This document shows positions 1-64,000 of a stretch of 64,000 nt of DNA, piece by piece. Below the pieces are notes generated by a model, which was given only the letters and a program-made list of their open reading frames with translations, made no database searches and was not told where the DNA came from. Source of the stretch: Moraxellaceae bacterium (GTDB lineage: Bacteria; Pseudomonadota; Gammaproteobacteria; Pseudomonadales; Moraxellaceae); contig JAJUIK010000010.1 of assembly GCA_029267635.1 (NCBI GenBank), positions 16,887 through 80,886 of the forward strand, in the 5' to 3' direction. Within the stretch, counting starts at the first letter, position 1; each line of letters opens with the position of its first letter. Made by a program: the position numbers and the translations under genes.

Positions 1-10
1 TACACAGCAG

Positions 11-757
11 TTATGGTGCAGGCGGTGTTGTTCCTTGTACTTTCTGTTCGATTTCAGCCAGGCTGGTATGGCGCACATCCAAACCTTTTACCATATAAAT
101 CACTTGCTCACAGATATTACGTGCGTGATCACCAATACGCTCCAGTGAACGCAATACCCACATCACATTCAGCACACGTGAAATATGACGAGGATCTTCA
201 ATCATATAGGTCATGAGGGTACGAGTTGCAGACTGATATTCACGATCCACATCCGCATCTGCCAAAACTACACGTAGAGCTTGATCCGCATCCAAACGAG
301 CAAAAGCATCAAGTGCATCATGAATCATGACACGAACCTGGTTGCCAATGTGACGGGTTTCTACATAACCACGTGGTGAACCACCTTCTTCACAGAGGTT
401 TTGTGCAATGCGCGCAATCTTCGCAGCCTCATCACCAATACGCTCTAAATCGGTATTGGCTTTGCTCATGGCAATCACCATACGCAAATCAATTGCTGCC
501 GGATGACGGCGTGCCAAGATCAATGTCAATGCTTCATCAATTTCACGCTCGTATTGATTTACCACATTGTCTTGAAATTGCACATCAATCGCCAAGTTGG
601 CATCAGTGTCCAATAGGGCACGAATGGCATTTGCCACCTGTTGCTCTAACAGACCTCCCATGGTCATAAACTTGGTATTTACATCCTGCAGATCCTCATT
701 GAATTGAGAAGAGATATGATGGCTTAATACAGGATTATTTGGGCTCAAGGTCAGCAC
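11..757 (-). CDS. phoU: Phosphate transport system regulatory protein PhoU
   Basis: 248 aa; PhoU-like helical repeats (RRHPAAIDLRMVIAMSKANTDLERIGDEAAKIA; SLERIGDHARNICEQVIYMVKG). Confidence 0.93.
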   Translation of the reverse strand: MLTLSPNNPVLSHHISSQFNEDLQDVNTKFMTMGGLLEQQVANAIRALLDTDANLAIDVQFQDNVVNQYEREIDEALTLILARRHPAAIDLRMVIAMSKANTDLERIGDEAAKIARIAQNLCEEGGSPRGYVETRHIGNQVRVMIHDALDAFARLDADQALRVVLADADVDREYQSATRTLMTYMIEDPRHISRVLNVMWVLRSLERIGDHARNICEQVIYMVKGLDVRHTSLAEIEQKVQGTTPPAP

Positions 758-1028
758 TCCAACACAGCGGCGAATTACAATAATTTTGGTGATTATTAAA
801 GCATAATCATTGTGAAAATTTTATGACAACCACAAAAGAAACATCAGAACAATGATTGCATTTTTATGAAAAGTAAAGATGAATTACACTTTTTATTCAA
901 GCAATTTTCTTCTTGTATTAAAAGAACAATAAATTTGACGAATGATCTCGCCGTATCCTCCTTATAGCATTCTAAACTGAATTTATTCTTCGTGATTTTT
1001 ATACACGCTTAACAGAAAGCAGACAGAT

Positions 1029-1066
1029 GCAGTAAAAGCCATGGACAGGATGGCTTTTTATTCTGC
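1029..1066 (+). terminator. Hairpin followed by T-run, no annotated + strand gene upstream
   Basis: GCAGTAAAAGCCAT-ggacagg-ATGGCTTTTTA...CTGC. Confidence 0.45.
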
Positions 1067-1090
1067 GAATCCGTGTTAAGATTTAGCCAT

Positions 1091-1197
1091 GCTTGACGGA
1101 GCGCGAGTAATCACTCGCTGAGATTGCAATAAATTATTGATTTTAAATGCAAGTACCGTTGAACCTGATCAGGTTAACGCCTGCGTAGGAATCAAGC
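1091..1197 (+). promoter_or_regulatory. TPP (thiamin pyrophosphate) riboswitch / THI element
   Basis: P1 GCTTGA...TCAAGC, CTGAGATT motif and ACCTGATCAGGTTAACGCCTGCGTAGGAA core, directly upstream of thiC. Confidence 0.95.
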
Positions 1198-1280
1198 CAT
1201 CTAAAAACTCAGCCCACTTCAGGTAAATCTTTCGTCTAGAATGAATTTCACCGATTGCCTTCGTTTTTGGTCGTGCTTGA

Positions 1281-3209
<1,929 letters not shown>

Positions 3210-3249
3210 AAGTCCCAAAAAAACATTTGTATTCAACACAATCTCAGTT

Positions 3250-3275
3250 AGGATGAAATCAGCAGATTTCATCCT
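3250..3275. repeat. Perfect 11-bp inverted repeat with 4-nt loop at the thiC-nudF junction
   Basis: AGGATGAAATC-AGCA-GATTTCATCCT. Confidence 0.85.
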
Positions 3276-3285
3276 GATTGAACTT

Positions 3286-3900
3286 ATGAACATCCTCGAT
3301 CAAGCCAGTTTCAGTTGCCAAGATGTTGAGATCACTTCACGTGAATTTCTCTTCCGTGGCTTTATTCAGGTGGAAAAAGTCGGTCTGCGTCATCGCCAGT
3401 TTGAGGGCACTGCCTACACGCCCGTCATTCAGCGCGAACTGATTCACCGCCCGGAAGCTGCGGGTGTCTTGATCTATGATGACCAACAACAAAAATTTGC
3501 CTTAATTGAACAATTCCGTGTAGGTGCATTGGATGATACCCATTCTCCCTGGCAACTCGAAGTGATTGCCGGTGTACTTGATGGCGATGAATCACCGGAA
3601 AGCTGTATCCAGCGTGAAAGTCTGGAAGAATCGGGATGCGAAATTTTCGATTTACAGCATCTGTTCAGCTTCTATCCTTCTGCTGGTGCGTGTTCAGAGT
3701 TTTTTCACCTTTATGCTGCCCAAGCCCATTTACCACAGGAAGGCGGGATTTTTGGCATGCCAGATGAAGGTGAAGATATTCGACTGCATCTTTTTGATTA
3801 TGCGGACATTGCCCGCTTGCTCCGTCAGGGCCGTTTATGTAACGCACCCGTGATCATGGCATTGCAATGGTTACAACAACAGACCAATAAAACCAATTAA
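3286..3900 (+). CDS. nudF: ADP-ribose pyrophosphatase (Nudix, NudF type); an in-frame ATG at 3253 is an alternative start
   Basis: Nudix box GVLDGDESPESCIQRESLEESG. Confidence 0.88.
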   Translation: MNILDQASFSCQDVEITSREFLFRGFIQVEKVGLRHRQFEGTAYTPVIQRELIHRPEAAGVLIYDDQQQKFALIEQFRVGALDDTHSPWQLEVIAGVLDGDESPESCIQRESLEESGCEIFDLQHLFSFYPSAGACSEFFHLYAAQAHLPQEGGIFGMPDEGEDIRLHLFDYADIARLLRQGRLCNAPVIMALQWLQQQTNKTN

Positions 3901-3924
3901 AACAGGAGGCGTCTGGAATCAGGC

Positions 3925-4731
3925 ATGGCGTTATCTATTTCCCAACCACAACAACAATATGTGATTATCCAGATTTCCGACACCCATTTGATGGACCGGG
4001 CTGATCTTGAATTTGTCCGAATGAATCCGGAACAAAGTTTCCATGCGGTAATCCAGCACATTTTGGATAACCATCCGCAGATTGATGCGATTGTGCATAC
4101 GGGCGATTTGGCACAAGTGGCGGTACCTGAAACCTATGCACGCTATCAGGCCTATATGCAACAACTCGGGATTCCCTTCTTCCAGATTCCGGGTAATCAT
4201 GATGAATTGACACTGTTTCCCTTTGCGTCAGGACATGCCGAGCCGACCGTGATTGAAGCCGATGCATGGTGCCTGATCCTGCTGAATAGTGCCGTGAAAG
4301 GTAGAATTGATGGCCACCTCAAAACAGCCGATCTGGAATGTTTAGCAGATTTGTTACAGCAATATGCTGATAAACATGTGCTGCTGGCCTGCCACCATCA
4401 CCCCTTTGAGATGCAATCACACTGGATTGACCAGCACAAACTGAAAAATAGTCATGAATTTATAGAATTGCTGGCACAACACCCGAATGTCAAAGCAGTG
4501 CTGAGTGGCCATGTGCATCAGGATGCGCTGATCGAATGGAACGGTATCCAGTTTTTATCGACACCATCCACCTGTGTGCAGTTCAAACCACTGAGCCATG
4601 ACTTTGCACTAGATGATATGGAACCTGGCTATCGAGCACTATATTTACATCAGGATGGACAACTAGATAGTCGCGTGTACCGGGTACAGCAGCAAGAAAA
4701 TGGCCTGAACGTAAAAATTTCCGGCTATTAA
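3925..4731 (+). CDS. cpdA: 3',5'-cyclic-AMP phosphodiesterase CpdA (metallophosphoesterase)
   Basis: ISDTHL...HTGDLAQ...PGNHDE...CHHHP...LSGHVHQD metallophosphoesterase motifs. Confidence 0.88.
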   Translation: MALSISQPQQQYVIIQISDTHLMDRADLEFVRMNPEQSFHAVIQHILDNHPQIDAIVHTGDLAQVAVPETYARYQAYMQQLGIPFFQIPGNHDELTLFPFASGHAEPTVIEADAWCLILLNSAVKGRIDGHLKTADLECLADLLQQYADKHVLLACHHHPFEMQSHWIDQHKLKNSHEFIELLAQHPNVKAVLSGHVHQDALIEWNGIQFLSTPSTCVQFKPLSHDFALDDMEPGYRALYLHQDGQLDSRVYRVQQQENGLNVKISGY

Positions 4732-4947
4732 CTTTTCAATTTGATTTTTTTCTATTACTTTAGGGCATCTAAAAAAAAGACGAGTCAAGAGTCTAATCCA
4801 AACATTAAAAGACTATCATCTACCTGAAAAAGGCTATATGATGACGCCCCCGATGGAAAAACAACCTGACGGAATTGGATAACAACACTTGCCGATCACC
4901 ATATTTTTTGCGCATCGATAATACGCATATGATGAGGAAAGCCCTAC

Positions 4948-5481
4948 ATGGCGAATGACAACCAAAATCCAGTCTTGGACGAACAAACAGAGATTGTAGA
5001 CGGTGAGAAGACCGCCACAAAACGCGTGCGTAAAACTAAGCCAAAGGCTTCGGAAGGCGGTTCTACGGCAAGCTTATTCGGCATTGAACCTTACCAGCCG
5101 AAAAAAAATGAAGAATACATGTCTGAAGGACAGCTTGAGCATTTCCGCAAAATCTTAGATGCCTGGAAAGCTGAGTTGATGTCAGAAGTGGATCGCACCC
5201 TCAACACCATGCAGGATGAAAGCACCGCACTGCCTGATGTAAATGACCGCGCTACACAAGAAGAAGAATTTGCCATCGAATTACGTACCCGTGACCGTGA
5301 ACGTAAACTGATCCGCAAAATCGAGCAGTCGCTGGAAGCCATCAAAAATGATGACTACGGTTTTTGTGAAACCTGTGGGATCGAGATTGGCCTGCGCCGT
5401 CTAGAAGCACGCCCAACCGCGACTTTGTGTATCGATTGCAAGACTTTGGCAGAAATCAAAGAGAAGCAAAATAACGGTTAA
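4948..5481 (+). CDS. dksA: RNA polymerase-binding transcription factor DksA
   Basis: CETCGIEIGLRRLEARPTATLCIDCKTLAEIKEKQ zinc finger. Confidence 0.95.
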   Translation: MANDNQNPVLDEQTEIVDGEKTATKRVRKTKPKASEGGSTASLFGIEPYQPKKNEEYMSEGQLEHFRKILDAWKAELMSEVDRTLNTMQDESTALPDVNDRATQEEEFAIELRTRDRERKLIRKIEQSLEAIKNDDYGFCETCGIEIGLRRLEARPTATLCIDCKTLAEIKEKQNNG

Positions 5482-5486
5482 GTGAC

Positions 5487-6365
5487 ATGAGTCATCAGCA
5501 CTCCGCTTATGTGGGTCGGTTCGCGCCATCGCCAACCGGCCCTTTGCATTTTGGTTCTCTCATTACGGCTGTCGCCAGCTATTGCGATGCCAAAGCCCAG
5601 CAGGGGCAATGGCTGTTACGCATTGAAGATACTGACATTCCCCGCATCTATCCCGGCAGCGAACAGCATATTCTGGTCTGCATGGAAGCCTTTGCCTTAG
5701 AGCCGGATGGGGAAATGATCTTCCAGAAAGACCGTCTCGACCTCTATGCCGCAGTGATTGAGCAGCTCAGGCAGCAAGGACTGGTCTATGCCTGCCAATG
5801 CACCCGCAAAATGCTCGGCTCGAATGCCATTTATCCCGGAACCTGCCGCGATCTCGGTCTGGATTTTCATGATCAGGCCATCCGGGTCAAAGTCCTAGAT
5901 AAGACCATCTGTTTTGACGATCGCCTACAAGGTAGGCATTGCAGCAATTTGCAGCAGGATCTCGGCGATTTTGTACTACGCCGCCGTGATGGCATTATCA
6001 GTTATCAATTGGCTGTTGTGGTTGATGACTATTTGCAGGGCATTACCCATGTGGTGCGTGGCGCAGACTTACTCGACAATACGGCTCGACAAATCTGGCT
6101 GGGGCAACTACTGGGCTATCCGCGTTTAAACTATATGCACCTGCCCTTGGCCATGAATGCTCAGGGCCAGAAACTCTCCAAACAGAACCTGGCTCAAGGC
6201 TTAGATTTAACTCAAGCTCCTCGTCTGTTACAGCAGGCCTTAATTGCCTTAGGACAACTTCCGGTAGAACTGGACACGCCAGCCCGTATGCTGGCTCAGG
6301 CCACTGCACAATGGGATATGCAACGCATTCCCAAAGGCACGTTATTGCAGGGACACTATCTGTAA
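5487..6365 (+). CDS. gluQRS: Glutamyl-Q tRNA(Asp) synthetase
   Basis: GRFAPSPTGPLHFGSL catalytic motif; downstream of dksA. Confidence 0.94.
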   Translation: MSHQHSAYVGRFAPSPTGPLHFGSLITAVASYCDAKAQQGQWLLRIEDTDIPRIYPGSEQHILVCMEAFALEPDGEMIFQKDRLDLYAAVIEQLRQQGLVYACQCTRKMLGSNAIYPGTCRDLGLDFHDQAIRVKVLDKTICFDDRLQGRHCSNLQQDLGDFVLRRRDGIISYQLAVVVDDYLQGITHVVRGADLLDNTARQIWLGQLLGYPRLNYMHLPLAMNAQGQKLSKQNLAQGLDLTQAPRLLQQALIALGQLPVELDTPARMLAQATAQWDMQRIPKGTLLQGHYL

Positions 6366-6441
6366 AACGTAGATGATCTTTGTAAGTTAAAAAGATAGAA
6401 AGAAATATGCTGAAATTATTGACTAGCGGGTAATTTTAAAG

Positions 6442-6476
6442 AAAAAAATCCGACACCCTGTTGCAGGATGCCGGAT
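6442..6476 (-). terminator. Rho-independent terminator downstream of ftsW
   Basis: ATCCGgcatCCTG-caa-CAGGgtgtCGGAT followed by a T-run on the minus strand. Confidence 0.65.
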
Positions 6477-6486
6477 ATGCATTGTA

Positions 6487-7683
6487 TTAGAAGCTGGACT
6501 CTTCTTTATTCGGGTTGGCCATTTGCGTAGAAGCATCAATTTTCAGAATCAGGCTAACCATGACGGCACACATCATCAGTGATGTACCTCCATAACTAAT
6601 AAACGGCAAAGTCAGACCTTTGGTTGGCATCAGCCCCATGTTCATGCCAGCATTCACCAGGATTTGCAGCAGGAAAATAATCGAGATGCCATAGGCCAAA
6701 TAACCGGCGCGCAGGTACTGATGCCGCAAGGCACGATGACCAATCCGGATACAGCACAGCAGCATCACAAAGGACAAGCTGAGAACCGTTGCAATACCAA
6801 GGAAACCGAACTCTTCACCGAGTACAGCCAGCATAAAGTCGGTATGCGCTTCAGGCAAATAGGACATTTTCTGGATACTGTGTCCCAATCCCACCCCATA
6901 CCACTCGCCGCGACCAAAGGCCATCAAGGCATTGGCGAGCTGATAGCCTGCGCCCAAAGGATCAGCCCACGGATCGGTAAACGATAAGGCACGTTGCAAA
7001 CGATAAGGCTCAAAGATAATCAGAAAGGCAAAAGCCGCCAGAATTGCACCAAAGGCAATCCCGAACTGGATAATCGGTGCACCCGCAAGAAAGAAAATTC
7101 CCAGCATCATCAAGACAATCACCACCGTAGCGCCCAGATCTGGCTCGGCGATAATCAATCCCACGGTCAGGGCCATCACCACCCCTAAACGGGCTAGCCC
7201 CATCCAGTTATTGCGCAGTTCCTGATTGCGTCGCACCACATAATCTGCGGTAAAAACAGCCATCATAACCTTGGCCACTTCGGTCGGCTGCAAGGTAAAA
7301 CCAGCGAAGCGAATCCAGCGTGTCGAACCATTCACTTCCGAGCCAACCACCAAAACCAGTAATAACAGCAGAATGGTAATCAGCCACAATGGAAAGGCAT
7401 TTTTAAACCATTGGTTTAACGAGACCTTATAGGTCAAGAAGGCAGCCACAGCCGCTACGGCAATGGAGATGCCGTGACGCACTACATAATGAAACGGATT
7501 TTCATGCATACGCTCCGCATAGGGCATCGACGCGGATGCCACCATGATGGAACCCAGACACAATAAGGACAACACACAAAAAATCAGCACATTGCGGGCG
7601 GTCAATTCGGCAGGCAGCCGCGGCATCCAGCGTGTATAAACCTGGCTGATCTTATCAATGGTTGTCTGAGCTAACCCAGCCAT
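6487..7683 (-). CDS. ftsW: Lipid II polymerase / cell division protein FtsW (SEDS family)
   Basis: SEDS polytopic protein with AEPDLGATVVI and MPTKGLTLPFISYGGTSL; next to murD. Confidence 0.92.
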   Translation of the reverse strand: MAGLAQTTIDKISQVYTRWMPRLPAELTARNVLIFCVLSLLCLGSIMVASASMPYAERMHENPFHYVVRHGISIAVAAVAAFLTYKVSLNQWFKNAFPLWLITILLLLLVLVVGSEVNGSTRWIRFAGFTLQPTEVAKVMMAVFTADYVVRRNQELRNNWMGLARLGVVMALTVGLIIAEPDLGATVVIVLMMLGIFFLAGAPIIQFGIAFGAILAAFAFLIIFEPYRLQRALSFTDPWADPLGAGYQLANALMAFGRGEWYGVGLGHSIQKMSYLPEAHTDFMLAVLGEEFGFLGIATVLSLSFVMLLCCIRIGHRALRHQYLRAGYLAYGISIIFLLQILVNAGMNMGLMPTKGLTLPFISYGGTSLMMCAVMVSLILKIDASTQMANPNKEESSF

Positions 7684-7706
7684 AATTCTTCCTTATCATT
7701 CTTCTT

Positions 7707-9192
<1,486 letters not shown>

Positions 9193-9215
9193 CATCGGTA
9201 TGAGTGATTCCGCAT

Positions 9216-9467
9216 TTAACGCCATTTTACCGACTGTACTTCAGGATTTTTTTTGGCTGGCGTATCGGTTGCGCTACAGCCACAACTACCACCACAACCG
9301 GCGACCATGGCAGGTTGCAGCCATTTCGCCAAACGCTGCCAGCCGCGTTTTTCACAGCCCTGCGCAGCACGAGAGAAAACCGAGTACGCTGTTTTCGGAA
9401 AAACTTTTTTAAACACCACCAGTGCGCTCCAGCTCACCAATGCAGCAATGATTAGTACTTCAACCAT
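9216..9467 (-). CDS. Small Cys-rich, membrane-anchored protein downstream of feoB (DUF6587-like?)
   Basis: 83 aa; N-terminal TM helix then GCGGSCGCS motif; same strand directly after feoB. Confidence 0.7.
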   Translation of the reverse strand: MVEVLIIAALVSWSALVVFKKVFPKTAYSVFSRAAQGCEKRGWQRLAKWLQPAMVAGCGGSCGCSATDTPAKKNPEVQSVKWR

Positions 9468-9490
9468 CTCAACCTCCTTCGGTGCTTAAC

Positions 9491-11344
9491 TTAACCGAGA
9501 TAATAAGATGCGATCTGATAGGTTAGGAATGACATGAAATAAGCGAGACCAAACAGATACACGGTCATAATACTTACGGTTCGCCATGAACCGGTTTCGC
9601 GGCGAACCGTGGCAAGGGTTGCTAGACAGTGTGGTGCATAGATAAACCAGACCAGCAACGATAAACCTGTCGCCAGAGACCAACCGCTACCATCCACACT
9701 GATCAATTGGGCCAGACCTTGCGCCACCGCATCTTCATCCGTTGCAGATAAGGCATACACGGTTCCGAGCGCAGCCACCACCACCTCACGGGCTGCCATC
9801 GCCGGGATCAGGGCAATACAGATTTGCCAGTTAAAGCCTACAGGGGCAAAAATTGGCTGCATCAAATGTCCAATCATGCCGGCAAAACTATAATCAATTG
9901 CTGGTCCGGTTGCCCCCTCGGGTGCTTGCGGGAAAGTGCACAGGAACCAGAGCAAAATGGACAGGGCAAAAATAATGCCACCGACACGTTTCAAGAAAAT
10001 CTTGGCGCGGTCCAGCAAACCAATCCAGACACTTTTAATATCCGGAAAACGGTAACTGGGCAATTCCATCAACAGCGCATGTTGTGACTTGTCTTTCTGG
10101 AAAAATTTGATCACGGTCGCTACGCATAGCGCGCTGATAATGCCGGCCATATACAGGCCAAACAGGACTAAGCCTTGCAGGTTCAACACGCCCCAGACCA
10201 TCTGTTCCGGAATAAATGCGGCAATCAGCAAGGCATAGACCGGTAGACGCGCTGAACAGGTCATCAACGGTGCCACCATAATCGTAGTCAGACGGTCACG
10301 CGGATCGTTAATGCTACGGGTGGCCATAATGCCCGGTACGGCACAAGCAAAACTAGACAGGAGCGGAATAAAGGCACGACCACTCAGACCGGCTTTAAAC
10401 ATTAATTTATCGAGCAAGAAAGCGGCGCGTGGCAAATAACCAGATTCTTCCAGCACCAGAATAAAGAAAAACAGAATCAGAATCTGCGGCAGGAACACAA
10501 CAACCCCACCAGCACCGGCAATAATGCCATCCACCACCAGACTGTTGAGCAACGGCTGCGAGATATAACCACTCACCGTTTCACCGAGCCAACCAAACAG
10601 TGCTTCAATACCATCCATAAACGGTGCTGCCCAGGCAAAGACGGCCTGGAAAACCACAAACATCATGACGGCTAGGCTCACCAAGCCAAACACTGGATGT
10701 AAGAAAATTTTATCGAGGAAATCGGAGCGTTTATCTTCATGATCAACAAAGTGCACCACATCTTTCAGAATCGCATCAATTTTATGATGGGCACTGCTGC
10801 TTAAATCACTGAGTTCGGTGTCTGCAACACTGTATTTTTTCTGGTCCAGTGCCGCCATCAGGTTTTCAATCCCGGCATTACGTACCGCGACGGTTTCAAT
10901 AATCGGCACACCTAGACGCTGAGACAGTTTCTGCACATCAATCTGCATCCCACGACGGCGCGCTTCGTCCATCATGTTCAGCACCAGCAAAATCGGACGG
11001 CCCAGCTCAAGGACTTCCAGTACCAGCCCCAGATGCAATTTCAGGTTGGTGGCATCCACCACACACAAGAAAGCATCTTGCTGCTGCTCATCGGCAATTT
11101 TGCCCTGACACACATCACGGGTAATGGCCTCGTCCGGACTGGTGGCATTCAGACTATATGTGCCGGGTAAATCCAGTACACGCACCTGTTGACCTGAAGG
11201 CAGGTTAAAAAAGCCAACTTTACGTTCAACTGTTACGCCGGCATAGTTGGCGACTTTCTGGCGCGTACCGGTGAGATGGTTGAATAATGAAGTTTTACCG
11301 CAGTTCGGGTTCCCCACAAGGGCAATACGCAGCGCATCACTCAT
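9491..11344 (-). CDS. feoB: Fe(II) transporter FeoB
   Basis: GNPNCGKTSLFNHLTG G1 motif, polytopic C-terminal half. Confidence 0.97.
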   Translation of the reverse strand: MSDALRIALVGNPNCGKTSLFNHLTGTRQKVANYAGVTVERKVGFFNLPSGQQVRVLDLPGTYSLNATSPDEAITRDVCQGKIADEQQQDAFLCVVDATNLKLHLGLVLEVLELGRPILLVLNMMDEARRRGMQIDVQKLSQRLGVPIIETVAVRNAGIENLMAALDQKKYSVADTELSDLSSSAHHKIDAILKDVVHFVDHEDKRSDFLDKIFLHPVFGLVSLAVMMFVVFQAVFAWAAPFMDGIEALFGWLGETVSGYISQPLLNSLVVDGIIAGAGGVVVFLPQILILFFFILVLEESGYLPRAAFLLDKLMFKAGLSGRAFIPLLSSFACAVPGIMATRSINDPRDRLTTIMVAPLMTCSARLPVYALLIAAFIPEQMVWGVLNLQGLVLFGLYMAGIISALCVATVIKFFQKDKSQHALLMELPSYRFPDIKSVWIGLLDRAKIFLKRVGGIIFALSILLWFLCTFPQAPEGATGPAIDYSFAGMIGHLMQPIFAPVGFNWQICIALIPAMAAREVVVAALGTVYALSATDEDAVAQGLAQLISVDGSGWSLATGLSLLVWFIYAPHCLATLATVRRETGSWRTVSIMTVYLFGLAYFMSFLTYQIASYYLG

Positions 11345-11631
11345 GCAGGTACTCCTTCCTGATTAATCTCAATTTTTTCAGCTTCTACTTTGCGTAAGGC
11401 AAAACGAGTAAATCCGACCTGAATGAGAATAGGATCTCCACCAAAAATACCTTTCGTAATGACTTCGACGCGCGTGCCCGGCACGAAACCCAGCGTTTCG
11501 AGGCGACTAGCGACAAGATCAGACTGACCCGAATTGCCATCCAAAGTCCGGTTGACCTTGGTGATGATGGCAGCTTGCTTAACTTTTAACTCTGATAAAC
11601 GCACCGCATCCGATCCTAAAACATTTTCCAC
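11341..11631 (-). CDS. feoA: Ferrous iron transport protein FeoA
   Basis: 96 aa SH3-like FeoA; overlaps feoB by 4 bp. Confidence 0.92.
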   Translation of the reverse strand: MENVLGSDAVRLSELKVKQAAIITKVNRTLDGNSGQSDLVASRLETLGFVPGTRVEVITKGIFGGDPILIQVGFTRFALRKVEAEKIEINQEGVPA

Positions 11632-11645
11632 AGTATACTAACAAA

Positions 11646-11660
11646 TGAGAATAATTACCA
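11646..11660. promoter_or_regulatory. Putative Fur box upstream of feoA
   Basis: TGAGAATAATTACCA matches the 7-1-7 Fur consensus TGATAATNATTATCA at 12 of 14 defined positions. Confidence 0.7.
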
Positions 11661-11778
11661 AATAAGGTTCAATTCCAATTCTCATTTTCTTATATCACAT
11701 CGACAGCGCAAAAAAATTGCTCTACAGTGCATAAAATTAATAGAAAGCATCGGTTTATTCAGCCGTATTCAATGAACA

Positions 11779-12696
11779 ATGTTAAATAAAAAGCCTCGTA
11801 TTCCTGCACCCGTCCAGATTCCCGACAGCCTCAGCTTTTTACAGGGCTTCCGTGATTATCTGGTGGCACAAACGGTCAGCCCACATACCCGTAACGCCTA
11901 TCTCTCCGACCTGATCCAATGTAGTGAATGTCTTGCAGCATCAATGCTCGACTGGAACAGTGACGATATTGCCGATGTGCTGATTCAACTGACCAAACAG
12001 GGTAAAAGTCCGCGTTCCATCGCACGCTGCCTGTCTGCCTTACGCGCCTTTTATAAATTTCTGCGCGAACAGAAACTACGTTCAGACAATCCGGTGGCCA
12101 CGCATAAAACCCCAAAAATTGGCCGTGCCCTGCCAAAAGATCTATCGGAACAGGATGTCGAAGCGCTAATTCAAGCGCCCGACACCGAAACTGCGCTCGG
12201 CCTGCGTGACCGCGCCATGCTGGAAGTGCTGTATGCTTGCGGTTTGCGCGTGACAGAATTGCTGAATTTACGGCTGGAACTGATCAACCTGAAACAGGGC
12301 TATTTACGTATTGTCGGTAAGGGCAATAAAGAACGGCTGGTTCCTTTAGGACAGGTTGCTTGTAAGTGGGTCGAGCGTTATTTGACTGAATCACGACCAC
12401 AACTGTATAAAACCGCCACAGATTATCTGTTTCTGACCCAGCACGGCGGGATCATGAGCCGGCAAAATTTCTGGTATGCCATTAAACGCTATGCCTTGCA
12501 GGCTGGCATTCACGTCGAACTTTCACCACACACCTTGCGCCATGCCTTTGCCACGCATTTGCTCAATCACGGGGCAGATTTGCGTGTGGTACAAATGTTG
12601 CTGGGGCATAGTGATTTATCTACAACACAAATTTATACCCATGTGGCACAGGCACGCTTACAACAACTCCATGCGCAATACCATCCTCGTGCTTAA
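11779..12696 (+). CDS. xerC: Tyrosine recombinase XerC
   Basis: R...HxLRHAFATHLLNHGADLRVVQMLLGHSDLSTTQIYTHV catalytic region. Confidence 0.93.
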   Translation: MLNKKPRIPAPVQIPDSLSFLQGFRDYLVAQTVSPHTRNAYLSDLIQCSECLAASMLDWNSDDIADVLIQLTKQGKSPRSIARCLSALRAFYKFLREQKLRSDNPVATHKTPKIGRALPKDLSEQDVEALIQAPDTETALGLRDRAMLEVLYACGLRVTELLNLRLELINLKQGYLRIVGKGNKERLVPLGQVACKWVERYLTESRPQLYKTATDYLFLTQHGGIMSRQNFWYAIKRYALQAGIHVELSPHTLRHAFATHLLNHGADLRVVQMLLGHSDLSTTQIYTHVAQARLQQLHAQYHPRA

Positions 12697-12844
12697 GCAT
12701 TTAAAAACTGAAGCGAAGGCGCTCTTTCCTGCTCAAGCGTGCTGTTTAAACGATAAAACACCACATGGATTTCACGAATCTGCCGATTTTTTTTGCTATG
12801 CTTGTCGCCTATTCTCATAATCTTTACAAAATAAAGGGTCATTT

Positions 12845-13660
12845 ATGTTGTTTACCCGCTCCCGTTTGGCATTGGCCTGTACGCTCGCCAGCAGCTTAAT
12901 TCTTGCAGCCTGTTCTAATGGCAATAATGAAGACAAAAAACCAAATACCCTAACGGCGACTGCTCCTGCAACCGGTGAGGCATCCAATCTTTCGGAACGC
13001 AAGACACAACAACGCCTGATCCAGACCCTGCAACAGCATTTTAAAACAGCCAATCTGAACGCCAAAGTGCTCGGTGTAAAACCAACCGAAGTGCCAAACC
13101 TGTATTGGGTCAATCTGGAAGGCATGAGCGCGGTGTATGCCACCAGCGATGGCAAATATATCATTCAGGGTGACGTGATCCGTCTGGGCGACAAACAACT
13201 GCACAATGTCAGTGAAAATTTACAGGCCTCAGAAAACAAGAAACTCTTGGCAGCGCTGAAAACTGAAGACCTGCTGGTCTATCCAGCCAAAGGTCAAACC
13301 AAACATGTACTGTATGTCTTTACCGACATCAGCTGTCCATACTGCCAGAAACTGCATAGCCATATGGCTGAAATCAATGCCGCCGGTATTGAAGTACGTT
13401 ACATTGCCTGGCCACGTGGTGAACAGCTGTTCCCTGCGATGGAAAGTGTCTGGTGTAGCGCTGACCGTCACGCAGCCTTTGAGCAGGCCATTCATGGTGC
13501 ACAGCTCCCGCCTGCGCAATGCAAAAACCCAGTGAAAGACCAGTATCAGCTTGGCCAGAAAATGGGCGTCAACGGTACACCGGCAATTTATAATAGTGAA
13601 GGTGAATACCTCGGCGGTTATTTAGCACCGGAAGAACTTATCAAACGCCTCGCCAATTAA
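12845..13660 (+). CDS. Thiol:disulfide interchange protein, DsbC family lipoprotein
   Basis: Lipobox LILAACSN; FTDISCPYCQKLH CXXC motif. Confidence 0.88.
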   Translation: MLFTRSRLALACTLASSLILAACSNGNNEDKKPNTLTATAPATGEASNLSERKTQQRLIQTLQQHFKTANLNAKVLGVKPTEVPNLYWVNLEGMSAVYATSDGKYIIQGDVIRLGDKQLHNVSENLQASENKKLLAALKTEDLLVYPAKGQTKHVLYVFTDISCPYCQKLHSHMAEINAAGIEVRYIAWPRGEQLFPAMESVWCSADRHAAFEQAIHGAQLPPAQCKNPVKDQYQLGQKMGVNGTPAIYNSEGEYLGGYLAPEELIKRLAN

Positions 13661-13761
13661 TCCGGCCGGGGTGTAGATAAGTATTTTTACACCCTAGAGT
13701 CTGGCGCTTTTTTTAGCTATGATCTTAAGCTTAATCGAATTCGTAATATATGGAGTGTGAC

Positions 13762-15063
13762 GTGCAACCAGTTCGCCTGGCAATCCTCGGTCTTGGTACC
13801 GTTGGTGGTGGTGCCCTAAAACTTTTACAAGAAAACGCTGCTGAAATTAAACGTCGCACCGGCCGTGAAATCCAAATTACCCATGTAGGCACCCGTCGTC
13901 CTCGCCCAGACTTAAACCTTGAAGGCATCAAGCAAAGTGGCGATTTGATGGATATCGTGCGTCAACCGGATGTCGATGTAGTGATTGAAGTCATGGGTGG
14001 CATCCACCCTGCTTATGACGTGATCATGGAAGCCATCAAACATGGCAAACAGGTCGTAACAGCCAACAAGGCCCTTTTAGCTGAACACGGTAACGAACTG
14101 TTTAAGGCCGCAGATGACCATAAGGTTCAAATCGCCTATGAAGCGGCTGTCGCAGGTGGTATTCCGATCATTAAAGTCATGCGTGAAGGTTTGGCTGCCA
14201 ACAAGATTGAATGGCTGGCTGGCATTATCAATGGTACCGGTAACTTTATCCTGACCGAAATGCGTGAAAAAGGCCGTGCCTTTGCCGATGTACTGAAAGA
14301 AGCACAAGAGCTCGGTTATGCAGAAGCCGATCCGACTTTTGACGTTGAAGGTATTGATGCCGCACACAAACTGACGCTGCTTGCATCGATTGCTTTTGGT
14401 ATCCCGTTACAGTTCGACAAGGTGTTCACTGAAGGCATCAGCAAAATTACTGCACAAGATGTGAAATATGCAGAAGAACTCGGTTTCCGTATCAAGCATC
14501 TCGGTATCGCACGCCGTGCTGAAAATGGTATCGAGCTTCGTGTACACCCAACTTTAATTCCTGAAGATCAGTTGATCGCCAATGTCAACGGCGTCAAGAA
14601 TGCCGTGCTAGTTCAGGCCAATGCAGTAGGGCCTACGCTGTACTATGGCGCTGGCGCAGGTGCAGGTCCAACGGCTTCAGCAGTTGTCGCAGATATCGTG
14701 GATATCGTACGTGATATTTCTTATACAGAAGATGGTTCAGGTACCATTCCACAATTGGCCTTTGAAGCCTTGACCGATACGCCAATCTTAAGCCGTGATG
14801 AAATGACCACCAGTTACTACATCCGCGTTGATGTAGAAGACCAGACCGGTGTACTTGCCGACATCACGACCATTTTAAGTCGTGCCGGGATCAGCATCGA
14901 TGCCATCATGCAACAACCACGCTTAAAAGACCTGATTCCGATCGTGATTCTTACCGATCCAATCGTGGAATCAAAAATGGACGAGGCACTGGCAAAAATT
15001 CAAGCATTGCCAGCAACTCGTGGCGAAATCGTGCGAATTCGTTTAGAATCTCTTGACAGTTAA
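13762..15063 (+). CDS. hom: Homoserine dehydrogenase
   Basis: LAILGLGTVGGGALKLL NAD-binding motif, C-terminal ACT domain. Confidence 0.95.
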   Translation: MQPVRLAILGLGTVGGGALKLLQENAAEIKRRTGREIQITHVGTRRPRPDLNLEGIKQSGDLMDIVRQPDVDVVIEVMGGIHPAYDVIMEAIKHGKQVVTANKALLAEHGNELFKAADDHKVQIAYEAAVAGGIPIIKVMREGLAANKIEWLAGIINGTGNFILTEMREKGRAFADVLKEAQELGYAEADPTFDVEGIDAAHKLTLLASIAFGIPLQFDKVFTEGISKITAQDVKYAEELGFRIKHLGIARRAENGIELRVHPTLIPEDQLIANVNGVKNAVLVQANAVGPTLYYGAGAGAGPTASAVVADIVDIVRDISYTEDGSGTIPQLAFEALTDTPILSRDEMTTSYYIRVDVEDQTGVLADITTILSRAGISIDAIMQQPRLKDLIPIVILTDPIVESKMDEALAKIQALPATRGEIVRIRLESLDS

Positions 15064-15117
15064 TCGGGTTGAGGGGGCACACCCCTCACCAGCTCTACTC
15101 ATATTTGGAACACCATC

Positions 15118-16263
15118 ATGTCTAATGCCAATCGTTATACTGGTCTTGTCGACCGTTATCGTGATCGTTTGCCAGTTTCAGCAACGACGCGTGCTATCTC
15201 TTTAGGTGAAGGGAATACCCCGCTCATTAAACTGGAGAATATTCCACGCATTATTGGCAAAGATGTTGAAATCTATGTGAAATATGAAGGCTTAAACCCG
15301 ACTGGTTCATTTAAAGACCGTGGTATGACCATGGCGGTGACCAAAGCGGTTGAAGCAGGTTCAAAAGCAATTATCTGTGCCTCTACAGGTAACACGTCTG
15401 CAGCCGCAGCGGCGTATGCAGCACGCGCTGGCATCAAAGCGTTCGTTTTGATTCCTGAAGGCAAAATCGCGATGGGTAAAATGGCACAAGCCATGATGTA
15501 TGGTGCGATCACCATGCAAATCCGCGGCAACTTCGATGACGGTATGCGTCTGGTCAAAGAAGTGGCTGATCAAGCTCCAGTGACCATCGTAAACTCGATC
15601 AACCCTTACCGTTTGCAAGGTCAAAAAACTGCAGCGTTTGAAATTGTAGATGCTTTGGGCCGTGCGCCAGATTATCACTGCTTGCCAGTAGGTAATGCCG
15701 GTAACATCACTGCGCACTGGATGGGTTATTCTGAACAAGCGGTTGATCCAAGCGAATATGCAACCAACCGTTGCGAATATAACCGTGAAACCGATGCTTT
15801 CACTGGCTTGGCAGCAAATGCCGCGCGTCCAAAAATGATCGGTTATCAAGCTGCCGGTTCTGCTCCATTCTTGCGTGGTGCACCTGTAGAACATCCAGAA
15901 ACCATCGCAACTGCTATCCGTATCGGTAACCCGCAAAGCTGGAACCATGCGCATGCCGTGATGAAAGAGTCTGGCGGCTGGTTCGATGAGCTACAAGACA
16001 GCGAAATCTTAGAAGCACAACGTATGCTTTCCATGTATGAAGGCGTATTCTGTGAACCTGCTTCTGCAGCGAGTCTTGGTGGTGCAATCCGTGACGTAAA
16101 AAATGGCAAGATTCCTGAAGGTTCTGTGATCGTCTGTACCTTAACTGGTAATGGCTTGAAAGATCCTGATACTGCAATCAAACAATGTTCTGATGCAGTG
16201 ATGCTGACCATCGATGCCACCATGAACGATGTAAGAACTTCAATTCTTTCAAATATGGAATAA
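15118..16263 (+). CDS. thrC: Threonine synthase
   Basis: PTGSFKDRGMTMAVTKA PLP motif; downstream of hom. Confidence 0.95.
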   Translation: MSNANRYTGLVDRYRDRLPVSATTRAISLGEGNTPLIKLENIPRIIGKDVEIYVKYEGLNPTGSFKDRGMTMAVTKAVEAGSKAIICASTGNTSAAAAAYAARAGIKAFVLIPEGKIAMGKMAQAMMYGAITMQIRGNFDDGMRLVKEVADQAPVTIVNSINPYRLQGQKTAAFEIVDALGRAPDYHCLPVGNAGNITAHWMGYSEQAVDPSEYATNRCEYNRETDAFTGLAANAARPKMIGYQAAGSAPFLRGAPVEHPETIATAIRIGNPQSWNHAHAVMKESGGWFDELQDSEILEAQRMLSMYEGVFCEPASAASLGGAIRDVKNGKIPEGSVIVCTLTGNGLKDPDTAIKQCSDAVMLTIDATMNDVRTSILSNME

Positions 16264-16286
16264 GCATTTTTCCAGCCTGAAAGAAC

Positions 16287-16314
16287 AAAAAACCCTGCCT
16301 GAGCAGGGTTTTTT
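16287..16314. terminator. Bidirectional terminator between convergent thrC and PBP7-like gene
   Basis: AAAAAACCCTGC-ctga-GCAGGGTTTTTT. Confidence 0.9.
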
Positions 16315-16357
16315 ATGGCCTGATAAAAATCAATTTCATCAGGCCGGTAGCAAAAAA

Positions 16358-17434
16358 TTAAATACGTTTTGGCAAATTACCCAACCAAGTCATTAAGTTG
16401 GTCGCGTCACTGTTACGTGCTTGCGTGGTGCTTGCACCAAGTAATACAACGATCGCTGGACGTGAATTCACGGTGGTATGCATCACCACACAACGTCCCG
16501 CTTCATTAATATAACCGGTTTTGGACAGATTGATATTCCAGCCGCCATTGCGCACCAGCGCATTGGTATTATTTGATTTCAATACGCGATAGCCAAGATT
16601 GAAGTCATAACTCGCGGTGGTTGAAAACTGGCGGATCAGCCCATATTGAGATGCTGAACTCACCAAAATTCCCAAGTCACGCGCTGAAGCGACATTACGT
16701 GGGTCCAAGCCAGTCGATTCATAAAATTTAGCAGAGGTCATGCCCAAAGCGCGTGCTTTGGCATTCATGGCTGAGACAAATGCGGTTCTTCCACCTGGAT
16801 AGGTACGCGCCAAGGCAGCTGCTGCAGGGTTTTCCGATTTCATCAAAGCAAACAGTAACGCTTCGGCACGGTTCATTTTATCGCCGACACGTAAGGTAGA
16901 ACTGGAGTTTTTACCTCCCGCCCCCGCGAAGTCTACTGCCTGCAGGGTAATTTCATCCGACATGTTTAAACGTGCGTCCGCAGTGACTACAGCGGTCATC
17001 AGTTTGGTAATCGACGCAATCGGCAGCGCAGTATTGGTATTTTTGCTATACAGCACCTCACCGGTTTGCGCATCAAGAACCAAGGCGGAACGGGCATTCA
17101 CCGCCGGCTGATTATGGTAGCTTGAGGTATCGCGAATCTGGAATTTTTTAGCGGGTGCAGATGCTGCTTTGACAGCGACCGCAGGTTGACTGCTATTGCG
17201 TAAGGTGGTACTGATTTTTGTTGAAGCTGGTGGCGTCATCTCTTCAGGTTCATCTAAAGCGACCTCACCATTTAAAAACTGGCTCGCCTCTTCCACTGAC
17301 CAGGTAAGAGAAGCCTGCCCATTCTCACTCGAAGCTGGATTCATGACGAGTTCTGCAAAGCTCGTTGAACTCAGGCTGAGCAGAATCGACATACTCAACA
17401 CATGCATTAAAGACTTTTTAGAAGTTTTCATCAT
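16358..17434 (-). CDS. pbpG: D-alanyl-D-alanine endopeptidase (PBP7/8-like, S11 family)
   Basis: LPIASITKLMTA (SxxK), S11 peptidase fold, signal peptide. Confidence 0.85.
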   Translation of the reverse strand: MMKTSKKSLMHVLSMSILLSLSSTSFAELVMNPASSENGQASLTWSVEEASQFLNGEVALDEPEEMTPPASTKISTTLRNSSQPAVAVKAASAPAKKFQIRDTSSYHNQPAVNARSALVLDAQTGEVLYSKNTNTALPIASITKLMTAVVTADARLNMSDEITLQAVDFAGAGGKNSSSTLRVGDKMNRAEALLFALMKSENPAAAALARTYPGGRTAFVSAMNAKARALGMTSAKFYESTGLDPRNVASARDLGILVSSASQYGLIRQFSTTASYDFNLGYRVLKSNNTNALVRNGGWNINLSKTGYINEAGRCVVMHTTVNSRPAIVVLLGASTTQARNSDATNLMTWLGNLPKRI

Positions 17435-17649
17435 TGGATACTCAACTCAAGGAGATAAGGGAAAGTTGTGTACTACCTTAAATATACCTCACATTCGCAT
17501 AAATCAGGGGGTATTTTATTGCTGGTATTTTGTACAGGAGAAATCATTAAAACAATGTGAATAGGATTGCTAATTTTGTCATTTCATTGCAAGCTTATTT
17601 TGCTTTATGTAACAAAAAAAACAGACTTTTTTGAATGAGGGAGAGCAAC

Positions 17650-18285
17650 GTGATCACAGTGTTAGTTGTTGATGACCATGAGCTGGTGCGTACAGGAATC
17701 TGTCGCATGCTGGAAGACCATGCGGATGTTCAGGTCATTGGCCAGGCTGAATCTGGTGAAGAAGCCATCGCGATGGTCCGTCAATATCATCCCAATGTGG
17801 TCCTGCTGGATGTGAATATGCCTGGCATTGGTGGCGTTGAGACCACTCGCCGCCTGTTACAGACGACACCTGACACCAAGGTGCTTGCGGTGAGTGGCCT
17901 GGCAGAAGAACCTTATCCTTCTTTATTACTCAAGGCTGGCGCAAAAGGCTATATCACCAAAGGCGCGCCAATTACTGAAATGGTACGTGCCATCAATAAA
18001 GTGATGCAAGGTGGCAAATATTTTAGTGCCGATATTGCCGAGCAGCTGGCCAGCTCTTATCTCTCCGATACCCAGCAATCCCCCTTTGATGCCTTATCAG
18101 AACGCGAGATGCAGGTGGCCATGATGGTGGTCAATTGTATCAGTGCACAGGAAATTGCCGACAAGCTGTTTGTCAGCGTGAAAACGGTGAATACTTACCG
18201 TTACCGGATCTTTGAAAAACTCGGCATTGACAGTGATGTCAAGCTGACTCATCTGGCCATGCGCTACGGTCTGATTAAACCTTAA
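17650..18285 (+). CDS. gacA: GacA/UvrY-like response regulator (REC + LuxR HTH)
   Basis: VLVVDDHELVRTGICRMLE...LLDVNMPG...LSEREMQVAMMVV...EIADKLFVSVKTVNTYRYRIFEKLG; GTG start. Confidence 0.85.
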   Translation: MITVLVVDDHELVRTGICRMLEDHADVQVIGQAESGEEAIAMVRQYHPNVVLLDVNMPGIGGVETTRRLLQTTPDTKVLAVSGLAEEPYPSLLLKAGAKGYITKGAPITEMVRAINKVMQGGKYFSADIAEQLASSYLSDTQQSPFDALSEREMQVAMMVVNCISAQEIADKLFVSVKTVNTYRYRIFEKLGIDSDVKLTHLAMRYGLIKP

Positions 18286-18306
18286 GAACAGCCGAGCACC
18301 TGCCTG

Positions 18307-19869
18307 ATGTCGATGCCTCCCTTATCACAAACGATTTATCGTTTAGGCATCCAGTACAGCGTCTACCGGCTGATCATTGCCTTGAGTCTGACGTTTATTT
18401 TCCTGCTGACTTTAGGCCAGCTGGAGCAAGCTTATCAGCAACCGGCCCTATATTTTTACACGCTCATTCTTTATACCCTGATCAGCTTCCTACAACTGAT
18501 CAGTCTGAAAGTGTTGCCTTTTTCCGTCGCACATCAACTGATTTTTATCCTGCTGATCGATGTGTTGATCTTCAGCTTGTTGACCTTTGCCGTAGGCAGT
18601 CCCAACCTGCATCTCAGCCTGCTGTTTGTGATTACCATCTTTTCGGCCAATATTCTGCTGGATCATCGCAAAGCCCTGATTATTACCTTAATTGCGGTGA
18701 TCAGTGTGGTGTACCAGCATTTTGTTGCAAGTTTGCTGGCCTATTCCACCCTCAACAATATTAGCCATAATGCCTTATTGGCCTTTCTGTTTTTTGTGGT
18801 TTACGGCCTGAGCCAGTTAGCTATGCAGCGCTTCCAGCTGTTACAGAACCTGCACATGCTGCAATCGCTGGAACTGAACCAGCTGCAGAATATTAACCGT
18901 TATATTCTCGAACAGATTGAAGTGGGCTATCTGGTGCTGGATCCACAATACAATATTGTGCTGATCAATCCTGCAGCCGGTCAGCTACTCGGAATTACCT
19001 CTCCCTGGAGCCATCAACGCCAGCCACTGGCAACCCTGCAACCCGACCTGTTTGAACTGTTAAAGCTGGACCATTTCCGGGACGGCGAAAAATTCCAGTT
19101 TGAATCACAACTCTGCAATTACACGGTACAGATTCAACTGCAAAAACTGATAACGCCGTATCAAACCCTTAGCTTGCTGGTGCTGGAAGATGCCCAAAAA
19201 CTCAATCAGCATGTGCAACAGTTAAAATTGGCCGCGCTCGGACAACTTACGGCCAGTATCGCGCATGAAATCCGCAATCCACTCGCCGCAATCCTGCAGG
19301 CCAATAGTTTGCTGCAAGACAGCGACCCAGAACAACAGCACATGCTAAGCCAGATGATTGGCAAACAGGCCAACCGGATCAATGTGATTGTCAAAGACAC
19401 GTTAAATCTGGTCCGCAATAAAGGGACTTATCCGGAAGTTTTGTCACTCAAGCCATTTTTAATCGAATGTCTGCAAGAGGATCTGGCCGATGTCCAACAT
19501 GCCATTCAGCTCCAGATTCAGGAGTCCCCCTGCATTATCTTTGATGCCAGCCAGTTACGTCAGGTGTTGGTCAATCTGATCCGCAATGCCTTGCGTCATA
19601 ATGCTGCCGAGCAGCCCTTTATTGAGTTAAAGGTCACAACACATGAACGGCAGGTCTGGATCGAGGTGATTGATTTCGGTCAGGGGGTCAACAAGCAGGA
19701 TATTTCGCGTTTATTCCAGCCATTTTTCAGTACCGAAATAAACGGAACTGGTTTAGGATTGTACCTGTCTCACAGCCTGTGTGAGGCCAATCAAGCCAGA
19801 CTCAGCTATGTTGAGCAAGCATCAGGGGCGTGTTTTAGAATTGAATGCCCAACCCATCATTCAAATTAG
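18307..19869 (+). CDS. pilS: Sensor histidine kinase PilS
   Basis: Six TM-like segments, PAS, SIAHEIRNPLAAI H-box, GTGLGLYLSHSL G-box; next to pilR. Confidence 0.9.
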   Translation: MSMPPLSQTIYRLGIQYSVYRLIIALSLTFIFLLTLGQLEQAYQQPALYFYTLILYTLISFLQLISLKVLPFSVAHQLIFILLIDVLIFSLLTFAVGSPNLHLSLLFVITIFSANILLDHRKALIITLIAVISVVYQHFVASLLAYSTLNNISHNALLAFLFFVVYGLSQLAMQRFQLLQNLHMLQSLELNQLQNINRYILEQIEVGYLVLDPQYNIVLINPAAGQLLGITSPWSHQRQPLATLQPDLFELLKLDHFRDGEKFQFESQLCNYTVQIQLQKLITPYQTLSLLVLEDAQKLNQHVQQLKLAALGQLTASIAHEIRNPLAAILQANSLLQDSDPEQQHMLSQMIGKQANRINVIVKDTLNLVRNKGTYPEVLSLKPFLIECLQEDLADVQHAIQLQIQESPCIIFDASQLRQVLVNLIRNALRHNAAEQPFIELKVTTHERQVWIEVIDFGQGVNKQDISRLFQPFFSTEINGTGLGLYLSHSLCEANQARLSYVEQASGACFRIECPTHHSN

Positions 19870-19883
19870 GTTTTGCAGGGATC

Positions 19884-21305
19884 ATGGCAGAAAAACAAGC
19901 CCTTGTATTATTAGTCGACGATGAAGAAGATCTCTGTATCCTGATGCAGATGACCCTGGCACGCATGGGTATCAAAACCCACATTGCCCACAGTCTGGAA
20001 CGGGCCCGATATTTTTTCACCCAATACCAGTATGATGCCTGCCTGACTGACCTGAACATGCCGGATGGCAGTGGCCTGGAACTGGTGGAGCTGGTCACTC
20101 GATCCTATCCCTGCACGCCAATTGCCGTACTGACCGCTTATGGCAGTATGGACATTGCGATTGCTGCCTTAAAAGCCGGCGCCTTTGATTTTGTCAGCAA
20201 GCCGGTGAATCAACAGCACTTAAACCAGCTATTACAAAAAGCCCTGAATTTACCACAACCCTTATACCAGCCGGCAGAAGATAAACTGGAAAACAAACTG
20301 TTGATTGGCCGTTCTGCCCCGATCCAGCAGTTACGTGCGGATCTGAACAAGATTACCCGCTCGCAGGCACCGGTTTTTCTGACCGGCGAATCCGGAACAG
20401 GCAAAGAAGTCGTGGCACGTTTAATTCACCAGCTCAGCAACCGCAGTCATGGACCGTTTGTCGCCATTAACTGTGGTGCGATTCCCACAGAACTGATGGA
20501 AAGTGAATTATTCGGACATAAAAAAGGCGCTTTTAGCGGTGCCACGCAAGACAAAAAAGGTCTGATGCAGGCGGCCAATGGCGGCAGCCTGTTCTTAGAT
20601 GAAATTGCCGAATTGCCGCTGAATATGCAAGTCAAATTGCTGCGTGCCTTACAGGAGAAAAAAATCCGGCCTATAGGCGCCGATCAGGAAATTGATGTTG
20701 ATTTTCGAGTCATCAGTGCGACCCATCAAAATCTGGCACACTTGATCCAGCAGGGAAAATTCCGGCAGGATCTGTTCTTCCGTATTCATGTCATGGATAT
20801 TATGCTGCCGCCTTTACGCGAGCGTGGTCAGGATATTCTGCTGTTGGCAGACCACTTTATCCAGCAGGTCTGTCAGGAATGGAACCTGCCTCTCAAATCA
20901 CTGAATAAAGCGGCACAGCAGTTTCTGTTACAGCAAGATTTTCCTGGCAATGTGCGTGAATTACGCAACATCATCGAACGCGCAATGACGCTGGCGGAAG
21001 AAAGTGAAATTGACGTAATCCATTTACAAAATGCACCGTCACGTCATCTACAACCCTGTTCCACTTCAGCCTATAGCAGCTCATGCGAGCAAGATTCCCT
21101 GTTGCCGCCCCCTTTAACTGCAGGGAAACAATTACCGGAACAGGGCCTGGAAAGCTATCTGGAACAAATTGAAAAAGAAATTTTATTAAAGGCGCTGGAC
21201 CTCACCCACTGGAATCGCACCTTGGCGGCAAAAAAACTCGGTATGAGTTTCCGTTCCCTACGCTATCGTCTGAAAAAATTAGGACTGGACAGTGAAACGG
21301 ACTAA
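19884..21305 (+). CDS. pilR: Sigma-54-dependent response regulator PilR
   Basis: REC domain, GESGTGKEVVARLIH, ESELFGHKKGAFSGA GAFTGA-type motif, Fis HTH. Confidence 0.92.
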   Translation: MAEKQALVLLVDDEEDLCILMQMTLARMGIKTHIAHSLERARYFFTQYQYDACLTDLNMPDGSGLELVELVTRSYPCTPIAVLTAYGSMDIAIAALKAGAFDFVSKPVNQQHLNQLLQKALNLPQPLYQPAEDKLENKLLIGRSAPIQQLRADLNKITRSQAPVFLTGESGTGKEVVARLIHQLSNRSHGPFVAINCGAIPTELMESELFGHKKGAFSGATQDKKGLMQAANGGSLFLDEIAELPLNMQVKLLRALQEKKIRPIGADQEIDVDFRVISATHQNLAHLIQQGKFRQDLFFRIHVMDIMLPPLRERGQDILLLADHFIQQVCQEWNLPLKSLNKAAQQFLLQQDFPGNVRELRNIIERAMTLAEESEIDVIHLQNAPSRHLQPCSTSAYSSSCEQDSLLPPPLTAGKQLPEQGLESYLEQIEKEILLKALDLTHWNRTLAAKKLGMSFRSLRYRLKKLGLDSETD

Positions 21306-22480
21306 GAGGATTTGCGCTTGATCAGCAAGTCTGCCACATTTTCCAGATAGCTTTCATCACGGATTTCATTGGAAACTGGATAAATATAATCCGGTGTTAC
21401 CCCTTGCCCTTCGATCATATGCCCCAAAGGGGTGTAGTAATGCGATACGGTCATTTGCAACGCCGCACCATTCGGCAAGGCAAATAATTTTTGTACCACC
21501 CCTTTGCCATAACTTTTTTCTCCCACCACCCAGGCACGGCCATGCTCTTTCAGGGCCATACTAAACACTTCTGCCGCAGAGGCAGAACGCTGATTGATCA
21601 CAATGCCCAGTTTTAAATTCTGAAATTCATTGCTCGGCAAGGCCTGAAATTGCTGATCGCCTTCGGATCGGCTTTTGGTGGAAACGATAATCCCCTGATT
21701 TAAAAACAGATCGGCAGATTCAATGGCTGCCGATAATAATCCGCCCGGATTATTACGCAAATCGATCAACACGGCTTTTAAACGGTTTGAAGCATGATCT
21801 TCTATCAGCTGCTTGATCTGATTGGCGGTATCCTGTTGGAAGACTTTCACCTTGATCACCAACACCTGATTATGTAACAGTGTGGCCTGAAGATCTGCCT
21901 CAATTTTTTTATTGCGTATCACACTGATCACTGGGCTACTCGGGCTCAGTTGCAGCGTCATGGTGGAGCCAATCGATCCCATCAGCAGTTCTTGCACTTG
22001 TGCATGATTCAGGTCTTTTAAATCCTGATGATCGATTTTCTCGACCACGGCACCATTACGCAAACCCAACTTGCTGGAATCAGCATCCTCTTTCAGATTA
22101 TGGATTTGCCATTGATGATGCTGTACATCATAGCGCAGTCCAAAATCCACAGTAGCGAAATCCCCTTCGGTATATTGCAGCAGCTGCTGATATTCTTCGG
22201 CCGATAAATAACGCGAATAACGATCCAGCCCACCAACCAAGCCTTTGATCGCTTGCAGAAATAAAGCCTCATCGGACTTTTCTTCCACATAATTCTGTTT
22301 GACCAGACCATAAATCTGTACGAACTGCTGAATCGACTCCACTGGAACTTCGGCGAAATCGTCCTGAACGACTGCAGAATCCAAGTTTGGATTAAATGGC
22401 TCGGCAGCCCATGCGGAGAAAGTATGCGTACAACAGCACAGCAGCCCCATCTGGGCCAGAGTCTTCCAATGTTGCATCAT
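21302..22480 (-). CDS. Carboxy-terminal processing (S41) peptidase
   Basis: PDZ plus VLIDLRNNPGGLL...INQRSASAAEVFSMALKEHGRAWVVGEKSYGKG. Confidence 0.9.
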   Translation of the reverse strand: MMQHWKTLAQMGLLCCCTHTFSAWAAEPFNPNLDSAVVQDDFAEVPVESIQQFVQIYGLVKQNYVEEKSDEALFLQAIKGLVGGLDRYSRYLSAEEYQQLLQYTEGDFATVDFGLRYDVQHHQWQIHNLKEDADSSKLGLRNGAVVEKIDHQDLKDLNHAQVQELLMGSIGSTMTLQLSPSSPVISVIRNKKIEADLQATLLHNQVLVIKVKVFQQDTANQIKQLIEDHASNRLKAVLIDLRNNPGGLLSAAIESADLFLNQGIIVSTKSRSEGDQQFQALPSNEFQNLKLGIVINQRSASAAEVFSMALKEHGRAWVVGEKSYGKGVVQKLFALPNGAALQMTVSHYYTPLGHMIEGQGVTPDYIYPVSNEIRDESYLENVADLLIKRKSS

Positions 22481-22496
22481 TCCTTCCCCTTACAGC

Positions 22497-24044
22497 TTAT
22501 GCCTGCACCGTAATCAGGTTACGACCTTGCATATCAGCAGGAATCGGCAGCTGCATCAAGCTCAACAAAGTCGGTGCGACATCAGCCAATACACCGCCTT
22601 CGGCAATCGTGGCAGCCGTTGGTCCAACATAAATAAATGGTACCAGCTCAGTGGTGTGTTGAGTATGGACCTGACCACTCTCGTAATCCTGCATTTGCTC
22701 CACATTACCATGGTCCGCCGTGATAATCATGTGACCTTGATTCGCCATTACGGCTTCATAAACACGACCCAAACAGGTATCCACTGCTTCTACTGCTTTG
22801 ACTGCCGCATCAAACACGCCGGTATGCCCCACCATATCACCATTGGCATAGTTCACCACCAACAGGTCATATTCACCAGAATTGATCGCTTTGACCAATT
22901 CGTCAGTGACTTCATAGGCGCTCATTTCCGGTTTCAAATCATACGTCGCCACATTTGGAGACGGGATCAAAATTCGTTTTTCACCCGGATATTCATCTTC
23001 ACGACCGCCACTAAAGAAGAACGTTACATGCGCATATTTTTCCGTTTCCGCGATGCGCAACTGGGTTTTACCCAGATTTGACAGGTATTCACCAATCGAG
23101 TTTTTCAGCGCTTCCGGCATATAGGCCACAGGTGCATCAATCGAAGCCTGATAACGGGTCAACATCACGAATTTTGCGAGGTTTGGTACGACCTTGCGCT
23201 CAAAACCGGCAAAGTCTTTTTCCACAAATGCTTTGGTGATTTCACGCGCGCGGTCGGCACGGAAGTTCATGAACACAATGCTGTCGCCATCCTGGACTTT
23301 CGCCACATCACCAATACGGGTGGCTTTAACAAATTCGTCACTTTCATCTGCTGCGTAGGCCTGTTCCAAGCCCTCTACTGCGGTCGCAGCAGTACGAACT
23401 GCTTCGCCTTCAGTTAACAAACGATAGGCCTGTTCCACACGGTCCCAACGGTTGTCACGGTCCATGGCATAGTAACGGCCAATCATCGTGGCAATACGGC
23501 CCTGCCCTGGATACTGAGCAAATAAAGCATCCAGTTTTTCTAACGATGGCTGGGCACTTTTTGGTGGGGTATCACGACCATCAAGGAAAGCATGCAGATA
23601 AACTTGGGCACCGCGTTTTAGCGCCAGTTCACACATCGCCACGATATGGTCTTCATGCGAATGTACTCCACCTTCGGACAACAGCCCCATGATGTGCACG
23701 GCGCCATTATTTGCTTTGGCTTTTTCAACCGCGTCCACCAAGACTTCATGCTCAAAGAAAGCGCCAGTACGGATATCTTTGGTGATTCGGGTAAAGTCCT
23801 GATACAGCACACGGCCAGCACCCAAGTTCATGTGACCAACTTCAGAGTTACCCATCTGGCCATCCGGCAAGCCGACATCTTCACCGGAACCAGAAATCAG
23901 ACCATGCGGATGCTTTTGCGTCATCGCCGTCAAGTTTGGGGTTTTGGCCGCAAGGAAGGCGTTGTCTTCGACCGCTTCACGATGACCTACACCATCCATA
24001 ATCACCAGAACGTGAGGGATCTTGCTCGCAGTTGCATCCGTCAT
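22497..24044 (-). CDS. gpmI: 2,3-bisphosphoglycerate-independent phosphoglycerate mutase
   Basis: [11 protein letters not shown]...[19 protein letters not shown]...[10 protein letters not shown]. Confidence 0.96.
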
Positions 24045-24169
24045 GATTTTCACTCTTTCATCTGTGTACAAATTCAGCATGCTATCTTACCGAATTTTGT
24101 GTCAAGACTCTATGTTACTGTCATGGCTTTATACTATATCCAAGATCGTTTTCACGCCTCAGACCACGT

Positions 24170-25240
24170 TTAACGTACTCGCTGCAGCAAATAACCACCA
24201 GCAATAAACATCAGCACAATCGGAATAAACACAAACCATGCCGGTGATGGTGAATATACCAGACTGGCATAGCCCAAGAAGTCCTGCAGATAAAAGAAGC
24301 CCAGACCGATAAACAATGCAATCACCAGACGGAAGCCCATGGATTGCTGACGTAACGGTCCAAAAATAAATGAACAGGCAATCAGAACCAGTGCAATCAA
24401 TGCAAAGGGAGAGGCCACTTTTTGCCAGAAGGCCAGCTGATAGGTTTTCGGCACTTGGCTGTATTCATGCATATAACGCATAAAACTTACCAGCTGACTT
24501 GGTGACAGGTCTTCAGGATCAATCGTCACCATATGTACATATTTCGGTTGCAGCGCCAACGCCAAAGCCTGTTCGGCTGCCTGGTTACGAATGGCATTGC
24601 CCGTTGGCACAATATTGATCTGCTCAGCCGTTTGCAGGTTCCAGCGACCTTCCGTGACAAACTGCCCCTGCTGGGCATTCAGTAACGATTGCAAACGATA
24701 GTTCTGGTCAAAATCCACGACCTGCACATTGCGCAACGTGCCTTGCGAATTGGCATAATCGATATAGATAAAACGCTGACCTTCACGGGTCCAGTAGCCT
24801 TTCACTTCGCCCAGCTCGGCAACACTTTGATGGCTTTTGACGCTCTTGGCCTGTTCATTGGTATAAGGAATGACCCATTCACTCAAGGCAAAAGACAAGA
24901 CCACTAATAACATCGCAGAACGCACCACCCAGCCGACAATCCGCCACAAGCTGATGCCAACCGAACGCATGATGATCAGTTCACTGTTGGATGCCATGGT
25001 TCCCAGGCCCAGTACCGCCCCCATTAAGGCTGAAATTGGCAGAATTTCATACAGATAACGCGGTGCCCCCCACAACACATACAGCAGGGCTTGCCAGGCG
25101 TTATAATTTTCATTCAGATCACTGAGTTCACCGAGATAGGTAAACAGAATTTGTAACAGGGCCAGCACAGCTGTTGCCCCCAACATGGCAAGCGCAGTGG
25201 TTTTGGTCACATGTTTAGCGACTATTCGACGTGCGAACAT
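24170..25240 (-). CDS. lptG: LPS export ABC transporter permease LptG
   Basis: YjgP/YjgQ family; tandem with lptF. Confidence 0.92.
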   Translation of the reverse strand: MFARRIVAKHVTKTTALAMLGATAVLALLQILFTYLGELSDLNENYNAWQALLYVLWGAPRYLYEILPISALMGAVLGLGTMASNSELIIMRSVGISLWRIVGWVVRSAMLLVVLSFALSEWVIPYTNEQAKSVKSHQSVAELGEVKGYWTREGQRFIYIDYANSQGTLRNVQVVDFDQNYRLQSLLNAQQGQFVTEGRWNLQTAEQINIVPTGNAIRNQAAEQALALALQPKYVHMVTIDPEDLSPSQLVSFMRYMHEYSQVPKTYQLAFWQKVASPFALIALVLIACSFIFGPLRQQSMGFRLVIALFIGLGFFYLQDFLGYASLVYSPSPAWFVFIPIVLMFIAGGYLLQRVR

Positions 25241-25242
25241 TA

Positions 25243-26367
25243 TTAAGACCTCACTCGCTCAATGTGTTTCTGAATTTTGGGTGCCAATTTCTGTTTGCGG
25301 GAAAAAACTGCCGCAGCAATCGCATAGGCGATCAATACCGCGGGATAGGCCCAAATGCCCAGTTCATCCTTGCTGATGCGGGTTTTAATCGCCATCAGGG
25401 CGACAATCAGACTGGCAAAAATCAGGATCGCTGGGAATAAGCGGAAATAACGTCCTTGCCGCGGGTTGACTTCCGACAGGGCCACCGCCAGCATCAAAGC
25501 CACGATCAGGGCAAAAGGCACAAAAATCCGCCAGCCCAACTCACTGGCCACCACTGGATCCTGGCGGTTCTTCCACAGCTTGCTGGTGGACAATCCTTCG
25601 ACTTCAGCACTTTCAAACTGGGCGGCTTTGTCATTTTCCAGACGCAAACGGTAGCTGGCAAATTCGGCCTGTGAATATTGCGGTTTCCCCGGATAAATCT
25701 CATAACGGCGACCTTCCACCAGATCGACTACATTGGCGGTATCATTGGCCACTTCAACCCGGGTGGCTTCACGGGCCAGAATCATCACATCCGGTTTGCC
25801 CGGATTCTCGGCACGCTGATAGAAAAAGATATCTTTTAGATTCTTGCGGTCATCAGACAGATCACCGGCATAAATGGTATAAGGTCCCGAGGAAATAAAT
25901 TCTTTCGGCCGGACCAAATCAAAACCGGTCCGTACCGCTTGCTGAGTGGTGAGCTCTTCAAACTGACGCAATCCCCATGGCGACATCCACAGCATCAAGC
26001 CGCTTTGCACCAGCATATACACCAGAGCCAGTGGAATCAGTTTGTGTCCCAATTGATGCCGGCTCAAGCCACTGCTGTTCAGCACGGCCATTTCATGATC
26101 GACATACAAACGGCCAAATACCAGCATCAGACCAATAAAAAATCCCAAAGGCAAAATCAGGGTCAGAAATTCCGGCATACGGTAGCCGATAATGCTGAAT
26201 AGAATACTGGCATCCAGACGGCCTTGTGCAGCCACGCCAAAATACTTGATCAGCCGGCCACCCATCATGATTAAGGTCAATAAGGCAATGACCACCACTG
26301 AAGTAGACACAACTTGCTTGACGAGATAACGCCGAATAATCAAATTAATTCTTCCAAAAGGGTTCAT
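25243..26367 (-). CDS. lptF: LPS export ABC transporter permease LptF
   Basis: YjgP/YjgQ family; tandem with lptG. Confidence 0.92.
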   Translation of the reverse strand: MNPFGRINLIIRRYLVKQVVSTSVVVIALLTLIMMGGRLIKYFGVAAQGRLDASILFSIIGYRMPEFLTLILPLGFFIGLMLVFGRLYVDHEMAVLNSSGLSRHQLGHKLIPLALVYMLVQSGLMLWMSPWGLRQFEELTTQQAVRTGFDLVRPKEFISSGPYTIYAGDLSDDRKNLKDIFFYQRAENPGKPDVMILAREATRVEVANDTANVVDLVEGRRYEIYPGKPQYSQAEFASYRLRLENDKAAQFESAEVEGLSTSKLWKNRQDPVVASELGWRIFVPFALIVALMLAVALSEVNPRQGRYFRLFPAILIFASLIVALMAIKTRISKDELGIWAYPAVLIAYAIAAAVFSRKQKLAPKIQKHIERVRS

Positions 26368-26499
26368 CAGGACTAGCGCTAGTTTACCCGAATGTCAAAA
26401 ATATAAAACCTATCGCGGTGTTGCACATTGCAACTCTATCCAAGGAAATGTTTCAATGGTCTAATGATTTGCAAACCTTTATAAGGCCTGAATAGCGCA

Positions 26500-27948
26500 A
26501 TGAAACTGACAATCAATACCTCCTTCCCTGCGAATAGCTCTAGCCAATCTCTGTTGATCTTTGTGGATGCCGAGCAGCTGCAGACTGCTGCCACCACCTA
26601 TCAAATCAATGAATTAGAAACATTAATTGAAGCGACTCAGTTTAAAGCCGGTTTCAATGAGAACCTGCCTTTACTGGGAAAAATTGCCGCTGCGCCGAAT
26701 GCGGCCCTGATCGGTTTGGACAAAGCTGCCGAGCTCAAACCAGCCAAACTGGCCAAACTGGTACAAACGTTGCTGCAAGCGGTACAAAAGAAATTTAAGC
26801 ATATCAGCATCGATATTTCGGCGCTGCCTGAGTCCCTGCACAAACTATTTGCCTTGAACCTGACACAAACCGGCTATGGCTTTGACGAATTCAAGAGCAA
26901 GAAAAACGAATTTATCCTGGAACAGATTGATCTGATTGCAGTACAAAGCCCGCTGGATGCAGCCCAACTGGAACTGATCCATGCCATCCAGTCCGGTCAA
27001 AGTCTGGCACGTGACCTCGGCAACCGTCCGGGCAATATCTGCTTCCCGGAATATCTGGCGGAACAGGCACAATCGCTGGCGGCCGAATTCCCGGACTTGC
27101 TCAAGGTGACAGTGCTGGATGAACAGCAAATGACGGCACTGGGCATGCATGCCTTTTTAGCAGTAAGCAAAGGTTCGGACCGTCCGGGCCGTATCATTAC
27201 GATTGAATATCAAAACCAGCTGGAACAAGCACCTGTGGTGCTGGTCGGTAAAGGCATTACCTTTGATACCGGTGGTATTTCACTCAAACCAGGTCTGGGC
27301 ATGGATGAAATGAAATTTGATATGTGTGGTGCGGCTTCCGTGTTGGGGACCATGCGTGCCTTATGTGAATCACAGTTACCGATTCACGTGGTTGGCACCA
27401 TTGCCACCGCGGAAAACATGCCATCTGGCCATGCCACCCGTCCGGGTGATATTGTCACCAGCATGAGCGGTCAAACCATTGAAATCCTTAATACCGATGC
27501 TGAAGGCCGTCTGGTGTTGTGCGACACTCTGACCTATGTGAAACGTTTTGATCCGGCGGTGGTGATTGATATTGCTACACTCACGGGTGCCTGTGTAGTG
27601 GCACTGGGTAAAGTGCTGAGCGGCCTGTTCTCGCCAGATGATGAACTGGCCAATGAAATCAGTATCGCTGGCGAACAGAGTTTTGACCGCGTCTGGCGCA
27701 TGCCGGTAATAGAGGATTATCAGGAATTATTAGACTCCCCATTTGCCGACATTGCCAACATTGGGGGGCCAACTGCAGGATCAGTGACGGCAGCCTGCTT
27801 CTTGCAACGCTTTACCCGTGACTATCGCTGGGCACACCTAGATGTCGCCGGTACAGCATGGTTATCAGGTACGGCCAAAGGGGCCACCGGTCGTCCAGTA
27901 CCGCTCTTGATGCAATTCCTGGCCAACCGTGCGATGAAGAATGACTAA
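26500..27948 (+). CDS. pepA: Leucyl aminopeptidase (M17)
   Basis: [12 protein letters not shown] signature; [16 protein letters not shown]. Confidence 0.95.
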
Positions 27949-28348
27949 CGTCAGCTTTTATCTGTTTGAAAAAAGCCCTGAACGGCAAGTGGATAGTACT
28001 TGCCGTTTATGTCGCAAGTTACTGCCGAAACAGGGAAAAATCTGGCTGCACTGTCCCGATCCAGCCTTACAGCAGCAACTGGATGAGCGCCTGTGGAATT
28101 TTGATCCAAGCAGTTTTATCCCGCATGGCATTGAGCAACCGGATACACCGGTGTGTATTTCACCGAAATTACCGGATTCGCCAGAATGGCTAGTATTTAA
28201 TTTTCACCATCAGGCACTTGAACAAACGGAAAAATTTAGTCACATTATTGAAATTATCGAAAATAACGAAGCCGCCAAACAGGTCGGCCGAGAAAAATTC
28301 AAGCAATATCGCCGTTTGGGTATTCAACCACGAACATTTAAACTATAA
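27941..28348 (+). CDS. holC: DNA polymerase III subunit chi
   Basis: 135 aa HolC-like; overlaps pepA 3' end by 8 bp. Confidence 0.88.
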
Positions 28349-28380
28349 ACAGGCAAAAACTGAGCTCAGCAAGGAGAGAT

Positions 28381-29004
28381 GTGGTGGCATTAAACGTAGG
28401 CCAGGATTTTAAACAGCGTTGGCTGCAGGTGCCTGAAGCGGTACGGCAGGCTTTTCTTGATGACCTCGGCCGCATCCGTGACCTGCTTAATCCAACTGGC
28501 GATGTACAGCAATGGCTGGCAGCGGATCAGATTGCCCAGCAAGCTTCCGAGCAGAAAATTGAAACCGCCTATGCTCATCTTAAAGCTGAACTGATCGAAC
28601 AGGCACGGATTCGCCGGCAACTGAATCTGGAAAAATCTCTGGAAACTAAACGTGCCGCCCAAGCCGCGTATGCCGAAGCCCTGCAACAGGACGAATTACA
28701 GCACTTTAGCCAACAAACCACTACCCTGCTTCAGTTGCGCAGCCAGCTGGATCAGGAAATTGAAGCTTATACCGCCCGTTACCAGCAGAATCCCGAACAT
28801 CCAAGCATCGATTATAGTCGCCCCCACCGTCTGGCCATTACGGATGAGCAGATTCTGTCCGAGCTGGAAAGTGTCCGTATTCGTCTGGAACTCGAAGCGG
28901 AAACCCTCATTGAACAATCTGTAGAAGCCTTCCGTGCCAAACTGCAAGCAGCGGCCCAAGAAGAAATTGCCTATATTCTGCAAAATTCCAAATTTTCCGA
29001 CTAA
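28381..29004 (+). CDS. Conserved hypothetical, predicted coiled-coil/helical protein
   Basis: 207 aa; strong RBS AAGGAG before GTG start; Gln/Glu/Ala-rich helices; third gene after pepA-holC. Confidence 0.8.
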   Translation: MVALNVGQDFKQRWLQVPEAVRQAFLDDLGRIRDLLNPTGDVQQWLAADQIAQQASEQKIETAYAHLKAELIEQARIRRQLNLEKSLETKRAAQAAYAEALQQDELQHFSQQTTTLLQLRSQLDQEIEAYTARYQQNPEHPSIDYSRPHRLAITDEQILSELESVRIRLELEAETLIEQSVEAFRAKLQAAAQEEIAYILQNSKFSD

Positions 29005-29159
29005 ATGATCAAAACATCATTTGACCATTTTTTAAAATCCACCCCCTGAATGTCATCAAATTGACATAAAAATGTAACACCATAGTCACATCTTTAAATC
29101 ATCTTTTTAAAGATCATGCAGTTAGCATGTGATAAAAAAGTAGCATGAGGAAGAAGATT

Positions 29160-29381
29160 ATGGACTTATTGACTCAAATCTCGAAACGAATTGCCAAATT
29201 GAATTCTGGAGAGAAATGGACAATATCCGCTCAAGACTTATTGCTCAGCCGTACGGATTTTCAATCTATTTCGGTGTATCTCTCCCGTAAGGCGGCAGAA
29301 AAAGGAGACTTTTCGGTTTCCACTCCCGAAAGCCTGACACCTTGGTATGGCAATACGTCTTTTACCATTATTAAACATTAA
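29160..29381 (+). CDS. Small hypothetical protein (73 aa)
   Basis: MDLLTQISKRIAKLNSGEKWTISAQDLLL...; RBS-like GAGGAAG upstream. Confidence 0.6.
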   Translation: MDLLTQISKRIAKLNSGEKWTISAQDLLLSRTDFQSISVYLSRKAAEKGDFSVSTPESLTPWYGNTSFTIIKH

Positions 29382-29434
29382 AAAAGACAGAGGGTGAGAT
29401 AGCTCATTGCGATGGGCTATCTCTCATTGAATGA

Positions 29435-30094
29435 TTATTTTAAAAAGCCATTTTCAGCTAAAAAGCTCATACTGATTTTTGATTCATGGTGTGTATCAGC
29501 GGCTTTATCGCCCAGCAATAAACGCTCGATATAACGTGCCAACACATCCACTTCGAGATTAACCTTACTGCCCACTTTCCAGGTACCAATATTGGTGCGT
29601 TCTGCGGTATGCGGGATCAGGTTCAAACTCAGAATATTGCCACGCAAATAGTTAATGGTCAGGCTGATGCCATCGACCGTCACCGAGCCTTTTTCAGCAA
29701 GATACTTGGCAATTTCAGTCGGTGCGGTCACTTCAAAATACAGGGATCGTGCATCTTCACGCACCAGAGTAATTTCGCCCACTGCGTCGACATGGCCACT
29801 GACAATATGGCCTCCGAAACGTGTGGTTGGCAGCATGGCCTTTTCCACATTGACCGGCTGACCGACTTTCCATTGTCCGAGCGTCGTGCGGTTCAGACTT
29901 TCACGTGACACATCAGCCGCATACCAATTATCGCCCCACTCGATCACGGTCAGGCAAATGCCGTTGGTGGCAATCGAATCGCCTAAATGCACATCTGACA
30001 TATCCAGATCAGTCTGGATGCGTAAACGGATATCACCGCCCACACTTTGCAGGCTTTCAACTTTGCCGAGGCTTTCAATAATCCCTGTAAACAT
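29435..30094 (-). CDS. ribE: Riboflavin synthase (alpha subunit)
   Basis: MFTGIIESLGKVESLQ...; two lumazine-binding repeats. Confidence 0.94.
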   Translation of the reverse strand: MFTGIIESLGKVESLQSVGGDIRLRIQTDLDMSDVHLGDSIATNGICLTVIEWGDNWYAADVSRESLNRTTLGQWKVGQPVNVEKAMLPTTRFGGHIVSGHVDAVGEITLVREDARSLYFEVTAPTEIAKYLAEKGSVTVDGISLTINYLRGNILSLNLIPHTAERTNIGTWKVGSKVNLEVDVLARYIERLLLGDKAADTHHESKISMSFLAENGFLK

Positions 30095-30119
30095 AACAAC
30101 GCTCTCTATGGGTTTGAAT

Positions 30120-31412
30120 TTACCATAAGGCCAATTGGGTGCTGACACCTGAGGTATCGACACCACCGAGTTCGGCAAAATGATAAAGTTGTCCTAATAA
30201 TTGACGTAACGGTGGCCCTGCCTTGGCATGGGTATCGGTAATCACAATAAATTCCAGTACGCGTGCGCGCTCTGACTGACGCTGTTTACTGACCCGATAA
30301 CGCGGCACATCCTGCGTTAACAAGGTGACTTTACCACGTGCCAGATTGGCCTTGAGCAAATCCTGTGGCGAAATATTGCCATCAGTGGAATAACTGGTCA
30401 GGATGTAACGGGCATTAATGGTAGACAATAACTTCTCATACGCTTCTTTGGCATATTTTGAGGAATTATAAGGACTTGGTCGTTCTTTACGCCACGCCCG
30501 GTCAATCCCGCTTTTATAGCCTTTGGTATCCGGACTCGGCAAGTCCACCTGATCCCACAAGGTTAACGCGTTCAGTACATGATAGTTACTGCTATAAGCA
30601 TGCTGGTTATACGGTGGATCAAGATAGGCCACATCGACCTCGAAACCGCTCATCTGGTTCGCAAGATGCTGGGCATCCACACACCACATTTCCGCTGCCG
30701 GACGTTTCGGGTCGCCGATTTCACAAAAACGGCTTGGAGTCAGCCATAATAAAGACTCGATCCGCTCCAGCGCGGTCTGGGTTTTTCCGCCCCAGCCATG
30801 GTGGAAACTTTTGAATACACCACTGGTATTACTGACAAAACTGGCAGAATAGAGCAATGGTGCCAACAAGGCACTCATTTCCACATCATCAATCGCCCCT
30901 TGTGCCTGCCAGGTGGCAATCTGCTGGCGGATGGCATCAATGCGCATGCCATTACGGCGTTTGAAGAACAACCGGTCACGTGTCGGGTCATAAACCTCAT
31001 CATTACGCGGGCATAGATTGTGCGTCACCCAACCTTTGACTTCCGGCAAACGGTTCAAATAGTCAATAGCTTTCTGATAGCCACCGAGCTCCTTAAACGC
31101 AGGTGCATCCACGCAGGATAAAATTGCGTTGTTCAGCGCATGGCTATAAGGTTCCCAGTCATTGGCAATCACCCGGTAGCCATTTTGCCGGGCCAGACGT
31201 GAAACCACACCACTCCCGGCAAAGAAATCCGCAAAAATCGGCGCACGCTTAGCTTTGGGATTAAGCGTTCCAGTGATTTCCAGAGCTTCCAGAATCAGAT
31301 GCAGCAATCGGCGTTTGTTGCCCAGATAAGGTACTAGCTGGTGAAAAAGGTATTCATCCGTCGTGCGCGCTGCATGGCGACGTTTGTGATAAACCGAAGA
31401 CTCTGGATTCAT
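30120..31412 (-). CDS. D12-class N6-adenine DNA methyltransferase (probable Acinetobacter AamA-type)
   Basis: PYLGNKRRLL, ADFFAGSGVVSRLA (motif I), VAYLDPPYNQHAY (DPPY motif IV); overlaps ribD end by 4 bp. Confidence 0.88.
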   Translation of the reverse strand: MNPESSVYHKRRHAARTTDEYLFHQLVPYLGNKRRLLHLILEALEITGTLNPKAKRAPIFADFFAGSGVVSRLARQNGYRVIANDWEPYSHALNNAILSCVDAPAFKELGGYQKAIDYLNRLPEVKGWVTHNLCPRNDEVYDPTRDRLFFKRRNGMRIDAIRQQIATWQAQGAIDDVEMSALLAPLLYSASFVSNTSGVFKSFHHGWGGKTQTALERIESLLWLTPSRFCEIGDPKRPAAEMWCVDAQHLANQMSGFEVDVAYLDPPYNQHAYSSNYHVLNALTLWDQVDLPSPDTKGYKSGIDRAWRKERPSPYNSSKYAKEAYEKLLSTINARYILTSYSTDGNISPQDLLKANLARGKVTLLTQDVPRYRVSKQRQSERARVLEFIVITDTHAKAGPPLRQLLGQLYHFAELGGVDTSGVSTQLALW

Positions 31413-32494
31413 ATTGTCTCTTGCGTAGGGATTAGCCTTAAGCGTAAGTCATCCCCTACTTGGGTAAACTGCTCAAATTTGAAACGAAGCTGCTCGGCCA
31501 GACGGATCAGGTCAGCATTAAACATGGCACGTGCCGATTGCCCCAATAAGGTCGGTGCCACATAATAGATCATTTCATCGACCAAATGATCCTGTAAAAA
31601 GGCGGTAGATAAAGTCGAACCGGCTTCCACCAGCACATCATAAATTTGGTAATGCTGAGATAAGGTCTGTAACAGGGCTTTTAAAGGCTGAATCTCCAAC
31701 TGGATGACCCCTAAATCGGCCAATTCCTGACGAAATGGCCCCATAACCATCACGGTTTCCGGCTGTTGCAATATTTTGGCACTTAATGGCAAACGACCCT
31801 GACGGTCTAGAACTACCCGTTTCGGTTGTACGATTGTTTCCAGATCCGTATTGGGTAATTCACGCACATTGAGTTGGCAATCATCCGTCAATACCGTATC
31901 AATACCCGTGATCACAGCACCGGAAATCGCACGCCAATGTTGCACATCCTGACGGGCAGCGGGTCCGGTGATCCATTTCGACTCTCCCGACGCCATTGCG
32001 GTACGACCATCGAGACTGGCGGCAATTTTTAAGCGCACATACGGCAACCCGGTTGCCATAGCCTTCAGAAAGCCAAAATTCAAGGCATGTGCTTGCTGTT
32101 GTAAAACCCCAACTTCGACTTCAATGCCGGCATCACGCAGAATCTGCACGCCTTTTCCAGCCACCAGAGGATTAGGGTCTGGACAGGCCACTACCACTTT
32201 TTTCAGCTGGGCTTTGACCAGTGCTTCTGCACAAGGCGGAGTCCGGCCATAATGTGCACAAGGTTCCAGTGTGACATAAGCGGTCGCCCCTTGCGCCTGC
32301 TTACCCGCCTGGCGCAAGGCAAAAACTTCAGCATGCGGTTGCCCTGCTTTGGGGTGAAACCCTTCACCAATCACCTGTCCATCTTTAACGATGACACAGC
32401 CGACATTCGGGTTCGGTTTGGTGGAATACTGTCCACGTTGGGCCAGTTCAATTGCCCGTTGCATCCAGTATTGATCTTGTGTCAGCTCAGACAT
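31409..32494 (-). CDS. ribD: Bifunctional diaminohydroxyphosphoribosylaminopyrimidine deaminase/reductase
   Basis: HAEVFALRQAG...YVTLEPCAHYGRTPPCAEAL deaminase motif. Confidence 0.95.
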   Translation of the reverse strand: MSELTQDQYWMQRAIELAQRGQYSTKPNPNVGCVIVKDGQVIGEGFHPKAGQPHAEVFALRQAGKQAQGATAYVTLEPCAHYGRTPPCAEALVKAQLKKVVVACPDPNPLVAGKGVQILRDAGIEVEVGVLQQQAHALNFGFLKAMATGLPYVRLKIAASLDGRTAMASGESKWITGPAARQDVQHWRAISGAVITGIDTVLTDDCQLNVRELPNTDLETIVQPKRVVLDRQGRLPLSAKILQQPETVMVMGPFRQELADLGVIQLEIQPLKALLQTLSQHYQIYDVLVEAGSTLSTAFLQDHLVDEMIYYVAPTLLGQSARAMFNADLIRLAEQLRFKFEQFTQVGDDLRLRLIPTQETI

Positions 32495-32506
32495 CTTTAT
32501 TCCCAA

Positions 32507-32959
32507 TTAGCGCTGTTGCATTTGTTCAATTTGACGGCGGAAGGCTTCTACATCCTGAAAGTCCTGATAGACTGAAGCGAAACGGACATAGGCCACGTGA
32601 TCTAGCGCATACAGCGCCTGCATGACAATTTCACCAATCACCCGTGACTTGACATCACGCTCACCCAAACGTCGAATCTGCAACTGGATATCGCTCAATA
32701 CGGTTTCGATCTGTTCCTGCGTGACCGGACGTTTTTGCAAGGCATGCATCAGCGAGCGGCGCAACTTGGCTTCATCAAAAGGCTCATTTTTACCATCGGA
32801 CTTGATGACACGCGGCATCACGACTTCGTAACTTTCAAAGGTAGTAAAGCGTTCACCGCAACTGATACATTCCCGACGTCGGCGAATCTGGCAACCTTCG
32901 GCGGCCAAGCGCGAATCGATCACTTTACTGTCTGCAGCGTTGCAAAATGGACAATGCAT
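32507..32959 (-). CDS. nrdR: Transcriptional repressor NrdR
   Basis: [17 protein letters not shown]...[16 protein letters not shown] zinc ribbon. Confidence 0.97.
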
Positions 32960-33041
32960 AGCGGTTTAATTGAACACATCCTCAAGGATTCTCGAGTGTA
33001 GCAAAATTTCTCCCATTTGTAGAGAATTACGCTACATATAG

Positions 33042-33070
33042 AAAAAAAACAGCCTTTTCAGGCTGTTTTA
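33042..33070 (-). terminator. Rho-independent terminator after amtB
   Basis: ACAGCC-tgaaaa-GGCTGTTTTTTTT on minus strand. Confidence 0.85.
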
Positions 33071-33098
33071 CACAATATATTGAGATTTGTTTGATTTA

Positions 33099-34496
33099 TT
33101 ACTCTACGCGCTCACCATGTTGACTCAGATCCAATCCCATACGTTCCTCATCTGCAGAAACCCGGATACCGATAGTCAGATCAATCACTTTCAGGATCAC
33201 AAATGTCAGCACGGCACTATAAGCAATCGTTGCCAAAACACCTTCAATTTGCACCCAAAGTTGCATCAACATATTGGTAGGTGCTTTATCCCCCATGATG
33301 AATTCGCTGGCAAATACCGCGGTGAGGATGGCACCTACAATCCCGCCCACACCATGCAGACCAAAAGCATCCAGCGAGTCATCCGCGTTCAGGGCATGTT
33401 TCAGCGCAGTAATCCCCCAGAAGCAAACTACACCACCAATCAGCCCCATGGCCAAAGCGCCACCCACGGTGACAAAGCCTGCTGCCGGTGTAATCACCAC
33501 CAGACCGGCTACCGCACCGGAGGCTGCACCCAATACAGAAGCCTTGCCGCGAACTAGTTTTTCTGTCATTAACCAGGAGATCGCCGCAGCAGCCGCAGCG
33601 ACTTGGGTCACAATCATCGCATAGCTGGCAGAACCGTTAGCACCCAAAGCGGAACCACCGTTAAAACCAAACCAGCCCACCCACAACAAACTCGCGCCCA
33701 GTACAGTCAACGACAGGTTATGGGGTGCCATAGACTCACGGCCCAGTCCGATACGTTTACCCAGCATATAGGCCGCTACCAGACCTGCCACACCCGAGTT
33801 GATATGCACGACTGTACCACCGGCAAAATCAAGGGCGCCATCATTGGCCAGCCAGCCACCGCCCCAGACCCAATGGGTAATCGGCGCATACACAGCAATC
33901 ACCCAAATTGCGATAAAAGCAATAAAAGCGCCAAACTTCATGCGTTCCGCAATCGAACCACTGATAATTGCCACGGTGATGATGGCAAAGGTCATTTGGA
34001 AAATGACAAAGAGAATTTCGGGAATCGTGCCACTTAAAGCATCAGGACCGATGCCGGACAACATCAGCTTATCAAAACCGCCAATAAAGGCATTGCCTTC
34101 CGCAAATGCCAGCGTATAACCGACCGCGACCCAAGCGATACTCACGACTGCAACTGCCACCAGACTATGTGCCATGGTACTGAGGACGTTTTTCTTACGT
34201 ACCATGCCACCATAAAACAACGCCAGCCCGGGAATCGTCATCAACAAGACCAATGCGGTGGAAATCAGGATCCATGCGGTATCCCCGCTATCTAGTTGTG
34301 GTTGTTCTTCTGCAGGTGCGGGTGTTTCGGCAGTCGCTGCAAGGGTAGCATCAGCAGGTGCTGTTACAGCGGTTTGATCGGTTGCAGTGGTACTGATAGT
34401 GGCTGCAACGGGCTCTGAAGCGGTTTCTTCAGCCCATGCGGCTGAACCACCTAACAGCGCACCAGACAAGCTGAGTGCAAGTAGCATTTTTTTCAT
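33099..34496 (-). CDS. amtB: Ammonium transporter AmtB
   Basis: Polytopic Amt family protein with signal peptide and Ala/Pro/Thr-rich N-terminal extension; paired with glnK. Confidence 0.95.
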   Translation of the reverse strand: MKKMLLALSLSGALLGGSAAWAEETASEPVAATISTTATDQTAVTAPADATLAATAETPAPAEEQPQLDSGDTAWILISTALVLLMTIPGLALFYGGMVRKKNVLSTMAHSLVAVAVVSIAWVAVGYTLAFAEGNAFIGGFDKLMLSGIGPDALSGTIPEILFVIFQMTFAIITVAIISGSIAERMKFGAFIAFIAIWVIAVYAPITHWVWGGGWLANDGALDFAGGTVVHINSGVAGLVAAYMLGKRIGLGRESMAPHNLSLTVLGASLLWVGWFGFNGGSALGANGSASYAMIVTQVAAAAAAISWLMTEKLVRGKASVLGAASGAVAGLVVITPAAGFVTVGGALAMGLIGGVVCFWGITALKHALNADDSLDAFGLHGVGGIVGAILTAVFASEFIMGDKAPTNMLMQLWVQIEGVLATIAYSAVLTFVILKVIDLTIGIRVSADEERMGLDLSQHGERVE

Positions 34497-34557
34497 TTAT
34501 GTCCCCCAACTTTTGTTTTTTCTGAGTTATCGAGTACTCAGCAAGCTTCATGCCAAA

Positions 34558-34917
<360 letters not shown>

Positions 34918-35174
34918 TCACCAGTAAGGTTTTATGTTCAATATTCATGCCAAGACTTCTGAAAGTTGGGGAAAACCAGAAGCACTGTGCATGAACTGTC
35001 TTTATAACCTATTTTGTTCTTTGATATGTAGAGCGATTTTCAAAAAATAACCGTTTGCGATGGTCGGAATAACCGATCTGATAAAATCGATTTACTTTGC
35101 TCAGAGGACACTATGGTCGGTGCAACCGCGATGTTACACTGCGGGATAAAAGACCTTAGATGATTGGACTTCTT

Positions 35175-35402
35175 ATGATCGAAACATTATTACAAACCAT
35201 TTTGCAGCAACTGGATCAACCAAAAAAAGATATTGAACATAATTTACGCGCCCTGCTCAGTGAAGCTGTGGCCAAAATGGATCTGGTGACCCAGGAAGAA
35301 CTCGAACGCCAGCAAACTGCCCTCAAAAATGCCCACCAGCGTTTAGACCAGCTCAATGAACAGGTCAAAACTTTAGAAACGCTGCTGCAGAACAAAAAAT
35401 AA
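35175..35402 (+). CDS. ubiK: Ubiquinone biosynthesis accessory factor UbiK (BMFP family)
   Basis: Short helical protein ending in coiled-coil; ahead of comM. Confidence 0.78.
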   Translation: MIETLLQTILQQLDQPKKDIEHNLRALLSEAVAKMDLVTQEELERQQTALKNAHQRLDQLNEQVKTLETLLQNKK

Positions 35403-35469
35403 GCACCAAACAGGTGCAGTGAAAAGACAAACAACGATTAAAAATAAAGCATAATAACGGAACAACAAG

Positions 35470-36957
35470 ATGTCTTTTGCCAAGATCCAGACCCGCAGTC
35501 TGTTGGGCTTACATGCGCCCAGCATTGAAGTAGAAGTGCATGTCAGCCAGGGATTGCCTTCCCTGACGATTGTCGGTTTGCCTGAAGCGGCCGTTCGCGA
35601 AAGTAAAGACCGGGTTCGCTCAGCCATTATCAACAGCGGCTTTCAGTTTCCGACCAAACGTCTGACCATCAATCTGGCACCGGCCGATCTCCCCAAAGAA
35701 GGGGCACGTCTGGATCTGCCGATTGCCTTGGGCATTCTGATTGCATCAGGACAACTTCCCGCCCAGGTCACGGATGATTTTGAATTTATAGGGGAACTGG
35801 CACTGGATGGTCATTTACGTCCGGTCAGTGGTGCGCTGAGTATTGCGATGGCCTGTCAGCAAGCAGGACATCGGCTGATGCTGCCTGCAGCCAATACGAG
35901 CGAGGCAGCGCAACTGCCTGATCTTGCGGTCTATCCTGCACAGCATCTGAAACAGGTCTGTGCACATTTTCTCGAGCAAAATAAAATTGCCACGGCGGCA
36001 GCTCCCTCGCTACAAAGTACACAGCGCTATGTGCAGGACCTCGCAGATGTCAAAGGTCAATTACGGCCACGACGTACACTGGAAATTGCAGCCGCAGGTG
36101 GACACTCTCTGTTGTTTCGTGGACCCCCCGGTACCGGAAAAACCCTGCTGGCCTCACGTCTACCGAGTATCTTGCCACCTTTGACGGCACAGGAAAATTT
36201 GCAAGTCGCCAATATTTATTCAATTGCCAATCATCCGCATCCTTTTGGACAACGCCCTTTCCGTGCACCGCATCATACTGCCTCGGCGATTGCACTGGTC
36301 GGGGGCGGTTCACATCCCAAACCTGGCGAAATTACCCTGGCACATTTAGGGGTGTTATTTCTGGATGAGTTACCAGAGTTCGACCGTAAAGTACTCGAAG
36401 TGCTGCGCCAACCGCTGGAATCCAAAGAAATCGTGATTTCTCGTGCCTCACGGCAAATGACCTTTCCAGCCAATTTCCAGTTGATTGCGGCGATGAATCC
36501 TTGCCCCTGCGGTTATGCCTTTAATCAGGACAATCGCTGCCAATGTTCCAGCGAAGCGATCAAACGTTATCAGAACCGTATTTCCGGACCCTTGCTGGAC
36601 CGGATCGACCTGCATATTGATGTGCCGCCGCTTTCCGCACAGGAACTCCAGTCCTCAGCGGCAGCTGAAGATTCCGCAACGGTTCGAGCACGGGTGATCC
36701 AGGCCTATGAACAGCAAATGCAGCGTCAACAGGCCTTGAATCACCAGCTTTCTCCGCAGCAGCTACAACAGTTTGCTGTCCTCGATGAAGCCTCAAAACG
36801 TCTGCTGGAAATGGCGCAACAACGTCTCAATTTATCCGCCCGCGCCTATCATCGGGTGTTGCGTGTGGCTCGTACCATTGCGGATCTGGCACGAAGTGAA
36901 CAGATTCAGAATGTGCATGTCAGCGAGGCACTGTCTTACCGCGCCAATGAAGCCTGA
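35470..36957 (+). CDS. comM: Mg-chelatase-like ATPase ComM / YifB
   Basis: LLFRGPPGTGKTLLASRLPSILPPL, FLDELPEF, AAMNPCPCGY. Confidence 0.94.
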   Translation: MSFAKIQTRSLLGLHAPSIEVEVHVSQGLPSLTIVGLPEAAVRESKDRVRSAIINSGFQFPTKRLTINLAPADLPKEGARLDLPIALGILIASGQLPAQVTDDFEFIGELALDGHLRPVSGALSIAMACQQAGHRLMLPAANTSEAAQLPDLAVYPAQHLKQVCAHFLEQNKIATAAAPSLQSTQRYVQDLADVKGQLRPRRTLEIAAAGGHSLLFRGPPGTGKTLLASRLPSILPPLTAQENLQVANIYSIANHPHPFGQRPFRAPHHTASAIALVGGGSHPKPGEITLAHLGVLFLDELPEFDRKVLEVLRQPLESKEIVISRASRQMTFPANFQLIAAMNPCPCGYAFNQDNRCQCSSEAIKRYQNRISGPLLDRIDLHIDVPPLSAQELQSSAAAEDSATVRARVIQAYEQQMQRQQALNHQLSPQQLQQFAVLDEASKRLLEMAQQRLNLSARAYHRVLRVARTIADLARSEQIQNVHVSEALSYRANEA

Positions 36958-36961
36958 ATGC

Positions 36962-36996
36962 AAAAAGCCGATGACCAGAGGTACTGGCCATCGGCT
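36962..36996. terminator. Terminator between comM and TorF-like gene
   Basis: AGCCGATGaCCAG-aggta-CTGGcCATCGGCT; T5 on minus strand. Confidence 0.75.
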
Positions 36997-37019
36997 GATC
37001 ATTACTATCTAAAATAAAA

Positions 37020-37775
37020 TCAGAATGTTTTGGTTAGTGTAAAGACTGCGCCAGTATCCACCCCACGTTTGGCGGTATGCGACATGCCATCCGTATCAAT
37101 ATCTGTGCCGACTGCGGCCAATTCTGCAGTCAAACCTTTCACTGAGGCAAAAGAATAGGTCACCCCTGCTTTCCAGTCCAGGTAGCTATCCTCACCATTA
37201 AAGTAGTCCTCATCCGCAAGGGTATAACCTACTGCTGCCACCCCACCGAAACCGCTTGCACCAAAAGGTACAGAATAGGTCGCATTTAAATACCAGGCAT
37301 CTGTATCCAGACCCAAGAAATCATTGCTGTAGTTGATGGCCGTCATCAGGCTGGCCTTATCCACCAGTACATCACTGAAGGTTAATTTAGCGTAAGCTTC
37401 CAGCCAGTTTAAGTCACTTTCGCTTGGATAAGCGTAATACCATAAACCCACGTCTAACAGCGGCTTGCTGGCAAAGCTATCTAAGGTGGTGGCAAAACCC
37501 ATATATGGATCCAGCTCGAGATGTGCTGTGCCACCAAAATCCACATTAGAGCCCCACACCCCTGCATATACACCGGACTCATGGGTCAGCAAAAAACCAC
37601 CTTGCAACGCCGGGTCATTAAAGGTTTGTGAAATACCGCGGTAGCGATAATCCGAGGTCAAGGCCGCATTACCGCTCAACGTCAAGCCCAATGGCGATGT
37701 GTCCTCTGCCATACTCATCATGGAAGCACTTGCCAATACACCCAAGCTCACTGCTTTCACTGCCCATTTCTTCAT
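37020..37775 (-). CDS. TorF family putative porin (copy 1)
   Basis: Signal peptide; TLSGNAALTSDYRYRGISQTFNDPALQGG; C-terminal Phe. Confidence 0.85.
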   Translation of the reverse strand: MKKWAVKAVSLGVLASASMMSMAEDTSPLGLTLSGNAALTSDYRYRGISQTFNDPALQGGFLLTHESGVYAGVWGSNVDFGGTAHLELDPYMGFATTLDSFASKPLLDVGLWYYAYPSESDLNWLEAYAKLTFSDVLVDKASLMTAINYSNDFLGLDTDAWYLNATYSVPFGASGFGGVAAVGYTLADEDYFNGEDSYLDWKAGVTYSFASVKGLTAELAAVGTDIDTDGMSHTAKRGVDTGAVFTLTKTF

Positions 37776-37946
37776 GCTGATCTCCCCCAATGTTATGATT
37801 GGTTTTTTCCTGTTCTGGTTAGGCTGATAAATTCTATTTAGTACTAGCAATTGCTGTGCCAAGTCCGGCAAAGGCTCAGATGGAAGAAATGTACAGACCG
37901 TGACCTATTTTTGCCCTTTTTACAGGATTGAGTAAAATTTACGCAT

Positions 37947-37982
37947 AAAAAAGGTACACAAATTTTATGCAATTTGTACACC
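37947..37982 (-). terminator. Terminator after second TorF-like gene
   Basis: GGTGTACAAATT-gcataa-AATTTGTGTACC (two G.U wobbles) then T6 on minus strand. Confidence 0.75.
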
Positions 37983-37996
37983 CTAAAATGATGGCT

Positions 37997-38839
37997 TTAA
38001 AAATAGTAACGCATGCCCGCCACCAACATGTTTTTCTGATCCACACCGGCACGGTTTTCGCCCCCCATCACATATTTGATCCAGCCACGGACGTTGTCTT
38101 GCTGAAATAATGCATGGGAAATTTGCACAGAGGCATGACGGAACACCCAATCTTTTTGCGTATTCAGGATCAGGTCGCCTTCAAACTTGCCCTCATCCTG
38201 GTAATACGAGATCCCGCTGGATAAATCCAGATGAAAGTCTTGTGGCAAAGGATGGCTGTAATCTAGGCTCAGATAGCTGTCCCACTGGTTCATATACACC
38301 GTGTCATTTACATAGGTCTGAATGCCAATCCGGAAACTGTTACCAATCTCCGGATTGAGGGTACGGCCCGCACTGACACCCGCTTCAATACCCAACGAAT
38401 TATCACTGCCTGGAAAATAATAGGTTGCGACATTCAGATCATAATCCCAGTCTTTATAGCGGTTGGCATAACCGACAAAGAAATCATGCTCGTAATAATC
38501 GGCAGAGGGAATTTTGAGATCAGCCAGTGCTTGCGCTTTTTGCTCAGTATTTAAGTTGGAGGACTGAATAGCAACCTGATCCTGAATTTCACTTAATGAA
38601 TAATCCAGTTTCGATACCCAATACGCGGCATAAGCACCTTTGTAGCTGGCATTCACATAGCCTTGCAACACGGTATCTTCATTTTCCGGATCATTGGTCC
38701 CACCGCGCGACACATAGGCTGATACCACGCCAAGCCAGCCAGAAACCTTGACTTGATCAGGTTGTTTTTGTTCTTGTGCCAATACCAAAGCAGGACTGAG
38801 GGCAAACACGACACCCAGCAAAACAGCAGATTTACTCAT
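37997..38839 (-). CDS. TorF family putative porin (copy 2)
   Basis: Signal peptide; VSGWLGVVSAYVSRGGTNDPENEDTVLQGYVNASYKG; C-terminal aromatic residue (RYYF). Confidence 0.78.
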   Translation of the reverse strand: MSKSAVLLGVVFALSPALVLAQEQKQPDQVKVSGWLGVVSAYVSRGGTNDPENEDTVLQGYVNASYKGAYAAYWVSKLDYSLSEIQDQVAIQSSNLNTEQKAQALADLKIPSADYYEHDFFVGYANRYKDWDYDLNVATYYFPGSDNSLGIEAGVSAGRTLNPEIGNSFRIGIQTYVNDTVYMNQWDSYLSLDYSHPLPQDFHLDLSSGISYYQDEGKFEGDLILNTQKDWVFRHASVQISHALFQQDNVRGWIKYVMGGENRAGVDQKNMLVAGMRYYF

Positions 38840-38948
38840 GAGCGAACAAAGGGAGAAAAGCAAAGAAGGCGCGATTATAGTCAGAAAAAAATCCGTTTAA
38901 AATATACACAACCCAATTTATTTACCAAATGGTTAATTATTAAAAATA

Positions 38949-38977
38949 AAAAAGACCCGCAATCGCGAGCCTTTTAC
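38949..38977 (-). terminator. Terminator after ppa
   Basis: AAAGGCTCGC-gatt-GCGGGTCTTTTTT on minus strand. Confidence 0.6.
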
Positions 38978-39012
38978 TAAAGCATAGAATTAACCAAACA
39001 GTTAAAACATAC

Positions 39013-39540
39013 TTATTTCTTGGCAGCTTCAATGGATTTTAAAATTTCAGCTTTGGCCACATCCGCACCTTCCCAACCGCTGATTTTCACCCATTTTCCA
39101 GGTTCCAAATCTTTGTAGTGCTGGAAGAAATGTTCGATTTGGCTGATCAAGAGTTTTGGAAGATCGGTATATTCCTGAACATCTTTGTATAATGGCGATA
39201 ATTTTTCGTGTGGCACTGCGATCAGCTTCGCATCAATTCCACCGTCGTCTTCCATGTTCAATTTACCCACTGGGCGGCAACGGATCACAGAACCTGGAGC
39301 CACTGGGTGTGGCGTTACCACCAATACGTCTAATGGGTCACCATCTTCTGACAAGGTGTTTGGAACATAACCATAGTTCGCTGGGTAGAACATTGCAGTA
39401 CCCATGAAACGGTCCACAAATAACGCATCAGAATCTTTATCGATTTCATATTTGATTGGGGCTGCGTTAGCAGGAATTTCAATGATCACATAGATATCGT
39501 TTGGTGCATCTTTACCCGGCGGGATATTGTTGTAGCTCAT
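39013..39540 (-). CDS. ppa: Inorganic diphosphatase
   Basis: [20 protein letters not shown] signature. Confidence 0.96.
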
Positions 39541-39667
39541 AGCAATACTCTTTGACTATATAGATGATCGAGATAAATTGGGGTTGCAGATGAAAGAACT
39601 GCAAACTTCGTGCTGATTATACCGTTTAGCTCGGAAAAAATTGACAAGATTTCATTCTGCTGCACAG

Positions 39668-40084
39668 TTAAGTCAGTTTTAGGGTAATCACCAGCAAGAA
39701 AATTGGGCACAGCAAGGCCAACAACCAGATAATTGAGCGTAACATCGCCCAATTGGCCAAATAGCAGATCCCATAGAGAATACGCAAAACCAGGTAGGCA
39801 ATACCCAAATTCATCACAATGGATTGTGGAACCACCATATATTCGGCCATCAGAATCGCGGCAATAAACAGTGGCAGACCTTCAAAACTATTTTGCTGGG
39901 CAGCATTGGCACGTGCAGCCAGACCGGTGGTTTTGGCCAGAAATTCACGCGGGTTCTGGTTATCTTTGGCTTTGAAGCCACCCACCATCTTGGCAATCAT
40001 GGCAAAAACATAAGGCAGTAAACAGGCTGCCAAAATGAGATAAATGATGCCGTTAATGCCCTGCATGTCGGTTATTCTCTTCAA
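39668..40084 (-). CDS. MAPEG family membrane protein
   Basis: Four TM helices; FEGLPLFIAAILMAEY MAPEG-like motif. Confidence 0.82.
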   Translation of the reverse strand: MKRITDMQGINGIIYLILAACLLPYVFAMIAKMVGGFKAKDNQNPREFLAKTTGLAARANAAQQNSFEGLPLFIAAILMAEYMVVPQSIVMNLGIAYLVLRILYGICYLANWAMLRSIIWLLALLCPIFLLVITLKLT

Positions 40085-40175
40085 TTTTTCTTCAGCACTC
40101 TATCATAGCATGGCATTTGACAGATAAATTTTGTTAAATAGGCTGTTTTAATCACCCGCCCATATAGGAAGCAAC

Positions 40176-40559
40176 ATGACCAGTCCTGAGCAAAAAGAGA
40201 TGTTTGATGTACTGGAAAAGCAGCGCCAGCATCAGCAACAAGTCGACCGTGTCATGAAAATTGTGCTGCCGATTACCGCTTTTCTGCTAGCGGTGATTTG
40301 CGCCAATATGAACACTTGGTCCTTGATCGGCACTTTTGTGGTGTTGCTGGTCGCCTTCTTTGCTGTAGGCATCAAGCGTTTAACCCTTTGGCATTGGATT
40401 GTGGTGATTCTGGTGTATTGTCTGGCGGACAATCTGCTCAGTTATGGCTATTTTAATACCTCAGGTTTTAGCCGCCAGTTTGGTACCCTGTTTATTTTTG
40501 TCGGCATCGTTAGCATTGGCCGTCCTTATATGGATCGCTGGCTGATGAAAAATTCATAA
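40176..40559 (+). CDS. Hypothetical membrane protein
   Basis: 127 aa with about four hydrophobic segments. Confidence 0.65.
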   Translation: MTSPEQKEMFDVLEKQRQHQQQVDRVMKIVLPITAFLLAVICANMNTWSLIGTFVVLLVAFFAVGIKRLTLWHWIVVILVYCLADNLLSYGYFNTSGFSRQFGTLFIFVGIVSIGRPYMDRWLMKNS

Positions 40560-40569
40560 GCTATCAAAC

Positions 40570-40600
40570 AAAAAACGCCCTGACTACAGGGCGTTTTTAT
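40570..40600. terminator. Bidirectional terminator between convergent genes
   Basis: AAAAACGCCCTG-acta-CAGGGCGTTTTT. Confidence 0.9.
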
Positions 40601-40611
40601 GCAGAGCTCAA

Positions 40612-42285
40612 TTATTTACGCAAATCTTTACGCAAAATCTTGCCGACATTGGATTTTGGCAACTCATTGATAAATTCCACATAACGCGGACGTTTATAGC
40701 CGGTCAGGTTTTCTTTGGCATAAGACAGCACTTCTTCGGTGGTCAAAGACGGATCTTTTTTCACCACGAACAGTTTCGGTGCTTCACCGGATTTTTCATC
40801 GGGCACACCAATTGCAGCCACTTCCAGCACTTTAGGATGCTTGGCAATGACTTCTTCAATTTCCGAAGGATAAACATTAAAGCCTGATACCAGAATCATG
40901 TCCTTTTTACGGTCGACGATTTTGATATAACCGCGTTCATCCATGACACCAATATCACCAGTACGGAAAAAACCATCTGCTGTCATGGACTTGGCGGTTT
41001 CATCCGGACGGTTCCAGTAACCGCGCATCACTTGCGGCCCACGAATACAGATCTCGCCCTGCTCGCCCAATGGCATTTCATTACCGGCATCGTCCAGAAT
41101 CGCGACTTCAGTCAGCGGTAATGGAATCCCGATGGTGCCGGTAAATTCATCCGAAGCTGGTGGGTTGGCTGTTGCCACCGGTGAGGTTTCCGACAGGCCA
41201 TAACCTTCAACAATCGTGGTTCCGGTAATTTTTTTCCAGGCAGCAGCAGTGGAAGGCAATACAGCCATACCACCACCCATGGCCATTTTCAGCTTGCTGT
41301 GATCAAGCTGTCTAAATTCTTCATTATTGACCAAGGCATTGAACAGTGTATTGACCGCCGGGAAGAAAGTCGGCTGGTATTTGCGCAGTTCCTTGATCAC
41401 GGCAGGCAGGTCACGCGGGTTCGGGATCAGCACATTGGCCTGACCTTTATACATGCCGTACAAGGCACAGACCATAAAGGCAAAGATATGATACAAAGGC
41501 AGTGCGCAGAAAATGCGGTCGTCCTTTTCACCATCTTTATTGCCAAATTTACTCTGGAAAATTCCATCACACTGCAGCATATTCGCTACCAGATTGCGGT
41601 GGGTCAGTTCCGCACCTTTCGATACCCCGGTGGTGCCACCCGTATATTGCAGTACTGCCGTATCGCTTAAGGTCAGATTGGGACGTTTGTACTTGTTGGC
41701 ATTGGCCTTATTCATGGCAGCATTAAACTTGATATGTCCCGGAATATCCCAAGCCGGAATCTGTTTGCGCACCGAACGCAGCACGAAATTTACCAATGTA
41801 CCTTTGAGTGTGCCGAGCATGTCGCCCACGCTGGCCACAATCACCTGTTTTACTGGAGTTTTCCCGATAATGCTTTGATACACTGCTGCAAAGTTTTCAA
41901 TAATCACCAGCACTTCGGCACCGGAGTCATTTAACTGATGCTCCAGCTCACGCGCCGTATAGAGTGGATTGACATTGACCAGCACCAGTCCGGCACGAAA
42001 CACACCTAAAGCCACCACCGGATACTGCAGCACATTCGGCATCATCACCGCAACACGGGTACCTTTGGCCAAGCCCAGGCTTTGCAAATACGCCGCAAAT
42101 TTACGGCTGGCCAGTTCCAGTTCATCGAAACTGAGGGTTTTATCCATGAAGATAAAAGCATCACGTGAGCCAAATTTCTGAAAATTGCGCTCAAAAATAT
42201 CCAGCAACGAGGTATTTTCTGATGGTAATACAACTGTTTCCGGAATCCCTGTTTTTCGGTATTCAGCGAACCAAATTTTTTCCAT
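40612..42285 (-). CDS. fadD: Long-chain fatty acid--CoA ligase FadD-type
   Basis: YTGGTTGVSKGAELTHRN AMP-binding motif, GYGLSETSPVA; start set at MEKIWF inside longer ORF (to 42393). Confidence 0.88.
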   Translation of the reverse strand: MEKIWFAEYRKTGIPETVVLPSENTSLLDIFERNFQKFGSRDAFIFMDKTLSFDELELASRKFAAYLQSLGLAKGTRVAVMMPNVLQYPVVALGVFRAGLVLVNVNPLYTARELEHQLNDSGAEVLVIIENFAAVYQSIIGKTPVKQVIVASVGDMLGTLKGTLVNFVLRSVRKQIPAWDIPGHIKFNAAMNKANANKYKRPNLTLSDTAVLQYTGGTTGVSKGAELTHRNLVANMLQCDGIFQSKFGNKDGEKDDRIFCALPLYHIFAFMVCALYGMYKGQANVLIPNPRDLPAVIKELRKYQPTFFPAVNTLFNALVNNEEFRQLDHSKLKMAMGGGMAVLPSTAAAWKKITGTTIVEGYGLSETSPVATANPPASDEFTGTIGIPLPLTEVAILDDAGNEMPLGEQGEICIRGPQVMRGYWNRPDETAKSMTADGFFRTGDIGVMDERGYIKIVDRKKDMILVSGFNVYPSEIEEVIAKHPKVLEVAAIGVPDEKSGEAPKLFVVKKDPSLTTEEVLSYAKENLTGYKRPRYVEFINELPKSNVGKILRKDLRK

Positions 42286-42435
42286 AATGCCAAAATCTCC
42301 CATCAGCAATCCTGAATTTTTAACCTGTACTTTTTCAATGCGAGCTTCTTTTTGCTTTGCTTCTGCCCCAACATTGCTTTCATTTTCCACCAATATGTTT
42401 CATACATAGCGCATTTATGACAGCTCATGCCAGCG

Positions 42436-44655
42436 CTATCTCTGAACCCACAGTTTATTGGCTTTTTGGTAGCCGCGCGGTAACAGTTGCCCCTTGCCCG
42501 CACGTTTTCCAATATATTTTTGTAAATCGTCACCCTTGAGTTTTAACTGCTGTTGTCCTGCAACCAACTGAACAACTTCGTTTAAATTCAAGGTCGTCAT
42601 GGAGAGCAGCGATTCACCTGCCTCAAGTTGCATTAACTTATTGCCTTTGCCTTTATTCAGCATTGGCAATTCTGACACATCGACAATCAATAAACGCCCT
42701 GCCGAACTGAGCAGCGCCAGATGGCTGTGGTCATCCACCGGCAGTAATGGCAATGCCTTGGCTGGCTCTGCCACCGTCAGGAAGGCTTTACCGGCTTTGG
42801 CATTGGTGTCCAGCTGTTTGGCCTGAGTCTTAAAACCATAACCGTTCGAGCTGATCGCCAACAATTCTTTTTCATCTTCGGCAATCAAGACCTGAATAAA
42901 GGACACGCCGTTGGCCGGTGCCAGTTTGGAGCTGAGTGGCTCACCCAGACCACGTGCCGATGGCAATTGATTAATGGCCAAGGCATAACTGCGCCCGGTT
43001 TCATCCAGCACATACACGCGCTGATTGGATTTCCCCACAGCATGACTAAGGTATTGATCCCCAGCACGATAATTCAGATTTTCTGCATCAACCTCTGCAC
43101 CTTTGGCCGAGCGAATCCACCCCGCTTCAGACAAAACGACCGTGACTGCTTCGGCCGGCAACAAATCCTGTTCCTTGATCTGGATCGCCTCTTCACGCTC
43201 GACAATCGGTGAACGGCGGTCATCACCAAATTTTTTCGCGTCTTCTTTAAGCTCAGAAATGATCAGGTTTTTCAATGCTTCCGGATTGGCCAGTTGCTCA
43301 CGAATAACCGCTGCGCGTGCTGCCAGCTCATCCTGCTCCTGACGGATTTCCATTTCTTCGAGTTTGGCCAAATGCCGCAGTTTCAATTCGAGAATGGCTT
43401 CGGCCTGAATCTCATCAATGTTGAAGTGCGACATCAACACCGACTTGGGCTGATCTTCCTCCCGAATGATCTTAATCACCGTATCAATATCCAGATAGGC
43501 AATCAGCAAACCGGCTAGAATATGCAGGCGTTTTTCGATTTTGTTCAGATGATATTGCAGACGGCGAGTCACGGTGTGTTTACGGATCTCAATCCATTCC
43601 AGCAAAATCCGGCGGATCGATTTGACCTGTGGACGACCGTCGGCCCCAATCATGTTTAGGTTAACCCGATAGCTCGATTCCAGATCGGTAGTGGCAAATA
43701 AATGGCTCATCACGGCTTCAGCATCAATGCGGTTGGAACGCAACACCACCACCAAGCGGGTAGGATGTACATGATCCGATTCATCGCGCACATCAGTCAC
43801 CAGCGGTAACTTTTTTGCCTGCATCTGGTCGGCAATCTGGGTAATCACCTTGGAACCGGACACCTGATACGGTAGTTCGGTAATGATGATTTCATTTTTA
43901 TCCACGGTATAAACGGCACGCACCCGGTAACTGCCACGGCCACTCATCTGTATTTTCAGCAGTTCCTCTTTGGAGGTGATGATTTCGGCTTTGGTTGGCA
44001 AATCCGGACCGGGAATAAATTCGGCCAGTTTACTGTCATTTAATTCTGGATTACGGATCAAGGCAATAGTGCCTTTAATCACTTCACGCAAATTGTGTGG
44101 CGGAATATCCGTGGCCATCCCCACGGCAATCCCGGTGGTGCCATTGAGCAGGATATTCGGTACGCGTGCCGGCAAAGTCACCGGCTCTTTCAGTGAGCCG
44201 TCAAAATTGTCCTGCCAGTCACAGGTGCCTTGACCCAGTTCGGACAGTAACACTTCACTGTACTGTGATAGCTTGGCTTCGGTATAACGCATCGCCGCAA
44301 AGGATTTCGGATCATCCGGCGAACCCCAGTTGCCTTGACCTTCAATAAATGGATAGCGGTAACTGAATGGCTGCGCCATCAGCACCATGGCTTCATAACA
44401 GGCTGAATCGCCATGCGGATGGTATTTACCTAACACATCACCCACCGTACGCGCCGATTTTTTCGGTTTTCCGCTGTGTTTTAAGCCCAGCTCACTCATG
44501 GCATAGACAATACGACGCTGTACCGGTTTCAGGCCATCACTGATATGCGGCAAGGCCCGATCCATGATCACATACATGGCATAGTTGAGGTACGCTTGTT
44601 CGGTAAACTCGGCTACAGAGCGGTTTTCTGTCGCATGATGCGCAAGGCTGGTCAT
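42436..44655 (-). CDS. parC: DNA topoisomerase IV subunit A
   Basis: [29 protein letters not shown]-type region; [10 protein letters not shown]. Confidence 0.96.
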
Positions 44656-44948
44656 AACAACTAATTATCCTAATTCATCATTATTCATTTAAAGGTCTTA
44701 TGCTATGTCGCCGCACGATCAGGCACAAGGGCATTAATTATCACAACGCGTCAAATCCTGTCTTTTCATTTCATGACTTAGCTCTCTTTTTCTAAATTCA
44801 AATTGCATAAATCGTCACATCTATTACCAAAAGGCAAAATAAGTCACAAAATAATCATATTTTTCACTATAATAATCTCGCTTTTAAATGTGGTGTTGAA
44901 CAACGGCTTAAATTTTTATTCTACTTATCCAACATAAGGTTACTTCAC

Positions 44949-46694
44949 ATGGATGTCATGGAAGCTTATATTCCCTATCATCTGCGGGCTAAATTACAAC
45001 AGATTGACCCGGTCCTTGACCTGGACTGGTATCAGCAAATTGAGCATATTTTTGCAACCACAGCAGCTCATCTGCATAAAAAAATAGAAGACTACTATTT
45101 AAAAAACAAGAATATTCAATGGAATCCTCTCACCGATTTTTTTGAATTTAAGGGTCATGTCAGCTTGGCAGCGCTCGATGCTTTGCTGCGCAATTCCAGC
45201 CTGCAGCAATTATCAAAAAAAATTCAGCACACGCTAGAATATCTACAGCAGTATGAAAACGTCTATCAAATCGCCGATTATCTGGAAAGTGTACTCAATG
45301 AAATTGACCGTATAGAACTCGACGATCACAGCGAAATTCATAAAGAAAAACATGCGCTGCGCACCGCCTTTTTATATGATGCGGCCACCATCATCAAAAC
45401 CTTAAATTTCACTTTGCCTGCAACGGTACGCCAGCTCACGGTAGAACAAGTCCGCAGTTTTATTCTGGAAGTCTATCTCAAGCGCGAAATTGTCGGGGAC
45501 TGGTTCAGTATCATTTCTCCCAGTGAATATGCGCTACAGGAACTGCCGATTTTCCACGATTTTTTGATACAAGAACAAAAGATCCGTGATTTTGATGTCA
45601 TTCAGACTTCGCAATTTTATTTCATTGTTGGCAGCACCCGGGAATATGCGCAAAACCCCTACTCGATCCGTCGCTTTTTGACCGAGGAAACATTTGGTTT
45701 TGAAGATAAAGTCTATTTAAATGGCGTAGTGCTGGATCCACAGCAGATTATGCAAGACGACCATTTAAGCAATTTTAAATGGCAGGTCAGCCGCATCATC
45801 AGCATTCAGCGCCAACTCAATACCAATATTGTCGAGTTGATTGAAAGTCTGCATCAATATAATCATGAGCATCTACTGCCACTCCTGCGTGCACCCCTAG
45901 ATGCGGCTGGCCATCCAATCGAACAACTGATCAATGAACGTCTGATTGAAATAGAAAGACAACTCAGTGTGCATATTCTGGAGCCTTTACAAAAGGGTTT
46001 AAAGCACGCCATACAGCAGCCAGATGAGCTGGAATTCAGCTTCCTCAACATGCAGCGCCTGATCACGGAAATCTTGAACTGCTATGAGGATTTCTCACGC
46101 GAACCCGTGGTGGCCTTCAACAATCAGGTGCGCAATTTTAAATATCGTCTGGTGGCCTATCTGAAACTGCTACAAAAGCGCCGTCCGCAGATTTTTATGC
46201 TGTTTGAAAATGAAGAGGCTTGCTTACAACAAGACCAGTTGGCCAAAGCACCGCTCGAACATCTAATGAGCACGATTAATCAGGCGATTGAGCAGAGCCG
46301 ACAAATCCAGTTACAGATCAAGCAGAAAGAACGGGAGCAAACAGAAAAAACCGGCTTCTTGCAACGCCTGTTTGCAAAACCCGAACAGCAGAGAAAAGAA
46401 CTGGACCGTCTCAAAAGCTCGATTCACCAGCTTCGCGATCAATGCTATCTAGACATGATCCGTATTCCGAAACAATATCCGAAGCAGAGTGTCTATCTGG
46501 AATCGGAAAGCCTGATCACGATTAGCCGCAAAGAGCGCAATTATGCCTTTGCCAATGGGGAAAATGGCGTGACCCGCTTACCAGTCCTGATCCAGTTGCC
46601 AGAAGATCGCAGCCAGTTCAACTTGCAGAGTCTCGCGGCCACACTGAATTTTGACCTGAGCAAAGCCTCGCAAATCTGGAAAAACATCTCCTAA
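44949..46694 (+). CDS. Conserved hypothetical protein, 581 aa, no family recognised
   Basis: Long uninterrupted ORF in an otherwise intergenic region, own terminator; helical, no TM segments evident. Confidence 0.85.
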   Translation: MDVMEAYIPYHLRAKLQQIDPVLDLDWYQQIEHIFATTAAHLHKKIEDYYLKNKNIQWNPLTDFFEFKGHVSLAALDALLRNSSLQQLSKKIQHTLEYLQQYENVYQIADYLESVLNEIDRIELDDHSEIHKEKHALRTAFLYDAATIIKTLNFTLPATVRQLTVEQVRSFILEVYLKREIVGDWFSIISPSEYALQELPIFHDFLIQEQKIRDFDVIQTSQFYFIVGSTREYAQNPYSIRRFLTEETFGFEDKVYLNGVVLDPQQIMQDDHLSNFKWQVSRIISIQRQLNTNIVELIESLHQYNHEHLLPLLRAPLDAAGHPIEQLINERLIEIERQLSVHILEPLQKGLKHAIQQPDELEFSFLNMQRLITEILNCYEDFSREPVVAFNNQVRNFKYRLVAYLKLLQKRRPQIFMLFENEEACLQQDQLAKAPLEHLMSTINQAIEQSRQIQLQIKQKEREQTEKTGFLQRLFAKPEQQRKELDRLKSSIHQLRDQCYLDMIRIPKQYPKQSVYLESESLITISRKERNYAFANGENGVTRLPVLIQLPEDRSQFNLQSLAATLNFDLSKASQIWKNIS

Positions 46695-46700
46695 TACAAA

Positions 46701-46728
46701 ATCCTCCGATTTCGGGGGATCTTTTTTT
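46701..46728 (+). terminator. Rho-independent terminator after the 581-aa orphan gene
   Basis: ATCCtCCGA-tt-TCGGgGGAT then CTTTTTTT. Confidence 0.85.
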
Positions 46729-46732
46729 ATAG

Positions 46733-46801
46733 ACCAATCAATGCCAGTAGCTTGCTTTTGGTATCTTCATACAGCAGCCCAATCACCAGTGCAACGGCTC
46801 A
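46733..46801 (-). pseudogene. Remnant of the C-terminus of an unidentified (membrane?) protein
   Basis: Minus-strand frame reads ...AVALVIGLLYEDTKSKLLALIGL* with no N-terminal part. Confidence 0.4.
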
Positions 46802-46935
46802 CAGGCTGTAACGAAAATCACCGACCCGCAGACACTTTATACGGGTGATGAAGTTTATGAACACTACTGGAAAAATGAAAAAAATTGCCGCAACAGAGCT
46901 TATTAATGTGCTTTTTTATACTACCTCAATAAAAA

Positions 46936-46961
46936 ATGATCCGCTTTAAGCGGATCATTTC
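46936..46961 (-). terminator. Strong terminator hairpin upstream of 46993
   Basis: AAATGATCCGC-ttaaa-GCGGATCATTTTTT on minus strand. Confidence 0.8.
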
Positions 46962-46992
46962 ATTTATGCTGATCTCTTCAAAATCTTGAAAA

Positions 46993-47637
46993 TCAATTGG
47001 CATCTTTGGAGGAAGCAGAGTGATCATCCTCATCCTGATAAATAAATTTTGGCATTTCTAGGCCAAAATAAATTGCAATCAGACGTAGGATAAAACCGAA
47101 CAGCAAGGTAAAAATCACCGTCATTTCCAGCGATAGCCCAACTTCGATACAGACCCAATAGCAAATCACCGCGACAAAAGAGATACTGGCATACAGTTCA
47201 CGGCGGAATACTAAAGGCACATCATTACACAGAATATCACGCAAGATACCACCCGATACCCCGGTCAAGACACCAGCCACCGCCGATACCACAAAGCCAT
47301 GCCCCATTTGCAGTGCGATCTGGCAGCCAATGATGGTAAAGCCGATCAGGCCTAGCGCATCCAGCACCAGAAACACCGAGCGTAAATGGCGCATCCATTT
47401 GGCAATCAGGATGGTGACAAAGGCAGCACAACAGGTCAGCACCAGATATTCCGGATGTTTCACCCAAGTGAGCGGATAATGTCCCAATAACACATCACGC
47501 ACCGAACCACCGCCCAACGCAGTCACACAGGCAATCAGTACCACCCCGAACCAGTCCATACTACGGCGGCCTGCCGACAATGCCCCTGTCATCGCTTCAG
47601 CAGTAATGGCAATAATATAAATGACGGTCAGTAACAT
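46993..47637 (-). CDS. Trimeric intracellular cation channel (TRIC/UPF0126, YadS-like) family protein
   Basis: Tandem UPF0126 repeats; SAGRRSMDWFGVVLIACVTALGGGSVRDVLLG and TGVSGGILRDILCNDVPLV. Confidence 0.88.
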   Translation of the reverse strand: MLLTVIYIIAITAEAMTGALSAGRRSMDWFGVVLIACVTALGGGSVRDVLLGHYPLTWVKHPEYLVLTCCAAFVTILIAKWMRHLRSVFLVLDALGLIGFTIIGCQIALQMGHGFVVSAVAGVLTGVSGGILRDILCNDVPLVFRRELYASISFVAVICYWVCIEVGLSLEMTVIFTLLFGFILRLIAIYFGLEMPKFIYQDEDDHSASSKDAN

Positions 47638-47680
47638 TGCCCTTCATCCAGCTCGGGTAAAAGATGCGCGCTATTCTAAG

Positions 47681-48166
47681 CTAAACTTGCAAAAATTGCG
47701 CACAGCATTGCTTAAATTTTTTCCCCGAACCACAGACACACGGCTGCTTCATGGTCACCGGCATATCTAAGGTAGGATCGAGAAAATACCAGCGTGCCTG
47801 ATGCAGCACAAAGTAGGACAGCTCATGATGCACCTGCGCCTGCTGACCATCATGATAATGTGCCTTAAACTCGACCGAGGCATGTGCTTTGCCAATTTTG
47901 TCCTGGGTCCGGATGATTTCCAGCTTGAGCCATTGGTTGCTTTTACTCCAGTCGGCAATCGCCGCACGGTCCAGATATGCCTGCTGCCCAAGTGCCGTCG
48001 TCTGGATTAAATAATCAATCTGCTGCAAGGCAAAAGCGCTATAACGCGAACGCATCAACTGCTCTGCCGTGAGCGCCTGCTGCTGCCCGTTATGCAGCGG
48101 CTGACAACACTGCTGATAAATGCCACGCCCACAGGGGCACGCGGTTTGCTGCATGATCATGTCCAA
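47681..48166 (-). CDS. YchJ-like SEC-C motif protein
   Basis: N-terminal CPCGRGIYQQCCQPLH and C-terminal CVCGSGKKFKQCC motifs. Confidence 0.88.
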   Translation of the reverse strand: MDMIMQQTACPCGRGIYQQCCQPLHNGQQQALTAEQLMRSRYSAFALQQIDYLIQTTALGQQAYLDRAAIADWSKSNQWLKLEIIRTQDKIGKAHASVEFKAHYHDGQQAQVHHELSYFVLHQARWYFLDPTLDMPVTMKQPCVCGSGKKFKQCCAQFLQV

Positions 48167-48193
48167 AAAAATAGCCCTCAGATGAGGGCTATT
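48165..48193 (-). terminator. Rho-independent terminator after TerC/CBS gene
   Basis: ATAGCCCTCA-tc-TGAGGGCTATTTTTTT on minus strand. Confidence 0.88.
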
Positions 48194-48224
48194 CTAGCGG
48201 ATTTTAACACCAGAACTCTTGTGT

Positions 48225-49811
48225 TTAATCCTCTGACTCCAGATTCGGCTCGGCAAAGATCCGTACCTTTTCAATCTTGTGTCCGTCCATCGTCACCACT
48301 TCAAACACATGACCTTCGATCTGCAAACTTTCACCATTATGCGGTAAACGTCCCAAATGCCACAGGATATACCCGGACAAAGTGGAATATTGTTCGCTGT
48401 CACTGACCAGATCACGCCCGAGTAACAAGGACACATGGCGAATATCGGTCGAGCCTTCGAGCAACATCGAGCCATCTTCGAGCGTTTCAGCAACGGCTTC
48501 GGATTCATCTTCATCCGGGAACTCACCCGCAATCGCCTCCAGTACATCAATTGGTGTGACAATACCCTCGATCGAGCCGTATTCGTTCAGGACAATCGCC
48601 ATTTGCAACGGTGACTGACGTAACTGTTCCATTACCATTAACACCTGGGCATTTTCATGCACAATCACCGGCTCACGCAGATGTTTTTCAAAGTTCAGTA
48701 CACCGGTTTCAATATATTCATTCAGCACCTTATGGGTCAGTACAATCCCGGCAATGTTGTCCAGCTCGCCATGGGCAATGATCAGACGCGAATGGGTCAT
48801 CGACATCAGCTGCGATTTGATCAGCTCAATATCTTCATCCAGATCAATCCATTCCAGCTCCGGACGCGGGGTCATCACCGATTTCACCGGACGTTCTGAC
48901 AGACTCAATACGCCCTGTACCAGTACGCTGTGATACACGCCGTTGTCTTCATCAAACACCTCTTTGGCAAAAGCCTGGGTAGCCAGGACATCTTCCGCCT
49001 CTTTGGCCGTAGCTTCTGCATTACCACTTTGACTGCCCAGCATACGCAACACCGCCGAAGCCGTGCGATAACGCAAATCGGTGGTCGTCACCAGTTTTTC
49101 CTGATTGCGGCGCATCAACTGGTTGACCATTTCCACCAACACCGAGAAACCAATCGCGGCATACAGATAGCCTTTCGGAATATGGAAACCGAAGCCTTCC
49201 ACAATCAGCGAGAAACCGATCATCATCAGGAAGCCCAGGCACAGGATCACCACAGTTGGATGTTTGCTGACAAATTCCATCAATGGACGTGAAGCCCACA
49301 ACATGATCCCGACAGCAATGATCACCGCAATCATCATCACCGACAGTTCTTTCACCATACCGACTGCAGTAATCACACTGTCCAGCGAGAACACCGCATC
49401 CAGCACCACAATCTGTACAATCACCATCCAGAACGCAGCATGCACCGGGTTTTCTTCTTTATGCGGCTGATGACCTTCAATCCGTTCATGCAGTTCCATG
49501 GTGCCCTTAAACAGCAGGAACACACCACCAAACAGCAAAATCAGGTCACGGCCGGAAAACGGATGACTCAGGATATGGAATAAAGGTTCGGTGAGTGTCA
49601 CCACCCAGGCAATTGAGGCTAACAGAATCAGACGCATCAGCAGGGCCAGAATTAACCCCACAATACGCGCAGTACTACGCTGTTCTGGCGGCAACTTTTC
49701 CGCCAGAATCGCAATAAATACCAGGTTATCAATTCCCAGTACAATTTCCAGAATAATCAGCGTGGCCAAACCGACCCAAGCAGAAGGATCCGACATCCAT
49801 TCGAAAATCAT
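48225..49811 (-). CDS. TerC family membrane protein with CBS-pair and CorC/HlyC domain (YoaE/YegH-like)
   Basis: [15 protein letters not shown] TerC motif plus CBS and transporter-associated domain. Confidence 0.9.
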
Positions 49812-50125
49812 TGATGTTTCTCCTGCTGAAGGCTGACTGGCTTAAAGTCTGCAAAGAGCAGACTAAAAAGAGCATCCCAAACGGGACAGGAACTATTTTT
49901 TTGATCTAAAAAGTACGTTTCGGAGCGACAACAACCACTGCCCATGTTGATTCATTTGTAGTTAAAGAGGATTTCAGTATAGGCAAGAATGTGAGGAAAT
50001 TCATCCTTTTTATTTGACGTTCCCGGCAAATTCACCAAGCCCATACAAAGCATTGCAAAGTGTCTATATAGCACCCCTCAAGTTGTCATATTCTCGATTT
50101 AAGCTGGAGTTCACTATCAAAAAAC

Positions 50126-50770
50126 ATGCTAAGGTTAAAAATAAAAGCGATGAATAGTAAATTAGAAATGACTAAACTTTCCTCTCCTAATATCATTCCA
50201 GCAACCCGCCCACTGGTGGCTCTTTATTGCGGTTCACGTGCCGGCAACAAACCGATTTATCGCGAAAAAGCCATTGCCCTGTCCCAGCAGATTGCTGAAT
50301 TCGGTTTTGGCATCGTCTACGGCGGTGCCAGTATTGGCCTGATGGGACAAGTCGCGGACAGCGTCTTGCACCATGGTGGTGAAGTCGTCGGGGTAATTCC
50401 TGAATTTATGCTGGATTATGAGGTGGCGCATCATCAGCTGACCGAACTGCATGTGGTCGCAACCATGCATGAACGCAAAGCCATGATGGCCGAACGTGCT
50501 GCTGCCTTTATCGCCCTGCCAGGCGGTCTCGGCACCTTTGAAGAAATTCTGGAAATTGCCACTTGGGGCCAGCTCAATCAGCACCAGAAACCGATGATGC
50601 TCTACAATGTGAATGGCTTCTATGATGCGCTGATTGCCCAGCTCGATCATGCAGTGGAAGAAGGTTTTTTACCTCCGCAACATCGCGCCAAACTGATTGT
50701 CTGTAACCACGCCGACCAGATCCTGACTGCACTGAAAAGCCTGCATAGTCCGCAACACGTCGTGCTTTAA
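50126..50770 (+). CDS. LOG family (TIGR00730) Rossmann-fold protein
   Basis: VYGGASIGLMGQVAD and PGGLGTFEEI motifs; start may be at 50150. Confidence 0.93.
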   Translation: MLRLKIKAMNSKLEMTKLSSPNIIPATRPLVALYCGSRAGNKPIYREKAIALSQQIAEFGFGIVYGGASIGLMGQVADSVLHHGGEVVGVIPEFMLDYEVAHHQLTELHVVATMHERKAMMAERAAAFIALPGGLGTFEEILEIATWGQLNQHQKPMMLYNVNGFYDALIAQLDHAVEEGFLPPQHRAKLIVCNHADQILTALKSLHSPQHVVL

Positions 50771-50798
50771 ACCTTTTTCTCAACCTCCTTCCATTTCG

Positions 50799-50821
50799 AG
50801 CGGGTTTTAACCCGCTTTTTT
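50799..50821 (+). terminator. Rho-independent terminator after LOG-family gene
   Basis: AGCGGGTTTTAACCCGCTTTTTT. Confidence 0.9.
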
Positions 50822-50937
50822 AATGTCGATATGACACGGTTACTCTGTCCAAAATGGAGATGTAGCTTGCGTCAGTTTGTCGCATCCTGTCCGATGATTT
50901 CCTTTACACTATCAAAAATCTTCAGTTTTTTTGTGTC

Positions 50938-52329
50938 ATGAGCAGCACTACCACCACCCATCAAGCCCTGCATCCCCAATTTCGCCTGCTGGTGTTTCTG
51001 GTAGCCATCGGCTTTTTTATGCAAGGGCTGGATACCACCATCGTCAATACCGCCATTGCCCAAATGGCCCATCAGCTCGGTGAAGATCCACTAAAAATGC
51101 ACAGTGTGGTGGTGGCCTATGTGCTGGCGGCTGCCGCCTGCATTCCACTGAGTGGTTGGCTGGCCGACCGTTTTGGCGTGCGTACCACCTATCTGTCTGC
51201 GATTGTCATTTTCACTCTGGCTTCCCTAGGTTGTGGATTATCCAGCAGCCTGAATCAACTGTTGTTTTTTCGGGTGATTCAGGGCATTGGCGGTGCGTTA
51301 TTGCTACCGATCGGTCGTCTGTCCATGCTGAAAATCATCCCGCGCGAACAGTTTTTATCCGCCATGAGCCTGATGAGTCTGGCCGGTTTGCTCGGCCCTT
51401 TGATGGGCCCCAGTTTAGGAGGGTGGCTGGTGGAGGCATGGTCCTGGCAGTGGATTTTCCTGATCAATGTTCCGATTGGCCTCCTCGGAGGCCTGCTCAC
51501 GCTGAAAATCATGCCCAATGTCAAAGAAATGCAGGTGAATGCATTTGATTTTGCCGGTTTTGTCCTGCTGCTGATCAGCATGATCGGCATTTCCTTATCC
51601 CTGGAAGTCGCAGCCCATCCGCATTATGCTGGCCTGCTAGGCTGGGGTTTATTCGGGCTGGGAATATTGACCATGCTGGTTTATGCACGCCATGCACAGC
51701 GGCATGCCAATGCCCTGTTCCGCAGCCAGTTATTTCGGGACAATCCGCCGTTTTCCATCGGGATTTTGGGCAATATTTTTGCCCGTTTTGGCGGCAATGC
51801 GATTCCGTTTATCTTGCCACTGATGTTACAGGTGGTATTTCATATCGGCCCGATCGAAACCGGGTTCATGATGATTCCGCTGGTACTGGGTTCATTGGTC
51901 TCGAAACCGATCATCCGCCCGTTAATTCAGCATTTTGGTTATCGCCATTTCCTGCTGGCCAATACCTTTTTGATGGGCCTATGCATCGCCAGTTTTGCCC
52001 TAACCACGGCGGACCTGCCGTTCTGGCTACGTGCCGGGCATTTCTTTGTGATGGGATTGCTCAATTCTTTGCAATTTGTCGCGATGAATACTTTCACGCT
52101 GAAAGATTTATCGCCGCACGATGCCAGTACCGGAAATAGCTTTCTCTCGATGATCATGATGGTCTCAATGAGTATTGGTGTGGCGCTGGCCGGCACCCTG
52201 ATCAATCTGTTTAGCCAGTATTATGGTCCCGGACAGGTCGAACAGGCCTTTCATAGTACACTGATTTGTCTGGGTGCAATGAATATGATTTCACTACTGA
52301 TCTTTAGCAGGATCCCGGAGGGGAGCTAA
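50938..52329 (+). CDS. MFS transporter, DHA2 family (MdtD-like)
   Basis: 14-TM type MFS; LDTTIVNTAIAQMAHQL motif C/D1. Confidence 0.85.
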   Translation: MSSTTTTHQALHPQFRLLVFLVAIGFFMQGLDTTIVNTAIAQMAHQLGEDPLKMHSVVVAYVLAAAACIPLSGWLADRFGVRTTYLSAIVIFTLASLGCGLSSSLNQLLFFRVIQGIGGALLLPIGRLSMLKIIPREQFLSAMSLMSLAGLLGPLMGPSLGGWLVEAWSWQWIFLINVPIGLLGGLLTLKIMPNVKEMQVNAFDFAGFVLLLISMIGISLSLEVAAHPHYAGLLGWGLFGLGILTMLVYARHAQRHANALFRSQLFRDNPPFSIGILGNIFARFGGNAIPFILPLMLQVVFHIGPIETGFMMIPLVLGSLVSKPIIRPLIQHFGYRHFLLANTFLMGLCIASFALTTADLPFWLRAGHFFVMGLLNSLQFVAMNTFTLKDLSPHDASTGNSFLSMIMMVSMSIGVALAGTLINLFSQYYGPGQVEQAFHSTLICLGAMNMISLLIFSRIPEGS

Positions 52330-52402
52330 AAGTGCTGAATTGTGCTCGAAATTAGACAGTAATCCGACTAAGCTTAAGCGGTTAATTGTCGGTTCAGTGC
52401 AC

Positions 52403-53155
52403 ATGTCCCCGAAAAAGAAATCGCATTTACCCCATCTCTGGATAATTGCCGGTCTGATTCTGCTCTTGACCTGTGTGTCGATCTATATGTTTTTTGCAAC
52501 TACACGTCCGGTTTCCGCACAGGACTTTCCGGTCAAGGGCTTTGATGTCTCGCATCATCAAGGCGAGATCAACTGGCAAAAAATTTCTCCGCAGCAGTAT
52601 CAGTTTGTCTATCTCAAAGCCACTGAAGGGGGAGATTTTCAAGACCGAAAATTTCAGGATAATTGGCTGAAAGCTCGTGCACGTGGTCTGCATGTCGGTG
52701 CCTATCATTTTTATCGTTTATGTCGTGACGGCGCAGTACAAGCAGACAATTTTATTGCCACCGTTCCCAATAAAGCGGATGCGCTGGCCCCGGTGATTGA
52801 TCTGGAATATGACAATCACTGCATCGATACCTACAGCAAGGAACAGCTACTACAACACATCCAGACCATGCATGACCGGCTTTATCAGCATTATGGCAAA
52901 CCGCCGATTTTTTATGTGTCGCGCAATTTTTATAATATTGTCTTGATGGGGCACTTTGCCAAGACCCCGATCTGGCTACGCGAATATAAAGTCCAGCCCA
53001 AGCTAAAAGATGGCCGCGACTGGCTGTTCTGGCAATATACCGCTCAGGGAAAAATTGAGGGGATTAACACAACGGTGGATTTAAATGTCTATGCTGGCTC
53101 AGAACGCGACTGGCAGAATTATTTACAGCAACTGGGCATTCGAGCAGTACCGTGA
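52403..53155 (+). CDS. GH25 family lysozyme-like protein, N-terminally membrane anchored
   Basis: [15 protein letters not shown]...[17 protein letters not shown]...[11 protein letters not shown] helix at N-terminus. Confidence 0.88.
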
Positions 53156-54213
53156 TGCGCAAAATAATTCATATCGATATGGATGCCTTTTATGCGTCGG
53201 TCGAACTGCGTGAACGGCCAGAATTGCAAAAGCTTCCCGTGGTGATTGCCTCAGATCACCCTCGAGCAGTGGTAGCCGCTGCATCCTATCCTGCGCGGCA
53301 GTTTGGCCTACATTCGGCCATGCCCATGGCAACAGCCAGAAAGCGCTGTCCACAGGTGATTGTCATTCCGCCGGATTTTGACAAATACCGCAGCGTGTCT
53401 GCCCAGGTGCACCAGATTTTCCAGCACTATACCACCTTGATTGAACCAATTTCTCTAGATGAGGCCTATTTGGATGTGACGGAGAACCTGCAAGGTTTAT
53501 CTTCTGCAACAGCCGTGGCGCAGGCCATCCGTGCGGATATTCTGCAACACACCGGACTGACCGCCTCTGCAGGTGTGGCACCGAACAAGTTTCTCGCCAA
53601 AATTGCCTCAGACTGGCACAAACCGGATGGCTTGTGCGTGATCAAGCCACATCAAATACAGGGGTTTATTCAAAATTTACCATTAAAGAAAATCCCCGGG
53701 GTCGGTAAAGTCACCCAGGAAAAACTGGCAGCGCTACAACTGCATACTTTAGGTGATTTACAAAATATTCAGGAAGCCCTCCTGATTCAACAGTTTGGCA
53801 AGTACGGCCGGCGACTGTTTTTGTATGCGCAAGGCATTGATGAACGTCCGGTTGAGACACAGCGCGTACGGCAGCAAATCTCTAAAGAACTGACCTTTTC
53901 AAGCGACCTGACTTTGCTGCAATGTCATGCCGCCTGGCAACAGCTGGCCGAACAGGTCTGGAACAGTTTACAAAAACGGCAACTCAGTGCACGTGGCTTG
54001 CAACTCAAACTGAAAGATCCTCAGTTCCAGATTCGCCAGCATAGCAAAACCTATCAGCAACCCTTTCGCAATTTACAGGAATTGCAACAGGCTATTCCCC
54101 AACTGCTCAGCGAGATGCAGATTGCCAGCAGCCAGAAATTTCGCCTTGTTGGCGTTGGGCTAAACCAGCTGAATAGCGCTGCCGCCATTCAGCAGCTTGA
54201 TCTCGGTTTATGA
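53152..54213 (+). CDS. dinB: DNA polymerase IV
   Basis: [17 protein letters not shown]...[11 protein letters not shown]-family motifs; overlaps preceding stop by 4 bp. Confidence 0.95.
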
Positions 54214-54290
54214 TCCTGATCGATCATAAAAATAACGAAAAACAACACGGCAATTGACCTTTACCGAGCATTTTCATGTAGGCTATAGCA

Positions 54291-54405
54291 GCGATACATT
54301 ACCCCTGTATCGAGTTAGGTTAGAGAACCGCACTCTCGTTCTGCTAACCCTGTCCTGTAATCTGCGTGACGATCCAATCCGAAACATTGCAGGGCAACGT
54401 TTTTT
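54291..54405 (+). ncRNA. Candidate structured small RNA (three consecutive hairpins plus T-run)
   Basis: CGATACA/TGTATCG (54292-54312), GGTTAGAGAAC/GTTCTGCTAACC (54318-54349), CCTGTAAT/ATTGCAGG (54354-54393), T6 at 54400; promoter-like TTGACC-N19-TAGGCT at 54254-54284. Confidence 0.55.
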
Positions 54406-54574
54406 CTCTCGCAACATTCTCTTGTTCTCGCTCAATTCTGATATACCGCAGACTGGCAAAATGCTTTTGCAGCGCTGTCTTGTTGGCTTTACAATAAACT
54501 GCCGTAGAAGATGTCATTGATCATCTATACAAAAATCCTTCCAATTGACTGTTTTTGAGTACGAGATTCCGTTT

Positions 54575-54934
54575 ATGTCCATTCAACGTTTACATGTGGA
54601 AAAGCGCTTTTGTGAAGTGGCCATAGCAGGTAACCTGATTCATCTGGCAGGACAATTGGCCACCGATACTTCTGGAGATATTCGAGCCCAAACCCAGCAA
54701 ACCCTAGAAATCATTGACCGTTTACTGGCTGAAGCGGGCAGTGATAAACATCATATTTTATCGGTGATGATTTTCCTCAAAGATATTGAACAGGACTATC
54801 AGGCGATGAACGACATCTGGGATGCCTGGGTGGCAGATGGCGCTGCACCACCGCGTACCTGTGTCGAGGCCAAGCTCTATGCGCCTGAGGTCTTGGTCGA
54901 AATGACCGTAACTGCAGTCAAAGTATCTGCTTAA
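54575..54934 (+). CDS. RidA/YjgF family protein
   Basis: LIHLAGQLATDTSGDIRAQTQQTLEIIDRLLAEAGSDKHHILSVMIFLKDI...PPRTCVEAKL. Confidence 0.9.
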   Translation: MSIQRLHVEKRFCEVAIAGNLIHLAGQLATDTSGDIRAQTQQTLEIIDRLLAEAGSDKHHILSVMIFLKDIEQDYQAMNDIWDAWVADGAAPPRTCVEAKLYAPEVLVEMTVTAVKVSA

Positions 54935-54948
54935 ACAAATAAATCAAG

Positions 54949-55488
54949 CTAACCAAAAATCTTGTCCTTGGGTGGCTGATACATCTGATACTTGGCGGTA
55001 GGGCCTTCCGGCTGCATTGACGTGATCTCCAGCTGCCCAGCCAAACATTCCTGCAAAAAATCACCACGCAACTGCGGATATTCCGGTACCCGTCCATAAC
55101 GCAGTACCCGGTAACCTGCCAGTTTCAGTAAGGCATCCTGATAATGTTCCTGCTGAGTTCCTTTAAAACTGGATGCCTCCTCTAAGGCCACAATCGCCAT
55201 GACCTGATGTTGCTGGTTCAGCACCACAAAATCGGCCATCATATTGCGGTATTTGTGGCGGGTATGCGGATATTTGGTCGTTAATAAAGCATCAAAAGAC
55301 ACATGTGCCAAAATACTGGCTTCGGGTAAAGTCTCTTTTAAACGCTGAAAGGTCAGTTGTTCATTTAAGTTAAAAATAGCACGACGCTTGAGAGCGCTAT
55401 CCTGCTGACGTTGTTTTTTAAAACCTTTGAATGCAAACATCAATACCAGCGCGAGCAGCATGAGGCTTGCCACGAGATAGAAATTCAT
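54949..55488 (-). CDS. DUF2726-type membrane-anchored protein
   Basis: N-terminal TM; HTRHKYRNMMADFVVLNQQHQVMAIVALEEAS nuclease-like core. Confidence 0.75.
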   Translation of the reverse strand: MNFYLVASLMLLALVLMFAFKGFKKQRQQDSALKRRAIFNLNEQLTFQRLKETLPEASILAHVSFDALLTTKYPHTRHKYRNMMADFVVLNQQHQVMAIVALEEASSFKGTQQEHYQDALLKLAGYRVLRYGRVPEYPQLRGDFLQECLAGQLEITSMQPEGPTAKYQMYQPPKDKIFG

Positions 55489-55704
55489 TGTTGATCAGTC
55501 CCTTCATTTTTATAATTAATCCCGGTTTTTATCGATTGTTTAATTGTTCAGCCCCGCTCCTGGAAACTGAATCGATTTTCCCTGAGAAAACAGCTCATCC
55601 TGAATGCTGCTTTTAAAGTTCACTGTAGCGTAAGCTCTAATCACAGAGCAATGCTTGGTCTTAGAATTTTACAAAAAACTGAACAAACCCGATAAACGAC
55701 AAAC

Positions 55705-55730
55705 TAAAAAGGACGCCGTAGCGTCCTTTT
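55705..55730 (-). terminator. Rho-independent terminator after ygiQ
   Basis: GGACGC-tacg-GCGTCCTTTTT on minus strand. Confidence 0.88.
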
Positions 55731-55741
55731 ATAAGATTTGA

Positions 55742-58189
55742 TTAGGCCCGTGATTTGGGCTTGGCCTTGCCTTTTGGCTTGCCTTGACCGAACGGACGTT
55801 TACCCTCACCAGTTTCACGTGGTGGCAGGCCGGTATGCTGAGTCAGAATCTGTCCCTTTTGTGGACGATTCGGCTGTCCCTGACGGGTCTGGACACGTGC
55901 AGCATTTGGATTGGTCCGTTTGGCCGAATCACCCGACAACGTCGAATTTTTCTTACGTGCAGATTTGTATTCGCCTTCACTACCTTTCGGCTGATAGGTC
56001 GGGATCAGATGCTGTTTCGAGTTACCAATCAGATCTTCACGGCCCATTTCTTTTAAGGCTTCGCGTAATAATGGCCAGTTGTTTGGATCATGATAACGCA
56101 AGAAGGCTTTATGCAGACGACGACGTTTTTCACCCTTCACAATATCGACATCTTCAGTGGTACGCCCCACTTTGGCCAGCGGGTTTTTGCCGGTGTAATA
56201 CATGGTGGATGCCGTCGCCATCGGAGATGGATAGAAGGTCTGCACCTGATCGGCACGGAAACCATTCTTTTTCAACCAGACAGCCAGATTCATCATGTCA
56301 TAATCTGTAGTACCCGGGTGTGCCGCAATAAAGTAAGGAATCAGATATTGTTCTTTGCCCACCTCTTTACTGAAACGATCAAACATTTGCTTGAAGCGGT
56401 CATAGGTCCCGATCCCAGGCTTCATCATTTTCGATAATGGGCCTTTTTCGGTATGTTCTGGTGCAATTTTCAGATAACCGCCAACATGGTGCTGGACCAG
56501 TTCTTTGACGTATTCAGGATTCAGCACGGCCAAGTCATAACGTAGACCGGAACCGATCAGGATCTTCTTGATTCCCTTAATGGCACGTGCCTTACGGTAC
56601 AACTGGGTCAACGGAGCATGATCGGTGTGCAGGTTCTGACACACCCCCGGATAAACGCAGGATGGCTTACGACAGTTCTTTTCAATTTCTGGATCTTTAC
56701 AATGCAAGCGGTACATGTTGGCCGTCGGTCCGCCAAGATCGGAAATAATACCGGTAAAGCCCGGTGCCGTATCCCGGATCTTTTCCACTTCGCGCAGAAT
56801 CGATTCTTCTGAACGGTTCTGGATGATACGGCCTTCATGTTCGGTAATCGAACAGAAGGTACAGCCGCCAAAACAGCCACGCATGATGTTGACCGAGAAC
56901 TTGATCATGTCAAAAGCCGGGAAACGCGCATTGCCATAAGCAGGATGTGGCAGACGTGCATACGGCAGATCAAACACATAATCCATTTCTTCGGTGGTCA
57001 ATGGAATCGGCGGTGGATTAATCCAGACATCACGTTCACCATGACGCTGAACCAGCGCACGTGCATTCCCTGGATTGGTTTCTAAATGTAGAATCCGGTT
57101 GGCATGGGCATACAACACCCGATCATTCGCCACTTCTTCAAACGAAGGCAGACGAATCACCGCCAGTTCACGTGGTGGCAGTTTATGTTTGATGGCGCGA
57201 CTTGCCGCAGGTTGTAACTGCACGATTTGGGTATCGGCATCCAGCTGATCACCTTCCCGTACAATCGGATTCGCCACAATTTCTTTCTGGAAATTCTGAT
57301 ACTGCGTCAGGCTGTTGCCTTTGTCTTTTTCGATTTCACAGCCATCGATGTCTTCGGTCATGACATAAGGATTGATGATTGGATCAACCCGGCCAATGGT
57401 ATCGACATCATTGGAGGCGATTTCCACAAACTGCGCTTTGGTCGCACGGTTATGTTTATTGACGATAAAAGCTGTACCGCGCACGTCGGTAATCTGCTGG
57501 ATCGGCTCACCCTTAGCCAGACGATGCATCACTTCAACAATCGAACGTTCGCCGTTGCCATACATCAGCAAATCCGCTTTAGAATCCATCAAGATGGAAC
57601 GACGGACTTTATCTGACCAATAATCATAATGGGCGATACGACGCAATGAACCTTCAATCCCCCCGAGTAACACGGGCACATCGGGATAGGCCTCACGACA
57701 GCGCTGGCAATACACCGTTGCTGCACGATCTGGACGTTTATTCGGGACATTATCAGGAGAATAGGCATCATCGGAACGGATTTTACGATCTGCCGTATAG
57801 CGGTTGATCATGGAATCCATATTACCGGCGGTCACACCCCAGGCAATTTTAGGTTTACCCAAAACACGAAAACTGTCCACATTGGTCCAGTCCGGTTGCG
57901 CAATAATCCCCACACGAAAGCCTTGGGCTTCCAGCACGCGGCCGATAATCCCGGAACAAAACGATGGGTGATCGATGTAAGCATCACCACAGACCAGAAT
58001 AAAATCGCACTCATCCCAGCCGAGCTGGTCCATTTCTGCGCGTGACATCGGCAAAAATGGCGCAGGATCAAAGCATGACGCCCAATATTTGTCGTAATCA
58101 AACAACGCCTTAGGCGCGGTCTGAGGTTTATATGCAGTAGACATGGCTAGCGATTCTCGGCTGGCAGGTGGAAGATCAGAAACGATCAA
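55742..58189 (-). CDS. YgiQ family radical SAM protein
   Basis: [25 protein letters not shown] radical SAM motif; basic, Gly/Lys/Pro-rich tail. Confidence 0.94.
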
Positions 58190-58335
58190 AATGAAAGTCG
58201 ATCATTTTACCATGAATTTCACTCAACTGCCCCGATAATAAATCCTGCAAAAATAAGTGCATAACAATTTTATTGTTTATTTTTTCATCTATTTTTAGGC
58301 TCAAGAAGCGGATTTTAAGGGTCTCAGCGGGGAAA

Positions 58336-59531
58336 TCATGTGCGTGAACCATGTGCCAAATAGACAGCTAAAAGCAGTCCAAATACCAGAATCAGACTGA
58401 TTTTCAGCCCCGATTCCGTGCCAACCAAAGTTTTCCTAAACCACACCGCTTGAACTATCCAAGACACTTGAACCCAGGTAATAGCAGAATAAATACAACG
58501 ATGAAGCCACCGCACGATACTGTATGGCCTGTACCGATACCCAGGCGCTTGCAGTCGAATGTGCCGCGAAAAAAGAAAAAGTAAAAATTAGTAAGCCAAT
58601 AAAAATCAGCCAGATCTGGTTCAGCATCATGATTCCTAGCCCAGCAATCATGCTACATAACATCACTGGCAAGACTTTTTCCCGGCCAAAACGACGCGAC
58701 CAGGCTGCGGCACGCGGCGAACTATAAATCCCGGCCAGATAAACAATTGAAATCAGCCCAATCCAGGTTTGGCTCAACTGAAAAGGTGCTTCGAGCACAT
58801 GGTAACTCATATAATTAAAAATCGTGACGAAGCAGCCCATTAAAATAAAAGCCTGAACAAACAGAATCCGTAATTTCCTATCTGCCAGATTATGGGCAAA
58901 GGACTGAATAAAGCGTGAAAAATGCATCGGATAGGCGGAAAAGTGACGCGAATTGGGGAGCAATTTCCAAAAGCAATTGCTAAGCAGAAATTCAGCAGGC
59001 CAATGATCAGGGTAGCTTGTTGCCAACTAAGAAAATCAATCATCACTCCAGCCAACAAACGTCCACTCATGCCCCCTACAGCCGTCCCCGAAATATACAG
59101 CCCCATGGCAAATACCGAATCTGCAGGAGCAATTTCTTCCCCAATATAGGTCATGGCGACAGCTGCCACACCACTGACACACAACCCAACCAACACCCTA
59201 CTCAGCAGATAAACCAACCAAGTATCGAGAAAAGCGCACAAAATAGTCAGGCCAGAACATAAAAATAATGCTCAGATCATAATCGGATTGCGACCGAAGC
59301 GGTCAGAAATCATGCCCGTGAATAATAACCCGACAGCCAAAGTGACCGTAGAAAAAGATAAGAGAAAGCTGCTTTGCATTAGGCTCGCATGAAAAAATCA
59401 GCAAAAATCGGCATCATCGACTGCACACAATACAACACCGAAAACGAAGTAAATCCTGCAAAGAACAGTGCTATCAGAATGGCAGAAAATGCTTTAGAAC
59501 CACGTGCGATATAGGGAATGGGATCGGACAC
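58336..59531 (-). pseudogene. MFS transporter (12-TM, arabinose-efflux/YnfM-like), multiply disrupted
   Basis: Homologous-looking MFS segments in different frames: GTG start MSDPIPYIARGSKAFSAILIALFFAGF..., frameshift near 59385, in-frame TGA at 59272-59274, frameshift near 58960 and another near 58440. Confidence 0.85.
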
Positions 59532-59595
59532 ACAACACTACCTGATAGTCGATGCCGGGTAGTATACGCCCGAAATATACCTTGCGTAAAAAAAC

Positions 59596-59621
59596 AAAAA
59601 AGAGCCCGAAGGCTCTTTTTT
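59596..59621 (-). terminator. Terminator after BenK-like MFS gene
   Basis: AAAAAAGAGCC-ttcg-GGCTCTTTTTT on minus strand. Confidence 0.9.
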
Positions 59622-59640
59622 AAAGTTGGTAACACATACT

Positions 59641-61026
59641 TTAGCTTGCTAAAGAACGTTTTACTGCTGTTTTATTTTCAGCTTGTTCCAGTTGCTTGTT
59701 ATTTTGCGTGCTACCTTCAACAGAAGCCTTCAAGTTCACCATGAAGATCGCCAAGGCTGCAATCACACCAGGAATCGCAATCACCAAGAAGTTCATTTGG
59801 TGTGGCAATTCATAAGTTAATAGCGCACCTGTTAACACTGGACCCACAATCGCCCCGATACGACCGATACCTGATGCCCAACCCATACCGGTTGAACGTA
59901 CTGAGGTTGGGTAATATTGCGCTACGAAGGTGTAGAGCAAGATTTGTGAACCAATCGTTGCTGCACCGGCAATCGCAATCAAGGTATAAAGAACAGGTTG
60001 TGGGCTCTTGAATCCAAGTAGAATCAACGCCGCTGCACCCACCACAAACATCGTGGTCAATACCGGTTTCAAGTGGAATTTATCTGCCAACGCACCACCA
60101 CCAATCGCACCGACCATACCACCGATGTTCAAGGCGAAGAGGAATAATAAGCTCGCACCAAGTGAATAACCTGCAGACAACATTAGTTTTGGTAACCAGC
60201 TGCCTAATGCATATACCATCAACAGGCACATGAAGAAAGCGATCCAGAACATAAAGGTACTGAATGAACGGCCTTGTTGGAACAGTGCACGTACTGGTGC
60301 TTCGTCACCAGCAACTACTTCATTCAATACAAGTTGAGTTTGTGCAGTTACGGTTTGTTCAGGTGCAACTTTGCGAATGATGGCTTTTGCTTCATCATGA
60401 CGACCTGATTTTGCAAGGAACATTAATGATTCAGGCAAGAACTTCCAGATCAGCGGTAGAATCAATAAAGGAATACCTGCCAATAGGAACATGATCGTCC
60501 AGCCGTGATCGACCACCAACCATTTACCCAGCAATGCAGATGACATACCACCAATCGCATAGCCACTGAACATCAGTGCGACGAGTGTGCTACGAATACG
60601 TTTTGGTGCGTATTCAGTCATAAGTGCCACTACGTTTGGCATTACACCGCCGATACCTAGACCTGCGAGGAAACGTAAAATACCAAACTCAACCGGGCTA
60701 GAAGCGTAAGCACCTAAGAATGTGAAACCACTGAAAATGGCCACACAGATCATAATGGTTTTTTTACGACCCAGTTTATCGGATAAGGTACCAAATCCCA
60801 TGGCACCAAACATCATCCCGAACAGAGCACAACTTGCGAGTAAACCCGCTTGTACAGTGCTTAAGCCCCATTCTTGCATCAGCAATGGCAAGGCAACGCC
60901 ATAGATAACCAAATCATAACCATCAAAGATGATGATCAATAAACACCAGATCAATACACCCCAGTGAAATGGTGTAAATTTTGCCTGATCAACGACCTCG
61001 TTGATATTCAGTTTCTCTTGAGTCAT
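59641..61026 (-). CDS. MFS transporter, aromatic acid:H+ symporter family (BenK/PcaK-like)
   Basis: FDGYDLVIYGVALPLLMQEWGLS...GTLSDKLGRKKTIMI; AAHS-type DGYD motif. Confidence 0.88.
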   Translation of the reverse strand: MTQEKLNINEVVDQAKFTPFHWGVLIWCLLIIIFDGYDLVIYGVALPLLMQEWGLSTVQAGLLASCALFGMMFGAMGFGTLSDKLGRKKTIMICVAIFSGFTFLGAYASSPVEFGILRFLAGLGIGGVMPNVVALMTEYAPKRIRSTLVALMFSGYAIGGMSSALLGKWLVVDHGWTIMFLLAGIPLLILPLIWKFLPESLMFLAKSGRHDEAKAIIRKVAPEQTVTAQTQLVLNEVVAGDEAPVRALFQQGRSFSTFMFWIAFFMCLLMVYALGSWLPKLMLSAGYSLGASLLFLFALNIGGMVGAIGGGALADKFHLKPVLTTMFVVGAAALILLGFKSPQPVLYTLIAIAGAATIGSQILLYTFVAQYYPTSVRSTGMGWASGIGRIGAIVGPVLTGALLTYELPHQMNFLVIAIPGVIAALAIFMVNLKASVEGSTQNNKQLEQAENKTAVKRSLAS

Positions 61027-61299
61027 GCTTCACCTCCATCTTGTGAAGACCCATACTTTCTTAGCTATACACAATACGGAGTTGATCAAATAAAGTCCAA
61101 AACTGATTTCGCATATATCTATGCTTTAAAAGTATGAAAAACCCCTGCTTTTGCGATTTTCAATATCAAAATGAAATAATAGAAAAATATAGTCTAGTAG
61201 GATAATTTCATCAGCAGATAAAATTATAACTTACTGAATTATAATTAATTTTAAAATAAAACTTGATAAAAACACTCAGATTTCGATCACATTAAAGCA

Positions 61300-61767
61300 T
61301 TATATGTCTAGTAAATCAGCAAAATTTGCCCGACTGAGCATGGCCAAATCCTGCGGTTTCAAACCGATATCTAGCCCTCGCTTACCACCACTGACATAAA
61401 TTTTGCTAAAGTCTAAAGCACTTTGGTCAATCACCATTTGCAAACATTTTTTCTGACCCAAGGGGCTAATCCCACCCACCAGATACCCGGTCAAACGCTC
61501 GGCATCTTTCACTTCTGCCATATGTAACTTTTTACACCCTAATGCACTCGCCGCCTTTTTAAGATTCAGTTGATGCTTCACTGGCAGTACCGTGACAAAA
61601 TAATTCTTATCATCAGTTACCAATAAGGTTTTAAACACCTCGGCGACATTCAACCCCAGTTTTTCTGCGGCTTCTAGACCAAAACTTTTGGCATTCACAT
61701 CATGCTCATATTCATGCATGGAAAATTCAATTTTTTGGCTTTTAAGCAATTTTGTTGCAGGGGTCAT
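61300..61767 (-). CDS. ybaK: Cys-tRNA(Pro) deacylase YbaK/EbsC
   Basis: MTPATKLLKSQKIEFSMHEYEHD...LGCKKLHMAEVKDAERLTGYLVGGISPLGQKK. Confidence 0.92.
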   Translation of the reverse strand: MTPATKLLKSQKIEFSMHEYEHDVNAKSFGLEAAEKLGLNVAEVFKTLLVTDDKNYFVTVLPVKHQLNLKKAASALGCKKLHMAEVKDAERLTGYLVGGISPLGQKKCLQMVIDQSALDFSKIYVSGGKRGLDIGLKPQDLAMLSRANFADLLDI

Positions 61768-62080
61768 AACATCACATCATCTAGCTGTAATATATCAATA
61801 ACATTAGCCTCACATACTTGTAAAGTATCTAATGGTTTTCAGCTTTCGATTGAACTATAAAAGTAAATCCTCTCTTCCTTTGTTTGCCGAACCGCACAAA
61901 AAATCCATTTTTCTATGTGATCTAACTCAAATCTCTTATCTTTAACTTATCAGGAAACAGGATGTTTCCCAAACAGCAACCAAAAACTATAAGTTAAATG
62001 TCAGGGGTTCTACCTAAGCAATCAATACAGAGAAACCTCGTCAGAGTAATAGAGCCTTCTTTTTATCTTTGACTTTTACT

Positions 62081-62398
62081 TCAAACAGATAAACTTTTGA
62101 GATAAGCCATTATTTGCGTATTTCCAGCCATTTCTGCCAGATCGAGTGCAGTATATTTACCTTTATAATGAACATCTGCACCATGCTTAACCAGCAATTC
62201 TACCACTGCTAAACAATCATTCTCAGCAGCGGCTTGTAATGCGCTATAGCCTTCATCATCCGTCTGATTTGGATTCACTCCCTGGGATAATAGCTGCTCG
62301 ACTTGTTCAACATCACCTAAAGAAGCCCAGTACACCAGTTCTGGTAAATGCAGTTCTTCATCGTCTTCAGAGAGTGGGGAGAAAGAGTTGAGTTTCAT
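62081..62398 (-). CDS. Ankyrin repeat protein (small)
   Basis: DDEGYSALQAAAENDCLAVVELLVKHGADVHYKGKYTALDLAEMAGN ankyrin repeats. Confidence 0.82.
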   Translation of the reverse strand: MKLNSFSPLSEDDEELHLPELVYWASLGDVEQVEQLLSQGVNPNQTDDEGYSALQAAAENDCLAVVELLVKHGADVHYKGKYTALDLAEMAGNTQIMAYLKSLSV

Positions 62399-62595
62399 AT
62401 TTCTAACACCTACCTTTTTTCAATCTATCTAACTTTACACAATAATCATTACTAATATTCAAAGTGGGTAGTTAAAACCATCACAAAAACCGGTCATAAG
62501 CATTGAAAGTTATGCTTTAGAAACTTCCAATAAATTTCCTAAAATCTTAGAAAGAAATCATCAATTCCATAGAATAATTGGATACTATCAAACAT

Positions 62596-62649
62596 TAGGA
62601 CTAGAACTAAATGTTTTGTGTGGTAACTCAACTTATGGTTCTAGTCCTA
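62596..62649. repeat. Perfect 12-bp inverted repeat, 30-nt spacer, followed by T-rich tract
   Basis: TAGGACTAGAAC...GTTCTAGTCCTA then gtctttttct. Confidence 0.85.
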
Positions 62650-62909
62650 GTCTTTTTCTAGTTAATTCTTATCCGTAATTTTGGTTATTATTAATATGTC
62701 CATACCATCATATTTGAAACTTTATTTATAAACAGCAGTATTATTCATATCATAATTATAACAAAGAGCGATAATCGGTTTACCTTAAAATAGATATAAT
62801 TTAGCTTCCAGTAAATTTAAATATTTTCTGTGGGATCGCGTACCTATATTTTAAGAGAAAACTCTACTTTTAGATCCTATTATTTTAGAAGGGTTTCCTC
62901 TCTATAATA

Positions 62910-63617
62910 TTAAGAAAATACGATAGAAATGACTTTTAACAAACCTGAAGCTAACTGCCTACTTGCATCAAACATAGTAGCGATCTGATAAGTTATGAGA
63001 AAAAATATAGGGTAAAAATAACCAGGCATTGAATAGGACCAATCCTTGATTAATTCTATTTTTTTATTATTAACAAAAAATTTATTTCCAACCAACACCG
63101 TTATTATTCCAATAACTGCTCCTCCAATAATATCTGTTGGGTAATGTAAGCCCAAATATATGCGTGGAAAAGCAATAAATAATGTAGTATAAAAAATTGC
63201 AAATACACCAATCTGTCTCGATATAAATAGTAAACCAGTTGATAAGGAAAAAAATAGTGCAGCATGGTCACTCGGAAATGAACTCCATCCTTCTAAAGTT
63301 GTCGAGGCCATTCCATAGGGTACTAAAAAATCTAAGCTTTCGGTGTGTATTGGTCTAAATCGGAATGGTGTAAGCAATGCCAAAGATCTTGCCAATAGAA
63401 TTGACAGCCCACAACCAAATAGAGTTAATAATATATACTCACGATTATGTTGACGAGAATCCTCATTTTTAAACCATGCCCACCAAATAAGCATTACTAA
63501 TATACCACCTTTAAGTAAACTATTAGAGGCTAATAAATAAATAAATTTATCAAATATCCATGACTGTTGAGAAAATTGGTTAATATAAGTTATTATTTTT
63601 AAATCAAAAAAAATCAT
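62910..63617 (-). CDS. PAP2 family phosphatase (undecaprenyl-diphosphatase BcrC-like)
   Basis: KxxxxxxRP-like RSLALLTPFRFRP, SFPSDHAALFFSL, RIYLGLHYPTDIIGG. Confidence 0.88.
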   Translation of the reverse strand: MIFFDLKIITYINQFSQQSWIFDKFIYLLASNSLLKGGILVMLIWWAWFKNEDSRQHNREYILLTLFGCGLSILLARSLALLTPFRFRPIHTESLDFLVPYGMASTTLEGWSSFPSDHAALFFSLSTGLLFISRQIGVFAIFYTTLFIAFPRIYLGLHYPTDIIGGAVIGIITVLVGNKFFVNNKKIELIKDWSYSMPGYFYPIFFLITYQIATMFDASRQLASGLLKVISIVFS

Positions 63618-63881
63618 ATCATACTACCTTCTACCTTTTAGTTATACAGCATGTGTGTCATACAGCCATTCAATAAATGAAGCATGAGTATTTTTACTCT
63701 ATATTTATATTTTTGTTTTAATCACAATATTTATCTATTATGTAGTGCTCTATAAAATTGCTCACATTATGTGAATGCTAATCATTATGATTAACCCTTG
63801 AGATGCAATCTAGATACTACTTTTATTTAAATTAGATTACATTTTAGCAAAACACAATCATATTTTTTCTCCCGCAAAGTA

Positions 63882-63913
63882 AAACCCCCCTCAGGTTTTT
63901 CTGAGGGGGGTTT
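63882..63913 (-). terminator. rRNA operon terminator
   Basis: CCCCCCTCAG-aaaaac-CTGAGGGGGGTTTT on minus strand, immediately after 5S. Confidence 0.88.
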
Positions 63914-63921
63914 AGAATAAT

Positions 63922-64000
63922 GAGCTGGCGATGACTTACTCTCACATGGGCAACCCCACACTACCATCAGCGCGAAGAGGTTTCACTTCTGAGTTCGGGA
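63922..64000 (-). rRNA. rrf: 5S ribosomal RNA, 3' part (runs off window)
   Basis: Reverse complement reads TCCCGAACTCAGAAGTGAAACCTCTTCGCGCTGATGGTAGTGTGGGGTTGCCCATGTGAGAGTAAGTCATCGCCAGCTC. Confidence 0.95.

Follow-up and report, generated by a model that had tools for sequence, protein, structure and literature searches.

A genus-specific structured RNA downstream of dinB in Acinetobacter: a candidate shiA leader and small RNA

The dinB–ridA interval and its structured RNA

The window, that is, the whole stretch of DNA analysed here, comprises 64,000 nt of contig JAJUIK010000010.1 (GCA_029267635.1), positions 16,887 to 80,886. Between dinB and a ridA-like gene it contains a promoter-like element followed by three hairpins (H1, H2 and H3). 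The features are listed below, with the basis of each.

53155–54213, + strand: dinB (DNA polymerase IV), the conserved upstream neighbour (gene context)
54254–54284, + strand: promoter-like element, TTGACC (54254–54259), 19-nt spacer and TAGGCT (54279–54284) (sequence)
54291, + strand: putative transcription start, 7 nt past the −10 hexamer (predicted from the sequence)
54292–54312, + strand: H1, loop UUACCCC; the genus-conserved loop is UUAYCC (folding, alignment)
54318–54349, + strand: H2, loop CGCACUCUC; pairing is kept while the stem letters vary (folding, alignment)
54351–54396, + strand: H3, stem UGUCCUGUAAU/AUUGCAGGGCA (folding, alignment)
Within H3, + strand: inner helix C54365–G54381, G54366–C54380, G54368–C54379 and A54369–U54378 (folding)
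Within H3, + strand: near-invariant interior GCGUGACGAUCMAAUCCGA (alignment of homologs)
54386–54405, + strand: possible weak intrinsic terminator of the window lineage, the H3 3' arm and then T6 at 54400–54405 (sequence; weak or uncalled in scans)
54466–54495, + strand: promoter-like site TTTGCA-18-TACAAT of the ridA-like gene (promoter scan; about one such site is expected by chance)
54575–54934, + strand: ridA-like gene, Rid / Ribonuc_L-PSP family (gene context)

Every element on which the original prediction relied, from the promoter-like hexamers through the hairpins to the T6 run, is present letter for letter, and the three back-to-back hairpins that it described are recovered by folding, H3 being longer than it had supposed. 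RNAfold assigns −36 kcal/mol (z −3.7) to 54285–54410 with H1, H2 and H3 all present, and no dinucleotide shuffle of this segment folds equally well; in H3, an outer stem of 11 pairs encloses an inner helix of 4 pairs around GCGUGACGAUCCAAUCCGA. The Rid-family gene at 54575–54934 scores 53.8 bits against an NCBIfam cut-off of 106 (Rid family detoxifying hydrolase), and because this lies under the cut-off we regard the gene as a member of a divergent Rid subfamily.

Covariation is present in the stems, with 12 base pairs changed on both sides among 44 distinct homologs. In the same homologs 88% of the cells of the three-stem structure are paired, against 34–45% in slid controls, a percentage biased in favour of the structure, as the consensus was set by hand from these 44 sequences. 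H2 is the most variable hairpin in sequence and the best supported, six of its nine pairs having changed on both sides. An initial prediction from the complete alignment recovered H3 alone, because H1 and H2 misalign between lineages. The H3 stem cells across homologs hold 105 G-U against 3 A-C, a bias that places the RNA on the + strand, and the sense strand outfolds the antisense strand in 13 of 14 representatives. On this folding and comparative evidence, the locus is judged to encode a conserved structured RNA of the + strand. Two other candidates were rejected: a minus-strand RNA (CsrA-sponge-like, with GGA loops) is ruled out by the G-U bias and by loops without GGA, and a small ORF by single-base indels within the core.

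The proposed promoter TTGACC-N19-TAGGCT is strengthened by its −10 block, GTANNCTA, which is invariant or nearly so genus-wide (44 homologs), although a generic promoter scan made no call there; the scan misses it because of the 19-nt spacer. The −35 element has no genus-wide conservation. The RNA thus appears to have a promoter element of its own and is plausibly stand-alone in the window lineage. At the 3' end, the T6 run sits a few nucleotides past the H3 stem and no consensus terminator was called at it, so that the window terminator would be weak. An intrinsic terminator is clear only in part of one of the two lineage groups in which creB follows the RNA; it consists of AGGGCACTTCAAGTGTCCT and a U run, and its hairpin competes with the H3 3' arm. 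Most lineages have no intrinsic terminator within 95 nt. The T6-ended transcript of about 115 nt that had been predicted is therefore possible in the window lineage but is not a family trait, because intrinsic terminators, the T6 one included, are mostly absent from the homologs. Downstream, the promoter-like site at 54466–54495 would make the ridA-like gene a separate transcription unit. This promoter of the ridA-like gene is a consensus match only. The nearest relative (L268) shares its TTTACAAT block, but promoter scans made no call there or in L206, from the A. baumannii group.

Distribution across genomes

A covariance model matched the RNA strongly in 158 of 176 Acinetobacter genomes (one per species), with one match per genome except for two genomes with two. 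BLASTN of the window's own genome likewise returned one copy and no others. The three-stem model had no match in about 170 genomes from 15 other Moraxellaceae genera. The 48-nt core (H3) was matched in 73 of 119 Acinetobacter genomes, and the exact core pattern, run against 84,980 species genomes, returned 69 stretches, 68 of them from Acinetobacter. The RNA is Acinetobacter-specific. Named A. baumannii records carry it, one example with the order dinB, RNA, ridA-like gene. A mobile or phage origin was considered and rejected: viral contigs hold no exact match to the core, and the three 'plasmid' matches (NZ_CP064203.1, NZ_CP104448.1 and NZ_CP077849.1) are A. baumannii records of chromosome size that PLSDB lists as plasmids.

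Five related genomes (G091, G015, G054, G147 and G161) carry a low-scoring, divergent form, found at L042 12–138, L053 2657–2783, L061 3211–3337 and L271 1421–1547. In those examined, the H3 loop departs from that of the other homologs and looks like the usual loop in reverse complement, as though the segment between the stem arms had been turned round; the P value of this likeness ranges from about 0.001 to 0.4, depending on the reference. Two deep lineages retain the H3 stem and not its loop. In deep lineages (L255 and L257) the RNA is separated from the ridA-like gene by a gene for a small membrane protein, and the H3 stem is kept with a completely different loop.

Neighbouring genes and the pairing of the H1 loop

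In nearly all cases the RNA lies about 120–230 nt downstream of dinB. The gene that follows it is the transporter gene shiA in the A. lwoffii / A. schindleri group, creB (creBCD) in two groups, and the ridA-like gene in other lineages and in the window. The transporter is identified by NCBIfam as ShiA, shikimate transporter, with 736 bits against a cut-off of 538; the regulator in the creB groups is identified as CreB. The RNA stands directly upstream of 42 of 46 shiA orthologs, as counted by hand from two coordinate lists. It is present without shiA in about 117 genomes, where it adjoins creB or the ridA-like gene, each of which has its own promoter-like sequence in the gap after the RNA. The RNA is accordingly conserved independently of whether shiA, creB or a ridA-like gene is its neighbour. 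In several species shiA has visibly decayed behind the RNA, and the H3 interior is near-invariant even where shiA is decayed or gone; eight loci (L020, L024, L025, L027, L030, L031, L021 and L065) present shiA in successive stages of decay with the RNA intact. Two deep lineages, G097 and G014, carry two elements: a full H1-H2-H3 one that precedes another membrane-protein gene and the ridA-like gene, and a diverged one that precedes shiA elsewhere in the genome.

The H1 loop, UUAYCC, is complementary to CAUGG[A/G] located 8–16 nt past H3. In 41% of sequences the longest pairing between the loop and the downstream sequence is 6 or more; with shuffled downstream sequence the figure falls to 3%. 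Loop and partner covary: a loop U faces A in 16 cases and G in 4, and a loop C faces G in 11 and A in 2 (Fisher p 4e-4, kinship ignored), with changes of loop or partner in several separate groups. In the sequences of the shiA lineages, CAUGGA lies about 9–17 nt before the shiA start codon, and from this position the pairing would hide the shiA ribosome site. The H1 loop and CAUGG[A/G] are therefore well placed to form a pseudoknot, and in the shiA lineages it is likely to be one that blocks the ribosome site. Covarying pairing with a ribosome-binding region is confined to shiA and related lineages and does not extend to the window; in the window and in one creB group the CAUGG[A/G] partner is absent and the H1 loop is retained. 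In the A. baumannii group (L206 and relatives), CAUGG is kept 10 nt after H3, with no shiA there.

Proposed role, alternative readings and known RNAs

On balance, we lean towards a genus-specific structured RNA that would act as a cis leader of shiA and that elsewhere, the window included, would be a stand-alone and probably trans-acting sRNA. Its common core would be the promoter, the three hairpins and the conserved, mostly CC-containing loops. Where shiA lies downstream, the RNA would form the shiA 5' leader, with the H1 loop pairing to CAUGG[A/G] and blocking ribosome binding; H3, the 3' arm of which may also pair downstream, would be the likely switch. In the many lineages that lack shiA, those of the window and of A. 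baumannii among them, the RNA would be retained on its own as a small RNA whose CC-containing loops most likely act in trans on the ribosome-binding sites of other mRNAs. The argument for this second role is that several groups have lost shiA and kept the RNA. Points that weigh against the favoured reading are the want of a convincing AB5075 sRNA at the expected position, the scarcity of intrinsic terminators, the missing CAUGG[A/G] partner in the window and in one creB group, the lack of a long complementary target, the altered H3 loop of two deep lineages and the consensus-only promoter of the ridA-like gene. The original prediction had offered an independent sRNA or a structured leader as alternatives; each may hold in its own lineages, as a leader of shiA outside the window lineage and, plausibly, as a stand-alone RNA within it. 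The two settings, shiA leader and gene-free, would then form a rare natural series in which a cis leader becomes a trans-acting RNA. It is a doubtful extension of the same idea that a new riboswitch-like leader class for the uptake of shikimate or a related ring acid outlived shiA: once the gene had been lost, repeatedly, the leader would have been retained and have turned into a trans-acting sRNA in most of the genus, including A. baumannii.

Both halves of the favoured reading have counterparts among known RNAs. Leaders that pair with ribosome sites, such as translational riboswitches, resemble this RNA with its apparent promoter, its conserved structured core and, in the shiA lineages, the pairing of a loop with a transporter gene's start region; the RNA differs from them in that about 117 genomes keep it without the gene and in having no Rfam riboswitch match. 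Listeria LhrC and Staphylococcus RsaE are trans-acting sRNAs with C-rich loops. Aar is a trans-acting sRNA of Acinetobacter (PMC11472050). The dinB-adjacent RNA is not homologous to any of the three by the tests made, and resembles them in being small, in its presumed separate transcription and in its exposed CC loops, which might pair with ribosome sites.

A possible but less probable account is that the RNA acts only in cis, as a riboswitch-like attenuator leader of the downstream operon, whether shiA, the ridA-like gene or creBCD; H3 would then work as anti-terminator or anti-sequestor, and the off state would be the structure downstream. The tight association with shiA and the pseudoknot at its start region are consistent with this account, as are the diverged elements, resembling leaders, that G097 and G014 carry separately at shiA and, in one creB group, the competition of the AGGGCACTTCAAGTGTCCT terminator hairpin with the H3 3' arm, other terminators being few. 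However, the three downstream genes are unrelated, creB and the ridA-like gene have promoter-like sequences of their own, and the H3 interior stays near-invariant in genomes without shiA or with a decayed copy.

We judge it distinctly unlikely that the RNA is an ordinary stand-alone trans-acting sRNA behind which shiA lies through shared descent of the dinB-to-ridA order. Its fixed position after dinB, own promoter element, C-rich loops, retention without shiA and T6 run in the window would all suit such an sRNA, but the covariation of the H1 loop with the shiA start, the lack of terminators in most lineages, and the second element at shiA, off the main locus, in deep lineages would not. Very improbable is the proposal that the conservation reflects a DNA-level operator or a small coding region and not an RNA: the H3 loop of the five genomes in which it resembles the reverse complement of the usual one might be tolerated in a DNA site, whereas covarying variable stems, the G-U bias of the H3 stem and single-base indels inside the most conserved block argue against both.

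The C4 antisense RNA has three stem-loops and is released by RNase P from a longer precursor. The original prediction had suggested that the present RNA, likewise short and with three stem-loops, might belong to this multi-copy family (RF01695), many members of which are carried by Acinetobacter (PMC5320573). This membership is refuted, and its chance is practically nil: with at least 45 bits in the RF01695 covariance model as the threshold, no match was obtained at the locus even at E 10, in five homologs or in the window's own genome, while the positive control found 16–26 C4 copies in A. baumannii-like genomes, none of them at the dinB locus; furthermore, the RNA appears to have its own promoter, is not phage-linked and is single-copy, in contrast to the multi-copy, dispersed Acinetobacter group 1 sRNAs.

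For comparison with transcriptome data, 84 sRNAs have been described from RNA-seq in A. baumannii strain AB5075 (PMC5320573, Table 1). The position of our RNA there, estimated by collinearity with tmRNA and 6S RNA, is about 3.74–3.76 Mb on the + strand, and Table 1 has no convincing entry at that position. The nearest sRNA by position, ABUWs081, was not equated with it, being one of a four-copy group as against a single-copy RNA. Core oligonucleotide strings had no match in the searched literature. A search for long antisense targets of the H3 loop (20-mer, 3 mismatches) returned the RNA itself and one isolated match, with no recurring target.

The RNA matches no Rfam family: at E values up to 10 the locus gave just two matches, to viral or snoRNA families and no better than chance, and five homologs gave nothing over the RNA at E 1. 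A structured RNA absent from Rfam is thus present in about 90% of Acinetobacter species, clinical ones included. Across the whole window, the Rfam scan found no family at the RNA and returned only a TPP riboswitch (66 bits) at 1087–1208 and a partial 5S rRNA gene on the minus strand at 63923–64000.
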